Shown one piece after another: positions 1 to 64,000 of a DNA stretch of 64,000 bases. This DNA is from an uncultured Flavobacteriaceae bacterium. Its GTDB lineage: Bacteria > Bacteroidota > Bacteroidia > Flavobacteriales > Flavobacteriaceae. The notes below the pieces were generated by a model, which was not told where the DNA came from, searched no databases, and saw only the letters and a list, made by a program, of their open reading frames with translations. Location: the NCBI GenBank assembly GCA_949372605.1, contig CASIAE010000008.1, positions 124,001 through 188,000 on the forward strand, in the 5' to 3' direction. Position numbers and translations under genes: made by a program. Position 1 is the stretch's first letter, and every line of letters begins with the position of its first letter.

Positions 1-334
1 TTTCTTGATGAAGAATATCTAATAACGGTCCATCAAAAAGCTTCTGATCCAAAAGATAGGCAGTTAAAACCATAAAAGGATAGTTGTCTGCTGCAGCATT
101 AGCAGGGTCCCATAAGTCTATTTTTGAATTAATAAGGTTCGAAGGGATCAATCCAGTCTGAGAATCAGTTTTCCGAAGCCATGCGCGGGTAAAGTCTAAG
201 CTTCTTTTAAAGCTTTCATGAGCTAGATCTCCATTTTCGATGGCTTTATTTACCACTTTATCATCAAAAATACTAGTGGTTTCACAAGCTAAAAAAAGAA
301 AAAGAAATACAAGTTTTGAAAAATTATTTTTCAT
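1..334 (-). CDS. Lipoprotein of unknown function, cut by the window edge
   Basis: Reading leftward from an ATG at 334 gives an open frame of 111 codons that runs off the window. It starts with a lipoprotein signal: basic MKNN, a hydrophobic core, then a lipobox ending FLFLAC at about residue 17. After it come TRAWLRK, TGLIPSNL and a stretch WDPANAAADNYPF. This kind of sequence is often seen in helical-barrel carbohydrate enzymes and their relatives, but I cannot name the family. It lies on the same strand as the polysaccharide genes at 4-10 kb, so a role in glycan use is possible. An orphan signal peptide sits directly upstream (342-404). Confidence 0.6.
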   Translation of the reverse strand, partial: MKNNFSKLVFLFLFLACETTSIFDDKVVNKAIENGDLAHESFKRSLDFTRAWLRKTDSQTGLIPSNLINSKIDLWDPANAAADNYPFMVLTAYLLDQKLFDGPLLDILHQE

Positions 335-341
335 TTTTTGT

Positions 342-404
342 TTAGGTCAATTGGGCAAAAGAAATCAATGGAACTATCAATAAAATAATTAGTGGATTTT
401 TCAT
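342..404 (-). pseudogene. Orphan 20-codon signal peptide
   Basis: A 20-codon frame begins at an ATG with an upstream stretch (405-440) that matches the 5' leader shared by the lipoprotein genes at 13.1, 16.6 and 18.6 kb. It encodes a typical Sec signal (MKNPLIILL ... SFAQ) and stops two codons after the likely cleavage site. The next gene starts eight bases downstream. I read it as a leader left behind after its protein body was replaced; translation as a real leader peptide cannot be excluded. Confidence 0.45.
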
Positions 405-694
405 AGTATCGATTATTAGATGTTTAAATATATAAATCTAATTAAAATAAATTAAGCATAAAAACTCCCAAAGCTGGATTAGAAGGATTAGTTATATAAT
501 AAACGTTTACATGTATTTATTATGTTGCATAGTTTTTAAAAGTAATTTGGTATAATAGTAATATGATTCCCGTTTCCTTTTTTGTAAAAATTCTGTATAC
601 TTTTGTTGTAATTATAATCCTAATTGTTGTGATGGACTTTAGAATGGATAGAAGAGGAAAGAAATAAGATAAGAAAAAGAAGTAAATTACTATT
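405..694. other. Intergenic stretch with a lipoprotein leader copy
   Basis: The first 35 bases are a copy of the lipoprotein 5' leader (minus strand; shared core ATTATTAGATGTTTAAATAT). The rest is AT-rich and holds nothing I can name. A long frame on the minus strand at 520-777 is antisense to the start of the next gene and is low complexity. Confidence 0.5.
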
Positions 695-1081
695 ATGATA
701 AAGCTACTACAAGGTATAATCATTCTCCTAGTCTTTACTAATTGTAATTCAGAAGCAAAGAAACGGAGCTTTACCATTGACTACCTTAAGTCAAACAAAT
801 GGTGCGCAACGAAAAATGGCGATCAAATGTGTTGTGAGTTTAGTGGTAATGAAATGAAGTCCACCAAGAATGGTAAAACCGAAGCCTTTATTAATTTTGT
901 ATTCGAACAAAAAAGTGATAGTCTGATAGCCATTAAGTACGCTGAAATAAAAGATTTTGCTTACTTCAGAATGAAGTCACTAGACATCTTGAGCTTTTAT
1001 CACAATGAGTCTGGAGGCGATGAAACCGAAGAAGTTTTTGAGCTTGTTAGAGTAAAACAGACTCCACCAAAGAAGAAGTAA
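695..1081 (+). CDS. Small lipoprotein, unknown function
   Basis: The 128-residue product starts with a lipoprotein signal (hydrophobic MIKLLQGIIILLV, lipobox ending FTNC at residue 17). The mature part, about 110 residues, has NKWCATKNGDQMCCEF and alternating short strands, a pattern like small beta-barrel lipoproteins of the lipocalin type common in Bacteroidota; this is a structural guess. It ends in a basic PPKKK tail. The gene stands alone; both neighbours point away or belong to another strand. No clear promoter was seen. Confidence 0.6.
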   Translation: MIKLLQGIIILLVFTNCNSEAKKRSFTIDYLKSNKWCATKNGDQMCCEFSGNEMKSTKNGKTEAFINFVFEQKSDSLIAIKYAEIKDFAYFRMKSLDILSFYHNESGGDETEEVFELVRVKQTPPKKK

Positions 1082-1172
1082 AAACCACCTGTTTATCACT
1101 GTATTATGGCTCTATTTATTTCAGAACTATATTAGATTAAGTTATTTTAGCTGTAATGGAAACAAGTTTATG

Positions 1173-1352
1173 TCACACTTTGTTGAAGTAATTTTTGAAT
1201 TTAAAATAAAGGGCTATAAGGCATAAAAATGTTCCAGCTGGCATCAATAAAAGCACAACTAACAGTGCGATAAATTTACCCTTGCTAGCTTGTTCTACTT
1301 TTGTAGGAATATCAGCTAAATTCTTTTTAAAATCTTCGAAGAACTTTTTCAT
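1173..1352 (-). CDS. 59-residue membrane protein
   Basis: The 59-codon frame starts at an ATG that overlaps the stop codon of the upstream gene by four bases (ATGA), a strong sign of translational coupling. The protein has a basic amphipathic N-terminus (MKKFFEDFKKN), then one hydrophobic segment at about residues 27-50 (KFIALLVVLLLMPAG), and a basic tail (KFKNYFNKV). I do not recognise the family. With the 61-residue membrane protein and the Rep-like fragment before it, it forms a three-gene run on the minus strand, an order that recalls small phage or plasmid modules. Confidence 0.55.
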   Translation of the reverse strand: MKKFFEDFKKNLADIPTKVEQASKGKFIALLVVLLLMPAGTFLCLIALYFKFKNYFNKV

Positions 1353-1534
1353 TTAATTAAGTTAGATAAAATATAGAAGTAAATAACAAGATTAATAAGG
1401 TGTAAAACCCAATGAATCAATGTACCCCAATTTTTACTTCTTTTACTAATGAAATAATTTGTTCTTCCTATAGCATAAACCCCTAGAGTTAAATAAAGAA
1501 CAATTAGCAATTCATTTAAACCATAATCTTCCAT
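1349..1534 (-). CDS. 61-residue two-helix membrane protein
   Basis: The product has two hydrophobic segments (about residues 8-22, LLIVLYLTLGVYAI, and 41-60, WVLHLINLVIYFYIL) separated by a basic loop SKRSKN. The start lies two bases after the stop of the Rep-like fragment and the stop overlaps the start of the 59-residue gene, so the three are probably cotranscribed. No family is recognised. Tiny membrane proteins next to an HUH replication protein are known from ssDNA phages and small plasmids; that link is inference only. Confidence 0.5.
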   Translation of the reverse strand: MEDYGLNELLIVLYLTLGVYAIGRTNYFISKRSKNWGTLIHWVLHLINLVIYFYILSNLIK

Positions 1535-1536
1535 AA

Positions 1537-1851
1537 CTATTCTTTTTCCAAAATTCTTTTATTTTTTCCATGCCATAAAGTTATAGATAAATCGATATCA
1601 TTTCGTTGATGGTGAAAGAAAATATTAATATTACGATCGTTTTTTCGAATGTGTTTGCTAATGTATCTGAGGGTTTCTTCTTTTCCACGTATGGGCTCAA
1701 TATTGCCGATGTGTTTTTTCTTGAGGTTGATCGCTTTTGTAATTTTATCCGATAACTGATCTGGTTCTATTGGCTTGGAAGTAGCTATTGCAAGATGCAA
1801 ATGATTTGTTGGTGGCTGGGCTTTGTTAAAAAGAGTTCCTGGAATTGGCAA
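1537..1851 (-). pseudogene. 5'-truncated HUH-type replication protein fragment
   Basis: The frame of about 104 codons has only a TTG as possible start, with a stop four codons before it, and begins abruptly in what looks like the middle of a domain. It contains NHLHLAI, the His-x-His pattern of HUH endonucleases, followed about 50 residues later by ETLRYISKHIRK, which fits the catalytic Tyr motif (YxxK). HUH proteins nick ssDNA to start rolling-circle replication of phages, plasmids and some transposons. The N-terminal part is missing: the sequence breaks at about 1845, where another truncated gene begins on the other strand. The two motifs support the call; the family is not certain. Confidence 0.4.
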
Positions 1852-2390
1852 TGCTTCCGACTACAATTTTAATTATTTTTGGGTGCACTCATTCGACAAT
1901 ATCGACCAAATGGTTGATAGAAAGCTTTTTTGGCAAAATTTTAAATCGAAGTTTGGCATTGAAATAAGCTCATTAGGTCCCGTGAATTGGAAAGGTAATG
2001 GAAGATACTTTTTTAAAATCGTAACTGAATTTCAAACAGGCGATACTGGAAAATATGTTATTTTAAATGACGGACGACCTAAAGATCTTTATAAAGCGAT
2101 TGAGTTATCTGAAAAAGCAGGTAAAATTTTTGAAAAGAATGCCAAAAAAACACGGGATGACTAGATGGGGAGTAGCTACAACAATCGCCCCGCAAGATAT
2201 GCATAACCCAAGTAATATATTCTTTTGGGATATTTACGATTCAATGTCGAGTGTAATGAAGCATATGGCATACGAATCAGTTATTTCTGAGGTTCCTCAA
2301 GAAATGAATGTGGAGTTTAATGAAAATATGCCAAATGGGTTTAATCACAGAAATATTTGCGAGATATTAGCAGTTACTGAACCCAAATAG
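1823..2390 (+). pseudogene. Truncated and frameshifted protein of unknown family
   Basis: Two frames join if one A is dropped from the run of seven A at 2144-2150: the first ends KIFEKNAKK and the second then reads HGMTRWGVATTIAPQDMHNP and continues to a stop at 2390. No ATG exists for the first frame; its useful part begins near ASDYNFNYF, so the signal peptide and first strands are missing. The composition (two alpha/beta units with WGVATT and WDIYDSM) suggests a dimeric ferredoxin-fold protein, and the gene at 10636 may be a distant relative, since both end in the same terminator sequence. It meets the truncated Rep fragment head-to-head. Confidence 0.5.
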
Positions 2391-2422
2391 TCAATCATTA
2401 TAATATTATTAATGATAGTAAA

Positions 2423-2447
2423 ACCCTCCCAAGTGGAGGGTTTTTTA
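2423..2447 (+). terminator. Rho-independent terminator
   Basis: A six-pair stem CCCTCC/GGAGGG with loop CAAGT is followed by six T. It lies 35 bases after the stop at 2390. About 23 bases are the same as in the terminator after the gene at 10636-11376. Confidence 0.8.
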
Positions 2448-2454
2448 TTTCAAC

Positions 2455-2492
2455 ACAGGCATATCATCTTCAGTAAGTTCTTCACTTACTTG
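2455..2492 (-). repeat. Dispersed repeat R1, core copy E
   Basis: On the minus strand this reads GAACTTACTGAAGATGATAT, the core of a repeat found in six places in the window. Read as codons the core gives ELTEDDMPV followed by LK and a stop. Only the core end of the repeat is present here. Confidence 0.6.
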
Positions 2493-2875
2493 ATTAGTAG
2501 CTTATATACCTGATACAGTTTCACTCAAAAACTAATTAAAAATATATTAATAGTATCAATATTCTATCAATTCAGCTCCATTTTGACGGTTATCTTTAGT
2601 AGCCTAGTCACCTACCCTTTAAACCCTTGCTATCATTGGTCTAAACCTATAGTATTACCCCCATTTTGATTAAGGGGTGTTTTACCCCCCACAGGTATAA
2701 CCTCTTGCCTGCGCATGTCTAATAGAATATAAGACTCGTCAACCCCTTAAATCCATTCTGACGATTTAAATTTTTTCTAACTTCGCACATAAGGGAAATA
2801 AACGGAATACGTATATTTCCTTGTTGGCAGTAATTCAAAATCGCTGACTAATTACAGACTAAATGAAATAACAAA
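2493..2875. other. Intergenic stretch with C-rich patches
   Basis: No gene is seen. The part at 2610-2700 has several runs of C and G (for example ATTACCCCCATTTTG) that stand out from the AT-rich flanks and look like the short C-rich patches at 10.4, 11.5 and 20.0 kb, but I could not align them convincingly. Confidence 0.4.
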
Positions 2876-3352
2876 ATGAAACTCACTAAGAATAATTTAG
2901 CCATAAGCCTCATAGCAATCATCGGGTCGGGCGCCTACCTGGGAAATCTTATTAACATGGGGTTGGTCCATGCACCTTATTGGCAATCTCTCGATACAGA
3001 CTCCTTTATAGCAGATTTTACCCTGAAATTCCCATTACTCCTGACCACATTACCCTTGACCATGATTCCATCCATTATTGGAGTTGTCACTTGCTTTATT
3101 TGGTATAGAAAAACCAAAGCTAGCAAATCATGGAGGATTGCTCTTTACGGAGTAATTGCAGGATTTCTAATCTCAGCCATTTACCATATCCCAACAAACT
3201 TCGGCTTTTTAGGAGGGGAATTTACGCAAGAAGCAACTGCCATAAGACTTCAATGGTGGGTCAACTTACATTGGGTTAGAACTGCGTTTGCCTTGCTAAC
3301 TGCTGTTTACTCTGTGCTCGGTTTCAAAACAACCATTGAAGCCAAACTCTAA
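2876..3352 (+). CDS. Four-helix membrane protein, DUF1772-like
   Basis: The 158-residue protein has four hydrophobic segments at about residues 9-29, 50-75, 85-105 and 132-152. The last one is preceded by RLQWWVNLHWVRT, which resembles the W..xHxxRT signature of the DUF1772 (anthrone oxygenase-like) membrane family. No enzymatic function is established for most of these. The gene stands alone with an ATG start and about 480 bases of upstream space. Confidence 0.5.
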   Translation: MKLTKNNLAISLIAIIGSGAYLGNLINMGLVHAPYWQSLDTDSFIADFTLKFPLLLTTLPLTMIPSIIGVVTCFIWYRKTKASKSWRIALYGVIAGFLISAIYHIPTNFGFLGGEFTQEATAIRLQWWVNLHWVRTAFALLTAVYSVLGFKTTIEAKL

Positions 3353-3454
3353 GAATCAATCCATCTGAATTATAAAAAATACTACTCATTAGGATTAGAA
3401 TAAAAACCACTGGCAACACTATGTAAAATGCATTACACCTAAACAATCAAAAAA

Positions 3455-3697
3455 ATGAAAAAACTAATTCTACTATTAAAGTTTATCAAAACTGGGTTAA
3501 CTATTAGAAATTTATTTATTTCAATTTTAGGAGGAATTTCAATTCTTCTTTTTTCGTTTATAATTCAATTTTTTATTGGAGGTTTAGATAATATAGAATG
3601 GAATAATGATATGATATTTCCAATTATAATGGGGGCATTAATTTCTGTTAATTGTCTTAACAGGAATATGTTTAGTAATTTAAGTCTAGGGGACTAA
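3455..3697 (+). CDS. Small membrane protein, unknown
   Basis: An 80-residue product starting MKKLILLLKF with two hydrophobic segments (about residues 20-43, LFISILGGISILLFSF, and 52-66, MIFPIIMGALISV). It has no recognised family. Its 3' end overlaps by a few bases the fragment of a transporter read from the other strand, so its last residues may come from fused DNA. AT-rich codon use fits its neighbours. Confidence 0.45.
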   Translation: MKKLILLLKFIKTGLTIRNLFISILGGISILLFSFIIQFFIGGLDNIEWNNDMIFPIIMGALISVNCLNRNMFSNLSLGD

Positions 3698-3913
3698 AAA
3701 ATGGGCGTAGGGGTTACTCCTGGCCAAAATAGGTAATAACATAGCAATCGTGGCCAAGTTTGATGTAATTTCAGTAAGAAAGTTGACAGCAGCCACGACC
3801 ACTAGTAAAATAATAATAACAGAGTATCCATTGAGCTGAATCATACTTTCGGCAATCCACGTCGCTAAATCGCTTTCCAGGAACGGGAGCATAAGACAAA
3901 ACAGTTTCGCCAA
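3686..3913 (-). pseudogene. Fragment of a DASS/SLC13-type transporter
   Basis: About 60 codons encode a hydrophobic helix (SVIIILLVVVAAVNF) followed by LTEITSNLATIAMLLPI. That is the typical second substrate/sodium-binding motif of the divalent anion:Na+ symporter family (SNxAT just after the helix). Family members have 400-600 residues; only this segment remains, and the part before it (KLFCLMLPFLES) looks out of frame or altered. The copy stops at the 3' end of the preceding small gene, so both sides of the transporter gene were lost. Sulfate or dicarboxylate uptake would fit with the nearby sulfatase, but this is a dead remnant. Confidence 0.6.
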
Positions 3914-3990
3914 TTACTTCAGAATTTTTAAAGGCAGATACCGCTAAACTTCTCAAACTGTTTATCATAGAATGTGCAGCGGCTTTATAA

Positions 3991-5473
3991 TTAATTTTGT
4001 TTAGGAGTTTGAACTATGCCTTTTCCTTCATCAAAACCAAAATAATCAATAGCATGATTTCTATTACTAATTTTTAAATTCCATTTGTCTAAATAATAAT
4101 CACGATTCTTAAAATTCTCTTCGCCAATTTGCTCCAATTCCTTTTTTAGTTTAGTATCTAATTCTATTTTTAGGATTTCGAAATCAGCATTATCTATGAG
4201 ATTATTCTGTTGGTAGGGATCTGCGATATTGTCAAATAGCAATGTAGCTTTTTCTGGAGACCTAGCATAGGTATATTGCTTTGTACGGATGGCTCTGTAT
4301 TCTTCATACTCGTGCTCTAAGTCAAAAGGGCACACGTTCATTACCAACGCAGCTCTATCACTTTCAGGATTTGGAGACTTTATCAATTTAGAAATATCGT
4401 CCCCTTCAATAGTCGCTGGAATTTCTAGGTTTGCAAGACCTAAGAGAGAAGGCAAGATATCTGGTGTGTTTATTGGCGCATTTATAGTTGCTCCTTTATT
4501 TTTGCTTATGGCTGGGTAGCTAATCAAAAATGGAACTTTTATTGATTCATCCCAAGCTCTTTGTTTTGCCCAAGGCCTAACGCCGTGTGCTCCCATCATT
4601 TCGCCATGATCTGCTGTGAATACTATAATTGTATCGTCCCATAAGTTTAACTCTTTGACTTTATCAAGAATACTTCCAATAGCCCTGTCAGAGGCCGTGC
4701 ACTGGGCGTAATAACCTCGTAATTCCTTTCGCGCTCTACTTTTCCATTCTTCTGATAGATTAGGTGGAAGCGTTAATTCGGATTCTGGATATAGATTGTT
4801 AAACTCATCTGGAGCATTATCGTGAGGAAAATGGGGGTGTTGCTATAGATACAAATAATAGAAAAGGGTTTTCGTTTTCTGAATGTTCTGTAATGTAATT
4901 ATTAGCATCCTCAGCAATAGAAAATGGAGAAAAGTCATCCCAATATTTTATTTTCGGATCATCATTATCATAGTAAGGCATATTAGCGTAATCGTGGGAG
5001 CATTCTAATGCTTTCCAATAGTCAAAACCCTGTCTCCTTTCTGGCTCTACATTGTTAAGTCTTCCATGGCCATCTAAATGCCATTTACCAAGATATCCGG
5101 TATTGTATCCATCTGCCTTAAATATTTCAGCCATACATAATTCTTCTGAAGGTAAATAAAGATCATTCAAGAACATACCTGTTGTTGTAGGATAACGACC
5201 TGTCATCAGAGATGCCCGATGCGGAGTACATACTGGAGAAACAGAAACGGCATTTGATAAATTGACCGCTTCCTTTGAGAATTGGTCAAGATGAGGCGTT
5301 TTTACATCGGGGTTTCCTGTGTACCCAAGAGCTGAAGATCTCCATTGGTCTGTTAAAATATAAATAACATTCGGTTTTTTAGACTTTTTGTTCTTTTGAG
5401 CAATTAGTTCTAAAGGAAGGCTAATCATTAAAATAAGTAGTAAGCCTTGAATTTGCATTTTGATGTTTTTCAT
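3991..5473 (-). pseudogene. Family S1 sulfatase, one-base frameshift
   Basis: Type I formylglycine-dependent sulfatase that would remove sulfate esters from sugars. The start part (218 codons from an ATG at 5473) has a Sec signal (LLILMISLPLELIAQ), the metal-binding NVIYILTDQWR, and the catalytic motif VCTPHRASLMTGR with Cys82 to be converted to formylglycine. The frame breaks at five C (minus strand; 4832-4836). Dropping one C continues as TPHFPHDNAPDE, then FTADHGEMMGAHG and RAWDESIKVPFL, all normal for S1 sulfatases, to the stop at 3991. Joined length is about 494 residues, the usual size. Either a recent inactivation or a sequencing error. It follows the rhaT stub and sits in the ulvan-type cluster. 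Confidence 0.85.
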
Positions 5474-5481
5474 TATTTAAA

Positions 5482-5571
5482 TTATTTTTTCTCTTTGTTG
5501 TATGGCATGTAAAAACGGCCTGCTGCTAAACCTCCCAATGAGTGGAATAGAACTCCTAATATTGCTTGCAT
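5482..5571 (-). pseudogene. 5' stub of rhamnose symporter gene rhaT
   Basis: A 29-codon frame starts MQAILGVLFHSLGG and continues AAGRFYMPYNKEKK before a stop. This matches the first helix and loop of the L-rhamnose:H+ symporter RhaT, whose start is strongly conserved (helix, GGxASGxFY.P, then basic KK). The other nine or so helices are absent; the stop is followed nine bases later by the sulfatase start. So the gene was cut by a deletion that joined it to the sulfatase. With rhaM nearby, it shows that the locus once imported free rhamnose. Confidence 0.7.
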
Positions 5572-5600
5572 ATAATTTGTGTTATTTAATATTAATAATT

Positions 5601-6890
5601 TTATTCCGAAATACGAATAATTACTTCAACTACTAGTTGATTTGTAATATCATTTAAGTAGTTTATAAAATACTCTTTATCCGCAAAACCTTGATCACTG
5701 AGTTCCCAACAGGCTATAGCGTAATATTCAATGGGCTTGTCATTTTCTATTTTTAATTTTGCCAGAAAAGCATTCGACAACTGCCCTGTCTTTGGTGCTT
5801 CCATGGATCCCAAATACAAATCGCGGGGGACAATAAGCGCCAGACCAACCCACCACTCTTTTTCATAGCTTTGTTTGTCGTGCGTGTAAAGCACTTCGTA
5901 TTTGTCATTTCCTTCGATTTCACCCAAAGCCAACTCGGTATCGATATTCACCAAGCCAATGACAAGATTCTCATCGCCCTGAAGTCCTGAAAATTTTACT
6001 GAATTTTGGTACCCATACATGCCTGGCCAAATGGTTGTATTTTCTTCAACAGCATATGTCCTGCTTCCGATCTTCCAGTTTGAGTACTGATAGTTTAAAA
6101 CGGAGCGAACCGGCCCTTCAGTCACAATCTGAAAGCTGGTTTTTTCTACATTACTTAGCGTGTCGCCTGCGATAATTCCAAGTCGCATCAGTTCATCGCC
6201 TGCCAACAATCCATAACCTCCAATGCCAAGAGAATTGCCGACAGATAAGATATCGCGTCCCCAATCTTCCATCACATGGTAATTATCTACCGTAGCTCCG
6301 TTTTCGTCGAGCCCCACATCTTCAGGGGAAATAGCTGAAGTTTTCTTTCCAAACAAATCTTTGGCATTCCGTCCGTCGAGGTAATGCCGGAATCCGACTT
6401 TATCGTTTTCCCAGGTTGGCCCATCTGTCTGGTATCTTTGAAAACCAAGCATCCAAGGTATTTCCTGGGCAGTAAGCACTTCATTGAGCGCAGGTTTAAC
6501 CGGAATATCAGCTGACAATCGTTTTCCAAAACGAACACTTGTTTTGGGGGAGAATTCCTGTATGTCTTTTTTCCATTCTAAAGTGTACTCACTTTTTCCG
6601 TTTGCAGGTATGTCTGCAACAAAAAACAATGCATCCCAAACACGATCTCCATCCAAATCATCTAATTGAACTGCAATGTTGTCGCCATTTGAAGCTGTTA
6701 AATAAGGAGATAATTCTTTATCAAGATTCCCCTTCAATTGCATCCGATCAATTGAAATTGCTTTGTCTGTTAATTTTACGGATGTCGGATTTGAAACTTC
6801 AATAGTATTTCTTTTTGTTAACTGTTGACATCCAATAAAAAGAAAGACATTTATTAAAGAGTAGGTAAATACATTGGCTATTTTTTTCAT
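5601..6890 (-). CDS. DUF4861 lipoprotein of a polysaccharide locus
   Basis: The 429-residue product has a lipoprotein signal (lipobox ending LFIGC at residue 21) and then one DUF4861 domain over nearly its whole length. Typical stretches are the N-terminal beta-sandwich with LDDLDGDRVWDALFF, the TWENDKVGFRHYLDGRNA block near residue 160, and DNYHVMEDWGRDILSVGNS near residue 205. DUF4861 proteins are common in polysaccharide utilisation loci for uronic-acid-containing glycans; I do not know the exact reaction. It is next to L-rhamnose mutarotase and GH105, which points to ulvan or another rhamnose/uronate glycan. The base composition is richer in G+C than the flanks, which suggests transfer. 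Confidence 0.75.
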   Translation of the reverse strand: MKKIANVFTYSLINVFLFIGCQQLTKRNTIEVSNPTSVKLTDKAISIDRMQLKGNLDKELSPYLTASNGDNIAVQLDDLDGDRVWDALFFVADIPANGKSEYTLEWKKDIQEFSPKTSVRFGKRLSADIPVKPALNEVLTAQEIPWMLGFQRYQTDGPTWENDKVGFRHYLDGRNAKDLFGKKTSAISPEDVGLDENGATVDNYHVMEDWGRDILSVGNSLGIGGYGLLAGDELMRLGIIAGDTLSNVEKTSFQIVTEGPVRSVLNYQYSNWKIGSRTYAVEENTTIWPGMYGYQNSVKFSGLQGDENLVIGLVNIDTELALGEIEGNDKYEVLYTHDKQSYEKEWWVGLALIVPRDLYLGSMEAPKTGQLSNAFLAKLKIENDKPIEYYAIACWELSDQGFADKEYFINYLNDITNQLVVEVIIRISE

Positions 6891-7071
6891 GATCCTATTA
6901 TTTTTATTTTAATAATTGTAGGTTATAAATTGAAGTGTTTGTAACGACACTCTTTTATAAATTTTTACGAATTATATCTCTACTTGTTCGAAATCACCTA
7001 AATTCATAAGTGTTGAGATGTTCTCATTTAAATGTATTTCATTTTTTATTGCCGTTTTTTGCACCTTCAAT

Positions 7072-7386
7072 TTACGGCATATAAAACACTTCTTTTAGTG
7101 GGGTTACCATAGGAGAATTGTCTGCATTCACCTCCATGATATCTGCCATATAATCCCACCATTTTTTTACAATTTGCTGTTGCGGTAATTCATCCGAAGA
7201 ATGCGTATCGGTCAGTTTCTGAACTGCAAAAAGTGTCAATGTCGCTTCATCTAAAAAAATACTATAATCTAAAACACCCGCTGCTGTAAGTTCTTTGGAG
7301 AGTTCCGGCCATATTTTATCGTGCCTCTTTTTATATTCCGCTTCAAAACCTGGTTTTAATTTCATTGTAAAGGCTGCTCTTATCAT
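7072..7386 (-). CDS. rhaM: L-rhamnose mutarotase
   Basis: Interconverts alpha and beta anomers of L-rhamnose so that it can enter the isomerase pathway in the cytoplasm. The 104-residue length is that of the family. The start MIRAAFTMKLKPG, the His22 in RHDKIWPEL (the catalytic His of E. coli YiiL), DYSIFLDE and KKWWDYMADIM are all conserved features. Next to it lie a DUF4861 gene and two GH105 genes (one broken). It is the only intact gene in this window that acts on free rhamnose; the isomerase, kinase and aldolase are not here. The start ATG is clear; no signal peptide is present, as expected. Confidence 0.93.
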   Translation of the reverse strand: MIRAAFTMKLKPGFEAEYKKRHDKIWPELSKELTAAGVLDYSIFLDEATLTLFAVQKLTDTHSSDELPQQQIVKKWWDYMADIMEVNADNSPMVTPLKEVFYMP

Positions 7387-7493
7387 GGTTGTTGTTGTTT
7401 TGAAAAATCTAATTGCACTACTTCTCCTCCATACTAAATATCAATAATTCCCCTTTTGTAGGAAGACTTTTTCATTCTTTTCAGATAAAAAAA

Positions 7494-7666
7494 TTATTTT
7501 AATTTATACACTTCGCTTCCTGCCAACAAGAATGCACCAAGGCCAATCTCACATCTGTCTGAGCGAAAGATTGAATACCTGCAAATAAAAAAACAATAAA
7601 TGCCACCCAGTGCATTGGATTTACTTTTATTGTTTTCGGAGTGGACTTAATAGTTGAATTTTTCAT
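7494..7666 (-). pseudogene. GH105 gene with internal deletion (ends only)
   Basis: A frame of 55 codons starts at an ATG with a long Sec signal peptide (MHWVAFIVFLFAG ... SFAQ). A few codons later the DNA, read in another frame, gives GAFLLAGSEVYKLK and a stop. This is the normal C-terminus of GH105 enzymes; the intact neighbour ends its domain with GPFIFSGAEVYHLVK. So the gene kept its signal peptide and its last 18 codons while the roughly 330 codons of catalytic barrel between them are gone. The frame also changes at the join. Confidence 0.65.
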
Positions 7667-7746
7667 GCTCTTATTGTGATACCTCTCTATCTTCCTTTAT
7701 TTAAAAGGGATGTATTTTTATTCCCTAAATGGTTTTGATCTAAATT

Positions 7747-9168
7747 TTAATGATGGTCTCTTATGCCATCTTCTTCCACATAAAAAATAGCTGCTTTGGT
7801 CTTTACTTTTTCTTTATAGAAATTGAGTCCACTGTCGTTCATCTTTACGGTGTGATTCTTAACCAAATGATATACTTCTGCTCCGGAAAAAATAAATGGA
7901 CCATAGCCATGACCGGCAGCCTTATTTACAGGACGGTAATAATAGAATGCAGGGTCGAAACCCATTCCGGTACCCACGCAGGTTCCCTCAATTTCACCAC
8001 GATCATTTACTTTGGTGGTAATACCATGCCACCCAAGCATGGTTTGTGGTCCATAGGCCAGCATATCAATCCAACCTTCGTTTATCGCCTTTGCCATACA
8101 GTAAACATAAATGGCACTTGCAGATGTTTCAAGATAGGAATCGTTTCTGTCTAAAAGTTGATGCCACAAACCTTCACTGGATTGCAAACTACTTAAGCCT
8201 TGAATATGAGCTTGCAGCAAAGCCAATACCTTTTCCCGTCCAGGATATCCTTCAGGAATGGCATCCAACACCTCTACCTTGGTCAGTAATGCCCATCCGT
8301 TTGCTCGTCCCCAGTGAAATGCAGGATGTGGATTCATAGCCTCTACCCAACCATGGCGGTACAATCCTTTTTCGGTCATAAACATTCGATCGGCAAATAG
8401 TATAATTTGTTTGATCGCCTCATCGTAATATTTTGTTTCGCCAGTCAGTTTGCCCATGTTGGCAATGGCCGGAACACCCATAAACATATCGTCTAACCAT
8501 ATAGTATTTTTTTGAGGTCGGTTACGAGCGAATATCCCATCTTTCAGCCTGTATTCTTTGTTCATAATAAAGTCAAAATAACGATCCATAATGGGCTGAC
8601 CGTCAAATTTCACCTTATCCATTTTAGCCTTTATCATAGCCGAGCACATAGCTCCGGCATCATCAAGCGCTTCGGGGCGTAACATCTGTCGCATTTGCGG
8701 ATCGGCGTCTTTATTGTCTTCCGGAAGGACTGTTGCGAAATAAGGAGCAACTTCCGTTAAAAACTGAAAACGGTCAACCACATATTTTTTATAACGATCA
8801 TCGCCTGTAATTTTTGCAGCACTAAGCATAGAAGAGTAGGTTACTCCCCACATATAATTGGTGATGCTAAATGTTCCCTGTGTGATGATGGAATTTTTGT
8901 CAATCTTTTTGTAATCGGTAATCGGCTCTTTTGTGTTTTTGTCAATTACTCCTGTTGGTGTAGCCTCCTCCAGGTAATGCAGCACACGATCTATTACCGC
9001 TTTTACTGCCTCCGGGTTTGTTTCCCCATAGGGCGTTTTGTAGCCGGGTTTTGCAAGATACAATTTGGTGGATGCATCTACTTTATCAGTCTTCACATAT
9101 TGGGCGTTTGCACTTGTACAAACCAGAACAAAACCACAAACAATTAAAAAATCAACTAACTTTTTCAT
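7747..9168 (-). CDS. GH105 unsaturated uronyl hydrolase, secreted
   Basis: Removes the unsaturated uronic acid left at the non-reducing end of oligosaccharides after lyase cleavage (ulvan, rhamnogalacturonan). The 473-residue product has a Sec signal (LIVCGFVLVCTSANA) and an (alpha/alpha)6 barrel. Key blocks are DDAGAMCSAMIKA, NTIWLDDMFMGVP with the likely catalytic Asp, PAFHWGRANGWALL and LDRNDSYLETSASA, then the family's end block GPFIFSGAEVYHLVK. After that come about 40 extra residues of uncertain origin. It lies downstream of the sulfatase fragment on the same strand. Like the DUF4861 gene, it is richer in G+C than the surrounding DNA. Confidence 0.9.
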   Translation of the reverse strand: MKKLVDFLIVCGFVLVCTSANAQYVKTDKVDASTKLYLAKPGYKTPYGETNPEAVKAVIDRVLHYLEEATPTGVIDKNTKEPITDYKKIDKNSIITQGTFSITNYMWGVTYSSMLSAAKITGDDRYKKYVVDRFQFLTEVAPYFATVLPEDNKDADPQMRQMLRPEALDDAGAMCSAMIKAKMDKVKFDGQPIMDRYFDFIMNKEYRLKDGIFARNRPQKNTIWLDDMFMGVPAIANMGKLTGETKYYDEAIKQIILFADRMFMTEKGLYRHGWVEAMNPHPAFHWGRANGWALLTKVEVLDAIPEGYPGREKVLALLQAHIQGLSSLQSSEGLWHQLLDRNDSYLETSASAIYVYCMAKAINEGWIDMLAYGPQTMLGWHGITTKVNDRGEIEGTCVGTGMGFDPAFYYYRPVNKAAGHGYGPFIFSGAEVYHLVKNHTVKMNDSGLNFYKEKVKTKAAIFYVEEDGIRDHH

Positions 9169-9204
9169 ACTATTCTTTATTAAATTAAATGTTGTTATCC
9201 TTTT

Positions 9205-9923
9205 TTATTTTTCCAAAATAGTAGCAGCTCTTGCCCTCTGTCCCGGTACAATTCCTGTCGACGGACGAGATCCCGGGAAGAGGCGTTCATAGGTCTTCCT
9301 ATCATGACGATCAGGTGTCATCTCATCTAATGCGGGAATAGAATCACCGGTACGGTTTTGCCATGCTGCAAGTGTTGTTCGCAGGTATTTTAGCTCCTCC
9401 TTGTATTCAGGATCGTTAACCAAATTCACTAATTGTTGAGGGTCTGAAGCCACTTCAAATAGTATTTCCTTTGCTTTGGCTGTTGAAAAAGCCTCAGCCT
9501 GCTCCGGGGTCAGTTTGCCTTCCGCTCTTAAACGCAACAATTCGGAGTAAGAACCGGTATTATAATCCACCATTAGAAAACTATAGCTCACGGGAGTAAA
9601 GTCGAGCATATAAACAAAGTTGCCCCAACGCAACATCCTGCCACACGCTCGTTGTGTATGCCAATTTCGTTCTCCAAAAATAAACTGGTGTATCTCTGCT
9701 CCAGGCTCTATGCAAACAGGTAGTAAGCTGATTCCCTGTACTTGCGGTGGTGCCGATAATCCTGCTGCCTCTAGTATGGCTGGAGCGATATCAATGGCAC
9801 TCACAAGCGAAGGGCTTACTTCACCTGAATTAAACTTCCCTTCAGGCCCTGGTGCAAAATCAATTGGATGAGTCAAAATATTAGTGACACTCACACTGTT
9901 AGAGTGAATTTTTGAACAACAAC
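9205..9923 (-). pseudogene. C-terminal half of a sulfatase fused to foreign 5' DNA
   Basis: About 230 codons encode the end of an S1 sulfatase: SNSVSVTNILTHPIDF, then SAIDIAPAILEAAG, GISLLPV, HQFIFGERNWH and KEILFEVASDPQQLVNL, all typical of the second half. The first half with the CxPxR formylglycine site is absent. In its place is the leader of a lipoprotein gene (10007-10138), in another frame, and a 116-bp tandem duplication covers the join. There is no good start codon, only GTG. It should be inactive. It lies just upstream of the GH105 gene and was probably part of the same polysaccharide locus. Confidence 0.75.
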
Positions 9924-10039
9924 CGAAGGGCTTACTTCACCTGAATTAAACTTCCCTTCAGGCCCTGGTGCAAAATCAATTGGATGAGTCAAAATATTAG
10001 TGACACTCACACTGTTAGAGTGAATTTTTGAACAACAAC
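9808..10039. repeat. Perfect 116-bp tandem duplication
   Basis: Bases 9808-9923 and 9924-10039 are the same over their full 116 bases. The unit covers the join between the sulfatase fragment and the lipoprotein leader. Since 116 is not a multiple of three, the copies read in different frames. Perfect identity suggests a recent event or an assembly artefact. Confidence 0.9.
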
Positions 10040-10138
10040 TGGCTCTGGAGTAACTTGAACAGGTGTTACATCTTCATCACCTCCACCACCACAAGAAATT
10101 AGTATTAAACCTAAAAATAACAATATCAGCTTTTTCAT
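10007..10138 (-). pseudogene. Lipoprotein leader joined to sulfatase DNA
   Basis: A frame of 43 codons starts MKKLILLFLGLILISCGGGG, a clear lipoprotein signal with Cys16, followed by an acidic and Pro-rich linker (TPVQVTPEPVV) and QKFTLTV before a stop. The linker end resembles EKFDLTVSS in the DUF285 lipoprotein at 16735-18585, so this is the N-terminus of a related lipoprotein. Its body has been replaced by the sulfatase fragment. Confidence 0.6.
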
Positions 10139-10179
10139 ATATTTAATTTATCCATACAATTTACAAAACTGTTTTTTAA

Positions 10180-10323
10180 AGCACAGGTTATGCTAATGTA
10201 CTTCTGATTGTAAAAACCAAGTTTGGACTCACAGCAGCTTACGCCTATGACTTTGGAACGCCCAGTGGATCTGCGGCAATCACCACAAGCGGAACAGAAA
10301 TCTTTCTGAAGTTTAAGTTTTAA
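10180..10323 (+). pseudogene. C-terminal fragment of a PorP/SprF-type protein
   Basis: The last 35 codons read FGLTAAYAYDFGTPSG, then TSGTEIFLKFKF and stop. That is the usual C-terminal beta-hairpin and closing strand of PorP/SprF outer-membrane proteins, which anchor gliding adhesins and other proteins exported by the type IX secretion system. Members have about 300 residues; everything before about residue -45 is missing and an in-frame stop lies just upstream. The fragment begins 42 bases from the start of the oppositely oriented lipoprotein leader. It is a remnant. Confidence 0.55.
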
Positions 10324-10362
10324 TATCGAGTCAGATCATCTGATTTAAGCAAAACCACACTC

Positions 10363-10454
10363 CAAGAATTCTATGAGTCATATATCTCTAAACCCCATAT
10401 TTTACTGGGGATAGCTGGGTTCTAATTACCTACTTTTATTTGGGGGTTAAAACC
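10363..10454. repeat. Dispersed repeat R4, copy 1
   Basis: This 92-bp segment recurs at 19929-20020 in the same orientation with about four or five mismatches. It contains the C-rich patches TCTAAACCCC, TTACTGGGGATAGCTGGG and TTATTTGGGGGTTAAAACC. No open frame links the two copies. Function unknown. Confidence 0.85.
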
Positions 10455-10566
10455 TAAAACTCTCAATTAAACCCCACCCTTCAAAATAAGTCTATTTTCC
10501 TTTTGGGGATGTGTTTGTGAAATGGGTATATAACCAAATCCATCTAGGGTTTTTTTATTCGAAAAC

Positions 10567-10580
10567 GTGACATATGTCAC
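10567..10580. promoter_or_regulatory. Palindrome of CRP/FNR-operator type
   Basis: GTGACATATGTCAC is a perfect 14-bp palindrome. The outer GTGA-N6-TCAC agrees with the half-sites bound by CRP/FNR family regulators. It ends 55 bases before the ATG at 10636, with a TATAATTTAG stretch between, so it could be an operator at the promoter of that gene. The match is to a general consensus and the regulator is unknown. Confidence 0.4.
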
Positions 10581-10635
10581 TTTTTAAATGGTTCAATAAT
10601 TATAATTTAGTTTATAAATCATAAATCAATTAAAA

Positions 10636-11376
10636 ATGAAAAAATTATTACTGTTGTTTTTTACTATTACTGTTAACTCCCAAGTTCCCCAATTTGTTGA
10701 AGTTATGGAGTTTACATCTGACGACTCAAGAAAATTAGTTGAAATGTTGAATGACTGGTCTGACATTGAAACTGATGTAACAGGTTATCAAACTTTTGTG
10801 ATGGAAGTCATGAACCTCAACAAGGTATATTTTTGCAGAGGATATGAATCCATGAACCAACTCACAGATAATGGAGCAAAAAGATGGGGAGAAGACGGGT
10901 GGAATCAGAAAGTATGGGATAAATGGAAATTAAAATATCCTTCTGAAAACTCTTTTAACGAGATAAATGCCAATTTTGTGATGAATCACGTCTTTGCTTA
11001 CCTTAAAGATTTGAGCTATATACCTGACAATATAGATTTAGAATCTGAACTTCAAAACATGAAATTTAGAAGAAATGTATTTCTTGACATTAAAAAAGAT
11101 TCGGAATGGAATGATGCAGCTCAAGAATTTGAAGCCATTAATGAAAATAATAAAAAGTTAAAAAATAACTACGTGTCTTTCGTTTATGGCCCTATGTTTG
11201 GCGGTTATGATAATGCAGACTTTCTATTAATAGTTGTAGATAAGTCAAGAGAAAATTATTTTAAAGGTTTAGCTGAAAGAAGCAGAAAAAGAGAGAAAGA
11301 TGAGGAATGGAATGAAATTAAAAATAACAGCGTTTTAAATTGGATAAATGAAGAGCAGATGATGATTCACTATTAG
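10636..11376 (+). CDS. Secreted protein, ferredoxin-fold-like, unknown function
   Basis: The 246-residue product has a short Sec signal (MKKLLLLFFTITVNSQ) and two units of about 100 residues. The first includes VPQFVEVMEFTS and YQTFVMEVMNLNKVYF; the second, NNYVSFVYGPMFGGYDNADFLLIVVD. Each unit has the strand-helix-strand rhythm of dimeric alpha/beta-barrel proteins, but I recognise no family and the second half has a long charged helix (RSRKREKDEEWNE). It has its own terminator and a possible CRP-type operator. The same terminator sequence follows the broken gene at 1823-2390, which may be a distant paralogue. Confidence 0.6.
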   Translation: MKKLLLLFFTITVNSQVPQFVEVMEFTSDDSRKLVEMLNDWSDIETDVTGYQTFVMEVMNLNKVYFCRGYESMNQLTDNGAKRWGEDGWNQKVWDKWKLKYPSENSFNEINANFVMNHVFAYLKDLSYIPDNIDLESELQNMKFRRNVFLDIKKDSEWNDAAQEFEAINENNKKLKNNYVSFVYGPMFGGYDNADFLLIVVDKSRENYFKGLAERSRKREKDEEWNEIKNNSVLNWINEEQMMIHY

Positions 11377-11394
11377 AAAAGTATCAAAGCCTCA

Positions 11395-11420
11395 CCCTCC
11401 CAAGTGGAGGGTTTTTCTTT
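11395..11420 (+). terminator. Rho-independent terminator
   Basis: A stem CCCTCC/GGAGGG with loop CAAGT followed by T5CT4 lies 18 bases after the stop at 11376. Its sequence nearly equals the terminator at 2423-2447. Confidence 0.8.
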
Positions 11421-11726
11421 TACACCAATGGACACAATCCCAAATTCATTCTAATCCATTGATATCATTGCCTTAACCCTGAGATTCCTTTATAGTGGTT
11501 TTAGGGGTTGGTTGTAGGGTTTTGTGTGGATACGTGATGGATGAAAATCTAATACTTTTAAGGCAGCCCTAACCCAAACACAGGGGGGGTAGGTTTTAGA
11601 AAAGGTGCAAAGCACACCACCTAATCCTGGTGAAATGGGTATATAGGCTAATCCCTGCTATTCTCTATTCACTCATAAACCCAAGTTATTTTTTTTATTA
11701 TATTTAAACATCTAATAGTCAGCACC
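11421..11726. other. Intergenic stretch with G-rich patches and a leader copy
   Basis: No gene is seen. The segment 11597-11634 (TAGAAAAGGTGCAAAGCACA) recurs with small changes at 13203-13230, and TGAAATGGGTATATA occurs both here (11632) and at 10518. The last 35 bases are a plus-strand copy of the lipoprotein 5' leader (TATATTTAAACATCTAATAG). Confidence 0.5.
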
Positions 11727-11798
11727 ATGCAAAAGCTACTACTTGTTTTAGGTTTTTTTTTGTTGACTATAAAATGTATTATTGAGCGTCAAGAGTAA
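11727..11798 (+). pseudogene. Orphan lipoprotein signal peptide
   Basis: A 23-codon frame starts MQKLLLVLGFFLLTIKC, a lipoprotein signal ending in Cys17, and stops six codons later. The preceding bases are the leader shared by the lipoprotein genes of this region. The body is missing: its 3' end overlaps the tail of a gene on the other strand. This is the only leader copy in plus orientation. Confidence 0.5.
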
Positions 11799-12069
11799 AA
11801 GTAATCCCATCATTAGATAACTTAACCTGAGTATCTGTAATTGATATTATATCAACGATTTCTTCATCTTCTTGATTACCTAAATAAAACGAAGTGTAAT
11901 CCGAACCAATCCATCTCCAAGAATCAGCATCAACATAAGTTCCTTGGTTGCTTCCAACCCACACGAATGAATACGTACCAAATGCAGAAAAAGAAACAAA
12001 TAAAGAGTTAGCATTAGAACAAATTTCAAACATAAAATCTGTTCTATATATAAGACAGTCGAGAAGCAC
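11779..12069 (-). pseudogene. C-terminal fragment, lipocalin-like lipoprotein
   Basis: About 90 codons end GITFTLDAQ before the stop. The sequence has short alternating strands (TYVDADSWRWIGSDYTSF, DIISITDTQVKLSNDG), which is the pattern of the small lipocalin-like domains common in Bacteroidota lipoproteins (a W-rich strand, then an ITDxxVxLS strand near the end). The first residues (LLDCLIYRTDF) do not form a signal peptide and may come from fused DNA; the leader is absent. The call is structural and weak. Confidence 0.4.
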
Positions 12070-12103
12070 AAAACCCCTATGAGGTTTGTGTTATTGTTTT
12101 GTT

Positions 12104-12132
12104 AAAAAACCCCCTGTTGGAGTCAGGGGGCT
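12104..12132 (-). terminator. Terminator hairpin, repeat R2 copy a
   Basis: A seven-pair stem CCCCCTG/CAGGGGG with loop TTGGAGT has six A on its left, so on the minus strand it reads as a stem followed by T6. It would end transcripts coming from the M23 gene at 12443-13120. The same sequence, with CTTAATTCTAGA on the right, occurs at 13166-13194; a variant occurs at 15873-15898. Confidence 0.75.
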
Positions 12133-12145
12133 TAATTCTAGAATT

Positions 12146-12244
12146 ATGCAGGTGACAGGAATAAAGAGCGTTAAAACGCTTCAGGGGTATATTAAATTCG
12201 ACAAGGAAAGGCTAAATAAGTCTATTATTGATGCTTGGAGTTAA
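12146..12244 (+). pseudogene. C-terminal fragment of a tyrosine integrase
   Basis: A frame of 32 codons reads MQVTGIKSVKTLQGYIKF and continues KERLNKSIIDAW before a stop. This fits the end of phage-type integrases of Bacteroidota: the pattern (I/V)TGHxxxxT.xxYIK with the nucleophile Tyr (here Y15), followed by a C-terminal helix. The usual His after TG is replaced by Ile. Domains before it are absent. It lies between a terminator repeat and an R1 repeat, so it was probably cut by rearrangement. It is direct evidence that a mobile element once lay here. Confidence 0.5.
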
Positions 12245-12286
12245 TATAAGAACTAGAATATTTTAAACTAGCTTTATACAGCCACT

Positions 12287-12413
12287 CTCCCTGTAAATAA
12301 TCATCTAAGATATATTACACTGGTTTCTCGACGAGTGATAATTCTCCAGGTGACATATTTAAGAGGACTAGAAACACCAGAACTTACTGAAGAGGTTGTT
12401 CCTGTGGTTTAAA
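12287..12413 (+). repeat. Dispersed repeat R1, copy A
   Basis: Begins CTGTAAATAATCATCTAAGA and runs through TATATTACACTGGTTTCTCG to the core GAACTTACTGAAGAGG. Copies B (16615-16735) and C (18645-18722, shortened) are in the same orientation; D (20703-20877) is inverted and longer; E (2455-2492) and F (19845-19895) keep only the core. Read as codons the core ends PELTEEVVPVV and a stop, so the repeat may contain the decayed 3' end of a gene. Confidence 0.8.
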
Positions 12414-12442
12414 AGGGTAGTCTAAATAGCCTAATTTAAAAA

Positions 12443-13120
12443 TTAGTATGGTTCGGCTGTATAGCCGTTTGGCATTAATTTAGAATCTAACAATCCAAAA
12501 CAATGTTCAGAAGTATTTTTAAAAGTTATGGGGATTGAATTACAAAAATACCGGATATAGTTTGGGCGGTCATCTGTATCTTCGCATTCCGTTAATGCTT
12601 GCATTACTTGAAAATGAAGATGTGGTCCTGTTGTATAGCCAGTGTTTCCAGAAAGTGCAATGATTTCTCCTTGAATAACTGAATCACCCTCATTTTTTAG
12701 CGCTCCATTTAAAGTCAAATGTACATATTGGGCTTCAGTCCCATCATCGTGTTTTACAGTAATATAGTTTGCTTCGTCCGCAAGACCAACCGTTCCAGGT
12801 TCGAGGTCTTCAAAGCTCTCAATAACCTTACCAACTATTCCTGACCTCATAGCGACTATGTTTGTTCCTATTGGCATATTTATATCATAAGCAAATTGAA
12901 GTTGGCCCAAACTATGTGAACCCTCTGTACAATTACCCTGACCAATAGAAAAGGTTTTTCCTGTTTCCCAAGGAAGAACATATGGGGAATCAGAATTTTT
13001 AACATAGTCTGCACCTTGGCAATTAACACCTAAATCTGAGTCCGCACAAAGATTTTCTTCATCTTTTGAACAAGCATAAATCAACAAAAAAAGACTTAAA
13101 ACAAGTAGTAGCTTTTTCAT
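12443..13120 (-). CDS. M23-family metallopeptidase lipoprotein
   Basis: Probable zinc peptidase acting on peptidoglycan or surface proteins. The 225-residue product has the shared lipoprotein leader (MKKLLLVLSLFLLIYACSKD, Cys17) and one LytM/M23 domain over residues 50-175. The zinc ligands are in place: His69 and Asp79 in SHSLGQLQFAYDI, and GPHLHF (His167, His169), with YVHL (His134) as the further active-site His. About 50 residues follow with two Cys. The body is unlike the other two lipoproteins with the same leader (16061 and 16735). A terminator repeat lies upstream and another downstream. The promoter was not identified. Confidence 0.85.
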   Translation of the reverse strand: MKKLLLVLSLFLLIYACSKDEENLCADSDLGVNCQGADYVKNSDSPYVLPWETGKTFSIGQGNCTEGSHSLGQLQFAYDINMPIGTNIVAMRSGIVGKVIESFEDLEPGTVGLADEANYITVKHDDGTEAQYVHLTLNGALKNEGDSVIQGEIIALSGNTGYTTGPHLHFQVMQALTECEDTDDRPNYIRYFCNSIPITFKNTSEHCFGLLDSKLMPNGYTAEPY

Positions 13121-13165
13121 AGTGTTGGTTATTAGATGTTTAAATATAGGGAAATATAATTAGTA

Positions 13166-13194
13166 TAAAAAACCCCCTGTTGGAGTCAGGGGGC
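13166..13194 (-). terminator. Terminator hairpin, repeat R2 copy b
   Basis: Same stem CCCCCTG/CAGGGGG and loop TTGGAGT as at 12104, with A7 on the left, so it works for minus-strand transcripts arriving from 13.3-13.7 kb. It lies immediately upstream of the leader of the M23 gene and so would insulate it. Confidence 0.75.
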
Positions 13195-13230
13195 TTAATT
13201 CTAGAAAAGGTGGAAAGCACATCACCTAAT

Positions 13231-13335
13231 CCAGAGAATGAGTATTAAAATTAAAAGTGCAGTCGAAGAAGTGTCGGTTGAGTGATTTAAATTAAGAGTG
13301 TCACCAACAGTTGCGGATATTTCAGAAAACACCTA
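13231..13335. repeat. Dispersed repeat R3, copy 1
   Basis: This 105-bp segment recurs at 19248-19352 with three mismatches (about 97 percent). On the minus strand both copies keep an open frame: GTG start, then FSEISATVGDTLNLNH, and a hydrophobic segment TALLILILILW. In this copy the frame (13222-13332, 36 codons) begins right at the stop of the gene at 13333. Matching frame and few changes suggest a mini membrane protein or the tail of one. Confidence 0.8.
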
Positions 13336-13422
13336 GTCTTTCCATTTAAAGAACTCATCTAAACTCATTTTAGGCTCGTCTTCGTTTACTGGATTCGGAT
13401 CAATTTCTATAGATTTCATCGT
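13330..13422. repeat. Dispersed repeat R5, copy 1
   Basis: This 93-bp segment recurs at 15951-16043 with one mismatch. It covers the last 30 codons of the gene at 13333-13605 (MKSIEIDPNPVNEDEP ... FFKWKD). Confidence 0.85.
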
Positions 13423-13605
13423 AGGGTGTACGTACTTCCGTAGCTCATTTTTTAACCTCTGCCGTTCATAGGGAGACATTGTATCAAGATCTGAAAAATC
13501 TCGCTCAGTCTTATAGGCAAGTAAATATGCAATGTGTTTTTTTAGATCTTCAGATACATTGAATTTATTCTTACTACCCTTGGGGCGACCTCGCCCACTT
13601 ATCAA
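13333..13605 (-). CDS. Small GRGRPKGSKNK protein, phage-like, probably 5'-truncated
   Basis: About 86 residues start with GRGRPKGSKNKFN, an AT-hook-like basic motif, followed by a helical part (VSEDLKKHIAYLLAYK, MSPYERQRLKNELRKYVHP) and an acidic tail ending SLDEFFKWKD. Small proteins with this layout (RGRPKGSxNK, then two helices, then YV.P) are frequent in prophages and mobile regions of Flavobacteria; their role is not known to me. Only a TTG start exists and a stop lies right before it, so a few N-terminal codons are missing; the preceding 13574-13744 frame overlaps it. Its last 30 codons are duplicated at 15951-16043. Confidence 0.5.
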   Translation of the reverse strand: MISGRGRPKGSKNKFNVSEDLKKHIAYLLAYKTERDFSDLDTMSPYERQRLKNELRKYVHPTMKSIEIDPNPVNEDEPKMSLDEFFKWKD

Positions 13606-13744
13606 TCAATGTTGAGGTGAGTAGTGAATATGTTCGTATAAATGTGGTGTAATTCCAGTTGTACATATTTGCATATTCATTTGAAACTCGAAGTCTATTT
13701 TCATCTATAACACCATCTCTAGATACTTTATTTGTGTTTTTCAT
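13574..13744 (-). pseudogene. 56-codon chimeric frame, unknown
   Basis: The frame starts MKNTNKVSRDGVIDENRLRV and continues NEYANMYNWNYTTF before running out of frame into the start of the GRGRPKGSKNK gene. I recognise no family. The first 45 codons look like real coding sequence; the last ones are the next gene read in another frame, so the two were joined by a deletion or an indel. Confidence 0.35.
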
Positions 13745-13816
13745 TACTTAGAAATTTTGTTGCTTAAATAAATTGTGAGGTAAACGACAGGCCTCCAGAT
13801 AACCAGATCTTAATTT

Positions 13817-13999
13817 TCAGATACTTACAATTAAAACTATTAACCCTACTATCGTTCGGGAATTGCGAGTACCTGTTTTTACCCTTTCTCTATATATACT
13901 ATATGATTTTAGAAAATTTATTGGGTCAAGAAATTCTGACATGTTATTAACAAATAGCATAAATTGGATAGCTGGGGGACTTACAAGCTCAACTTTCAC
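13817..13999 (-). CDS. Fragment or small protein, unknown
   Basis: A 60-codon frame with a GTG start; the same frame stays open to 14036, giving YTKKEPVKVELVSPPAIQF before the middle part and a hydrophobic end TIVGLIVLIVSI. There is no good start and no known family. It begins right after the stop of the glycoside hydrolase-like gene at 14037, so it may be the tail of a lost gene. Confidence 0.25.
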   Translation of the reverse strand: MKVELVSPPAIQFMLFVNNMSEFLDPINFLKSYSIYRERVKTGTRNSRTIVGLIVLIVSI

Positions 14000-14036
14000 T
14001 GGCTCCTTCTTAGTATAACGAGTTTGATAGACTTGA

Positions 14037-15650
14037 TCAGTATTTGTTTTTAATTTTTAAATAAAGCACCCAATCGCCTGGACCAGGTGCAATCAGATTT
14101 GACAGCCCCCCTTTTATGATTTCTGTATCTGTCCAGATTCCTGTTTCCGGATCGAACCATTTAAGTGAAAACTGAGCAATGGGAAGAGAGACAGAAACTG
14201 CTGGGATCGTTATATTCTCATTGGCATTCCTAATTTCCGCACTTTTTATTTTTGGAGACTCGGGTAAGCCAATGGTATCAGGATTAGCAACGTAAATAAT
14301 ATATTCATTCTTGTTGTGAATACATTTAAATTGTTGGGGACTATTTCCAACGATTTTATCATTGGGGGACATATTTACAAGAGTAAGTCCGGTTTCATTA
14401 AAAAATTTGTGAATGTTATTAAAATCATTTGCACCTTCCAAACCAATATTAAAGTAACCTTGCATGCCTTTAATGCTATCATTATCATAGGCTTCAAAGG
14501 TTTTTATTCCTCCATAAGTGGCATGACCTCCTGATAAGAGTGACGCCCACATTAAACGGCGGTAAAAGTAGCGGGGATATTCCGGCTCGCGATATCTCTC
14601 ATAACGATCCTCATCATTTACAATAGGGTCTGATCCAATTACACGATATTTAGCTATTGTTCTGCCATCAATCTCATCCAAACTTTCAAATGTAATTATA
14701 TCTGACCACTCAGAATCTATAAACGAATACCCCATAAACCGAGATTGGTGATTGGTAATTAATGTTTTCCAAGGTTCTCTGCGGACCATATCCAATCCAA
14801 TCTTGTCAATATTCTTATCAAGAATTCTTCTTTCGGTAAGTTTTACACTTTCGGATACAATCTCCCTATCATTAGATATACACCAAATAATATTTGGATA
14901 GGCTGAAAACCTGGCTTGTGCATATCGTAGCATTGAAAATGAAAGTGAATCACCAGCAAAGTATCTTTTTAATTCATCCGTATCTTCTCCGAATGGAATT
15001 AATTGCAAAATTATTTCCGGATAGTTTTCGAAGGCAAAAGCGATTCTTCTATCCATTTCCTGCCAATAAGTAAGATTGAGTGAAGTTCGTTCATCGTTAA
15101 AAAGTGCCTCAACGTTGCTCCTCGACCTACAAAACCATGTTCGTATTTTTGTAAATCCCAACCGCCCAGCATGATCGATGTACTCCTGCCATTTCTGTTC
15201 GGTATCAGTCAAATATCGATAACCTGTATCACCAATATGTAAAAACCAATCACCATTGTGGTAAGAAAACTGAAACGGATCTTCAGCATTTATTTGAAGT
15301 TTTCCTCTAAGGGATGATTCTTTTACCTCAAAACCTCCTTTCTTCCTTTTAAAAGTATCATCTCCCTTTAGTTCCCATTTATAATGTCCAATTTGATTGC
15401 AGTAAACCCTGACCTTATAATTTTCTCCATCATAAAAACCATCTACTTTTACTTTATTTCCGTTTGGTTGAGTAAAAATGACTTCGGGAAACAAGAATCT
15501 GGTTTGAGATTTTGATTCAAATGAAATTTCTAACATACCAAATTTTTTGTAATAGGGCAGATTGCTTGCATTAACCTGCGATGCTGCAAACATCAAAAAC
15601 AATATAGGGTATATTAGTTGAGCGTAATTCCGGATAATTATACGAATCAT
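14037..15650 (-). CDS. DUF5060/DUF4038 glycoside hydrolase-like protein (GH140-type)
   Basis: Probable secreted enzyme on branched plant or algal glycans. The chosen ATG at 15650 gives a clear signal peptide (MIRIIIRNY, then LIYPILFLMFAASQVNA); a longer frame reaches 15719 but adds 23 residues without signal features. An Ig-like DUF5060 domain (about residues 30-120, with GFYDGENYKVRVYCNQIGHY) precedes a TIM-barrel of the DUF4038/apiosidase-like type: FLHIGDTGYRYL, then TKIRTWFCRS, PNIIWCISNDRE and MGYSFIDSEWSD. A small C-terminal sandwich follows. It sits among shuffled fragments, with an orphan lipoprotein leader directly upstream (15723-15815). Substrate unknown; family assigned from the order of blocks. 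Confidence 0.75.
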   Translation of the reverse strand: MIRIIIRNYAQLIYPILFLMFAASQVNASNLPYYKKFGMLEISFESKSQTRFLFPEVIFTQPNGNKVKVDGFYDGENYKVRVYCNQIGHYKWELKGDDTFKRKKGGFEVKESSLRGKLQINAEDPFQFSYHNGDWFLHIGDTGYRYLTDTEQKWQEYIDHAGRLGFTKIRTWFCRSRSNVEALFNDERTSLNLTYWQEMDRRIAFAFENYPEIILQLIPFGEDTDELKRYFAGDSLSFSMLRYAQARFSAYPNIIWCISNDREIVSESVKLTERRILDKNIDKIGLDMVRREPWKTLITNHQSRFMGYSFIDSEWSDIITFESLDEIDGRTIAKYRVIGSDPIVNDEDRYERYREPEYPRYFYRRLMWASLLSGGHATYGGIKTFEAYDNDSIKGMQGYFNIGLEGANDFNNIHKFFNETGLTLVNMSPNDKIVGNSPQQFKCIHNKNEYIIYVANPDTIGLPESPKIKSAEIRNANENITIPAVSVSLPIAQFSLKWFDPETGIWTDTEIIKGGLSNLIAPGPGDWVLYLKIKNKY

Positions 15651-15722
15651 TGGTTTAAAATTAATCTTAAATATCTGATTTGAAAAATTTATAGCGAACA
15701 TAGTTCGGTCACAGTACAAGAA

Positions 15723-15815
15723 CTATTCAGTTCCGTTCAAGTTACAATAATCCCGGCCATATAGCCCAAAATAAATCACTGGGACAAACAAAAATATAAT
15801 TAGTAGCTTTTTCAT
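15723..15815 (-). pseudogene. Orphan lipoprotein leader
   Basis: A 30-codon frame starts MKKLLIIFLFVPVIYFG after a copy of the shared 5' leader (ATTATTTGATATTTAAATAT on the plus strand). It has no Cys at the usual lipobox place and stops after LNGTE. The glycoside hydrolase-like gene follows downstream on the same strand with its own signal peptide, so this leader has lost its body. Confidence 0.5.
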
Positions 15816-15872
15816 AATGTTGATTATTTGATATTTAAATATATGAAAAGATAATTAAGATAAATCTATCAT

Positions 15873-15898
15873 AAAAAAACCCTGTTGGAGTCAGGGGG
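15873..15898 (-). terminator. Terminator hairpin, repeat R2 copy c
   Basis: Stem CCCTG/CAGGG with loop TTGGAGT and A7 on the left; a shorter relative of the hairpins at 12104 and 13166. It lies downstream of the lipoprotein gene at 16061-16555 on the minus strand. Confidence 0.65.
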
Positions 15899-15950
15899 AC
15901 CAGATGTAAAGGGGTGACTACACAAACAGATTGTCGAGTTTGGGTGAAAT

Positions 15951-16043
15951 CACCTAGTCTTTCCATTTAAAGAACTCATCTAAACTCATTTTAGGCTCGT
16001 CTTCGTTTACTGGATTCGGATCAATTTCTACAGATTTCATCGT
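15951..16043. repeat. Dispersed repeat R5, copy 2
   Basis: Same as 13330-13422 except for one base. It encodes the last 30 codons of the GRGRPKGSKNK protein with no gene in front of it, so it is a pure gene tail placed downstream of the lipoprotein gene at 16061. Confidence 0.85.
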
Positions 16044-16060
16044 TATGATTTTGTTTTTGG

Positions 16061-16555
16061 TTAATATTGAATAGGTATTACTTTAAGTTCATTTGAACCG
16101 AAAAACATATCTCCAATTAACTTAACTGTTTCTTTTGTTATTTTTTCCTCTGAAGTACTATTTTTCAATGGGAATTCAGTTAAATCCATCGAAATTAATT
16201 TATTCTCTTTTTGATTAATATGAATTGCCGTGTAAAAGTGATAACGTAGTATTCTCTCTAAGGTTATTTTAGTTCCAGGATAATATTTTTGAAACCCATC
16301 TAAACTTTTAAATGTAGTTTTTAATACTCTATAACGTCTGTTAAGCCCTAGTTCTTCTTTTAGGCGAAGAGGCTCATACTTATTAGTTGAATCCTGAGAG
16401 TTTCCTTGAGCTGATAAAGCTAAATCAAATTTTTCTACTGTGGTTGATGTGCTATTATTAGACGAATCTGAGGATGGCGGGGGTCCTGCATCTAAATCCT
16501 TTCCACAAGCACAAATCAGTAAAAAAAGACTTAAAACAAGTAGTAACTTTTTCAA
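16061..16555 (-). CDS. Lipoprotein with shared leader, unknown body
   Basis: The 164-residue product has the shared leader MKKLLLVLSLFLLICACGKD (Cys17), nearly the same in DNA as that of the M23 gene. A Ser/Thr/Asn-rich linker follows with TVEKFDLALS, which matches TVEKFDLTVS in the DUF285 lipoprotein next door, and then a body without known family (YEPLRLKEELGLNRRYRVLK, then LERILRYHFYTAIHI). The body has alternating strands and one helix. So it shares its first 45 residues or so with one neighbour and its leader with others. R1 copy B lies directly upstream and may carry the promoter. Confidence 0.6.
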   Translation of the reverse strand: MKKLLLVLSLFLLICACGKDLDAGPPPSSDSSNNSTSTTVEKFDLALSAQGNSQDSTNKYEPLRLKEELGLNRRYRVLKTTFKSLDGFQKYYPGTKITLERILRYHFYTAIHINQKENKLISMDLTEFPLKNSTSEEKITKETVKLIGDMFFGSNELKVIPIQY

Positions 16556-16614
16556 AGTGTTAGTTATTAGAAGTTTAAATATAGGGAATAATTTAAACTA
16601 GCCTAAAGCATCAA

Positions 16615-16735
16615 CTCTCACTGTAAATAATCATCTAAGATATATTACACTACTTTCTCTACGAGTGATTATTCTCCACCTGACATATTTAAGAGGACTA
16701 AAAATGTCAGAACTTACCGAAGAGGATATGCCTGT
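16615..16735 (+). repeat. Dispersed repeat R1, copy B
   Basis: Same layout as copy A (CTGTAAATAATCATCTAAGA to GAACTTACCGAAGAGG). Its right end touches the stop codon of the DUF285 gene; its left end touches the leader of the lipoprotein gene at 16061-16555. Read on the plus strand the core gives SELTEEDMPVIEP and a stop. Confidence 0.8.
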
Positions 16736-18585
16736 TATTGAACCATAATAGTTCCGACCATCCCTCCGTGAAGTGAACACTGATAATAATATGTTCCAGT
16801 TGTAGTTGGTGTCCAGCTTATAGTGTTGTTAGTTGTTCCATTGTTATCTAAACCGCTTATGGTATCTCCTGTTCCTGTTCCTGCAACTGTTTTTAAATAA
16901 AATGGATGACCCGCTGCACTAACGTTAAAATTAATGGCGTCTCCAACTTTAAAAGTTAAGTTAGGGTCGTTTCCTGACACATTACCATCTCTATCAGTTC
17001 CGCTTAGTGTGTAATTAGCACTGCTTGTTGCTGTTACATCTATACTAAAGACAGTTTCCACTTGGTTTGAGTCGGTTGAGTCCGTTGCTGGACAAGTTCC
17101 CCAAACTGGTTTATTGGCATCTGTTAGGGCCATTGTTGTTCTTGCATTGTCAAGCGAGAATTCGAATGGTTCTGTAGTAATATTTGTTACGCACCAACCC
17201 GATAAGTCCTGATTAAATACATCTAAATCCTTAAACATTCTGCTCATTTCAGTAACTGCTGCAGTATCCCAAGAGCCTATGTCTTGATTAAATGTCATTA
17301 GGCTTTCAGAGTTATACGTCCAAATTGGAGAAGCAGAAAACATATAACTCATATCAGTAACTGCTGAAGTATTCCAAGAACCTATATTTTGATTAAAGGC
17401 ATTAGCGATTTGAAACATAAAACTCATATCAGTAACTGCTGAAGTATTCCAGGAACTTATATTTTGATTAAAGGCATTAGCGTATTGAAACATACCGCTC
17501 ATATCAGTAACTGCTGCAGTATTCCAAGAGCTTATATTTTGATTAAATGCTGTGGCAGTTTCAAACATATAACTCATATCAGTAACTGCTGTAGTAATCC
17601 AATTTCCTATGTCTTGATTAAATGCTGTTGCCTCTTCAAACATAAGCTTCATATTAGTAACTTCTGAAGTATCCCAATTTCCTATTTCCCCATTGAAAGC
17701 CGTTGCACCTGAAAACATACCACCCATATCAGTAACTTTAGAAGTACATACACAAGTAACGTCTTCACTTTTTGCAATCATATCCGTGAGATTAGCTTTG
17801 TCAACTACGGTATATTCCTTTCCATTAACAGTTTCTTTGTCTCCAACCTCAGCATAAGGGCATTTTATAGTTACTCCGTTGGAGGCTAAAAATATTTTAG
17901 TCGTCAGTGGGTCAGTATTTTCATCATAAGTATCATCTTTATTTCCTTTGGCATCCTCATTACAGATATCATTTAATTCAATGGAGAAACTCACAAGACT
18001 ATTTGTGATTATAAGATTGGTAATCATCCCAATATTTGAGTTTTCTTTAGTAAGGTTAATTTTAGTACTTGACTCAATCAAGAATTGACCTGTAATTGAT
18101 GATGTCGAGGTTACTACAGTAAAGGTTTCGTTTTTACGAAAAACAATACTTAATATATTGCATTCAGCTTTAGAAGAAGAACTGCCATTACTTCCAAATG
18201 ACCAATTACCAAATAGCGCATCAGGCTGTGAACTTACATCAATGATTTGTTCAAAGTTTGCCTTTATCGTTTTGGACTCATCCATAACTAAGCTAAGCGA
18301 GTTATTGACACTTGTAATACTCCCAGACCAGCCAGTGAAAAGATATCCATCTGTGGGAGTTGCTTTAACTGTAACTGATGAATTAGAGTCATAAGAACCC
18401 CCAGAGGTATCAACACCTCCACCCTCGGAAGACGATACAGTTAAATCAAATTTTTCTACTGTGGGTACTTCAGTATTGTTACTCGTATTGTCAGTTGGAT
18501 TTGATGGGGGAGTTGCTGCTTCTGAGTCTTTTCCACAAGCATAAATCAATACAATGATACTTAAAATAAGAATGAGCTTTTTCAC
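16735..18585 (-). CDS. Surface lipoprotein: InlB-type, DUF285 (BspA) repeats and cupredoxin
   Basis: The 616-residue product has the shared leader (MKKLILILSIIVLIYACGKD, Cys17). Next is an InlB-type beta repeat at about 44-112 (GYLFTGWSGSI, KTIKANFE), then a sandwich region at 115-225. Seven DUF285/BspA-type repeats follow at about 285-475, each of the form VTDMSYMF ... AFNQNISSWN. The last 110 residues form a cupredoxin-like domain in which His560 (GHPFYL) and Cys603, His606, Met609 (QCSLHGGM) give a full type 1 copper site. DUF285 repeats occur on cell surfaces; their partners are mostly unknown. No type IX sorting domain is seen. R1 copy C lies upstream. The combination with a copper domain is unusual. 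Confidence 0.85.
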   Translation of the reverse strand: MKKLILILSIIVLIYACGKDSEAATPPSNPTDNTSNNTEVPTVEKFDLTVSSSEGGGVDTSGGSYDSNSSVTVKATPTDGYLFTGWSGSITSVNNSLSLVMDESKTIKANFEQIIDVSSQPDALFGNWSFGSNGSSSSKAECNILSIVFRKNETFTVVTSTSSITGQFLIESSTKINLTKENSNIGMITNLIITNSLVSFSIELNDICNEDAKGNKDDTYDENTDPLTTKIFLASNGVTIKCPYAEVGDKETVNGKEYTVVDKANLTDMIAKSEDVTCVCTSKVTDMGGMFSGATAFNGEIGNWDTSEVTNMKLMFEEATAFNQDIGNWITTAVTDMSYMFETATAFNQNISSWNTAAVTDMSGMFQYANAFNQNISSWNTSAVTDMSFMFQIANAFNQNIGSWNTSAVTDMSYMFSASPIWTYNSESLMTFNQDIGSWDTAAVTEMSRMFKDLDVFNQDLSGWCVTNITTEPFEFSLDNARTTMALTDANKPVWGTCPATDSTDSNQVETVFSIDVTATSSANYTLSGTDRDGNVSGNDPNLTFKVGDAINFNVSAAGHPFYLKTVAGTGTGDTISGLDNNGTTNNTISWTPTTTGTYYYQCSLHGGMVGTIMVQ

Positions 18586-18644
18586 AATGCTGATTATTAA
18601 ACACTTAAATATAGGGAATAATTTAAACTAGCCTTAATCAGCTA

Positions 18645-18722
18645 CTCTACCTGTAAATAAACATCTAAGATATATTACACTGCTTTCTCTACGAGTGATA
18701 ATTCTCCAGGTGACAGATTAAA
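18645..18722 (+). repeat. Dispersed repeat R1, copy C (shortened)
   Basis: Matches copies A and B from CTGTAAATAAACATCTAAGA to CTCCAGGTGACAGATTAA, then ends; the ELTEDDMP core is missing. It lies directly upstream of the leader of the DUF285 lipoprotein gene. Confidence 0.75.
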
Positions 18723-18732
18723 TGAGACGTTA

Positions 18733-19103
18733 ATGGAAAAATATATTCCCTTGGTTTTTACTGTTAATTTATTTTTAACTTGTTTTCTAAAAACAACTTG
18801 AACTTGGAAACAAATCAATTCGAACAAATAATAAAGGAATCTATTGAACTTAGTTTAAACGACTTTTATCACGAAAAAGTTGTGCCTCTTGAAAAAGAAA
18901 TAATAAAACTTGGTGGAAAATTGCCTACAGCTTCGAAGGACATTGAATTTAAATTATTTCAATATAGACCCTTGGACCCATTTTTAGAATCAAAAAATAT
19001 AATACACCACTGGGAAAATGAACATAGCGATTATTTTAAATTCTTTAAGTCTCTTTTTGAAGAGTGTTTCGAGAGAAGTTGGGTATGTATAGTTCCTCCT
19101 TAA
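18733..19103 (+). pseudogene. Possible small lipoprotein, frameshifted, unknown
   Basis: An ATG at 18733 starts MEKYIPLVFTVNLFLTC, a lipoprotein-like signal, which ends after FLKTT. The long frame in the next phase (TTG start only, 18780) reads NLETNQFEQIIKESIELS and LFQYRPLDPFLESK and is rich in charged helix. One indel near 18780-18790 would join them into a lipoprotein of about 120 residues. The end (SWVCIVPP) meets a fragment read from the other strand, so it may be truncated. No family recognised. Confidence 0.4.
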
Positions 19104-19125
19104 ATTCCTTACCAACGGATATAAA

Positions 19126-19258
19126 TCAAAACCCTTCTAATCCATTCAGTAACGGAAGAAATCCTCCTTTACTAACATCAGGAGTGCCAAACCACTTTTT
19201 ATATGGACGATCGTTACGAACCTTATCTAGAAGAATGGCTAAATCGTCCAGAGAATAA
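19126..19258 (-). pseudogene. C-terminal gene fragment, unknown
   Basis: On the minus strand an open frame of about 43 codons reads YSLDDLAILLDKVRNDRPYK, then WFGTPDVSKGGFLPLLNG, and stops. It looks like real coding sequence but has no start: its upstream side is repeat R3. The family is unknown. Confidence 0.35.
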
Positions 19259-19352
19259 GTATTAAAATTAAAAGTGCAGTCGAAGTAGTGTCGGTTGTGT
19301 GATTTAAATTAAGAGTGTCACCAACAGTTGCGGATATTTCAGAAAACACCTA
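19248..19352. repeat. Dispersed repeat R3, copy 2
   Basis: Same as 13231-13335 except three bases; the minus-strand frame with the hydrophobic segment is kept here too. The left end joins a gene fragment and the right end lies ten bases before the start of a plus-strand membrane protein gene. Confidence 0.8.
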
Positions 19353-19361
19353 AAATCAATT

Positions 19362-19772
19362 ATGAATTTAAAATCTTTACCTTTAGTAGTAAAGAGTCAC
19401 GGTATTGCCGCTATGGCTTTTGCACTAAGTTTCTTTTTAGAAGCTTATGAAATTCACCTCCCATTACTTTCCATTAAAGCACAGCATCCAAGTCTTATGC
19501 TAAATGAATTTGCTTTTATAGGTCTTCTTTTTGCAGGAGCAGGAACATTGACATTTGCCTCATACGAAATTTTCTTAATTCCAAAATTTTTGAAAACACT
19601 TGAAATAGGAAGTTCTTTTCGTAAAAGGGCTAAAAGCATATTTACTATTTACCATATAGTGTGGTGTATTGCGGTAACAATTCTTGTGCTGTTACCAAGT
19701 GCGTCACCAGCTGCATATATAAATATTTTTGTGATGTATGGATTTACCTTTTGGGGATTGATTTCAAAATAA
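19362..19772 (+). CDS. Membrane protein, unknown
   Basis: The 136-residue product starts at an ATG and has hydrophobic segments at about residues 13-30, 46-65, 93-112 and 115-133, so probably four helices with a basic loop (GSSFRKRAKSIF) in the middle. I do not recognise the family. It is the only intact-looking plus-strand gene in the mosaic zone, and the R3 repeat ends just before it, so its promoter may lie in the repeat. Confidence 0.55.
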   Translation: MNLKSLPLVVKSHGIAAMAFALSFFLEAYEIHLPLLSIKAQHPSLMLNEFAFIGLLFAGAGTLTFASYEIFLIPKFLKTLEIGSSFRKRAKSIFTIYHIVWCIAVTILVLLPSASPAAYINIFVMYGFTFWGLISK

Positions 19773-19844
19773 ATAAGTCAATCCTTGACAATCAATGTAA
19801 CTTATTTTGGTGTCGTGCAAAGGTGTCTCAGATTTTCTAACAAT

Positions 19845-19895
19845 AGGCATATCATCTTCAGTAAGTTCTAGTATTTCTAGTCCTCTTAAACAGGT
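19845..19895 (-). repeat. Dispersed repeat R1, core copy F
   Basis: Minus strand reads AGAGGACTAGAAATACTAGA and the core GAACTTACTGAAGATGATAT. Only the core end of R1 is kept, inverted relative to copies A-C. Confidence 0.7.
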
Positions 19896-19928
19896 CAAAC
19901 TGAGGTTTATAGCTGCCTTTTATATGCC

Positions 19929-20020
19929 CAAGAATTTAATTAGTCATATATCTCTAAACCCCCTATTTTACTGGGGATAGCTGGGTTCTAATTACCTACT
20001 TTTATTTGGGGGTTAAAACC
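19929..20020. repeat. Dispersed repeat R4, copy 2
   Basis: Second copy of the 92-bp segment at 10363-10454, same orientation, four or five mismatches clustered in the first 20 bases and near base 33. Confidence 0.85.
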
Positions 20021-20181
20021 AGTGGGCAGGGGTAAACCCGCGTCTCAGAGTGTCTTGAGCTAGTTTGACTCACTCAAAAGGTGTAAACCTGTTACACGTT
20101 ACAGTATAAATTTACCACAGAGGTTAACGATAAATTACAGAAAGTAATGATGAGGATGCTTAAAAGCTAGATATTGATTAT

Positions 20182-20364
20182 GTGACCAAAGAACAGAAAA
20201 TAAAAATGCTCCAGAGAGAGCTTCATTACTTGCTCCCCAAACTAAAGCACGAGTCAAATGAAAAGGATATTTTAGACCAACTATTGTTTATTGGCATCGT
20301 AATAAGAGATGAAGAAAAAAGTGGATGGAAGTCAGATATTAGACCGTTACCAATTAAAGATTAA
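20182..20364 (+). CDS. 60-residue soluble protein, unknown
   Basis: A 60-codon frame with a GTG start. The product is rich in charge and helix (VTKEQKIKMLQRELHYLLPK, then NEKDILDQLLFIGIVI), and ends IRPLPIKD. The even charge pattern and normal codon use suggest a real small gene, though the start is not ATG and no clear ribosome site was seen. No family is recognised. It lies alone between repeats and the tRNA gene. Confidence 0.4.
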   Translation: MTKEQKIKMLQRELHYLLPKLKHESNEKDILDQLLFIGIVIRDEEKSGWKSDIRPLPIKD

Positions 20365-20570
20365 TAAAGGGTGGTAACCTGTTACAGATTTCAGCAAAAA
20401 ATTAAAACGGTATTGCTTTACTTTATGGAAACTAATATTATATTTGCCCAAGTTTGTTGAAATTCTGAAATGCACTTTTAAGAAATACGTAAAAAAATAC
20501 GTAAAACCTGATATTTGAAAGTCATTAATTCATCTTAAAAGCTCTGAAAAGTATTAATTTTATTACATAA

Positions 20571-20644
20571 GGTCGCGTAGCTCAGCTGGATAGAGCATCT
20601 GCCTTCTAAGCAGACGGTCACAGGTTCGAATCCTGTCGCGATCA
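20571..20644 (+). tRNA. tRNA-Arg(TCT)
   Basis: Full cloverleaf of 74 bases. The acceptor stem GGTCGCG pairs with CGCGATC (one G-U), the D-arm is GCTCAGCTGGATAGAGC, the anticodon stem TCTGC/GCAGA encloses loop CTTCTAA with anticodon TCT at 20605-20607, and the T-arm is CACAGGTTCGAATCCTGTC-like. The discriminator is A and no CCA is encoded. It marks the right-hand edge of the mosaic zone; no att-type duplicate of its 3' end was found in the window. Confidence 0.96.
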
Positions 20645-20678
20645 CAGATTAAAAAATTCTAAGGCTTTTAAAAACAAT

Positions 20679-20706
20679 CCCTCACATTGATATGAGGGTT
20701 TTTTAT
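20679..20706 (+). terminator. Rho-independent terminator after tRNA-Arg
   Basis: Stem CCCTCA/TGAGGG with loop CATTGATA followed by six T, 35 bases after the tRNA. Confidence 0.8.
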
Positions 20707-20877
20707 TTCAATTCAGACATATCCTCTTCAGTAAAGTTCGAGTATTTCTAGTCCTATTAAGTAAGTTAGACAAATATTTCTATTTGAATTATTATGGAAC
20801 GACAGGGGGAGAATCATGACTCGTAAAGAATCCAGTGTAATATATCTTTGATGATTATTTACAGGGAGAGTGAGTTA
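20703..20877 (-). repeat. Dispersed repeat R1, copy D (inverted, long)
   Basis: On the minus strand it starts CTCTCCCTGTAAATAATCAT and reaches AGATATATTACACTGG as in copy A, then has about 50 extra bases before GGACTAGAAATACTCG and the core, in which one T is inserted. So this is the longest copy, and copies A-C may be deletion derivatives, or the extra part was inserted. Confidence 0.7.
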
Positions 20878-21000
20878 TTAAGAGTTTTTCAGAACCTTCA
20901 ATATTTCACCTAAAAGATCAGATTGTTGCTTTAAATGCTTTAAAATTTCTCTGTCAGTTATTTTTTGTTCAATGGTTCTTGTTTTGTTAAAATATTTCAT
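20878..21000 (-). CDS. 40-residue helical protein, unknown
   Basis: An ATG-started 40-codon frame gives MKYFNKTRTIEQKITDRE and then ILKHLKQQSDLLGEILKVL. The second half has hydrophobic residues at heptad spacing, so a single amphipathic helix or short coiled coil is likely. No family is known to me. Its stop codon touches the end of R1 copy D. The gene is too short for certainty but its codon use and clean start support it. Confidence 0.4.
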   Translation of the reverse strand: MKYFNKTRTIEQKITDREILKHLKQQSDLLGEILKVLKNS

Positions 21001-21091
21001 AATTAATTGAGTTAATATTGTTTAAATTTATAAGATATAATTAAACTTAATGTAATAAAAATATTTTAAGTGTTTGTAAAATAGAAAAGAC

Positions 21092-21545
21092 ATGAACCAA
21101 ACCCTTTTTAAGATTAGCATATTCACTTTTTTCAAACTTCCTGCTGCATGGTGGACAGGAGTTCGGGTAACTGAAATTAATAATACTTTTTGTGAGGTTT
21201 CTGTAAGACATCGCTGGATCAATCAAAATCCATTCGGTTCTATGTTCTGGGCGATACAGGGAATGGCAGCAGAATTGTCTACAGGAGTTTTTTTTATCTG
21301 GTCAATTAAATCGAGTAAAGTTCCAGTATCCATGCTTGTGTTGAAAAACAAAGCGATTTTCAAAAAGAAGGCAAAGGGGTTAATTCGCTTTAAATGCGAC
21401 CAAGGTGAAGATGCGGTTGCCGCAATAAACAAAACGATTGATACTGGGGAACCTATACTTATAAAAATGAAATCGAGTAGGAACTGATAGCAGTGGTGAC
21501 GTCGTTTCTGAATTTGAATTTGAATGGACATTAAAACGAAAATAA
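21092..21545 (+). pseudogene. DUF4442 hotdog thioesterase-like gene, frameshifted near its end
   Basis: Hotdog-fold protein of the PaaI/YiiD-like DUF4442 family, which probably acts on acyl thioesters. The first 125 codons read KLPAAWWTGVRVTEIN, then RHRWINQNPFGSMFWAIQGM, which are the family's substrate-pocket stretches. At about 21468-21474 the frame breaks; the next phase reads RVGTDSSGDVVSEFEFEWTL and ends KRK at 21545, which is the normal final strand. The stop abuts the ATG of the next gene, so the two form an operon. The indel removes only the last 20 residues, so activity may remain, or it is a sequencing error. Confidence 0.75.
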
Positions 21546-22521
21546 ATGAATAAAGATTATTTTAAATCACTTGAACTACCCGTAATTGCAGCTCCGATGT
21601 TTCTAATTTCTGGACCAGAATTGGTGATAGAATGTTGTAAAAATGGAATTGTTGGTACATTTCCAGCTTTGAATCATAGAACGACCGAAGGTTTTGAGCA
21701 ATGGGTCATCCAAATAAAGGATTCTCTTGCTGCTTTTGAAGCGGAAACAGGTGAAAAGGCAGCACCTTTCGGAGTTAACCTTATTGTACACGCCACGAAC
21801 ATGCGTGTTCAGGCTGATCTTGAAATTTGTGTGAAACATCAAGTTCCTTTAATTATAACTTCTTTGGGCAGCGGTAGCTCAGTTGGTTGATGTGGTCCAC
21901 AGCTATGGTGGCTTGGTTTATCATGACGTCATCAAAAGACGTCATGCTGAAAAAGCTGCTGAAGTAGGAGTAGATGGTCTCATTCTTGTTGCCGCTGGGG
22001 CAGGAGGACACGCAGGTACTTTACATCCTATTGCGTTGATTAATGAGATAAAAAAGTTTTTTAATAAAACAATTCTTTTGTCTGGTTGTTTAAGTACCGG
22101 GAATGACGTCGCAAGTGCAATGCAGATGGGTGCTGATATGGCTTATATGGGAACACGATTCATCAATGTAAAGGAAAGTATGGCTGATGAGGAGTATCAA
22201 AAAATGATTGTAGAGAGTTCTGCTGAAGACATTATCTATACTGCTGCAGTTTCTGGAGTTCATGCAAGTTTTTTAAGACCCAGCCTTGAGGCAATGGGCG
22301 TGACGGAAGACAAATGGAAACAGTCTAAAAAGATTGACTTTGGAAGCGAATTGGATGCGGCTAAGGCTGAAGCAAAAGCCTGGAAGACCATTTGGTCTGC
22401 TGGTCAAGGTGTAAGTGCAATTAAAGAGACACTTCCTGTTGCGAGTTTGGTACGCCAATTAAAAAAAGAGTTCATTGCCGCAATTAAAGAACAACAAAAA
22501 CTATTAGAGGTTTATAAATAA
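21546..22521 (+). pseudogene. Nitronate monooxygenase (NPD family), frameshifted
   Basis: FMN enzyme that oxidises alkyl nitronates. The first frame (to 21890) has the phosphate- and flavin-binding start PVIAAPMFLISGPELV, then GTFPALNHRT. The second (from 21883) has HDVIKRRHAEKAAEVGVDG, GLILVAAGAGGHAG and MGADMAYMGTRFI, all standard for class I NMO. They join if one base is removed at 21867-21870, giving LGAVAQLVDVVHSYGG. Joined length is about 324 residues, the usual size. It starts one base after the DUF4442 stop. Either recent decay or a base-calling error. Confidence 0.85.
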
Positions 22522-22545
22522 AACACAATGCAAGGCCTTTGTTTT

Positions 22546-23634
22546 TTAAAGGTCTCGCGTTAATGATTTTACAATTTTATTTTCTGATAAAAACTCCTTA
22601 AGCATCACTTTAATAGAGGTGTAAAGAGGTATGGCAACAATCATTCCTACCGATCCCATAAGGCTGCCTCCTGCCAGAATTACAATAAATATTTCTAAAG
22701 GGTGAGATTTCACACTATTGGAAAAAATCATTGGTTGACTGAAAAAATTATCGATTAATTGCCCGATGGAAAAGCCAATCATGACATAAATCGTTTTGGG
22801 CAGTATCACTGTACTGAACTCGGCATCAAGGTTACTGGTCATGCTCAGGAATATCATTAGGAGTCCCCCGATGAGTGGACCGACATAAGGAATGAGGTTG
22901 AGCAAAGCACACAAGAAGGCTATTACAAATGCATTTTGAATCCCAAAGACGACAAGAACAAGGGTGTAGATAATGAGCAGAATACTTATTTGAAGCAATA
23001 AACCCAAAAAATATCTTGAGAGCAAATCCTTGATTTTCTCAAATGATTTTTTTAATCTGTTTTCATCTCGATCATTAATCAATAGCATTGCGCCTCTTTC
23101 CAATAGAAGACTGTCTTTCAAAAGGAAGAAAGAAATAAAAGTCACGGAAAACATCCCGATGGTAATGCTTCCAAGAACGCTCAATAGTTGATTAAGAAAT
23201 TCAGGAATGGCACTCAAGTAATTGTTACTAAAAAAGCTTTCGTTTGTTGCAATCGAATCCCAAAAATCACTATTAAAATTAAAATGAACACTTATCTCCT
23301 CTAATATCTTTTTAACATTTAGTTCTAATTCCTCCAAATTCAGCAGGGATAGATTTTCTCCTTGCTTAATGATTAAGGGAATAAATAAGGAGATGATCCC
23401 TGCTAAAATTCCGATGAGTATTAATAAAGTGGTAGAAGCTGCCAACAGATTACTGAACTTTAGTTTTGATTTTAAAAAAAGCACAATTGGTCTTCCTATC
23501 AGGGAGACCACAGCAGCAATACAGATATAGATCAATAAAATATGAAGTTCGAAAATCAACCAAATGCCAAAAACAATCAGTGAAAGTTGAAGTATTGCAT
23601 TTACAATGCCTTTAGCAATTCCGTTATTATTCAT
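22546..23634 (-). CDS. AI-2E family (PerM-type) membrane transporter
   Basis: A 362-residue inner-membrane protein with seven or eight hydrophobic segments. Family signatures are NLIPYVGPLIGGLLMIF at about residue 242 and HPLEIFIVILAGGSLMGSVG near residue 315, followed by MIVAIPLYTSIKVMLKEFL. Members include TqsA (autoinducer-2 export) and Na+/H+ antiporters, so the substrate here is open. A long soluble loop lies at about residues 95-150. The gene is convergent with the preceding monooxygenase and 36 bases downstream of the rsmE stop on the same strand, so it may be the last gene of that transcript. Confidence 0.85.
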   Translation of the reverse strand: MNNNGIAKGIVNAILQLSLIVFGIWLIFELHILLIYICIAAVVSLIGRPIVLFLKSKLKFSNLLAASTTLLILIGILAGIISLFIPLIIKQGENLSLLNLEELELNVKKILEEISVHFNFNSDFWDSIATNESFFSNNYLSAIPEFLNQLLSVLGSITIGMFSVTFISFFLLKDSLLLERGAMLLINDRDENRLKKSFEKIKDLLSRYFLGLLLQISILLIIYTLVLVVFGIQNAFVIAFLCALLNLIPYVGPLIGGLLMIFLSMTSNLDAEFSTVILPKTIYVMIGFSIGQLIDNFFSQPMIFSNSVKSHPLEIFIVILAGGSLMGSVGMIVAIPLYTSIKVMLKEFLSENKIVKSLTRDL

Positions 23635-23670
23635 AGGTTAAATATAAGAAGAAAAAGAAGAATTTGTTTT

Positions 23671-24387
23671 TTAAGTTTTATTTTGTTCTCTGTTTAAAAC
23701 GACTGTGTGACAGGCAACGAATCCCGCAGTTTCAGTTCGTAATCTCTGATTACCCAGAGCGATGGGAAGAAAATCGTTTTCCAATGCCAACTCAACTTCT
23801 TCACTTGAAAAGTCGCCTTCTGGACCAATCAAAATCAGAACATCTTTATTCAGGGATTTGTAAGAAGAAAGATTCGATTTATTACTTTCTTTACAATGAG
23901 CGATGAACTTATTGTCAGCGCTATTGCTGGGTACAAAATCAGAGAAGCTTGTGAGGGAATTCAATTTAGGAAGGTGAAACTGATTGGACTGCTTGAGTGC
24001 ACCAATTAATATTTTCTCAAATCTTTCTAATTTAATATTTCTGCGTTCCGAATGGTTGCATAGAATAGATGTGATGTGTGTGATTCCGATTTCTGTAGCT
24101 TTCTCTAAAAACCATTCCATTCGGTCGTTGCTTTTGGTCGGTGCTATTGCAATATGGATGTTAGACGTAGCTTTTTCGTGAAAGATTGTTGCTGTTTTTT
24201 TTGCAATTGTATTTCTGGTGTCAAGCATTGTGATTTCCCCTTTCCACTCAAGCCCTTTACCATTAGTCACGGTGATTGCATCTCCTGTTTTTTTTCTCAA
24301 TACTTTGGAAATGTGTCTGCTCTCTTCAGTGGAGAATTTTATTTCTGAAGTGGATTCCAAAATATTTTCCTGAAAAAAAAGTTCCAT
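23671..24387 (-). CDS. rsmE: 16S rRNA m3U1498 methyltransferase
   Basis: SPOUT-class methyltransferase that methylates U1498 of 16S rRNA in the decoding region. The 238-residue length is typical. It has the N-terminal PUA-like part (EESRHISKVLRKKTGDAITV) and the knotted C-terminal domain with ILIGPEGDFSSEEVELA and IALGNQRLRTETAGFVAC, which bind S-adenosylmethionine. It starts two bases after the tsaD stop, so the two are cotranscribed. Start ATG is clear. Confidence 0.95.
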   Translation of the reverse strand: MELFFQENILESTSEIKFSTEESRHISKVLRKKTGDAITVTNGKGLEWKGEITMLDTRNTIAKKTATIFHEKATSNIHIAIAPTKSNDRMEWFLEKATEIGITHITSILCNHSERRNIKLERFEKILIGALKQSNQFHLPKLNSLTSFSDFVPSNSADNKFIAHCKESNKSNLSSYKSLNKDVLILIGPEGDFSSEEVELALENDFLPIALGNQRLRTETAGFVACHTVVLNREQNKT

Positions 24388-24389
24388 AT

Positions 24390-25412
24390 TTAAAAAGGTA
24401 AACGTGCACTGACGGTATGATTTAAGCTTCCAAATTCTTTGGACTTGTATTTATAATATCCGACAATACCGATCATTGCGGCATTGTCTGTGGTGAATTC
24501 AAGCTTTGGAAGAAAAACTTCCCATTGATTTTCAAGGGCTTTGCTTTTGAGAACAGTTCTAATTTCCGAATTGGCAGCAACGCCGCCGCCGATTGCAATT
24601 CTTTTTATATTAACCTGCTCAGTTGCCAATTCAATTTTAGCCATCACAATAGCGACCAAGGTCATTTGTAAGGAAGCACAAAGATCCTCAAGATTTTCTT
24701 CTACAAAATCAGCATTCTTTGAAATATTGTTATGCACCAAATTTCGAAAAGCAGTTTTAATACCACTAAAACTCATGTTCAGTCCTGGAACTTTCGGGAT
24801 TGGGAGTTTAAATGCGTTTGGATTTCCTTTTTTTGACAGTTTGTCAATGGCAGGTCCAGCAGGATAGCCTAATCCCATGATTTTACCACACTTATCAAAC
24901 GCCTCACCGATAGCATCGTCTAAAGTATTCCCTAAAATTGACATCTTAAGGTGACTTTCTGCCAAAACCAATTGGGTGTGACCCCCAGATAGGGTAACCC
25001 CAAGAAAAGGAAACTCGGGTACTTTTTTTTCTTTATTCTTTATAAAATGACACAGCAAATGCCCTTGCATGTGATTTACTGCTATTAAAGGGATCTTTAA
25101 ACTTAATGCAAGAGACTTGGCAAATGCACTCCCAACAAGTAATGAACCCAATAAACCAGGTCCTTGTGTGTAGGCAATTGCAGATAGCTGTTTTTTATCG
25201 ATATTTGCAATATAGAGTGCTTGATGGACAACAGGAACAATGTTGGCTTGATGGGCTCGTGAAGCAAGTTCGGGGACAACACCGCCATATTGACGATGAA
25301 TTTCCTGATTTGCAATACAACTGGATAAGACTTCATTATTGCAAAGCACTGCCGCAGCAGTATCGTCGCAAGAAGATTCAATTCCTAAAATGTAGCACGG
25401 GTCTTTTTCCAT
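24390..25412 (-). CDS. tsaD: tRNA N6-threonylcarbamoyladenosine transferase subunit
   Basis: Transfers the threonylcarbamoyl group to A37 of tRNAs reading ANN codons, in complex with TsaB and TsaE. The 340-residue protein has LGIESSCDDTAAAV at the start, the metal ligands His114 and His118 in VNHMQGHLL, the TLSGGHTQLVLA loop, and GIGGGVAANSEIR-like nucleotide motif (AIGGGVAANSEIR). Length and motifs are complete. It is divergent from the TamB-like gene, with only 86 bases between start codons as given. Confidence 0.97.
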   Translation of the reverse strand: MEKDPCYILGIESSCDDTAAAVLCNNEVLSSCIANQEIHRQYGGVVPELASRAHQANIVPVVHQALYIANIDKKQLSAIAYTQGPGLLGSLLVGSAFAKSLALSLKIPLIAVNHMQGHLLCHFIKNKEKKVPEFPFLGVTLSGGHTQLVLAESHLKMSILGNTLDDAIGEAFDKCGKIMGLGYPAGPAIDKLSKKGNPNAFKLPIPKVPGLNMSFSGIKTAFRNLVHNNISKNADFVEENLEDLCASLQMTLVAIVMAKIELATEQVNIKRIAIGGGVAANSEIRTVLKSKALENQWEVFLPKLEFTTDNAAMIGIVGYYKYKSKEFGSLNHTVSARLPF

Positions 25413-25498
25413 GAAGTTTCTTAAATATGGAACAAAAATAAAATTTTACAATCAAAAAGTCACACAAAATAGCGGGGTTAATCTTTTTTACTTTTACA

Positions 25499-28400
25499 GT
25501 GGTTTTCTTTCTGCTAATTTTGGTGCTTAATTCTTCTATAGTTCAAACCAAATTGGCCTCCCGCATCACCAACCAAATCAACAAAGATTATTCCACAGAT
25601 ATTAATGTGAATCAAGTTGCAATTGGGTTTATGGGAGATGTCTTGCTTAAAGATGTTTTTGTTGCCGATCAGCGAGAAGACACACTTTTCTATGCCAAAA
25701 ACATTAAAACGGATTTAAATATTTTAGATCAATTATTAGATGGTAAATTCGTTCTCCACAACGCTACACTCGATGGATTCTTTCTCAGAATTAATCATTA
25801 TGAAGAAGATAATTCCTTAAAAAGTTTTATTAATCAATTAAATTCAAAAGAAAATCCCAATAAAGGGAATAAGGATTTATTCTTAGTACTAGATAATTTG
25901 ACGATTTTGAATGGAAAAATAATTAATTCAAATAAACAAGACGCTTCAAAGGATTATTTAATTGATGATATCAGTCTCACGGCAACTGATTTTTATTTGG
26001 TAGGAAAAGAAATAGAAGCTCAGATTATTACTTCTAATTTTACTTCCAAAGAATTCGGTAATCTTAAATCACTAGAAGGGGATTTATTCTACAATCCGTG
26101 CTTTATGAGCCTAAACTCATTAAAACTTAAAACTCAAAATAGTATTTTAAAGGGTGATCTAAGTCTCAGTAATAATCATGAAAGTTTTAAAAACCTGAAC
26201 GATGCTGTTTTTATTAAAGCAGATTTTAATCAAATTAAATTAGATGAAGAAGACCTCATTCGTTTTGTTTCTCTACCTGAAAATTTCAAACCACTCGTCG
26301 GAAATTTTAGTTTAAATGGAACTTTAAACAATTTGGAGTTGACCGAAATGGTTTTATCCAACGATGCTTTTTCACTTGATGCCAGACTAAAGGTTTCAGG
26401 GCTGATGGGGGACTTTCCGGATAGCGGGGGCTTGAGGATTAATGAGTTTGAAATTTTTCCTTCGAGATTGAACTCAATTTTAGTTGAAAAATATTTACTT
26501 CGAATTCCTGAAGGAATTTTGGCAAATGACACTTTAAGCTTGAAGGGAAATATTGTTTATAAAAACAGTTTATTGACAAGCACATTAAGTTTAACAATTG
26601 ACACTGGAGAAATAGATCATCAGAGTGAAATGTTAGTGGTTAAAAATAATGGAAAAATTGAGATTGATCAATTAAAGGCTAACTTTAAGGTGCGCAATCT
26701 GAAGTTGGAAAATTTCAATAAAAATCTAGGAGAAGTTTCAGCCTATTTATCTTTAAAAGGCAATAAACTATTAACTGCCGAGTGTGATTTGAATTATGAC
26801 ATTATTGTATCAAATCTAAATCTCTTTTCTAAACAGTATAAAAGTATTCGAGGCAATGGTGAACTTAATGATGGAAACATAACAGCTAAAATTTCAATTG
26901 ATGACGACAAGTTATCTGCTTCTTTAAACAGTGCGTTCTCATTTAATGAACCATTAAAAAAACATCAATTAGAGTTAAAATTTAATTATCTAAACCTACA
27001 TGAATTTAATCCTGAGTTTGGTGGAGGTAAGGCTATTTTTTCCGGAGGTTTGAATTTATTTTTTGTTGGAAATCACTTTGATGATATCAGGGGGAATATA
27101 ATTTTTAAAGACATTGCTTTTGAAAATGCTTTTAAAACTTTTTCTTACAATGATTTTATTATTGAAACTAATTTGGTCAATCATTACCGAAGCCTTAAAA
27201 TAATTAATTCTGACTTTATTAGTGGCCAAATTGAAGGAGGGTATAAATTAAGTCAACTTCCTTCTCTTTTTTCTAATGCACTCTCTGAAGTTTATTCTTT
27301 TTTGCCTTTTAAGGAAGTAGATAAAAATCAGGAACTCTCCTATGACATTAGAGTTAAAAGTGGCTATTTGAGTGCATTGCTTCCAGCCCTATCAGTTCAA
27401 GAAGACGCGATTTTTAAAGGCAGATTATCCTCTTCAATTAATCAATCTAAATTAGAGTTTAAGATTCCCCTGTTTTCATACAAAGGAGTAAATTCTGAGA
27501 ACTTTAATCTTCAAATTGACACTCAAAATCCAATATACAGCACTTTTGTGTCAATTGGGAAAATTTCAGGGGAGCGATACAATATTCATGACTTTTACAC
27601 CTTAGGCATTCGCAAAAATGATACACTTTCATTCCGATCTGAATTTAAAGGAGCCCTTGATTCAACGGATGAATTCAAGTTTAATTCCTACCAGACTGTG
27701 TCTGACGGGTTTTCTGTTTTTGGAATATTGCCTTCGTCTGTTTTGTATCGGGATAACCTCTGGAAAATCAATGCTGATTCAGACAAAAATCATATTATAA
27801 AATTTAATAATCTTGACCAAAGCATAATACTAAGCAGCTTTGAAGCTGAGTCTGAAAACGAACATGTTCTTGTTAGTGGAAGTTATCATTCCAAAAATGA
27901 TTTTGCCTTAGCGTTTGACTTGGATCATGTGAATCTTGATAAAGTTGCAAGCTATAATCCCAATTTCGTATTGAAGGGAAATATTGATTTATCTTTAAAT
28001 ATTCGACGTTCATTTGGCGACAACACTTTTAATCTAAATGGGGAGATTTCTGATCTGATTGTTAATAATGAGTCAATGGGTAATTTTAAGGTTTTCACTT
28101 CTGGAAATACACAATTAAACTCCTATGAACTTAATGCAGTATTAAATAAAAGCGGAAAGAAATCATTAACAGGAAAAGGTACTCTTTTGGGGTTAGATCA
28201 AAAACCGAGACTAGACCTCGATCTTGTTTTTGATGAATTTGATTTAAAATTTTTAACGCCTTTAGGAAAGAATAATATTAATAATTTAAGAGGAATAGCG
28301 AGGGGAGAAATCAACTTTTGGGGACCGCTTGACGGAATAATGCACAGTGGAGGTTTGAAAATAGATAATGCTGGCTTTACTGTACCCTCTCTCAATACTG

Positions 28401-29881
28401 ATTATCAATTTGAAAACGGAACTTCAATAGGTTTAATTGATCAAAAATTTGAAATTAAAAGCGCACGTATTGTTGATACTAAATTTGATACCCAAGCCAG
28501 CTTAAGTGGTGTTTTTCAACATCAAAAATTTAAGGATTGGTCTTTAAACATGAAGGTAGATTCTGACCGGATTCTGATGCTAAATTTACAAGAAGACAAA
28601 GAACGCGTTTTTTATGGAGATGGATTTTTGAATGGTAGTGTCAATTTAATTGGACCTGCTAAAAACTTGACAATAGATGTGGTTGGTTCCACAGAACAGG
28701 GAACTAACATAAAAATTCCTTGGGCTGATGATTATGGATTGGCGGACACTTCCTTCATTAAGTTTATTGATAAATCTGTTAAATCGAAAAAGAAAAACAC
28801 AACTGCCTCAACGGTAGATGAATTTAGAGGTTTACAAATGAATTTTGAACTTGACATCAAACCCAATGCAGAAGTTGAAATAGTTATAGATAAGGAATCT
28901 GGAAGTTACTTAGGGGGCAGTGGAGCAGGAAGTATTTTGATGGAAATAAATAATAAAGGGAAATTCAACATGTGGGGGGATTTTATTACTTATGAAGGGA
29001 TTTATAATTTTAAGAATTTAAGTATAATTGATAAAAAATTTAATCTAAAGCAAGGCGGAACAATAGTTTGGGAAGGCAACCCGCTTAGTGCACAAATGGA
29101 TATGGAAGCTGTTTATAAAGTTCCTGGAGGTGCCAATCCGGCATTACTTTTAGACAACCCCAATTTTAATAAGAAAATCCCAACAGAAGTTCTGATTCGG
29201 CTTCAAGGAAGTCTTTTAAAACCCGATGATCCTGTGTTTGAAATTGATTTTCCCAATGCAAGCGGTATCGTTACTTCAGAGATAAATTATCGCTTGTCTG
29301 ATCCGCAGGTTAGTCAGTTGCAAGCTATCTCACTACTTTCTCAAGGAATTTTTATTAATGAAGTAAGTATCAGTGTTCATGGAATAACCAATAATCTTTA
29401 TGAAAAAGCTTCTGATTTATTCAGTAATATTTTAGGAGACGATCAAGGAAAGTTACAAGTTGGGTTGAATTATCTTCAAGGAGATAACAATCAAGCACTA
29501 GATATTAAGACTCAAGATCGCTTAGGATTGACATTGTCTACACAAATAACGGATCGTATTCTTTTGAATGGAAAGATTGGTGTTCCCGTGGGCGGAGTGG
29601 AAGAAACTTTGATTGTTGGTGACCTTCAGATTGATTTTATTTTAAATGAAGAAGGGTCTTTACGAGCAAAAGTCTTTAACAAAGAAAATGAATTTAGATA
29701 CATAGGAGATGAATTGGGATACACGCAAGGAGTCGGGATTTCCTATCAAGTTGATTTTGATACTTTTAGTGAATTAATTATTAAAATTATTAAAACCAAA
29801 AAGGAGAATTTAGCACTCAAGAGCAAGGATATTACTAAAAACTATAAAGCTTTAGGGGTAGATTTTATTGATAAAAATTAA
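25499..29881 (+). CDS. TamB-like (DUF490) translocation/assembly protein
   Basis: A 1460-residue envelope protein thought to bridge inner and outer membranes and move lipids or help outer-membrane proteins. It has one N-terminal membrane anchor, a long beta-rich part of AsmA/TamB type, and a C-terminal TamB domain (about 1190-1420) with GSGAGSILMEINNKG, DFITYEGIYNFKNLSII and GGTIVWEGNPLSAQM. The GTG at 25499 cuts off the basic side of the anchor: the frame is open back to 25442 (IKKSHKIAGLIFF) but contains no ATG, GTG or TTG there, and the in-frame ATG at 25427 is followed by TAA after three codons. So the true start is unclear. A terminator follows at 29896. Confidence 0.85.
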   Translation: MVFFLLILVLNSSIVQTKLASRITNQINKDYSTDINVNQVAIGFMGDVLLKDVFVADQREDTLFYAKNIKTDLNILDQLLDGKFVLHNATLDGFFLRINHYEEDNSLKSFINQLNSKENPNKGNKDLFLVLDNLTILNGKIINSNKQDASKDYLIDDISLTATDFYLVGKEIEAQIITSNFTSKEFGNLKSLEGDLFYNPCFMSLNSLKLKTQNSILKGDLSLSNNHESFKNLNDAVFIKADFNQIKLDEEDLIRFVSLPENFKPLVGNFSLNGTLNNLELTEMVLSNDAFSLDARLKVSGLMGDFPDSGGLRINEFEIFPSRLNSILVEKYLLRIPEGILANDTLSLKGNIVYKNSLLTSTLSLTIDTGEIDHQSEMLVVKNNGKIEIDQLKANFKVRNLKLENFNKNLGEVSAYLSLKGNKLLTAECDLNYDIIVSNLNLFSKQYKSIRGNGELNDGNITAKISIDDDKLSASLNSAFSFNEPLKKHQLELKFNYLNLHEFNPEFGGGKAIFSGGLNLFFVGNHFDDIRGNIIFKDIAFENAFKTFSYNDFIIETNLVNHYRSLKIINSDFISGQIEGGYKLSQLPSLFSNALSEVYSFLPFKEVDKNQELSYDIRVKSGYLSALLPALSVQEDAIFKGRLSSSINQSKLEFKIPLFSYKGVNSENFNLQIDTQNPIYSTFVSIGKISGERYNIHDFYTLGIRKNDTLSFRSEFKGALDSTDEFKFNSYQTVSDGFSVFGILPSSVLYRDNLWKINADSDKNHIIKFNNLDQSIILSSFEAESENEHVLVSGSYHSKNDFALAFDLDHVNLDKVASYNPNFVLKGNIDLSLNIRRSFGDNTFNLNGEISDLIVNNESMGNFKVFTSGNTQLNSYELNAVLNKSGKKSLTGKGTLLGLDQKPRLDLDLVFDEFDLKFLTPLGKNNINNLRGIARGEINFWGPLDGIMHSGGLKIDNAGFTVPSLNTDYQFENGTSIGLIDQKFEIKSARIVDTKFDTQASLSGVFQHQKFKDWSLNMKVDSDRILMLNLQEDKERVFYGDGFLNGSVNLIGPAKNLTIDVVGSTEQGTNIKIPWADDYGLADTSFIKFIDKSVKSKKKNTTASTVDEFRGLQMNFELDIKPNAEVEIVIDKESGSYLGGSGAGSILMEINNKGKFNMWGDFITYEGIYNFKNLSIIDKKFNLKQGGTIVWEGNPLSAQMDMEAVYKVPGGANPALLLDNPNFNKKIPTEVLIRLQGSLLKPDDPVFEIDFPNASGIVTSEINYRLSDPQVSQLQAISLLSQGIFINEVSISVHGITNNLYEKASDLFSNILGDDQGKLQVGLNYLQGDNNQALDIKTQDRLGLTLSTQITDRILLNGKIGVPVGGVEETLIVGDLQIDFILNEEGSLRAKVFNKENEFRYIGDELGYTQGVGISYQVDFDTFSELIIKIIKTKKENLALKSKDITKNYKALGVDFIDKN

Positions 29882-29895
29882 ACCAAAAAATGATT

Positions 29896-29920
29896 AAACT
29901 ATTTCGGTATAGTTTTTTTA
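29896..29920 (+). terminator. Rho-independent terminator after the TamB-like gene
   Basis: Seven-pair stem AAACTAT/ATAGTTT with loop TTCGGT followed by a T run, 14 bases after the stop codon. Confidence 0.75.
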
Positions 29921-29925
29921 ATAGT

Positions 29926-29933
29926 TAAATTTG
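29926..29933 (+). promoter_or_regulatory. Bacteroidota -7 box for pfkA
   Basis: TAAATTTG agrees fully with the TAnnTTTG -7 element of Bacteroidota. It follows the terminator and lies 17 bases before the pfkA ATG, which would give a very short leader. No TTG was found at the -33 position, so the element is half-supported. Confidence 0.45.
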
Positions 29934-29950
29934 CCACAAGTTAAACCTTC

Positions 29951-31971
<2,021 letters not shown>

Positions 31972-31977
31972 TTAAGC

Positions 31978-32844
31978 ATGATTCTTGTTGTTGATAGCGG
32001 TTCTACTAAAACCGATTGGATAGCCCTTGACGATGAAGCCAATGTTCTTTTTTCTACTCAGACATTAGGCTTAAACCCTCAGGTATTATCAAGCGCTATT
32101 CTTAATGAAAGGATAATAAACAATTTTGATCTGTTTCAAAACAGGGAAAAAGTAAGCCATATCTATTTTTACGGAGCGGGTTGCGGAGTTGAAAGTCCAA
32201 TTAAGAGAATTGAAAAAGTTTTTAGTGGAATTTTTATAGACAGCAAGTTTTCTATTAAAGAAGACACTTATGCTGCTGTCTATGCCACAACAACTCCTAA
32301 TCAAGCTGCTGTAGTATGTATTTTAGGTACTGGCTCTAATTGCACATATTTTGACGGGAAAAAAATTGAACAGCATATTTCATCTTTAGGATATGTACTT
32401 ATGGACGAAGCCAGCGGGAATTTTTATGGTAAACAGCTTATTAGAGCTTATTATTTTAAGACCATGCCTGCTTATTTGGCGCTTAAATTTGAAGATGAAT
32501 TTGACTTAAGTGCTGACACAATAAAGGAAAGTATTTACCGTAAGGAAAACCCTAATACCTATTTGGCTCAGTTTGCAAAGTTCATTATTGAAAACAAAGA
32601 AGTTCCCGAAATGAAGACGATAATTAATGACGGTTTACAACGTTTTATCTCTCATCAAATTTTTCAATTTAAGGATGCAAAGGAAATTCCGATTCATTTT
32701 ATCGGTTCGATTGCATTTTATCTTAAAGAGGAATTAAATGAAATTCTAATTAAGAATAAATTAACGTTGGGGAAAGTAATAAAAAGGCCTATCGACGGAA
32801 TTGTTGCCTATCACAAAGAATTATTAGACACGTCCTATTTATAG
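31978..32844 (+). CDS. BadF/BadG-type kinase, N-acetylglucosamine kinase-like
   Basis: An ASKHA-fold ATPase of 288 residues. The phosphate-1 motif is VVDSGSTKTDWIAL, phosphate-2 is VCILGTGSNCTYFDG near residue 120, and DEASGNFYGKQLIRAYYF follows. Proteins with this layout in Bacteroidota act as N-acetylglucosamine kinases in amino-sugar and cell-wall recycling; the exact sugar is inferred. It starts six bases after the gap stop and is probably cotranscribed with pfkA and gap. Its 3' end faces ridA. Confidence 0.85.
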   Translation: MILVVDSGSTKTDWIALDDEANVLFSTQTLGLNPQVLSSAILNERIINNFDLFQNREKVSHIYFYGAGCGVESPIKRIEKVFSGIFIDSKFSIKEDTYAAVYATTTPNQAAVVCILGTGSNCTYFDGKKIEQHISSLGYVLMDEASGNFYGKQLIRAYYFKTMPAYLALKFEDEFDLSADTIKESIYRKENPNTYLAQFAKFIIENKEVPEMKTIINDGLQRFISHQIFQFKDAKEIPIHFIGSIAFYLKEELNEILIKNKLTLGKVIKRPIDGIVAYHKELLDTSYL

Positions 32845-32846
32845 GA

Positions 32847-33230
32847 TTATTTAGCTGCAATCATTGAAATTTCAACCCGAACTGATTTGGGTAACGTTTT
32901 CACTGCTGTTGTTTCTCTTGCAGGTGCTGTTTCGTGATCGAAATAGGAGGCATAGATTTCATTAACTTTTCCAAAACTTCCCATATCTGATAGGAAAATC
33001 GAAGTTTTAACTACATTTTCAAAACTCATTTCGGCAGCTTTCAATACTGCTTCTAGATTTCGCATAACTTGTTCTGTCTCTTTTTTTATATCACCTTCAA
33101 CAAGCTCCATCGTTTCTGGAACAAGCGGAATTTGCCCAGACAGATAAAGGGTGTTATTTATCATAACAGCTTGGTTATAAGGTCCGATTGGGGCAGGTGC
33201 ATTTAATGTGGTTATGATTTTCTTATTCAT
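32847..33230 (-). CDS. ridA: RidA-family enamine/imine deaminase
   Basis: Hydrolyses reactive 2-aminoacrylate and related imines that arise from PLP enzymes. The 127-residue protein has NAPAPIGPYNQAV, LYLSGQIPLVPETM, and TAPARETTAVKTLPKSVRVE, in which the Arg of APAR is the conserved substrate-binding Arg of active RidA proteins. Forms trimers in the cytoplasm. It is convergent with the kinase gene and lies 17 bases after the lptD-like stop on the same strand. Confidence 0.93.
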   Translation of the reverse strand: MNKKIITTLNAPAPIGPYNQAVMINNTLYLSGQIPLVPETMELVEGDIKKETEQVMRNLEAVLKAAEMSFENVVKTSIFLSDMGSFGKVNEIYASYFDHETAPARETTAVKTLPKSVRVEISMIAAK

Positions 33231-33247
33231 TTAAAGGATGTTTTGAT

Positions 33248-35917
33248 TTATCTTAACCTTCTGTCGGGCTCTCTGTTTTTCTCATATTTAATATCACTTA
33301 ACATCCCTGATTTGATTCCAATAAAAAAATTCCAGGAAGCCCTGCTGCTAAAGGGAACCCAGCTAAAATCTAATCGCCAACTGTCTAAATCTCGATTGAA
33401 GCGTAGCTGTGTATAAGTGAACCCATGATTTTTAAAATCAAAACCAGAGGAACCACCAATACTCCATTTGGGTGTAAGATCAATGTCTCCTGAAAACATC
33501 AAGGAATTATTCGAAAAATCGTTTTGTTTTCTGTTATTGTTATAACTTAAAGAATAGGTAAAATTAATGTTCCATGGAACTTCAGTTCTATAGGAGGGAT
33601 ATTTAGTTGCTTCTTCCTCTTCTTCTTCTCTCGTTTTACTTATGTTTGCTCCAAAAAGGTCATCATCACGTCCACCACCTGAAGTCCTCTCATTAAAATA
33701 ATCAATTTCTTGTTCCTCTTCCTCTTCCTCTTCCTCATCTTTTTTTTTGTCTTTGTTTTTACCAAAATCCTTACTTGAAAACTTATATCCAGTGTTTAAG
33801 CTGGCTCTGGTTACTCGAAATAATGTCCCATTTTTAATATTAAACTCGTCAATCCTAACATCGTTGTCATCAAGAGCATAAGGATCTAGTGTTGCCGCAA
33901 TATTAATAGCCATTTTTTTATTAAATAAGTCCACCCCAGTACTTGCTCTGACCGTTGACCATTTAAAGGAATCTGCAAGAAAATTATAACTGGTATTTAG
34001 GTTTAATGTTTTAATCAGTTGTACTTTTTTAAGTTCCGTCTCTGTGGAATCTCTGCTTTTTACTTTTGCCTCGAAATTATTAGCAAGACTGATCCCCACA
34101 CTTTTTGACTTACCCAGCGAAGGTGCACCATAGAGCCCCCCTTCAAATCTAGTGTATTGCCTTATCCCTCCATCAATGTCATCTATGTATTCGTCATAAT
34201 AACGATCAAAACTAGGCGCATTACTAAAGCTTACTGAAGGCCTTATGGTGTGTCTAACTGATTGTATTCTTTTTTCAGGTTTGAAGTTTAAAGTTCCATA
34301 CACCGTTGTCCCCATGCTTACACCAAAACTATAGGTTCTAAAAGCATCAAAGCCTTTAATTGTGTCTTTTACCACTCCGTCGATCGTAGGATCATAATTG
34401 TTATACCGTACCGTTGTGGGTGTCCAAACTTCCCTGTAATTTGCACTTGCAGACATGTTAAAGTGCTTAAATATTTTAAAATTTGTACTTAATGGGATAC
34501 TGTGTTGCATTCCCCTTTTAGCATCTTTAAACATTCCTTTTTTGAAAAGAAGCGAGTCATTAAAAGTAGTTCTGTTTTGAGCAGTGGTGTTGTATTGAAA
34601 GTTTATATTTTGAAAAATCCCTTTTTTAGGCTTTGTTTTTGGTTGAAATGGATAAATACGTTCCATACTTGCTTGAAACGTAGGTAGTGTCAGGTTCACA
34701 CTCTTGGTACTAGAATTTTGACTCATATTAGCATTCATAGACATATTCACACTGGGGCTTCCCGGAAATCTTTTTGAGTAGGAAACTGAAGAACTCAGGG
34801 TATTATTCAAGAAATTCGGGCTGTTCAGTTGATTTACGGATTGTCTAAAATAATCACTGGTTCCAAAATTGACAGAGGCTGAGAAATTTGAGTTTGGACT
34901 TGCTTTTGGATCTTTAGAATGAGACCAACGAACATTAAATACAGTAGATTTAGAATAATCAGGCAATCCTCGCTCACCACTTATTAAGTTTTCAAACCGC
35001 ATACTTAGATTTCCCCCAAAGTTGTACATGAGTCGGTACTTGGTATCCGCTCTAAATCCATAACTACCATTACTGTAATAATCACCAGTAAGTGAAAGGT
35101 CATAAAATTTTGACAGTGCTAAATAGTAGCCACCATTTTGAAGTGAATATCCCCGGTTGTTGCTTTCTCCTATTGTAGGAAATATAAATCCTGACTGTTG
35201 GTTTTGAGTGGTTGGAAAATAAGCAAAAGGCAATGCAATAGGGGTGGGAATATCAGCAATGTACATATTTGTAAATCCAGTGACTATTTTCCCATTGGGA
35301 ACCATTTTACCCTTTCGTATTCTAAAATAATAACTTGCCTTGTCCAAATCACCTCCAGTAGTAACCTTGGCATCTTTGAGATAATAAACAGAATCATTTT
35401 CTTTTTTTGTAAAAGCTGCAAAAACATTCATACCACTTTCAGCAGTTTTAGAATTCCAAATCAGTGCTTTTTTAGAGTCGAAATTAAAACGTAAAGAATC
35501 AGGATTGACCTCACTATTGTTTTGTTTAAAATTTGGTATTTGACTAAGATTACCAAGGCTATCAGAAATTCTTCCTGCGGTAACCTCATTCACAGCGTAG
35601 TCTAAGATTATGATTCCAGCCCTAAGCTCAATATCTTGATAATACAACTCGGCGTTATCATACAAGTAAAGTTTATTTTTCTTTCGGTTTATTCTAACAT
35701 AATCGGTTGCTTTGTACTTAACCTTATCCAATAAAGTAGGCTCTTTCTTGTTGAGAGTATCCAGTACGATCGAATCAGTAAGAATATTAGTTTTCTCAAG
35801 CTCGGCAACAATTTCTTTTTTATAAATTACAAGCGAATCAGGCTGCGTTTGTGCTAACAAAGTGGACAACCAAAAAAACATTAACAAACTTACTGTATAA
35901 AATGACTTTGTTTGCAA
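33248..35917 (-). CDS. lptD: LptD-like outer-membrane LPS assembly protein
   Basis: Outer-membrane barrel that inserts LPS at the surface. The 889-residue protein has a Sec signal (LLMFFWLSTLLAQ), an OstA/LptA-type periplasmic part (about 60-200, with NAELYYQDIELRAGIIILDY and VTTGGDLDKASYYFRIRKG), then a long barrel with many alternating strands (SLQNGGYYLALSKFYDLSL) up to the end. Near residue 745 there are two runs of Glu (DEEEEEEEEQEID and REEEEEE), unusual for a loop in a barrel. The start is TTG at 35917. It is divergent from the amidase gene. Similar proteins are the LptD of Bacteroidota, which is much changed from that of E. coli. Confidence 0.85.
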   Translation of the reverse strand: MQTKSFYTVSLLMFFWLSTLLAQTQPDSLVIYKKEIVAELEKTNILTDSIVLDTLNKKEPTLLDKVKYKATDYVRINRKKNKLYLYDNAELYYQDIELRAGIIILDYAVNEVTAGRISDSLGNLSQIPNFKQNNSEVNPDSLRFNFDSKKALIWNSKTAESGMNVFAAFTKKENDSVYYLKDAKVTTGGDLDKASYYFRIRKGKMVPNGKIVTGFTNMYIADIPTPIALPFAYFPTTQNQQSGFIFPTIGESNNRGYSLQNGGYYLALSKFYDLSLTGDYYSNGSYGFRADTKYRLMYNFGGNLSMRFENLISGERGLPDYSKSTVFNVRWSHSKDPKASPNSNFSASVNFGTSDYFRQSVNQLNSPNFLNNTLSSSVSYSKRFPGSPSVNMSMNANMSQNSSTKSVNLTLPTFQASMERIYPFQPKTKPKKGIFQNINFQYNTTAQNRTTFNDSLLFKKGMFKDAKRGMQHSIPLSTNFKIFKHFNMSASANYREVWTPTTVRYNNYDPTIDGVVKDTIKGFDAFRTYSFGVSMGTTVYGTLNFKPEKRIQSVRHTIRPSVSFSNAPSFDRYYDEYIDDIDGGIRQYTRFEGGLYGAPSLGKSKSVGISLANNFEAKVKSRDSTETELKKVQLIKTLNLNTSYNFLADSFKWSTVRASTGVDLFNKKMAINIAATLDPYALDDNDVRIDEFNIKNGTLFRVTRASLNTGYKFSSKDFGKNKDKKKDEEEEEEEEQEIDYFNERTSGGGRDDDLFGANISKTREEEEEEATKYPSYRTEVPWNINFTYSLSYNNNRKQNDFSNNSLMFSGDIDLTPKWSIGGSSGFDFKNHGFTYTQLRFNRDLDSWRLDFSWVPFSSRASWNFFIGIKSGMLSDIKYEKNREPDRRLR

Positions 35918-35937
35918 AGTGAATAAGCCTAAATTTG
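35908..35937 (+). promoter_or_regulatory. Bacteroidota-type promoter for the amidase gene
   Basis: TTG at 35908-35910 and TAAATTTG at 35930-35937 are 19 bases apart, matching the Bacteroidota -33/-7 promoter. The start would be near 35944, about 65 bases before the amidase ATG at 36011. It overlaps the first codons of the divergent lptD-like gene. Confidence 0.5.
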
Positions 35938-36010
35938 TGTTAGATCTTTTATTAAGGATCTAAAATTAAGGATATTTTTATTGTTGAATGCAGAATTAAG
36001 TTTTTATTCG

Positions 36011-37144
36011 ATGCTTTGTAAAACCCGTCTTACTGAATTTCTTTTCACTTTGGTTTTTTTATACCTCCTGTGGGGAACTTTTATGAACCCTTTAAAAGCA
36101 CAAAATTCATCTCAGAAAAACTTTGTTGTCGTACTTGATGCTGGACATGGTGGTCATGACAGTGGAAATCGAGGAAATGGATATTCTGAAAAAAACATTG
36201 CTTTAAAAATTGCTTTACACATTGGTAAGATTTTAAAAAAAAACCAAAATATTAAAATAATTTATACACGCAAAACAGATGTTTTTGTGAAATTGGTTGA
36301 TCGCGCCAATATCGCAAACAAAGCTGACGCTGATCTTTTCATTTCAATTCACTGCGATGCGCATACCTCACAAGCTTATGGAGCTGGCACATTTGTTCTT
36401 GGGCTACATGCCAACCAAAGAAATTTTGAGATTGCTAAGAGGGAAAATTCTGTTATTTTTTATGAAGAGGATTATGAAAAAAACTACGATGGTTTTGATC
36501 CTAACAATCCCGAATCTGTTATCGGGTTGACATTAATGCAAGAAACGTACTTAGATCAAAGTATTGTTGCAGCGGCAACAATACAGAAAAGCTTTGTTGC
36601 TAATCTATCTAGAAGAGATAGAACCGTAAAGCAAGCAGGTTTTGTTGTTTTAAAATATACTTACATGCCTAGTGTTCTCGTTGAAACCGGTTTTTTGACC
36701 AATAAAAAGGAAGGGGCTTATTTAAATTCTAAAAAGGGCCAAGACCAAATGTCGACTACGATTGCAAAAGCAATAATCAATTATAAAAATGAACTTGGCA
36801 TTGGCATAAAAGCGAATGAAGTTTTTACAGAAGCTGAAGTGGAAGATGTTCTGGCAAAGACTGAATCGGGTAATAAGAATTTTGAAATTTATTTTCGAGT
36901 TCAAATTGCAGCAAGTAAAAACCGCATTGAAGCAAAATCATATAATTTCAAAGGGTTAAGTCCCATTTATAGAGAAAAAGAAGGTGATCTCTACCGGTAC
37001 TATTTTTCTAAAGAAACGAGTTATAAGAACGTCTTGAAATTAAAAAGAAAAGCCGAAAAAAAAGGATATAAATCGGCTTTTGTTGTTTCTTTTAATGGTA
37101 ATGAAAAGATTAAATTAGATAAGGCATTAGGCAAGGCTAAATAA
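36011..37144 (+). CDS. N-acetylmuramoyl-L-alanine amidase (Amidase_3)
   Basis: Zinc amidase that cuts the bond between muramic acid and the stem peptide, used in cell separation. The chosen ATG gives a signal-anchor (RLTEFLFTLVFLYLLWGTF); a longer frame uses TTG at 35981. The catalytic domain (about 40-260) shows VVLDAGHGGHDSGNRG, GYSEKNIALKIAL, LFISIHCDAHTSQ and VLVETGFLTNKKEGAYLNS, with all zinc ligands. The last 80 residues (YFRVQIAASKN ... GLSPIYREKEGDLYRYYF) are SPOR-like, a peptidoglycan-binding type common in such enzymes. It is followed 53 bases later by the MCE gene. Confidence 0.92.
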   Translation: MLCKTRLTEFLFTLVFLYLLWGTFMNPLKAQNSSQKNFVVVLDAGHGGHDSGNRGNGYSEKNIALKIALHIGKILKKNQNIKIIYTRKTDVFVKLVDRANIANKADADLFISIHCDAHTSQAYGAGTFVLGLHANQRNFEIAKRENSVIFYEEDYEKNYDGFDPNNPESVIGLTLMQETYLDQSIVAAATIQKSFVANLSRRDRTVKQAGFVVLKYTYMPSVLVETGFLTNKKEGAYLNSKKGQDQMSTTIAKAIINYKNELGIGIKANEVFTEAEVEDVLAKTESGNKNFEIYFRVQIAASKNRIEAKSYNFKGLSPIYREKEGDLYRYYFSKETSYKNVLKLKRKAEKKGYKSAFVVSFNGNEKIKLDKALGKAK

Positions 37145-37197
37145 AGAAAAGTAAATAAAAAATATTAAGTTTGTATATATCTCAAAGAAATTGAAAC

Positions 37198-38145
37198 TTG
37201 AAATTATCACATGAAATTAAAACAGCTTTTCTTGTAATCGTTGGAGTTTTGTTATTTATTTTTGGATTTAGCTTTTTGAAAGGAAAGTCTTTGTTCGAAA
37301 AAGACAAAATCATATATACGGTCTATGAAGAAGTGGAAGGACTGGTAGAAGGTGCAAAAGTTACCATCAATGGTCTTGTTATAGGTAAAATCATGAAAAT
37401 TGATTTTTTACCCAATACGACAAGAATCTTAATAACAATGTCTGTCAGAAGTGAACTTGATTTTTCTCCCCAAAGTGAGGCGATACTTTATGAAGCGGGA
37501 CTAATAGGGGGGAAGGCAATTCAGATAGATCCGGTTTTTGATTCTAACATTAAAGTAAAATCTGGTGATACTCTCGTTTCTGCCTTGAAACCAGGACTGA
37601 CAGAACTGATCAACAAGCAGATTGAACCGCTGCAGCTTAAGATCGAAAATATGTTGACCAGTGCAGATTCCCTTTTCATTGGGGTGGGTAACATTCTGAA
37701 TAATGACAGTCAGGAAAACCTTAAATCAATTTTAAAAAATCTTTCGCTTTCTACAAGTAAAATAAATGATGCTTCAATTTCGTTGGTTAATATTTTAAAA
37801 AAAAATCAATCCAATATCAACAATACCTTTGAGAATTTTGCGAAGACTTCTGATAATTTAAAAACAATAACGGATTCTATTTCACAAGCCAATTTGGCGG
37901 TTGCAATAAATAAGTTTACTACCACCATTGAAAGTTTGGACGATATCGTTGCCACCATTGAGTCTGGAAATGGAACGATGGGTAAATTGGTTAAAGACGA
38001 AACTTTATACCAAAACCTTTCTCAAGCATCTAAGGAATTAGAAGATTTACTGAGTGATTTAAAAAGCCATCCGAAACGATACGTGCATTTTTCCTTATTT
38101 GGGAAAAAAGGTAAAGAGGGAAAACCGAAGGAAAATAATAAATAA
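37198..38145 (+). CDS. MlaD/MCE-domain protein
   Basis: Substrate-binding part of a lipid-transport system between the membranes. The 315-residue protein has an N-terminal anchor (TAFLVIVGVLLFIFGFSFL), one MCE domain at about 35-115 (VEGLVEGAKVTINGLVIGKI, LIGGKAIQIDP) and a long helical coiled-coil part to the end with a basic tail. The start is TTG; the frame is closed just before it. The ATPase and permease partners (MlaE, MlaF) are not in this window. It lies between the amidase and the Fe-S genes in one direction. Confidence 0.88.
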   Translation: MKLSHEIKTAFLVIVGVLLFIFGFSFLKGKSLFEKDKIIYTVYEEVEGLVEGAKVTINGLVIGKIMKIDFLPNTTRILITMSVRSELDFSPQSEAILYEAGLIGGKAIQIDPVFDSNIKVKSGDTLVSALKPGLTELINKQIEPLQLKIENMLTSADSLFIGVGNILNNDSQENLKSILKNLSLSTSKINDASISLVNILKKNQSNINNTFENFAKTSDNLKTITDSISQANLAVAINKFTTTIESLDDIVATIESGNGTMGKLVKDETLYQNLSQASKELEDLLSDLKSHPKRYVHFSLFGKKGKEGKPKENNK

Positions 38146-38150
38146 AAAAC

Positions 38151-39473
38151 GTGGCATTTCTACCTAACATTATTTTTGCGTTACTTTTAATTACAGCCTT
38201 GTTTTTCTTTACCAAAAACATTCTGTCCATTAGACGTAATATTCTTTTGGGAAAGGATATTGAACGCAAAGATCAATCAAAGAAACGCTGGTCCAATATG
38301 ATCAGAATAGCATTAGGCCAATCCAAAATGGTAAGCAAACCCGTGGCTGGAAGTCTTCACGTCATTGTATATATTGGTTTTGTCATTATCAACATAGAAT
38401 TATTAGAAATAATTTTGGATGGTCTTTTTGGTACTCATCGTTTGTTTGCTCAATATCTAGGTGGGCTTTATAATGTGCTTATTGCCTCTTTCGAAATCCT
38501 TGCGGCTTTGGTTCTTGTTGCTGTTGTTTTATTTTGGACCAGAAGAAATGTAATAAAAATTAAACGTTTCTTAAGCTCTGAAATGAAAGGTTGGCCAAAA
38601 AAAGATGCGGATTATATTCTTTATTTCGAAATGGTTTTGATGAGTCTCTTTCTTTCTATGAATGCGGCAGACTTACTCCTTCAAAACATGGGTGAACCTC
38701 ATTACATTAAAGCAGGGAGTTTTCCAATTTCTCAATTCATTGCCCCTTTGTTTTCATCACTTTCAATTGAAAGTCTGGTGATTTTAGAACGAATCTTTTG
38801 GTGGTTGCACATAACAGGCATATTTATATTTTTAAATTATTTATATTTCTCTAAACACCTTCATATTCTTTTGGCATTTCCAAACACTTATTTTGCTAAT
38901 TTAAGCACTTTAGGTTATTTTAAAAACAACCCTGCTGTCACGGCAGAAGTCAAACTGATGCTAGATCCTAATGCTGATCCCTATGCCACAGCAGCTGATG
39001 GAGCAGCTCTCGATAAGTTCGGCGCTTCTGATGCAACGGATTTAAACTGGGTTCAGCTCTTAAATGCCTATACCTGTACAGAATGCGGAAGGTGTACCTC
39101 TGAATGTCCTGCAAACCAAACAGGTAAGCTCTTGTCTCCTAGGAAGATTATGATGGACACCCGAGATCGATTGGAAGAAATTGGAAAAAACATCGACGAA
39201 AACGGCACCTTCCAAGAGGACGGAAACCAATTGTTAGATAATTATGTCACTCGCGAAGAATTGTGGGCTTGTACCTCATGCAATGCTTGTGTTGAGGCTT
39301 GTCCAGTAGACATAGACCCTTTGTCTATTATCATGGACATGCGACAGTATTTAGTAATGGAAGAATCTGCTGCCCCAACAGATCTTAATAACATGATGAG
39401 TAACATCGAAAATAACGGTGCACCTTGGCCCTTTAATAATCAGGATCGGTTGCTGTGGGCAAACGAAAATTAA
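38151..39473 (+). CDS. Membrane-bound (4Fe-4S) reductase subunit, HdrC-like
   Basis: The 440-residue protein has five or six hydrophobic segments in its first 270 residues, like the heme b membrane part of nitrate reductase gamma or HdrE, and then two 4Fe-4S motifs: CTECGRCTSECP near 311 and CTSCNACVEACP near 370. It probably passes electrons from the membrane pool to the CCG-domain subunit encoded at 39948. A HAD gene lies between them. The start is GTG, five bases after the MCE stop. The electron acceptor is unknown; such pairs are frequent and conserved in Bacteroidota. Confidence 0.85.
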   Translation: MAFLPNIIFALLLITALFFFTKNILSIRRNILLGKDIERKDQSKKRWSNMIRIALGQSKMVSKPVAGSLHVIVYIGFVIINIELLEIILDGLFGTHRLFAQYLGGLYNVLIASFEILAALVLVAVVLFWTRRNVIKIKRFLSSEMKGWPKKDADYILYFEMVLMSLFLSMNAADLLLQNMGEPHYIKAGSFPISQFIAPLFSSLSIESLVILERIFWWLHITGIFIFLNYLYFSKHLHILLAFPNTYFANLSTLGYFKNNPAVTAEVKLMLDPNADPYATAADGAALDKFGASDATDLNWVQLLNAYTCTECGRCTSECPANQTGKLLSPRKIMMDTRDRLEEIGKNIDENGTFQEDGNQLLDNYVTREELWACTSCNACVEACPVDIDPLSIIMDMRQYLVMEESAAPTDLNNMMSNIENNGAPWPFNNQDRLLWANEN

Positions 39474-39487
39474 TTTAAACCAATACA

Positions 39488-39937
39488 ATGGAAAAAGAAG
39501 AGGCAGAAAGTTATTTGCATAAAAAAGTAGAAAATGGAGAAGAAATTAGTCCAGTACTTCCCGAGGGGATTAAGAATTACTTAATCGATATTGACGGAAC
39601 GATTTGTGATGATATTCCCAATGAAGAACCAGAAAGAATGGCAACAGCTATCGTCTATCCAGATGCTTTAGTAACATTAAACAAATGGTATGAAGATGGT
39701 CATTTGATTTGTTTTTTCACATCAAGAGTAGAAGCACATCGAGAGGTTACTGAGGTTTGGTTAAAAGAAAATGGTTTTAAATACCACAGTCTTTTGATGG
39801 GAAAACCCAGAGGAGGAAACTACCATTGGATCGACAATCACTTGGTAAAAGCGACACGATACAACGGAAAATTTACTGATCTGATAGAAAAAGAAATTAC
39901 CATCGAAGTTTTTGACGACGGAAAAGAACAACAATAA
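39488..39937 (+). CDS. HAD-superfamily hydrolase-like protein
   Basis: A 149-residue cytoplasmic protein with the HAD nucleophile motif NYLIDIDGTICDD at about residue 34, CFFTSRVEAHREV (motif II Thr/Ser) near residue 78, and GKPRGGNYHWIDNH later, with Lys in the motif III place. Proteins like this are sometimes labelled phosphoheptose isomerase in databases, which is not supported by the sequence. Substrate unknown. Its position between the two Fe-S subunit genes, with short gaps on both sides, suggests cotranscription. Confidence 0.75.
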   Translation: MEKEEAESYLHKKVENGEEISPVLPEGIKNYLIDIDGTICDDIPNEEPERMATAIVYPDALVTLNKWYEDGHLICFFTSRVEAHREVTEVWLKENGFKYHSLLMGKPRGGNYHWIDNHLVKATRYNGKFTDLIEKEITIEVFDDGKEQQ

Positions 39938-39947
39938 AATTTAAAAT

Positions 39948-40727
39948 ATGCAAGTTCCCACTCTTGCTGAATTGACAGCGAAAGGTAAGAAACCAGAGGT
40001 TTTGTTTTGGGTTGGTTGTGCTGGCAGTTTTGATGATCGCGCAAAGAAGATTACCAAATCCTTTGTTAAGATCCTTAATAAAGCGGATGTTTCTTTTGCC
40101 GTTTTAGGCGCTGAAGAAAGTTGCACGGGTGACCCTGCCAAAAGAGTAGGAAACGAATTTCTATTTCAAATGCAAGCGATGGCAAACATCGAAGTTTTGA
40201 ATGCTTATGAAGTAACGAGGATCGTAACGACTTGCCCGCATTGTTTTAATACACTTAAAAATGAATACCCTGAGTTGGGAGGTAAATATGAAGTAGTTCA
40301 CCACACTCAGTTCATTAATAAGTTATTAAAAGAAGAACGTTTTGCAATTTCTGGAAGTCATTTTAAAGGAAAAAGAATCACTTATCACGATCCTTGCTAT
40401 CTTGGTAGGGCAAATCAAGTTTATGAAGCTCCACGGGACCTCATTAGAAAACTTGATGCTGAACTTGTCGAGATGAAGGGGTGTAAGTCAAAAGGTCTTT
40501 GTTGTGGAGCTGGTGGAGCTCAGATGTTTAAAGAACCAGAAAAGGGGGATAAGGACATTAATATTGAGAGAACTGAGCAGGCTTTGGAAACTCAATCTGA
40601 AATAATTGCTGCTGGTTGTCCTTTTTGCAATACTATGATGACCGACGGTGTTAAAAACAAAGAAAAAGAAAATGATATCGAGGTTAAAGATATCGCTGAA
40701 TTAATAGTAACAGCTGAAGATCTATAA
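39948..40727 (+). CDS. CCG-domain Fe-S oxidoreductase, HdrB/LutA-like
   Basis: The 259-residue protein has two cysteine-rich CCG domains, VLFWVGCAGSFDDRAKK with TTCPHCFNTLKNEYP in the first and TYHDPCYLGRANQVYE with GLCCGAGGAQMFKE and AAGCPFCNTMMTDG in the second. Such domains bind an unusual 4Fe-4S cluster in heterodisulfide reductase HdrB and relatives (GlpC, LldE/LutA). It probably forms a complex with the membrane Fe-S protein at 38151. The real substrate in Bacteroidota is not known. Start ATG lies 10 bases after the HAD gene. Confidence 0.88.
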   Translation: MQVPTLAELTAKGKKPEVLFWVGCAGSFDDRAKKITKSFVKILNKADVSFAVLGAEESCTGDPAKRVGNEFLFQMQAMANIEVLNAYEVTRIVTTCPHCFNTLKNEYPELGGKYEVVHHTQFINKLLKEERFAISGSHFKGKRITYHDPCYLGRANQVYEAPRDLIRKLDAELVEMKGCKSKGLCCGAGGAQMFKEPEKGDKDINIERTEQALETQSEIIAAGCPFCNTMMTDGVKNKEKENDIEVKDIAELIVTAEDL

Positions 40728-40730
40728 ATT

Positions 40731-41213
40731 ATGCAAATTCCCTTTTCCGAATTACCGTCTAACGCCAGAGTTTGGATCTATCAATCTAATAGGATTTTTA
40801 CCAAAGAAGAGTTGGCTAAGATTGAAGGCGCTACACATAATTTTTTAACCCATTGGACAGCGCATGGCAGTGAACTTAAAGCAGGGGTTGGTTTCCGATA
40901 TGATCGATTTATTATATTGGGATTAAATGAGTCGATTCAGTCTGCTTCAGGATGTTCAATTGACGCTTCCGTTCGTTTTATTCAATCTATTGAAGAGGAG
41001 TTTAGCGTAATACTTTTGGATAAAATGAATGTTACTTATCGTAATAAGGAACAAATTCAATACATTCCACTCAAAGAATTTAGAAAAATGGCCAAGAAAA
41101 AACAGATTAATTCTAGTGCCATCGTCTTTAATAATCTAGTGCTAGACAAGGGGGAATATGAAACCAAATGGGAGGTGCCAGCTGCTTCGAGCTGGCATTC
41201 TCGCTATTTTTAA
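40731..41213 (+). CDS. Conserved Bacteroidota protein, unknown function
   Basis: A 160-residue soluble protein starting MQIPFSELPSNARVWIYQSN and containing NFLTHWTAHGSELKAG and SGCSIDASVRFIQSIE. This is a conserved family of Bacteroidota, sometimes labelled as an ABC transporter ATPase, but no Walker A or ABC signature is present. The pattern HGxxL ... GCSID ... S is strong enough to suggest an enzyme or binding protein. The start lies three bases after the CCG gene stop, so it belongs to the same operon, and the GH3 gene follows 10 bases later. Confidence 0.7.
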   Translation: MQIPFSELPSNARVWIYQSNRIFTKEELAKIEGATHNFLTHWTAHGSELKAGVGFRYDRFIILGLNESIQSASGCSIDASVRFIQSIEEEFSVILLDKMNVTYRNKEQIQYIPLKEFRKMAKKKQINSSAIVFNNLVLDKGEYETKWEVPAASSWHSRYF

Positions 41214-41223
41214 AACCTTTTAA

Positions 41224-44124
41224 ATGAAATTCTGGTCATTTATTTTCTTGTCGCTTTGTGTAACTTCTATTTGCGCTCAACAACCGGATCCCCTTTTGAG
41301 TGAGGATGTGGAGGCTCAAAAAGCATGGGTGGATAGTCAATATCAAAATATGACTTTAGACGAAAAAATTGGTCAGCTTTTTGTTCCAATGGTTTTTTCA
41401 GAACAAGATGAAAAGCATTTTGAAGAGATTAAATCATTGATTGAAAATCATCATCTCGGTGGATTGATTTTTTCATTGGGAAGTCCTGATAAGCAATCAA
41501 AATGGTTGAATGAATTTCAATCTGTTTCTAAAGTACCGCTGTTGATTAGTATGGATGCAGAATGGGGCGTGGCCATGCGCTTGGACTCTGTTGTTGCTTT
41601 TCCTTGGAACATGACCTTAGGTGCTGCCAGGAATGATGAAGTATTAAGAAAAATTGGTCAAAGAATGGGTGAGCAAGAGAAGGCATTGGGCGTTCACATG
41701 AGTTATGCGCCAGTTCTTGACATAAACACTAATCCAGACAACCCAATAATTGGCAATCGCTCTTTTGGCGAATCACCATCGCTTGTTGCCCAAAAAGGCT
41801 TGTCTATTATGAAAGGTCACCACGATGCTGGCAGATTGACCTCAGGAAAACATTTTCCTGGACATGGAAATACGGATCAAGATTCCCACAAGACACTACC
41901 TACACTATCTTTTGATCGAGATCGAATAGAAAATAATGAATTATTTCCATTTAAAAAACTAATTGAGAATGGAATCTCTTCCATAATGGTTGCCCATCTT
42001 AATGTGCCTGCATTGACAGGGAGTAATTTACCTACTTCACTGTCTTACAATGTGGTTACGGAACTTTTAAAAGAACAATTAGGGTTCAACGGCCTTATTG
42101 TTACTGATGCACTCAATATGAAAGGAGCTTTAGATTATACGGAGCTAGACAATATTGATCTGGCTGCTTTTTTGGCCGGAAATGATGTTTTATTAATTTC
42201 TAATAATATTCCCTTGGGGATTGATAAGATTAAACAAGCGGTTTTAAATACTCCCCAACTCAATGTTCGTTTAGATGAGTCTGTTAAGAAAATATTAAAA
42301 GCAAAACACAAAGTAGGCCTGTCCAATTATAAACCCATAATCAGAAAGAATCTTTTAGGAAAAATTAATAAAAGACTCGATTCTTTATTGATCCAAGATG
42401 CCTTTGCGGAAAGCATTACTCTTCTTAAAAACGATAATAATCTGCTTCCCCTTGATACTGTTTCTAAATATGCTCATCTCAAATTGGGTGATGTCAAGGG
42501 AACTCCATTTTTTAATCAGCTTAAAAAGCATGTAAATCTAACCTACATTGAATTTAATGGAATTGAGAGAACGCTAAAATCCTTGGTACCTTATGATAAA
42601 GTCATCATAAGCTTTCACCGGTCAAACGAAACTCCATGGAAGCCTGCGAGTTTTTCCACAGATGAAATCACCTTGATTAAGGCTATTGGGTCTTATCACA
42701 AGGTTGTGTTAGACGTTTTTGCAAAACCTTATGCCATAATGGACTTTAAGGAATTAGAGTCGATTGAGGCAGTAATAGTCAGTTATCAAAACAGTATTGA
42801 AAGCCAAGAAATCAGCGCTGATATGTTGGCAGGAATTAAAAGTATAAATGGAAAACTTCCCGTAAGTATTTCAACACGTTTCCCCTTGGGTTCAGGAATT
42901 TATCTTCCTTCTAAAAGAAAAATTGATTATATTCCTCTTTCTGTTTCTGGTGTAGATAAGGACAAACTAAAACTTATTGATCAATTGGCTCAGGTAGCGA
43001 TTGACTCATCGATGACCCCCGGCTTACAGATATTTATTTCTCGAAAGGGCAAGACTATTTATAAGAAAAGCTTTGGGTACCATACTTATAAAAAGAAAAT
43101 TAAAGTAGCGAATCATCATATTTATGATTTAGCTTCATTAACAAAGATATTGACCACTTTACCTTTACTGATGAAGGAGTTTGATGACAATTCAATCAAA
43201 ATGAAAAGTAAAATGGCTGAATTACTTCCAAAACTAGAAAACACTAACAAGTCCAATTTAACAATAAAAGCGGTTTTGTCACATTATGCGAAATTGACAC
43301 CTTGGATTCCATTTTATAAAGAGACCTTGGATGAAAACTTATATCCGAAAAGGAAATACTTTAGATCTTATATTAAAAATAAATACAGAATCCCAGTTAC
43401 CAATAATTTATATTTAAAATCTACTTTTTTAGAAGAAATAGATGAAATGATAATCGACAGCCCTTTATTAGATTCGTTGTACTATAAATATTCAGATTTA
43501 TCTTTTTATTTATTTAAGGACTATTTAGAAAATAAACACGGCAAACCCTTAGACATCCTTTCAAATGATAAATTTTACGAGCCTTTAGGATTAAAGCGAA
43601 CTCTTTTTAAGCCGTTAGCGGTCATTCCCGAAAATGAAATTGTTCCCTCAGAATATGATCGATATTTTCGTCACAGTGAACTCAGAGGTTATGTACACGA
43701 CATGGGAGCTGCTCTTTTGGGAGGAGTAGGAGGACATGCAGGCTTGTTTTCAAATGCAGAAGAAGTAGCAAGGATTATGCAGCTTTTCCTCAATAAAGGT
43801 TATTTTGAGGGCAAGCGTTATTTTAATTCTGATACTTTTGATAAGTTCAATCAATGCTATTATTGTCCTGAAGGAAATAGAAGAGGCGTTGGTTTTGACA
43901 AACCTCAATTAGATGGAGAAGGTTCTACATGTGGCTGCGTTAGTTTAGAAAGTTTTGGTCACACGGGATTTACGGGAACCTATGCTTGGGCAGATCCTGA
44001 AAAAGATTTGATTTATATATTTTTGTCCAATCGAACTTATCCAACCATGGATAATAATTTGTTAGGCTCACACAATATTCGCACAAGAATACAACAGCTT
44101 ATTTATGATTCAATAATTAATTAA
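41224..44124 (+). CDS. GH3 beta-N-acetylglucosaminidase fused to a class C beta-lactamase-like domain
   Basis: A 966-residue secreted protein with signal peptide (WSFIFLSLCVTSICAQ). The GH3 domain (about 30-370) is of NagZ type: SGKHFPGHGNTDQDSHKTLP contains the Asp-x-His dyad used as acid/base, and LIVTDALNMKGAL holds the nucleophile Asp. A GH3 C-terminal part follows to about 565. The last 370 residues are a serine beta-lactamase/transpeptidase-like domain with ASLTKILTTLP (SxxK) and FGHTGFTGT (HTG). NagZ removes GlcNAc from muropeptides and the second domain may act on peptide stems, so the fusion would work in cell-wall recycling; this is inference. Long fusions of this order are found in Bacteroidota. 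Confidence 0.92.
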   Translation: MKFWSFIFLSLCVTSICAQQPDPLLSEDVEAQKAWVDSQYQNMTLDEKIGQLFVPMVFSEQDEKHFEEIKSLIENHHLGGLIFSLGSPDKQSKWLNEFQSVSKVPLLISMDAEWGVAMRLDSVVAFPWNMTLGAARNDEVLRKIGQRMGEQEKALGVHMSYAPVLDINTNPDNPIIGNRSFGESPSLVAQKGLSIMKGHHDAGRLTSGKHFPGHGNTDQDSHKTLPTLSFDRDRIENNELFPFKKLIENGISSIMVAHLNVPALTGSNLPTSLSYNVVTELLKEQLGFNGLIVTDALNMKGALDYTELDNIDLAAFLAGNDVLLISNNIPLGIDKIKQAVLNTPQLNVRLDESVKKILKAKHKVGLSNYKPIIRKNLLGKINKRLDSLLIQDAFAESITLLKNDNNLLPLDTVSKYAHLKLGDVKGTPFFNQLKKHVNLTYIEFNGIERTLKSLVPYDKVIISFHRSNETPWKPASFSTDEITLIKAIGSYHKVVLDVFAKPYAIMDFKELESIEAVIVSYQNSIESQEISADMLAGIKSINGKLPVSISTRFPLGSGIYLPSKRKIDYIPLSVSGVDKDKLKLIDQLAQVAIDSSMTPGLQIFISRKGKTIYKKSFGYHTYKKKIKVANHHIYDLASLTKILTTLPLLMKEFDDNSIKMKSKMAELLPKLENTNKSNLTIKAVLSHYAKLTPWIPFYKETLDENLYPKRKYFRSYIKNKYRIPVTNNLYLKSTFLEEIDEMIIDSPLLDSLYYKYSDLSFYLFKDYLENKHGKPLDILSNDKFYEPLGLKRTLFKPLAVIPENEIVPSEYDRYFRHSELRGYVHDMGAALLGGVGGHAGLFSNAEEVARIMQLFLNKGYFEGKRYFNSDTFDKFNQCYYCPEGNRRGVGFDKPQLDGEGSTCGCVSLESFGHTGFTGTYAWADPEKDLIYIFLSNRTYPTMDNNLLGSHNIRTRIQQLIYDSIIN

Positions 44125-44134
44125 AAACAACCTA

Positions 44135-45262
44135 TTGAAAATTGTTATAGTTTGCTATCCTACCTTTGGAGGTAGTGGTGTCGTCGCTACTGAATTGGGA
44201 CTTTTTTTATCCAAAAAAGGTCATGAAATTCATTTTATAACCTACAAACAACCCGTAAGGTTAGAAAATTTGAATTCCAATTTACATTTTCATGAAGTAA
44301 ATGTACCAACTTATGATCTGTTTAAATACCAGCCTTACGAGCTTGCTTTGTCAAGCAAAGTCGTTGATATAGTTAAAACCTACAAGATCGATTTACTCCA
44401 TGTTCATTATGCAATTCCACATGCCTATGCTGCCTACATGGCCAAGAAAATATTGGAAGACGACGGGATTATTATTCCGATGATAACCACACTTCATGGA
44501 ACTGATATCACGCTGGTGGGAAGTCATCCTTTTTATAAGAAAGCAGCACAGTTTAGCATTAATAATTCAGAATATGTTACCGCTGTTTCTCAGAGTTTAA
44601 AAGAGGATACTGAAAGACTTTTTGAAATTAAAAAAGAGATTAAAGTGATCCCTAATTTTATAGATTTAGAAAAATACAACTCCCGAATTGCTCCTTGTGA
44701 TAATGGATTTCTTAATAAAGAAAATCAAACTATTATTACGCATATCAGTAACTTTAGACCATTAAAAAGAGTGATTGATGTTATTAGGATTTTTAAAAAA
44801 ATACATTTAAAGTTCAAGTCAAAGTTATTAATGGTTGGAGATGGTCCTGACAAAGAAAAGGCAATACGTTATTGCCGATTCAATGGCTTGGAAAATTCGG
44901 TAATGTTTTTAGGTAATAGTAATGAAATAGATGAAATACTCTGTTTTTCAGATTTATTCTTATTGCCTTCTGAGCAAGAAAGTTTTGGTCTCTCTGCCTT
45001 GGAAGCTATGGTGCACAAAGTCCCCGTAGTTTGCTCCGATGTTGGAGGACTTTCAGAAGTAGTTGAAGATGGATTCTCAGGCTATCTTTGTCCATTGGGT
45101 GATATTGACGCGATGGCTGAAAAGGCAATCCATATTTTAGAGGATAAAGGTCGCCACCAACAATTCAAACAAAATGCTTTTGAAGTATCAAAGAAGTTTG
45201 ATATTATTAATATAATTAAAGACTATGAATCTCTTTACAAAGAAGCGTTAAAACCCTATTAG
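44135..45262 (+). CDS. bshA: N-acetyl-alpha-D-glucosaminyl L-malate synthase (bacillithiol pathway)
   Basis: GT4 glycosyltransferase making GlcNAc-malate, the first step to bacillithiol. The 375-residue protein starts KIVIVCYPTFGGSGVVATEL and has DLLHVHYAIPHAYAAYMA, TLHGTDITLVGSHPFY and SEQESFGLSALEAMVHKVP, in which the ESFGLSALEAM motif is that of GT4 enzymes and the GGSGVVATELG loop is typical of BshA. The start is TTG. It overlaps nothing and ends one base before the stop of the convergent acylase gene. BshB and BshC are not in this window. Confidence 0.93.
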   Translation: MKIVIVCYPTFGGSGVVATELGLFLSKKGHEIHFITYKQPVRLENLNSNLHFHEVNVPTYDLFKYQPYELALSSKVVDIVKTYKIDLLHVHYAIPHAYAAYMAKKILEDDGIIIPMITTLHGTDITLVGSHPFYKKAAQFSINNSEYVTAVSQSLKEDTERLFEIKKEIKVIPNFIDLEKYNSRIAPCDNGFLNKENQTIITHISNFRPLKRVIDVIRIFKKIHLKFKSKLLMVGDGPDKEKAIRYCRFNGLENSVMFLGNSNEIDEILCFSDLFLLPSEQESFGLSALEAMVHKVPVVCSDVGGLSEVVEDGFSGYLCPLGDIDAMAEKAIHILEDKGRHQQFKQNAFEVSKKFDIINIIKDYESLYKEALKPY

Positions 45263-45263
45263 T

Positions 45264-47327
45264 CTATTTTGGATGATAAATTCGCTCAGCATTTTTATAA
45301 ATTTCTTCTTTATCAAATGTCATTTTTTTAGTTTTTGAATTTGTATAAATCTCCATCTGGTCGTCATAGTGAGGTGAACTAGGATTATCTGAACTTCCAT
45401 ATGAAATTGAAGATTCAATTTCCACACCCTCTGGTGTGAATTTCACCAATTCTATATAAGATTCACCGCTGACTACTTTTGTTTTTCCATCTTTGTGAGG
45501 AATAGAACCCATTGAAGTAATTACATCAGGTAAACCAAATACTGGTAATTCTTTGTTACCTCTCACCAACCTTTGGAATGTTCCCAATTTTACTTTTGTA
45601 GTTCCAAAATATCTTTCCATATGAAGTTTAGTATCTTTTAGAGCACTAATTAAATCTACTTTTGTGAAAATCTTGGGGGCAGGGAGTTTCTTGTAATACT
45701 TTTTTAGTTTATGATATAAAATCCCATAAGCTCCAGCACCATAGGAATTCGCGTCAGCTTCCCGATCCCAATTTTGAATTTGAGTAATAATTGAAGCCAC
45801 TTGAGGGTGATCTTTGGCTTTTAATGTGAACAACGAATCAATATTCATCCAACTGTATTTAAAAGGGGTAGGAAAGCGCTTGTCATATTTTATTTTCTTA
45901 AAATCATTATAATCTAAAGAATCATATTTATCAATCAGTTCTTTGATTCTTGTGGACCTGTTATTGTCATACTGCTCAAACCCCATTTCTTTTGCGAAAA
46001 GATCAGCTTTAGGGTTTTCTTTCGCGTCAGTTGACTTAAAAGGGGAGTGGTTTGCATTGTAGAAATAACCAGATTTTGGTTGCAGGACCTGGGGTAACTC
46101 TTCAATATCATAAGTTTCGGTCCAGAGAGTTTTCTTTGTATTTCCAGGTACAACATTTGCCCAGTCGTAACCGGGTGATCTTTTGGGAATCAAACCATTA
46201 GAAATATAAAAGATAGTATCATTACGGTCAGCATATCCAATGTTGTAACCTGGAATTGCTTTTGTCTTTAGGATATTGTAAAACTCGGTAAAGTTATTCG
46301 CTTTATTCATTCGCCACCATTGCTCTAAAGCTCCAATTTCATATAGAGAAGGAGTTCTTACCGAATAATATCCATTTTCATTTTTAAGAGTTGGGCCAAA
46401 AATACTTTCATAATATTTTCGATTAATTTTTATTTGAATCCCCAATACACTTATATACAATTTTGCGCGATGGGTTTTAAGTTTTAAATATTGATCATCA
46501 ACACGGTAGTGTTTTTTTTTAGTAGGGTGCATTTCTAAAGCAAAAACATCTGTTTTATCGGGTATATTGACCGTATGGGCCCATGCTAAATTTTGATTCG
46601 CTCCAATGAGTATACTTGGACCCCCAGCGAAAAGTGAACCAATTATGTTTGTACCTTCTTCACTACACAAATGGGCTTCATACCATGAAGTCGGACCATC
46701 AAGGGGTTGATGGGTGTTGATCGCCAAATAGGTGTTACCGTCCTTTGTTTTTGAGCTGTTAAACCCAAAAGTGTTTGACCCTTTTACTTCATCCGCCGGC
46801 GGATTGTATTTGATTTTCTTATTAAGAATATTTTTCACCCAGTAGTCACCTTTGGAGGAAACAAATAATTGCAGTTGCGCATAAAGCATCATCTTTTTGG
46901 GTGTGATGGGAAAGAGTTTTTTACTTAAAACTTCCTCTGGATGGAATGCTGCGTAGCTATTAATTCCTGCTGAATATCCTTCGAGAACTTTTTTATACTC
47001 AGGACTAACATTTCTTTCGTAATTTTCATCGATTAGCTTTTCACTTCCAATAAACTGAGCTATAAAATCGGCTCCTAAGCCGTTTTTCCCAATAACAGTA
47101 CTTAGCAGTGAGTTACCTGCCAAGTAGGCCTGTTGTGTAGTTTTAAAATCGTCCTCTGCGTGCGCCCAGGCCAAGCCATAAGCCAACTCTGCATCTGTCT
47201 TAGTAAAAACATGGGGTACACCATAGTTGTCCCTCACAATCTCAATATTTTGCATGTTAAATTGAGCGTAAAGGGACTGTTGAATAAGACAGGTAATGGT
47301 AAGAAGGGTGTACTTAAAGTTGTTCAT
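45264..47327 (-). CDS. Penicillin acylase family (Ntn-hydrolase) protein
   Basis: Secreted self-cleaving amidase, acting on acylated amines such as homoserine lactones or penicillins; the true substrate is open. The chosen ATG at 47327 gives signal peptide MNNFKYTLLTITCLIQQSLY; the longer frame (to 47351) adds eight residues. Alpha-chain: NIEIVRDNYGVPHVFTKTD. The cleavage site is before Ser in VKGSNTFGFNSSKT, about residue 190, and the new N-terminal Ser is the nucleophile. The rest of the beta-chain has GSLFAGGPSILIGANQNLAW and DWANVVPGNTKKTLW. About 687 residues is within the family range. Convergent with bshA. Confidence 0.9.
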   Translation of the reverse strand: MNNFKYTLLTITCLIQQSLYAQFNMQNIEIVRDNYGVPHVFTKTDAELAYGLAWAHAEDDFKTTQQAYLAGNSLLSTVIGKNGLGADFIAQFIGSEKLIDENYERNVSPEYKKVLEGYSAGINSYAAFHPEEVLSKKLFPITPKKMMLYAQLQLFVSSKGDYWVKNILNKKIKYNPPADEVKGSNTFGFNSSKTKDGNTYLAINTHQPLDGPTSWYEAHLCSEEGTNIIGSLFAGGPSILIGANQNLAWAHTVNIPDKTDVFALEMHPTKKKHYRVDDQYLKLKTHRAKLYISVLGIQIKINRKYYESIFGPTLKNENGYYSVRTPSLYEIGALEQWWRMNKANNFTEFYNILKTKAIPGYNIGYADRNDTIFYISNGLIPKRSPGYDWANVVPGNTKKTLWTETYDIEELPQVLQPKSGYFYNANHSPFKSTDAKENPKADLFAKEMGFEQYDNNRSTRIKELIDKYDSLDYNDFKKIKYDKRFPTPFKYSWMNIDSLFTLKAKDHPQVASIITQIQNWDREADANSYGAGAYGILYHKLKKYYKKLPAPKIFTKVDLISALKDTKLHMERYFGTTKVKLGTFQRLVRGNKELPVFGLPDVITSMGSIPHKDGKTKVVSGESYIELVKFTPEGVEIESSISYGSSDNPSSPHYDDQMEIYTNSKTKKMTFDKEEIYKNAERIYHPK

Positions 47328-47437
47328 TCTGTATAAATAAATTAAAATCAATACTTAGAAGTAAAATAAGTTAAAAGGTTTAACACTTTTAAAAAAACTT
47401 TACTTTAAAATCATGTGAAATTGAATAAAGACTTACA

Positions 47438-49141
47438 CTATAAATTCATTTTCTTTAATTCAGATACTGCGTGATTTGCTGCTCTTGCGGTAAGCGCCAT
47501 ATAGGTCAACGAAGGATTTTGATTTGCAGAAGAAGTCATACAAGCACCATCTGTAACATAAACATTAGCAACTGTGTGAACTTGGTTGTGCTTGTTCAAT
47601 ATCGAAGTTCTAGGATCGTGACCCATTCTTGCAGTACCCATTTCGTGAATTCCTTTGCCAATAGGTGCATTACTATCACTTATTTCAACATCTTTAACAC
47701 CAGAGGTCTCGAGCATTTCTGCTGCTTGAATTTTCCAGTCTTCCTTCATTTTTCTTTCATTTTCTTTAAATTCTGCATCAAAAACGATGGTCGGCAATCC
47801 CCATTGGTCTAGTTTATCATAATTTAAAAACATTCTGTTTTCATGATAAGGGAGTGTTTCTCCGAATCCACCCATCCCAATTCTCCAACCACCAGCTTCT
47901 AAAATATCTTTTTTAAAGTCTTTGCCATAAGATAATTCGGCAATGGTCTCAGACCAGTCATGTCGGCTTGCACCACCCTGATAACCATAGCCCCTGAGGA
48001 AGTCAACTTTTTTAGAGTTTTCATTAATGTTTCTAAAACGTGGAATATAGAATCCGTTTGGACGTCTGCCAGTATAATATTTGTCTTTATAACCATCAAA
48101 TTTTCCGTTGGCACCACTTCCCAGTTGGTGGTCCATAATGTTGTGACCCAATTCGCCACTATCATTTCCCATACCATTCGGAAAACGATCTGATTTAGAT
48201 TGCATCAAGATTGCTGTTGAAGCCATAGAAGAGGCACATAAGAAGATAATTTTAGAATTAAATTCCATTGATTCGTTTGAGATCGCGTCTACAACTCTTA
48301 CGCCAGTGGCCTTTTGGGTATTTGGATCATAGATTACTTCAGCGACAATAGAATTTGGGCGCAGTGTTAAGTTCCCTGTTGCCTCTGCAGCAGGAAGTGT
48401 AGAAGAGTTAGAGCTAAAATAGCTCCCAAAAGGACAACCACTGTCACACTTGTTTCTAAACTGACAAGCAGTACGACCAGCTCCTTTTTTACTTCCCTTT
48501 GTTATGTGAGCAACCCTACCGATAGTCATCAGCCGGTTAGAGTAGTTGCTAGAAATCGATTTTTTCATATGATTCTCTACACAATTAAGTTCCATTGGAG
48601 GTAAGAATTCACTGTCTGGAAGTTGCGGTAGGTTTAAACTTTCTCCACTCACACCGATATGTTTCTCCACATGAGAATACCAAGGGGCAATGTCTTTGTA
48701 ACGAATCGGCCAGTCAACGCCATAACCATCTTTTGCATTGGCGGTAAAGTCCAAATCGCTCCAACGATAGGTTTGTCTTCCCCAAATCAATGAACGACCT
48801 CCGACTTGTGTCCCTCTTATCCAATCAAAAGGTTTTATTTCATCATAATCATGCTTGGAGTCTTTATTGTAAAAATGCTTATTGCCTTCCCAAACTCCCC
48901 ATCTTTTTTGTTTATCGTAGTCTTTTAAATCCTCTTGTGTGGTTTGTCCTCTGTGTGGCATGTCCCAAGGATCCAAGTGCATGGTGGGATAATCCTCAAC
49001 ATGTTTTACCATCCTGCCTCTTTCTAAGACCAATATTTTTAAGCCGTTTTCGCAAAGTTCTTTTGCAGCCCATCCGCCACTGATTCCTGTTCCTACTACA
49101 ATTGCATCGTATCGGTTTAAAGTAGAATTATTAATATTCAT
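47438..49141 (-). CDS. GMC-family FAD oxidoreductase
   Basis: The 567-residue flavoenzyme starts YDAIVVGTGISGGWAAKELC (FAD-binding Rossmann) and has GGRSLIWGRQTYRW near 118, CQFRNKCDSGCPFGSYFSS with four Cys near 230, and the C-terminal VADGACMTSS-like VYVTDGACMTSSANQNPSLT with the active-site His/Asn pair (HEMGTARMG near 500). It resembles the large subunit of gluconate or sorbose dehydrogenases, which oxidise sugars or sugar acids. No twin-arginine signal and no small subunit are seen. It stands alone, with 200 bases upstream. Likely part of sugar oxidation together with ThuA and others to the right. Confidence 0.88.
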   Translation of the reverse strand: MNINNSTLNRYDAIVVGTGISGGWAAKELCENGLKILVLERGRMVKHVEDYPTMHLDPWDMPHRGQTTQEDLKDYDKQKRWGVWEGNKHFYNKDSKHDYDEIKPFDWIRGTQVGGRSLIWGRQTYRWSDLDFTANAKDGYGVDWPIRYKDIAPWYSHVEKHIGVSGESLNLPQLPDSEFLPPMELNCVENHMKKSISSNYSNRLMTIGRVAHITKGSKKGAGRTACQFRNKCDSGCPFGSYFSSNSSTLPAAEATGNLTLRPNSIVAEVIYDPNTQKATGVRVVDAISNESMEFNSKIIFLCASSMASTAILMQSKSDRFPNGMGNDSGELGHNIMDHQLGSGANGKFDGYKDKYYTGRRPNGFYIPRFRNINENSKKVDFLRGYGYQGGASRHDWSETIAELSYGKDFKKDILEAGGWRIGMGGFGETLPYHENRMFLNYDKLDQWGLPTIVFDAEFKENERKMKEDWKIQAAEMLETSGVKDVEISDSNAPIGKGIHEMGTARMGHDPRTSILNKHNQVHTVANVYVTDGACMTSSANQNPSLTYMALTARAANHAVSELKKMNL

Positions 49142-49346
49142 GTACTTTTTTTATAAATTTAAAAAAATGAAGTGATTATTCATCCGTTTTGAAGGTAAAT
49201 TCATACAGCAATTATTTGGATTTCGCCCTTAAATTTATTTCTCTTCAATACTATCTGTGAGCATTCACGAAACTTTCTGAGTAGTTCATTTTTTATGTTG
49301 CCAATTATTAAATACTTTTTCAATCCCAAGTCTTATAAAATTTTAA

Positions 49347-51713
49347 CTAAAAACGCTTTTGGCCAGAAAACTCCATTGCTTCTCCTTTTCCAAATCCATA
49401 GCTAAATCCAAGAACGACAAATCTACCTCGCGCATAATAATTGTAGGTTGAAAAATCATTTTGAATGTTTGTTCTTTCCCCTATATTCGTTGCAAACAGG
49501 TCTCTTATGCTTAGGTTTACGACTCCTTTTCCTTTAATTATTTTTTGTCTTACGCCTAAGTCTAAAAATAAATTATCAGCGCTATTGCTCTGAAGACTCC
49601 TCGTTTTTGACAAGAATTGAACAGTTGTTTCAAGATCTAAATTCTTTGATGCTTTGTATTTACTCGTCAACTTGGCCGTAAATTGATCTGCATTAAAATT
49701 AAAGGAAGTGGATTCAAAGCTACCTTTACGTTTAAAGTATACGTAATTAAAATCTCCATTGAGGGTGATTTGTTTATTCAAGCTAACTTTTCCATTCCAT
49801 TCTATACCCGTTGAACGCTTGGTTCCTAAATTACTGGGACTGGTTGTATTTATTCCATTTTGAAAATCGGAAACATATTCAACCACATCAGTGGTAAATA
49901 ATTGATAAACACTCATGTTCATTGAGAATCCTCCTGTGGTAAATATACTAGTGATTTCGTAAGAGTCAGAATATTCAGATTGTAAATCGGGATTTCCTTT
50001 TCGGACACTGTAGGTATTTCGAATATTAAAAAAAGGATTCAGACTCCACAGTCCAGGTCTGTTAATTCTTCTTGAGTATCCCGCTTGAATAGATATTCCT
50101 TCTGTAATTTTCAAGGAACTATGAAACGAGGGGAAAAGGTCGTTGAAATTTTGATTATTTTTAGTTCCGTCGTTTAATAAATGAATATTTAATTTCGTCG
50201 CTTCCGATCTTAATCCAAACATTACTCCCCATTTGTCAGATTCGTAAGCGAGCGTTCCATAAACACCAAAGACCTTCTGATTATATTCAAACACATTGGT
50301 TAAGCCATCATCTTGCACCCAAATCCCCCTTGTAAAATCACGAACGCTATAATCATTACTAATATCATTAATCAGATAGTTTAAACCAGTTTCAGAAGTC
50401 CATTCTTCATTAAAAGGTTTGGTATAGTCCAGCTTAAAAGTATATTTTGATTCTTCAAACTTGGTAACTGTTTCTTGATCTTCAAGAGGGTTGACTCCTG
50501 ATATTGCGGTGTTATAAAACTCAGAAGATTGATCTTTACTAAAAAGGTTTCCCGTTGCACTCAACAATAGGTCATGGTCTTCATTGTCTTCAAAGTCCTT
50601 CTTGTAAGTGAATTCATATTGAAACTTAGGATTGGTAGCTTCGGTCACTTCTTCTCTGTTCCAATAAGAAGTTAATGTATTTTTAGCATCATATATTCTG
50701 ACATCGATGTCTGAGGGTTGATCTTCAATCTCGTAGGCGTAGTGACCTGTTAGGGTGATTACGTTGTTTTCATTTATGTGATAATCTGTTCCCAAAATCA
50801 CATTAATGAATTCTTCATTTCTATTTTCATTTCCTTCAGTGAAAGTTGAAATATTATTAACCAAATCCCTGTTAATGACTTTTTGTCTGTTGGGTTGTGC
50901 GCGATATCCATAACCCAGTTGGCTGAAAAAATTGAACTTTTCAGTCCGTCGGTTAAGACTCAGTCCAAGACTGTGATTATCGGGGAATCCCGTATTTAAA
51001 GTAATCGATCCATTAATGCCCTCACGATCGTCTTTTTTAATAATAATATTAATTATACCTGCAGTTCCAGAAGCGTCATACTTGGCAGAGGGGTTGGTAA
51101 TTATCTCAATTTTATCGATCATTTCAGCAGTGATTGTACCTAAGGCATTTCCTTGGTCACTTGCCAAGACGGAAGGTTTCCCGTTGATCAAAATTTGAAC
51201 ACCACTGTTTCCTCTTAAACTGATATCTCCTTCAATATTTACATTTACAGAAGGAACATTGTTTAAAACTTCAAGTGCACTGGCACCAGTACTGCTTAGA
51301 TCTTTTCCTACATTAAAAACTCTTTTATCGAGTTTAAACTCGGTTTGAGACCTTTCGGCTCTTACCTCAACTTCTTTTAGGCTTTGACTGTCTTCTCCAA
51401 GCTCGATGACCCCTAAATCAATAACTCCATTGTTAATTTTAAAATCATCATATCGAAGTGTTTTAAATCCGATAAAACTAATCTCTACATAAAAATCATC
51501 GCTGTCTGTTGTTATTAGGAATGAACCATCGTCTAAGGAAGTTGATCCACTGATAGCTTGCTGTGACAATTTATCTCCAATTAGGATGGTTGCAAATGTG
51601 ATGGGCTGAAAGGAGAACTCATCAACCACAATACCTTTTATTACCAATCTTTTGTTTTGAGAGATAAGTGCAGTACAAGTCAAAAGCAATATTAATAAAA
51701 CAAGATTTTTCAT
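49347..51713 (-). CDS. TonB-dependent receptor-like outer-membrane protein
   Basis: A 788-residue outer-membrane protein with signal peptide (LVLLILLLTCTALISQ), a CarboxypepD_reg-like domain at about 20-105 (IKGIVVDEFSFQPITFA), a TonB plug at 125-235 (LEVLNNVPSVNVNIEGDI, MIDKIEIITNPSAKYDASG) and a 14- or more strand barrel of the OMP_b-brl_3 type up to the end (VNLSIRDLFATN, ARGRFVVLGFSYGFGKGE). Receptors of this kind in Flavobacteria take up ligands of many kinds; there is no SusD partner, so it is not a standard glycan importer. A possible -7 box (TAGTTTTG, minus strand, 51737-51744) lies 24 bases before the start. Confidence 0.88.
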   Translation of the reverse strand: MKNLVLLILLLTCTALISQNKRLVIKGIVVDEFSFQPITFATILIGDKLSQQAISGSTSLDDGSFLITTDSDDFYVEISFIGFKTLRYDDFKINNGVIDLGVIELGEDSQSLKEVEVRAERSQTEFKLDKRVFNVGKDLSSTGASALEVLNNVPSVNVNIEGDISLRGNSGVQILINGKPSVLASDQGNALGTITAEMIDKIEIITNPSAKYDASGTAGIINIIIKKDDREGINGSITLNTGFPDNHSLGLSLNRRTEKFNFFSQLGYGYRAQPNRQKVINRDLVNNISTFTEGNENRNEEFINVILGTDYHINENNVITLTGHYAYEIEDQPSDIDVRIYDAKNTLTSYWNREEVTEATNPKFQYEFTYKKDFEDNEDHDLLLSATGNLFSKDQSSEFYNTAISGVNPLEDQETVTKFEESKYTFKLDYTKPFNEEWTSETGLNYLINDISNDYSVRDFTRGIWVQDDGLTNVFEYNQKVFGVYGTLAYESDKWGVMFGLRSEATKLNIHLLNDGTKNNQNFNDLFPSFHSSLKITEGISIQAGYSRRINRPGLWSLNPFFNIRNTYSVRKGNPDLQSEYSDSYEITSIFTTGGFSMNMSVYQLFTTDVVEYVSDFQNGINTTSPSNLGTKRSTGIEWNGKVSLNKQITLNGDFNYVYFKRKGSFESTSFNFNADQFTAKLTSKYKASKNLDLETTVQFLSKTRSLQSNSADNLFLDLGVRQKIIKGKGVVNLSIRDLFATNIGERTNIQNDFSTYNYYARGRFVVLGFSYGFGKGEAMEFSGQKRF

Positions 51714-52139
51714 TTAATTGTATAAATATTTATAGACAAAACTAAAACATAAAGGTTTAGTTTTAATTTTTCATACACGGAAAGTAATTATATATTATTT
51801 AATACTTTTTTAAAAAATACTAACCCCCAAAAACTATTGTTTACTCCTAAAACCTACTTTCGGATCATCTACGTTCTCTTTTTTGGGATAAATCGAAAGT
51901 TTTATGCTTATTTGTAATGACTGCCAAATCTTTAATTCGGTTATATTTAGAAAAAAAAGTAAAACATAAAGATTAAAAATTTCACAATAATAGATTAGTA
52001 AAACCTATGATTTACTTCTTAAAAATTAAGTTTAAGAAGTATAATTATTAAAAACTGTATACATATATTGTAATCTTTTCAGAGTATATTTAGAAAAAAT
52101 TTATATTGTCTTTCAAAATTTAAAAATAAATACTTAGCG
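51714..52139. other. AT-rich divergent intergenic stretch
   Basis: Region between the receptor gene and the ThuA gene, which point away from each other. It holds a TAnnTTTG-type box on the minus strand at 51737-51744 (TAGTTTTG). No repeat or RNA gene is seen. The ThuA side is very AT-rich with no clear promoter. Confidence 0.45.
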
Positions 52140-52901
52140 ATGAATAAATTAATTTTCAATCCTATCATTGTGCTAATTGGCATTTTTTTATTTTCTTTCT
52201 CTGATATAAGCAAGAAAAACGAAAACGACACGCTCAACGTATTGGTTTTTAGTAAAACTCAGGGTTACAGACATGAAAACATCAAAATAGGTCTTGCGGG
52301 TTTTCGAACATTAGCGGCTAATAAGAGCTGGAAAATGACTACTACCGAGGATGCTACTTATTTTAACGATAAATTTTTATCAAAAATTGATGTCGTTGTT
52401 TTCTTTAATACGACTGGAGATATTTTGAACAGCTCAGAAGAAATTGCGTTAGAGGGGTTCATAAAAAGTGGCGGTGGTTTTTTAGGAATCCATGCTGCAG
52501 CAGATACGGAATATGATTGGCCATTTTATCAAGAGCTGATTGCAGCTCATTTTGCAAGTCATCCTCCAACGCAAAAAGCCCGCCTGATTGTTCATCAGGA
52601 AACGAACCACCCTGCGATTGGTCACTTGGGAAATGAATGGTCACTGAGGGATGAATGGTATTCTTTTAAAGAACCTCTCAAATCACATGCTACTTTGTTG
52701 ATGGAAGTAGACGATAGTTCTCTTTCTGGAAAAATACCATTAACAGAATCTCATCCAATTGCTTGGGCGCATGAAAAGTTCAGTGGGAGATCGATGTATA
52801 CTGGAATTGGACATACTGCTGAACAATTTTCAGATCCAGTTTATTTAGAACACATCGCGCGAAGTGTTGAGTGGGTAGGTAGGGTTATCCTAAAAAAATA
52901 A
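52140..52901 (+). CDS. ThuA-domain protein (trehalose utilisation-like)
   Basis: The 253-residue protein has a signal peptide or anchor (FNPIIVLIGIFLFSFS) and a class I glutamine amidotransferase-like ThuA domain over the rest. Typical stretches are VLVFSKTQGYRHENIKIGL, VVVFFNTTGDILNSSEE, GGGFLGIHAAADTEYDW and GRSMYTGIGHTAEQFSDP. ThuA proteins take part in the oxidation of disaccharides to 3-keto forms and often sit with oxidoreductases; here a GMC enzyme lies one gene away. Function by family only. Gene stands alone. Confidence 0.9.
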   Translation: MNKLIFNPIIVLIGIFLFSFSDISKKNENDTLNVLVFSKTQGYRHENIKIGLAGFRTLAANKSWKMTTTEDATYFNDKFLSKIDVVVFFNTTGDILNSSEEIALEGFIKSGGGFLGIHAAADTEYDWPFYQELIAAHFASHPPTQKARLIVHQETNHPAIGHLGNEWSLRDEWYSFKEPLKSHATLLMEVDDSSLSGKIPLTESHPIAWAHEKFSGRSMYTGIGHTAEQFSDPVYLEHIARSVEWVGRVILKK

Positions 52902-52902
52902 A

Positions 52903-52987
52903 CCTATTTAAGAAATGATATTTCTTGCAAATTAATCAAGAGACATTTATTAAATAGGTGTTATTTTAAATCTTAAGACTAAGATTT
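52903..52987. terminator. Convergent hairpins between thuA and csp genes
   Basis: ACCTATTTAA (52903) pairs with TTAAATAGGT further right, enclosing an inner hairpin AAGAAAT/ATTTCTT. A second hairpin AAATCTTA-AGAC-TAAGATTT spans 52968-52987. The genes on both sides converge, so a two-way terminator is likely, but no long T run follows either stem. Confidence 0.45.
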
Positions 52988-53006
52988 GAGAATGCTTTTG
53001 AGCTGA

Positions 53007-53198
53007 TTAAGCTACTCTAACGTTTATTGCGCTAGGTCCTTTGTCAGTGGACTCTAAATCGTAACTAACTTTGTCACCTTCATTGATATCATCAACTAGG
53101 TTATTTGCATGTACAAATACATCCTTTTCTCCTGAGTCTGGAGTTATGAATCCAAAGCCTTTATTGTTGTTAAAAAATTTTACTGTTCCGTTATTCAT
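53007..53198 (-). CDS. Cold-shock domain protein
   Basis: A 63-residue single-stranded nucleic-acid binding protein with both RNA-binding motifs: KGFGFITP (RNP1) and [10 protein letters not shown] (RNP2). It acts as an RNA chaperone in the cytoplasm. Length fits the CspA family. The upstream TATCTTTG box on the minus strand (53225-53232) fits a Bacteroidota promoter, leaving a leader of about 20 bases, shorter than in E. coli cspA. Confidence 0.95.
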
Positions 53199-53224
53199 TT
53201 TATATATTTTTATTAATAGAAATG

Positions 53225-53232
53225 CAAAGATA
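53225..53232 (-). promoter_or_regulatory. Bacteroidota -7 box for the cold-shock gene
   Basis: On the minus strand TATCTTTG matches TAnnTTTG and lies 27 bases before the ATG. No clear TTG at -33 was seen. Confidence 0.45.
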
Positions 53233-53507
53233 GTGCTTTATAAGCTGTTACGAAAAAAAAAAATAAAATAAATGCACTTTTTTTGAAATATTATGTCAAA
53301 ATCACTTTTATTTTAGATTGAAAACTTCGTTAATTAAGGATTTCTATTAACATTAGTTGGATTAAAAAAAAAGAATTTTAATCGAAATATCCAACAAACT
53401 GGGTTCAAAAACTTTAGAAAAGTATAAATATAGCTGAAAAAGTAGGAGGAGAACTCAAAAAAAAACTTATGTAAACCAGTACTTTGTTTTTATTACAGCT
53501 TTCAGGG
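53233..53507. other. Intergenic stretch, nothing recognised
   Basis: AT-rich DNA with A runs between the cold-shock gene and the transporter gene. No gene, RNA or repeat was found. Confidence 0.4.
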
Positions 53508-54833
53508 TTATTCGTTTGTTAGGAATTTTATGTTTGAGTATCCATAATATCCAACAAAAGCCAAACAGATTGCCGGTAGTATAAATGAAAGGTTTACTTC
53601 AGGAATATATCCCAACAGATTAAGATCATTAAAGCCATCACCACCCATATCTAGAATTGCAGCCTGTAAGATCGGCATTAGAGCACCTCCCACAATAGCC
53701 ATAACCAAACCGGCTGAACCAATTTTAACTTCGTCACCCATGTCTTTTAACGCAATGCCATAAATTGTAGGGAACATGATGGACATAAATACAGAAATAC
53801 CAACCAAAGATATGAGACCCATCATACCAGGAAATATTACAGCTCCGATACTTGCCAAAGCACCTCCAACTCCAAATAACATTAGGATTTTTGGCGGATC
53901 AATGTTCTTCATTAAAGCAGTCCCAATCCATCTACCTATTAAAAACAATACCATGGCTGCCACGTTATAATTGGTTGCCGTAATATTCCAACCAGTTACA
54001 TCGTTTAAATTATCAACGTAATGGAAGATATAAGTCCAGCACATGATCTGAGAACCTACACAAGCGGCTTGTGCGAGAACCCCCATTTTATAGCTTTTAT
54101 TTGTAAATAATTTTGACAATGAATCAGAGACACTCATTTTATCTTGTATAAGTGTTTTTGGGATTTTAGTAAACACAATAATCGACATAATTATTAAAAC
54201 CAATACTCCTAAACTCAAATAAGGAATACTAATTATACTTAAATCATTTTCTCGTATTGCTGCTAATTCATTTGATGATAAAGCATTATAAGCTGTGGAA
54301 GAATAATCATCAGAACGGAGCGCAGATAAAACAAAAACTTGCGCAATAATCATTCCGGTTAACGACCCCACTGGATTAAAAGCTTGTGCCAAATTTAAAC
54401 GTTGGGTAGCTGTTCGCTTGTCTCCTAAAGCTAAAATCAATGGGTTTGCGGTTGTTTCCAAAAACGCCAATCCACAAGTAATGACCCACAATGAAATTAA
54501 AAAATAATTAAACTCTTCATAGATTGCTGCTGGGTAAAACAGAAAAGCACCAATTGCATAGAGCGTTAATCCTAAAATAATTCCAGATTTATAACTAAAG
54601 TGTCTAATGAATAGTGCAGCAGGAAATGCCATAAAAAAATACCCAAAATAAAATGCAAATTGTACTAAAGATGATTGAATGTTTGATAATTCGGGCATTA
54701 CTTTTTTAAATGCAGACACCATAGGATTTGTTAAATCATTGGCAATCCCCCATAAAGCAAACAAGGACGTGATAACAATGAAAGGAAATAATAACTCTTT
54801 TGTTACAATCGAAATATGTTCTTTTTTGCTCAA
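53508..54833 (-). CDS. FucP-type sugar:H+ symporter (MFS)
   Basis: A 441-residue transporter with 12 hydrophobic segments. The N-terminal part has FALWGIANDLTNPMVSAFKK and FAFYFGYFFMAFPAALFIR, the usual signatures of the FucP branch of the major facilitator family (L-fucose, glucose/galactose, and other sugars); the middle has ALFLETTANPLILALGDKRT-like FLETTANPLILALGDKRTA. It lies 33 bases after the DUF1552 stop, so it is the third gene of a minus-strand operon. With GH78 nearby, a deoxy sugar such as rhamnose or fucose is a reasonable substrate; that is inference. Confidence 0.88.
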   Translation of the reverse strand: MSKKEHISIVTKELLFPFIVITSLFALWGIANDLTNPMVSAFKKVMPELSNIQSSLVQFAFYFGYFFMAFPAALFIRHFSYKSGIILGLTLYAIGAFLFYPAAIYEEFNYFLISLWVITCGLAFLETTANPLILALGDKRTATQRLNLAQAFNPVGSLTGMIIAQVFVLSALRSDDYSSTAYNALSSNELAAIRENDLSIISIPYLSLGVLVLIIMSIIVFTKIPKTLIQDKMSVSDSLSKLFTNKSYKMGVLAQAACVGSQIMCWTYIFHYVDNLNDVTGWNITATNYNVAAMVLFLIGRWIGTALMKNIDPPKILMLFGVGGALASIGAVIFPGMMGLISLVGISVFMSIMFPTIYGIALKDMGDEVKIGSAGLVMAIVGGALMPILQAAILDMGGDGFNDLNLLGYIPEVNLSFILPAICLAFVGYYGYSNIKFLTNE

Positions 54834-54866
54834 ATAATAGACTTTAGTTATAGGAATTTTTTTTTC

Positions 54867-56213
54867 TTAAAGAATAGAAGCTAATCTTCCTGTACTATCA
54901 GAAAAACTTTCTGTTTCGATATCCAATTTATTAAGCATGCTTAAAAATAGATTCGACAAGCGCTCTTCTTTTTCACTGAATTTTGTATAAGCCCCATGTT
55001 TTACTCCTAAATTAGAACCTCCAGCGAGAATTAATGGACAATTTCTAGCATTGTGAGTTGAGCTACAGGCACTTCCATAAAGAACAAGAGTGTTGTCCAA
55101 TAACGAGCTGTCATCCACATCTTTAGTGTTTTTCATTTTATCGATAAAATAAGCAAACTGTTTTGCATACCATTGGTCTAAACGTCCCCAATCTCCCCAG
55201 TGTCCAGTAGCTTTGTCATGAGAAATACTGTGATGTCCTTGAAGTCCAAGTGCCATTTTTGGAAAATTATCTCCAAATCCCATACCATCTTCCCGTGCCA
55301 TCATGTAAGTCATAACTCTAGTGGAGTCCGTTTGAAATCCTAGTATCATTAAATCGATCATAGAGCGGACATACTCTTCAGGAGCAGCCGTTGGATCCAC
55401 ATCGAGGTTAATTAAACTTGCATCAAATTCTTTCATTGGTACATCTAACCATTTTTCATTTCGTTTTACCTGTTCCTCTACCTGATTTAGAGAGCCTAAG
55501 TATTCCTCTAGTTTAGCTTTATCGTTTGCTCCTAAACGCTTTTGAAGGCTTTTAGTGTCTTCTAAAACTAAATCAACTATCTTTTTACCTTGGTGGATAC
55601 TTTTTCGTCTTTCATCAGTTGTTGTGCCTCCACTTGGAGAAAAATAGCGTTCAAAAATTTCTCGTTGTCTGTGCTCTGATGGAAGAGGTTTTCCAGAGGA
55701 ATTAAATGATAGGGTGGATGTTCTCGATTTGTAGCCCACACCTCCGTCTGTTGACAGCGATAGCGAGGGGAAGCGTGTATAACGGCTTAACTTTTCAGCA
55801 GCTACTTGATCTACCGAAATACTGTTCTTATATTCACCACGTAAATCACCTCCTGTTAACCAAGAATCTCCTGCCATGTGCCCCAAGACATTACGACTAT
55901 AGGGGTGACTTAAGCCTCCCATAATTGACATGTCGCTTCGATAAGGTGATAAAGGTGATAATGATTTAGTTAATTTATAATCTGTTCCTTCTCCCACTGG
56001 AAACCAACTCCAATTTTTATGATAAGCACTTTCTTTTGGTGGTAATCCAACGCCATTTGGGAAGTATAAAAAACACAAACGTTTTGGAGGTAAAGGCGCT
56101 GAAAGCTTTGAATAACTACTCATTGCCATTCCTTCAAAATAAGGAAGCATACATGCCACACCCAATCCTTTGATAAAGGTGCGACGGTCTAAATTCCAGG
56201 GTTTCCTGCTCAT
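54867..56213 (-). CDS. DUF1552 protein with twin-arginine signal
   Basis: The 448-residue protein starts with a Tat signal (DRRTFIKGLGVACMLPYFEG) and then a DUF1552 domain, with KRLCFLYFPNGVGLPP, MGGLSHPYSRNVLGHMAGD and DSWLTGGDLRGEYKNSISVD early, YGSACSSTHNARNCPLILAG and HGAYTKFSEKEERLSNLF late. DUF1552 proteins are known mainly from Planctomycetes and Verrucomicrobia, nearly always next to a DUF1587/1592 cytochrome protein, as here. Their role is unknown; export in folded form suggests a cofactor. Start overlaps the stop of the upstream cytochrome gene by four bases. Confidence 0.92.
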   Translation of the reverse strand: MSRKPWNLDRRTFIKGLGVACMLPYFEGMAMSSYSKLSAPLPPKRLCFLYFPNGVGLPPKESAYHKNWSWFPVGEGTDYKLTKSLSPLSPYRSDMSIMGGLSHPYSRNVLGHMAGDSWLTGGDLRGEYKNSISVDQVAAEKLSRYTRFPSLSLSTDGGVGYKSRTSTLSFNSSGKPLPSEHRQREIFERYFSPSGGTTTDERRKSIHQGKKIVDLVLEDTKSLQKRLGANDKAKLEEYLGSLNQVEEQVKRNEKWLDVPMKEFDASLINLDVDPTAAPEEYVRSMIDLMILGFQTDSTRVMTYMMAREDGMGFGDNFPKMALGLQGHHSISHDKATGHWGDWGRLDQWYAKQFAYFIDKMKNTKDVDDSSLLDNTLVLYGSACSSTHNARNCPLILAGGSNLGVKHGAYTKFSEKEERLSNLFLSMLNKLDIETESFSDSTGRLASIL

Positions 56214-59200
56214 ATTCCAAATATTTTATTGTACCAAGTTTGTTCTTTTTTATAAAATGACGGGCTTAAAACGATTTGTTCTATGACCGTTTTAAAACGA
56301 AAATCATTATCAATGACTTCTGCTACAATGTTATTAATTTCTTCCTCATCAGCAAAACCAACATCACGGCCGACCGCATAAGCAAAAAGGTTTTCCACCA
56401 AAGACCTTGTAAAGTCTTCTTTTTTTAGTTCTAAAATATAATCTTTAATCCCCTGTATTCCTTCAACTTCAGTCCCATCAGGTAATTTTGACTTTGAATC
56501 AATTGGCTTTTCTTTTGCGGTTAATTGATACCGTCCAACCGCATCATAATTTTCAAAAACTACTCCAAAAGGATCGATTTTATGATGACAATCCAAACAA
56601 GAGGTTTTATTTCTATGCAAGAAGAGTTGCTCTTTTAGTGTGAGATTTTCAAAACCAGGGGTTTCTGGATCTAATTCGGGTACATTTGCTGGCGGTGGTG
56701 GGGGATGGTCTCCTAGTATCTTTTCTTTTAACCACACAGCGCGTTTTATTGGATGCGCCTGAACACCATCTGAGTGTCCACTCAAAAAAGAACCTTGTGA
56801 TAGCAAGCCACCTCTTTTCTCGTTTTCTGAGAGATTCACTGGACGAAATGCGTTGCCTTTTACACCTTCAATCCCATAGAACTCTGCAAGATTCTGATTT
56901 AGCATGGCAAAATCTGAATCAATAAAATTCATAATACTCATGTCATTTTTTAGTACATGATGGACAAAACTATAGGTCTCCTTAAACATATCCTCTTTTA
57001 CAAAACGTGTAAAATCTTCATAGGCCTCGACATCCGTATCCATGCTTTTGTGTCTGTCTAAACGTAACCATTCAAAGGCAAAGGAATTGACCATTTGAGT
57101 TATTTTAGGGCTATTGACCATGCGCTCAATTTGTTCTGGCAATTGGTTATATAAATCACCGATTGAGGCTAATGATGTGAGGGTTTCATCCGGAGGTGAA
57201 TTCCATAAAAAATAAGACAATTGTGAAGCCAAGTAAAATTCATCCTCTGATTTTTTTGATTCATCCGTTTCGGGCTCAAATAGGTAAATAAAATTAGGCG
57301 AGCATAGCACAGCGACTAAAACTTCTTTAACACCATCCTCATAACGTTCAAAACCTTCTTTAATGCTTCTCCAGAAATCCATATATCGATTTAATTCACC
57401 TGAATTAAGTGAACGCCTGAAAGCATTTTGTATAAATCGACTTAGGATTTCTTCAGTGTAAGTTTCAATATTCGCCTTATTTGGAGAATCAAAAAATATA
57501 TTTGTATGACTTTCTGGAGGCCAGATGGGATAATAAGGTGCTTCAAACTCTACTGATTTTATAAGTAATGGTGGACCATTTAAACTACTTTCTTTGACCA
57601 GATGATTATTCCAAACTCCAACAGTTAATATGTTTGCCAATTCACCACTTACATTGGAACTTTCTAATGGAATTGGTAAATTCTCTAATCTACCCTTAAA
57701 CTCAAAAGTTTGATGTTCTCCCAATGGAATATTGACCTCTTTGGATTTTCCAAACGTTTTATAATCTACCCCATCATCTGTCCTAGTACCAGCAAATACT
57801 TGAATCGAGGGGTTAACTGAAGCATATTTTAATTCATCTTTATCATTTTCTTCTTTAAGTATTCTGGGTAATGGATCATCTTCATGTAAAGGGGTAAATA
57901 TTATATGGCTAAATCCAACAAAAAACTTTCCAGTAACATATCCTTTATGTTTCCCTTTAGACAGGTATGCCAATGAGATTGGTGTTCTTATTTCATTAGT
58001 ATCTTTTAATTCTTTACTTATATGCAAACGCTTAGAAATTACCCCCGAACGATCCCGACCCAAAGGATTTATTTCATAAGACGGCATCTCATCTTCCGAT
58101 ACATACGGATGAATAAGCTCTATCTGATATATTCCAGATTCAGGTATGTCATAACGGAATTGAGTCCAAACATTATCAGCAACATTAATTGGTGTTAACC
58201 AGCGATTGTTTTTTAAGACTAAATTATGAGTATTTTTTAAGTCTTTAGCAGCTACATAAATAGCTTTTGAAGAATTTATGGTTGGGTTATCATTTCGTAA
58301 GTTAATCAGTCGCTCTTTAGACATAGAATTATAGCCTTTTGAAGCTTCAACCCTAAAAATAAAATCTCCTTTTCTTGGAAAATCTTCTTTGACTAATAAC
58401 TTTAAATTAGGCGACGGTCCTTGCCATGACTTGGGCGTAACTTCCTTTGCAGGTAGAGCAGAATTTAAAATCAATCCTTCATTAACTATAGTGTATCGAT
58501 TGCTTTCAGATCCTCTCATTCCAATTCCAATCTTATTCTTTAACACTGTTAAGGAATCATTATTGTAATTTTTTGAATTTTGAATCGGCTTTCCGTCATG
58601 ATTTAATACATCTACTATTAAATCTTTATTACTTATTGAAGCGGTTTGATAACCCCCATATTCCGCACCTGTAACTCCATCTCCTATACCTTTCCCTAAT
58701 GAAACTTTGTAACGCCTTGATCTTGGTCTTTCTCCATAAAAAATTGTTTTATCTAAAGCTTCTCGAGCGATTTTTTGATAATAATCAATATGTAGCGCTG
58801 AGGTTTGAAGTATATTCCCATTATTACTAAACCCCATTTTAGATTTTCCGTCATTAGGCAAGACATCACCAAAGTTTACATTAACACCAAGTAAATCATT
58901 TAACGAATTGGTATATTGCTTCTTTGTCAATCTACGCATTACAACTTTATTATCTTTCTGCTTAGCTAAAGCTGCTCTTTTTAAATTATTTGACAACCAG
59001 TTTACAACTGCAACACGGTCTTCGTCTTTAAGCTGTGTTTCTTTTTTGGGAGGCATCTCTCCTAAATTAATAACATCTAAAGCAGAGTGCCATCTTTCAG
59101 CGTCAGGTCCATTGATCATATCCCAGTTCAAAACATCTAACCGCATGTCACCTTTTTGCTTGTCTTCCCCATGGCATTTGAAGCAATGTCTTTCCATGAT

Positions 59201-59836
59201 TGGCTTAATCTTGTTTTTAAATAGTAAAGCTTCTTTAGAAGTCGAATCTGTTGCTCTGTTAATAGCTAAATACTCAGCATCTCCATTGTCAACACCCAAT
59301 ACCGTTTTCATTTCCGAAGGCATGTACTTAGTTAAATAGTTAGCCCCATGAGTTAGAGAGCCCCCATAATGACCTGCAAATAATAATAGAGAAACATTTA
59401 CTAATAAAAACATCTTGTAAAAACGTGATACGCTGTTTGGTTTATTAGATGATTTTTTTTGACGCAGCACAACCAACCAAATGCAAATTAAAGCCGTAAA
59501 CCAGCCCAACCATTTGTGAGTGTTCAACAGCTCATCATTATAATTCCCACTTGAAGCCAAAAGAAAACCCAATATAATTGTTGGAATGATGCTGAAAACC
59601 GAAAACCAAAGTAAAATGTTACAAGCAGAATTTAAATTCAAATCTGGGCGAAAATCATTGATTATTTCCATTAGAAACAACACAACCAATGCACCTATGG
59701 GAAGGTGAAGGATTATGGGGTGAAACCTACCAAGAAAAAAAACAAAAGTATTTTCGACTTCGCCAGCTAATGGGATAAAAAGCAGCCCAAATAATAGAAT
59801 GGTAAAAACAACTGCAATTGATAAACTATTTTTCAT
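56210..59836 (-). CDS. Planctomycetes-type cytochrome c protein (DUF1587/1592/1588/1585)
   Basis: A 1208-residue envelope protein. The first 175 residues hold five hydrophobic segments (FTILLFGLLFIPLAG, HPIILHLPIGALVVLFL). A PSCyt1 cytochrome domain follows with the heme motif ERHCFKCHGEDKQKGDMRL near 217, then DUF1587 (MRRLTKKQYTNSLNDLLG), a long middle part, DUF1592 (PSPN and FYLASQLSYFLWNSPPDE), DUF1588 (RGGLLSQGSFLSGHSDGVQA) and DUF1585 with the second heme motif TSCLDCHHKIDPFG. Such proteins are frequent in Planctomycetes and are thought to take electrons from polysaccharide or sugar oxidation. It forms an operon with DUF1552 and a sugar symporter. Confidence 0.92.
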   Translation of the reverse strand: MKNSLSIAVVFTILLFGLLFIPLAGEVENTFVFFLGRFHPIILHLPIGALVVLFLMEIINDFRPDLNLNSACNILLWFSVFSIIPTIILGFLLASSGNYNDELLNTHKWLGWFTALICIWLVVLRQKKSSNKPNSVSRFYKMFLLVNVSLLLFAGHYGGSLTHGANYLTKYMPSEMKTVLGVDNGDAEYLAINRATDSTSKEALLFKNKIKPIMERHCFKCHGEDKQKGDMRLDVLNWDMINGPDAERWHSALDVINLGEMPPKKETQLKDEDRVAVVNWLSNNLKRAALAKQKDNKVVMRRLTKKQYTNSLNDLLGVNVNFGDVLPNDGKSKMGFSNNGNILQTSALHIDYYQKIAREALDKTIFYGERPRSRRYKVSLGKGIGDGVTGAEYGGYQTASISNKDLIVDVLNHDGKPIQNSKNYNNDSLTVLKNKIGIGMRGSESNRYTIVNEGLILNSALPAKEVTPKSWQGPSPNLKLLVKEDFPRKGDFIFRVEASKGYNSMSKERLINLRNDNPTINSSKAIYVAAKDLKNTHNLVLKNNRWLTPINVADNVWTQFRYDIPESGIYQIELIHPYVSEDEMPSYEINPLGRDRSGVISKRLHISKELKDTNEIRTPISLAYLSKGKHKGYVTGKFFVGFSHIIFTPLHEDDPLPRILKEENDKDELKYASVNPSIQVFAGTRTDDGVDYKTFGKSKEVNIPLGEHQTFEFKGRLENLPIPLESSNVSGELANILTVGVWNNHLVKESSLNGPPLLIKSVEFEAPYYPIWPPESHTNIFFDSPNKANIETYTEEILSRFIQNAFRRSLNSGELNRYMDFWRSIKEGFERYEDGVKEVLVAVLCSPNFIYLFEPETDESKKSEDEFYLASQLSYFLWNSPPDETLTSLASIGDLYNQLPEQIERMVNSPKITQMVNSFAFEWLRLDRHKSMDTDVEAYEDFTRFVKEDMFKETYSFVHHVLKNDMSIMNFIDSDFAMLNQNLAEFYGIEGVKGNAFRPVNLSENEKRGGLLSQGSFLSGHSDGVQAHPIKRAVWLKEKILGDHPPPPPANVPELDPETPGFENLTLKEQLFLHRNKTSCLDCHHKIDPFGVVFENYDAVGRYQLTAKEKPIDSKSKLPDGTEVEGIQGIKDYILELKKEDFTRSLVENLFAYAVGRDVGFADEEEINNIVAEVIDNDFRFKTVIEQIVLSPSFYKKEQTWYNKIFGI

Positions 59837-60233
59837 GAATAGCAGTTATATTGACTCTAAGCTTTTGATTAACATCTGGTTTATTAAAAAAACTAGATGT
59901 ATTAATCCACTTCTTACCTGCATTACCTAGATGCAGAGTTTATTGCGTAAATACCTGAGTTAAAACCGATACCACTTTGAAGACGATTTGCTAGAGCCGT
60001 GACATGAAAACTGTTTTTATCCCTTTTCAAAGCTTTCAGAATAAAAAGATATGAAATATGAAAAATCACGATTAATCTGTTTTTTAATAAAAAGAATATT
60101 TTCATGCGATTGACAGTCTATTTATTAAAGATAACAAATAATTTAAAATTAAGAGCAGGGGTCTGTCGGAAGTTAGTTCTCAAGTTACCATCGTGATGCA
60201 TTCATTATTTTGATTGTGAAGAGTGTTTTAGAT
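59837..60233. other. Intergenic stretch, possible small remnant
   Basis: A minus-strand frame at 59923-60105 ends LQSGIGFNSGIYAINSASR but has no family and overlaps no promoter; it could be a decayed tail. Nothing else is recognised in this AT-rich gap. Confidence 0.35.
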
Positions 60234-62923
60234 TTATTGTTTTTGTTTAATTTTAAAATTATAATTCCCAGATTGCAATTTGGCATTGAACAAACCTTCT
60301 TTTTGTTCTAAAAAGTCAATGCCATCAGAACTGATCAAATTTTTGGCGCTTATAGTTAAAGATGCAGTGCTATTGGGAGGAACTGTTACTTGATAATCAA
60401 TCACTCCATTATTTTTTTTCCATGAACTGACTATCTCTCCAAAAGGGCCGTTGTGTTTTGCACTAAAACTTTCTAACCCCTCTACAAAATTAGGTTCCAA
60501 TAATATGTTTTTAAAACCAGGGTTTTGTGCATCTGGTTTTATTCCCCCCAAAGCTTTATAAAACCATGCACTTATTTCACCAAACATAATATGATTTCTT
60601 GACATTGCACCTTTTCTACTTTCGTCTACTTTCCAATCCTCAAAAAGGGTTGTTGCGCCGCTTTTAATCCAAGCTCCCCAGGAGGGGAAATCTTCCTGTG
60701 TCGCAAGCTTGTAGGCCAGGTCGGCATATCCATTTTCGCTTAAAGCGTTTAGAATGGTTTTGCTTCCTAATAAACCCACATCTATGTGGCTGTTGTCTAA
60801 TATTACTCTTCTTTTTAAATTTAAAGCGACCTTTTCTCTATGATCTTCTGGTACAATTCCCCAAAATAGGGCAGTGCTTAACTCTGTTTGAAAACCACTC
60901 CCATAAATTGATGTTTTTGGGTTAAAATAAAGTGAATTGATTTTCTCTTTTATTAGTTTAGCTAGCGTTGAATATTTAAGAAAATCTTCCTCTTCTCCAA
61001 ACATTTTTGCAGCTCTCGAAAGAATCTTAGCATCTATGTAGTAGTAAATAGAAGAGGTGAATTCTTTTGGTGTTTTAGATTTTACGGGAACCCAGTCACC
61101 CAAACCCCAATTGGTTATGAATCCGGGGCTTATCTCTGTAATGTGATCCACATATCTTTTGATGCTGGAGTAACAGTCTCTTAAAAGTTTACTGTCCCCA
61201 TAAAAAAGGTAGGTATTCCATGGAATGATTGCGATACTGCTGGTCCAGTCAGGTCCGTTTGCCCAATGATACCCCCATCCACTTGTGGGAATGATGGCAG
61301 GGAGCACTCCATTGGGCTGTTGCTCATCACGATGATCGGCTAACCATTTTTCATAAACGGTAATCCCATCAAAATTAAAAAGCCCCATTTCGATTGCTAT
61401 ATGAGCGTCTCCAGTCCACCCATTCTTTTCACGCTGGGGACAATCAGTTGGGTATCCATACAAATTTGACAAATAGGCAGCGTTGGTGGCAGTCCAAAGT
61501 TTATTGATCAAAGGGTTTGAACTACTTATTTCTCCTTTGGGAGGAACATCACTGTGCATAAAAACTCCTGTTAGACTTTCCTCTGTTAATTCAATTGGCT
61601 TACTGCTCGCCACTTCAATGTATTGAAAACCCTTGTAATTAAACTTGGGTGCAAAAGTTTCTGGTATATCGCCTTTTAAGGTGTAGATGTCCGTTTGAAA
61701 TGGGTCAGAGTCATCAGTTGGGCGGTAGTGAACAATAATATTCGATAGGTCTATCTCTCCATTATCATCCAGTAATTCGGAGTGCGTAACTCTTAACACG
61801 GTTCCAGGTTCGCCATTTACTTTAATTTTTGAAATTCCTGCGATATTTCTGCCTAAGTCAAAAATATATTGTTGCGGACTTATCTTATTCATTTTTACGG
61901 GCTGGATTTCCTTTACGTGCTTTATTGGGTGAAGTGCTTGTGATACAATGTTTTTTGATGGGGCTGTAGTATTGATGCTGTTTTTCCATTTGGAATCATC
62001 AAAACCAAATGTATTCCATCCATTTTGTTCGAGTTGGGCATTGTAATGTTCTGCAGTATATATGCTGTTAAACACAAGAGCTCCCAATGAATTTTTCCAA
62101 TTACTATTTGAGACAATCGTTTCTACAGAACCGTCTTCATAGGTAACTTTTAAGTCCAAACAAAATTTCGGTCTATCCCTCCAAGAAGCCTTATCAAAAT
62201 GCCAAACAGCTTTAGACTGATGATTAAACCATCCATTACCAAGCAAAACCCCAATGGCGTTGCTTTTATCTAAAAGAGCAGTAACATCATGAGTCACATA
62301 CAAGTTTCTTCGATCAAAACGAGTGTAAGTTGGGTCAAGTTGGTGATCTCCAACTCTTTTGCCATTTATGTATAACTCGAACAAACCAGCAGCAGCTATG
62401 TATACTCTAGCTTTTTTTATTTTTTTTTGAGCGCTAAATTCATATCTGAAATAGGGACTCTCCTTTTTGTTTTTATCCCAACTGTCAGAGACCCATGAGC
62501 CTTTCCAGTTATTAATGTCCATCATTCCCATTTCAAAACTTGCCAGCTTTTCACTTTTTATTTCTTGGTTATTTTTATCCCAAACCTTCAACAACCAATA
62601 ATATTTTTGATAGGGTTTAAGTTGATTCCCATCATAGACAACCATTTGGCTGGAAGAATTGATCTTTCCAGTTTTCCAGTAAGATCCTTTGCCTGCTGCA
62701 ACTTTAGCAGAATCTGTTCCAACACAGATGTCATATGATTTTTGAATGGCTCCTCTTCGCGAATCATTTATTTTCCATGTTAACCTTGGAGCTTTGACAT
62801 CAATACCAATTGGGTTGACCAGATACTCACTTTTCAAATCATAGACTGAAGATTGATTGTTTTGAGAGTAAACTTCAAAAAAGAAGCACAGAAAAAAATT
62901 GTTATTAAACTGATTTTATTCAC
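60234..62923 (-). CDS. GH78 alpha-L-rhamnosidase, frameshift in signal peptide
   Basis: Releases terminal L-rhamnose from glycans. The 867-codon main frame (TTG at 62837) has the N-terminal sandwich (PRLTWKINDSRRGAIQKSY), the lectin-like part with YIAAAGLFELYINGKRVGD, and the (alpha/alpha)6 barrel with YPTDCPQREKNGWTGDAHIA, WLADHRDEQQPNGVLPAIIP, GLGDWVPVKSK, and SWGAWIKSGATTLFEDW. The signal peptide is in another phase from a GTG at 62923: NKISLITIFFCASF joins EVYSQNNQSSVYDL if one T is added to six T (62877-62882, A on plus strand). The catalytic acid Glu and Asp in GDAH... and the His of the family appear present. Either sequencing error or loss of export. Confidence 0.9.
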
Positions 62924-63306
62924 TTTAAGTATTTTTATTTGGTTTGAAATAATTTTATTATTTTGTTAAATTAATGATTAAATCACTATTGAAATTTGTT
63001 AAGATATCTTTTACTATTAACACTTCCTGTTTTATGTAAATTTACCAGAAATATATTTTGTATTAGGGTTAGTACACATCATTTTTAATACTTATTTTTA
63101 TAATAAATTAGATTTTTGTTGTATTATGTTTTTTATTTCAATTCGCAAAGCATCATGTTTAATTTATTTTTAGATCATTTAAAATTAGTGGCCTATTCTT
63201 TTAATTAGATGCATTTAAAACAACGTATTATTAGCTATTTTAAAATAAATATTTTTAAATTCAAGTTTGAATTATGAACTTTTATAAATTAATATTGCAA
63301 TAATCG
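62924..63306. other. AT-rich divergent intergenic stretch
   Basis: Region between the GH78 gene and the plus-strand lectin-like gene. About 80 percent A+T. No repeat, RNA gene or clear promoter was recognised. Confidence 0.4.
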
Positions 63307-64000
63307 TTGAAAAAGTTAACCAGATTAATCTTACTATTAGTTTCCAGTTGTTTGATAGGGCAACAAACGCTAACTGTATCATTAACTCAGGATGTTCCTG
63401 TTGGTGAAAATGGGGTCGTGATTAGTAATTTTTCACTTAGTGGTTATAACGGTTCCACCACATATAAAGTTTCACTCTCTTCTACAGGGAATGCAAATGG
63501 AACTTTTAGCGTTCTTACAACTACAGGTTTGACTAGAGATTTTGGTTATAATTCTTGGACAAATATAACTGGAGTAAACTTTATTGGTACTCCATCAAAT
63601 ATTGAAAGTGCGCTTAACTCAATAAGATTGAATACAACACCTACTGAGGGTGCTCAGATGATCCTTTCAGTCGTAATAACTAATCAAGATAACAAGCAGC
63701 TATTATAATCCAACAAATGGACATATTTACAAGTATGAAGCAGGTCAAATTCGATTTTCCTCAGCAAGGAATGCTGCTTTAAATTCATTTTATGACGGGG
63801 TGCAAGGTTATTTGGTAACTATTACATCTGCAAATGAACAAGAGTTTGTAAACTCAAAAATAAGCGCTTCCAATATATGGACTGGTCTGTCAGATGAGGG
63901 TTCGGAAGGTGTTTATAAGTGGTTAGATGGACCAGAGGCAGGCACAATAATTAAGATGCCGAGTGGAAATGTAGCCGGTCAATATAATAACTGGTGCTCA
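63307..64000 (+). CDS. Secreted C-type-lectin-like protein, frameshifted, cut by window end
   Basis: From a TTG start, a Sec signal (RLILLLVSSCLIGQQ) is followed by a beta-rich part of about 110 residues (SLTQDVPVGENGVVISNF, FIGTPSNIESALNSIRLN). The frame ends at about 63707, but a base missing near 63690-63693 would continue as SYYNPTNGHIYKYEAG and then a C-type lectin-like domain: SSARNAALNSFYDGVQGYLV, ANEQEFVNSKISAS, WTGLSDEGSEGVYKWLDG, NNWCS. CTLD proteins bind sugars or other surface ligands; long surface adhesins of this type are typical in Flavobacteria. The rest lies beyond the window. Confidence 0.7.

Follow-up and report, generated by a model that had tools for sequence, protein, structure and literature searches.

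A Flavobacteriaceae lipoprotein with seven DUF285 repeat units carries a complete type 1 copper ligand set in a predicted cupredoxin fold

In type 1 sites the copper ion is tightly bound and enclosed, and rusticyanin from Acidithiobacillus (PDB 1rcy, 2cal), one of the described proteins closest to the domain reported here, is a soluble periplasmic protein. The domain forms the C-terminus of a lipoprotein with DUF285 repeats, which is encoded in a window of 64,000 nucleotides from an uncultured Flavobacteriaceae bacterium (GenBank assembly GCA_949372605.1, contig CASIAE010000008.1, positions 124,001 to 188,000). With rusticyanin it shares the cupredoxin fold (Z 9.4-10.9 over 95-96 residues), the four aligned ligands and a GTYYY-C run, whereas rusticyanin has a Cys-x4-His-x4-Met loop, a longer N-terminus and no repeat fusion. 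Amicyanin, plastocyanin and pseudoazurin likewise have the fold and the ligand set in common with the window protein, and amicyanin in addition the Cys-x2-His-x2-Met spacing and the loop length; in plastocyanin and amicyanin, however, a proline precedes the first histidine, while in the window protein the proline follows it (GHPFY). The repeat part has its described counterpart in the PARCEL/DUF285 surface lipoproteins, which also consist of 25-residue tandem units with highly variable repeats (PMC2996958). Unlike the window protein these are presented without a copper domain, and the word 'copper' occurs zero times in the main text of that article (PMC2996958). As far as our searches show, the combination of DUF285 repeats with a cupredoxin is new as described and built from known parts; neither a fusion of this kind nor a phage-tail cupredoxin was found in open-licence PMC papers, among the matches listed.

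A sequence-only reading of the window had placed one open frame at 16735-18585 without naming a strand. This frame is borne out on the minus strand (Table 1), the plus strand of the same interval being full of stops, and the residues that had been named as copper ligands at positions 560, 603, 606 and 609 read exactly His, Cys, His and Met. A full-length model (m6908fcca72e1), built from 26 sequences, reached a mean pLDDT of 81 and a pTM of 0.54. Inspection by eye and our own lipobox scan agree on a cysteine at position 17, which is predicted to be lipidated and is followed by GKDSE. In the model a beta domain spans residues 45-113, confidence is low at residues 16-40 and 115-138, and a loose linker at residues 501-508 lies between the repeat solenoid and the cupredoxin. 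The lipocalin-like family DUF4923 was matched in four of 42 family members at E up to 0.01 and, at that threshold, not in the window protein. That the protein has seven BspA-type repeats, as had been proposed, agrees with a score of 238.6 bits for DUF285 (PF03382; cut-off 25) and with units starting at residues 284, 309, 334, 359, 384, 409 and 444. The solenoid resembles LRR-like proteins, with Z 9.5 and rmsd 6.0 for a Bacteroides surface protein (4fdw) and Z 9.2 and rmsd 3.9 in the comparison with 5xwt; the label 'BspA-type' is therefore a fair one.

Table 1. Features of the copper-domain lipoprotein gene and its upstream region, in window coordinates
Feature	Position	Strand	Basis or remark
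Lipoprotein gene, 616 aa	16735..18585	minus	GTG start at 18585, stop 16735-16737
Lipoprotein signal peptide, residues 1-17	18535..18585	minus	...LIYAC17; lipobox scan; model helix 2-15
Divergent InlB B-repeat domain PF18998 (Flg_new_2), residues 48-114	18244..18444	minus	53.6 bits, cut-off 23.6
Seven-stranded beta domain, residues 144-215	17941..18156	minus	model m6908fcca72e1
DUF285/PARCEL array, residues about 274-470, seven 25-residue units	17176..17766	minus	Pfam; DNA repeats, 75-nt spacing
Cupredoxin domain, residues 509-616, C-terminus	16738..17061	minus	model mff4e818c1178, pLDDT 96.2; VIA; Foldseek
His560 codon, first copper ligand (predicted)	16906..16908	minus	conservation, residue check, rusticyanin alignment
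Cys603 codon, copper ligand (predicted)	16777..16779	minus	conservation, residue check, rusticyanin alignment
His606 codon, copper ligand (predicted)	16768..16770	minus	conservation, residue check, rusticyanin alignment
Met609 codon, axial copper ligand (predicted)	16759..16761	minus	conservation, residue check, rusticyanin alignment
Dispersed leader repeat, directly upstream of the gene	18616..18772	minus	copies 16586-16742, 12256-12412; alignment A4

The C-terminal cupredoxin domain that the sequence-only reading had postulated is weakly seen by family models and strongly by predicted fold and conservation. PF00127 (Copper-bind) remains below its cut-off of 21.2 with 16.5 bits for the whole protein and 20.6 for the domain alone, the amicyanin model TIGR02657 is not reached (22 bits, cut-off 110.2), and neither is TIGR02656 by the window protein. 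The structure prediction that had been put forward as a check of the C-terminal domain returned a cupredoxin fold with a pLDDT of 96.2 and a pTM of 0.89 when the domain was modelled alone. The predicted fold is the Greek-key fold of type 1 copper proteins: the 50 structural matches shown are cupredoxin domains of copper proteins with Z 9.1-11.0, among them the one at the N-terminus of nitrite reductase from Hyphomicrobium (Z 11.0 over 92 residues, 1.9 Angstrom) as well as laccases and other multicopper oxidases. The four ligand residues (His, Cys, His, Met) follow each other in the order and place of a type 1 copper site. In a profile alignment with rusticyanin, the four window residues align with the His, Cys, His and Met ligands of that protein; the rusticyanin sequence used agrees over its stretch 103-151 with the reference bar one residue (N vs D), at which the deposited chains also differ. 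An alignment with amicyanin puts His560 two places off the His of amicyanin, and the same residue coincides with the first His of pseudoazurin and rusticyanin. Since the window domain has only two histidines, the rusticyanin/pseudoazurin alignment was followed over that with amicyanin. The structural match, the strand order and the rusticyanin alignment speak against a predicted fold in which the four residues lie far apart. On the whole, the domain probably holds copper in a site of type 1. The description that is supported is that of a full type 1 ligand set, predicted to lie in a cupredoxin fold, on a lipoprotein whose repeat part has seven units of DUF285.

The full ligand set was seen in 53 of 54 complete genome-contig copies, the sole exception being a degenerate extra copy in locus L078, in 82 of 97 complete copies from viral contigs and in all eight copies from six phage loci; for distinct complete copies the values are 52/53, 60/70 and 8/8, respectively. 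Partial copies (35 viral, four from genome contigs, two from the protein search) were left out. As the peptide patterns used to recruit the genome and viral loci include the ligand-bearing GHPFYLKT and YYYQCSLH, these counts lean towards retention. The bias is offset by counts from pattern-free copies: Cys, His and Met are kept by 34 of the 35 distinct genome-contig copies that lack YYYQCSLH, and the first His by six of the seven that lack GHPFYLKT; the corresponding viral numbers are 54 of 64 and 45 of 48. A chance motif is ruled out, because 53 of 54 complete genome-contig copies have the four ligands and these are kept even where the search patterns did not force them. Genome loci found by protein search retain all four ligands in 12 of 16 complete copies; three of these 12 repeat genome-contig copies, and the new copies keeping all four are nine of 13. 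Of the remaining four, L125, L126 and L127 score LCHM, ICHM and QCHM on account of their classical Pro-His order, and in L132 Lys replaces Met. The losses among the 97 complete viral copies read HSAM (seven), YCYY (five), HCHQ (two) and RCYY (one). A wider viral scan, whose patterns held C, H and HPFY, covered the best 80 of at least 579 confirmed stretches (of 600) and found all four ligands in 85 of 91 complete distinct copies among the matches listed, at loci that overlap those recruited earlier by patterns.

Alignment A1 comprises the window protein and 69 of 112 distinct copies, chosen only from those that keep all four ligands, so that its invariant ligand columns reflect the selection of sequences; alignments A2 (window protein and 41 of 53 frames) and A3 (window protein and 25) derive from the same list. 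Against nine relatives the copper domain has a dN of 0.13-0.30 and a dS of 0.94 to saturated (L051: dN 0.13, dS 1.0), and by this measure it is under purifying selection.

According to the record names, 52 of the 54 genome-contig loci belong to Bacteroidota and two (L100, L101) to Alphaproteobacteria, and the same names point to a marine origin of the genome-contig relatives. Within the family, 14 of the 149 genomes gave a match to the copper domain (E up to 0.001), three of these matches (G063, G098, G105) being weak and of the classical Pro-His type. With another query and cut-off, raw matches were obtained in 25 of 395 genomes of the class. DUF285 occurs in 52 of the 149 family genomes, nine of which also hold the copper domain (14 copper-domain vs 52 DUF285 genomes; hypergeometric P 0.019); once the three matches of classical type are set aside, eight of 11 are shared (P 0.009). 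Both values ignore kinship, and the link between copper domain and DUF285 across the 149 genomes is weak.

Among 42 family proteins scanned with Pfam at E up to 0.01 (41 of 53 frames plus the window protein), Copper-bind was matched in 24, Flg_new_2 in 23, DUF285 in nine, the window protein included, and He_PIG in six. The search for other fusions of DUF285 and cupredoxin, which the sequence-only reading had suggested, thus yielded eight of 41 other family proteins scanned, that is at least eight proteins besides the window protein. Its remark that surface repeat proteins rarely carry a redox cofactor stood in part: both domains lie in one reading frame in at least two of the 149 family genomes (the own genome and contig C6 of G099), and nine of the 42 copper-domain proteins scanned carry DUF285. 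The DUF285-carrying copper-domain proteins include, by pattern count, AG-430-N14 (L058) and AG-914-G02 (L064, L065), presumably names of single-cell genomes. An assembly chimera was considered and ruled out, because the frame is without stop and the fusion with DUF285 recurs. Among the 51 genome-contig copies in a stop-closed frame, 45 have the domain ending no more than five residues from that stop. Where the N-terminal side of a frame was closed, our own scan detected a lipobox in 32 of 39 cases, one hit (L097) being spurious. The module is found mostly at the C-terminus of Bacteroidota lipoproteins, and the finding of a copper-domain lipoprotein is real and recurrent. A function of the cupredoxin as a sorting domain, which had also been considered in view of its frequent C-terminal position, is opposed by the internal copies in L061, L062, L097, L100 and L101. 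To judge from its sequence, L061 appears to have a separate sorting domain at its end; Por_Secre_tail was matched once among the 42 family proteins, and we infer that this match belongs to L061.

The surface-export signal of Capnocytophaga lipoproteins (LES) is given as C-X-K-(D/E)2-X, with acidic variants in Flavobacterium and Bacteroides (PMC5080379). CGKDSE in the window protein does not match the strict motif, a consensus from Capnocytophaga, and fits it in part only: Lys (+3) and Asp (+4) agree with it, and Ser (+5) departs from it. The strict motif fits five of 32 family lipoboxes. Surface exposure of the window protein is plausible. PARCEL tracts are described as variable (PMC2996958). 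In the nearest record, L050:3136-5154 from MAG FRAM18_bin214, the N-terminal, middle and copper parts are 99% identical to the window at the DNA level, and the DUF285 tract shows 76% identity over aligned bases, with 168 bases more, 14 fewer and several frame changes. This difference may reflect true variation or decay, or else an assembly in which variants are mixed. A contig of the own genome has, separately from the copper protein, a cluster of DUF285 stretches (C4:96735-97883), of which some contain stop codons.

A leader of about 150 bp, dispersed in the genome, precedes MKKLLL-type lipoprotein genes and an unrelated membrane-protein gene (L106); the wider query 18530-18735 has ten matches in the own genome. 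The leader may be a shared promoter or 5' UTR element. An RNA element was considered and rejected, as no Rfam match was obtained there at the gathering threshold; at positions 10000-22000 the only such match is a tRNA at 20571-20644. Three neighbouring lipoproteins, an M23 peptidase-like protein, one without family and the 616-aa copper-domain protein, have start regions and signal peptides that are mutual copies (13056-13153, 16491-16588 and 18521-18618). A further repeat of 98 nt is found at 13325-13422 and 15946-16043 with 98% identity, its first copy overlapping a 90-aa frame of the GRPKGSKNK type. The overlapping frames 21546-21890 and 21883-22521 look like one frameshifted gene of the nitronate-monooxygenase type.

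Short stand-alone cupredoxin lipoproteins of 140-160 residues are encoded in L060, L085, L086, L087, L088, L091 and L092. In L087 and L091 (MAGs SAT168 and SP282) the gene for a cupredoxin lipoprotein of 156-158 residues is followed about 30 bp on by that for a Rieske lipoprotein (PF00355, 29 bits, cut-off 20.3), and both are part of a conserved run of cupredoxin lipoprotein, Rieske lipoprotein, membrane protein and YceI (L087:4860-7018, L091:4869-7032). Next to this run, on the other strand, a rhodopsin-like frame can be read from the sequence. The L087 and L091 proteins resemble the window protein in carrying the same domain on a lipid anchor and differ from it in that repeats are absent and a Rieske lipoprotein gene adjoins; the L087 protein passes the cut-off of PF00127 (26.3 vs 21.2). 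The divergently oriented neighbour is a Flavodoxin_2 gene in L085, L086 and L088 and a gene for a fumarate-reductase-type flavoprotein in L092; no obvious redox gene stands beside the stand-alone copy in L079, L094 and L095. The neighbours of the window gene scanned with Pfam (an M23-peptidase lipoprotein, an apiosidase-like gene and two without family) include no redox gene, and a Rieske gene of the L087 type was not found in the own genome, which is 70% complete.

By analogy, the redox genes beside the stand-alone relatives favour a function of the window protein in electron transfer. The protein would be anchored by a lipid at Cys17, followed by a disordered linker, the InlB-B-like beta domain and the second beta domain; the DUF285 repeat solenoid would serve as a stalk, and the C-terminal cupredoxin would hold one copper ion via His560, Cys603, His606 and Met609. 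Cycling between Cu(I) and Cu(II), this copper would allow one-electron transfer at or near the cell surface, the electrons being exchanged with a partner redox protein or with an outside oxidant or reductant. Copper binding, an outward-facing position in the outer membrane and electron transfer itself are elements that we infer, and the explanation as a whole, electron transfer at the surface by a copper-tipped outer-membrane lipoprotein, is put forward tentatively, at a little under an even chance. Several observations speak against electron transfer at the surface: PF00127 remains below its cut-off, the redox neighbours are those of relatives and not of the window gene, the stand-alone copies of L079, L094 and L095 lack an evident redox neighbour, the export signal fits in part only, and phages, in which there is no electron chain, retain the four ligands as well, in some cases in proteins annotated as tail fibre.

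The domain is encoded in 55 of 50,697 phage records (Synechococcus 38, Prochlorococcus 13, marine virus 3, Actinomycetia 1). The carrier in P-SSM2 is annotated as 'putative T4-like proximal tail fiber' and the others as subtilisin-like protease/peptidase S8, as 'tail fiber' (Bellamy) or as hypothetical protein. Among the PHROG profiles, phrog_677 ('baseplate wedge tail fiber protein connector') is matched by the window domain over positions 306-408 of its 412, and further matches are phrog_15006 (tail fiber) and two PHROGs of unknown function; the best match of the domain in a viral structure library has a TM of 0.95 at 0.9 Angstrom and 51% identity. The cyanophage proteins of phrog_677, phrog_15006 and phrog_9158 (e.g. 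P-SSM2 AAX44675.1) contain the same domain, located at the C-terminus in the phrog_677 and phrog_9158 profiles and with the full ligand set in the six phage loci, but unlike the window protein they are without lipid anchor or DUF285 as far as they were read. Cupredoxin domains with four ligands were seen in phage proteins of L133-L138 and on the viral contigs L012-L049 and L139-L218. On the basis of annotation the phage carriers are taken as virion parts and, a virion being without electron chain, the domain need not serve respiration. In a tree of viral and bacterial copies (118 columns, 30 of 67 inner branches open) the starred branches force at least four changes of label, which suggests an exchange of the domain between viruses and bacteria, without direction.

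It is worth weighing that bound copper might lock the fold or make a docking face at the end of the stalk, in which case the same module would have a structural or adhesive role in bacterial surface proteins and phage tail fibres alike. Such a tip, possible but in our view rather unlikely, would be in keeping with the position of the domain near the stop in 45 of 51 closed genome-contig frames, with its fusion to adhesin-like parts (Flg_new_2 in 23, DUF285 in nine and He_PIG in six of 42 proteins), and with the match to phrog_677 and the four ligands in all eight phage-locus copies. Docking, however, does not need a full redox-competent His-Cys-His-Met set, and stand-alone lipoproteins exist, some of them beside redox genes. 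A related and equally doubtful proposal is that a single tip module with copper is passed around in surface seawater, its carriers being lipid-anchored surface proteins in Bacteroidota and, in T4-like cyanophages, virion proteins of the tail-fibre, baseplate-connector and subtilisin-like kinds. Since the module is kept with an intact His-Cys-His-Met site, its copper would on this proposal be used outside any electron chain, either to aid docking or folding or in a redox reaction where cells touch each other or a virus touches a cell; on the side of the bacteria, the single strain pair compared differs in the DUF285 stalk and hardly in the copper domain.

Catching or buffering of copper at the surface, in which the domain would bind copper that is scarce or toxic outside the cell and either hand it on or hold it off, appears improbable: in L060 a DUF411 gene, which we assume to be linked to copper, is located about 1.4 kb away from the stand-alone cupredoxin lipoprotein, but a tight, closed type 1 site suits storage poorly. 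Iron-binding domains have been proposed on a marine phage tail fibre (PMC11705849), which lends this role some credit, yet no copper transporter or chaperone is present among the five window proteins scanned with Pfam. That the cupredoxin fold is kept for its shape only, with no copper in vivo, is very unlikely, for although PF00127 falls short of its cut-off, ligands are missing from some viral copies and L132 has Lys for Met, the four ligands are present in 53 of 54 complete genome-contig copies and are kept in pattern-free ones too, and proteins without a need for copper would be expected to lose them. Electron transfer at the cell surface is thus the explanation that we prefer, at the tentative level stated above.

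The window protein points to a family of copper domains that would be displayed by marine Bacteroidota, most of them uncultured, and by marine phages, and that curated copper models miss or score weakly, PF00127 reaching E 0.01 in only 24 of 42 members. Should copper not be bound, the near-perfect retention of four ligands would need another reason. If copper is bound, surface repeat proteins and phage tails would carry a redox-competent metal centre, and a testable question would arise on copper, contact and infection in seawater.
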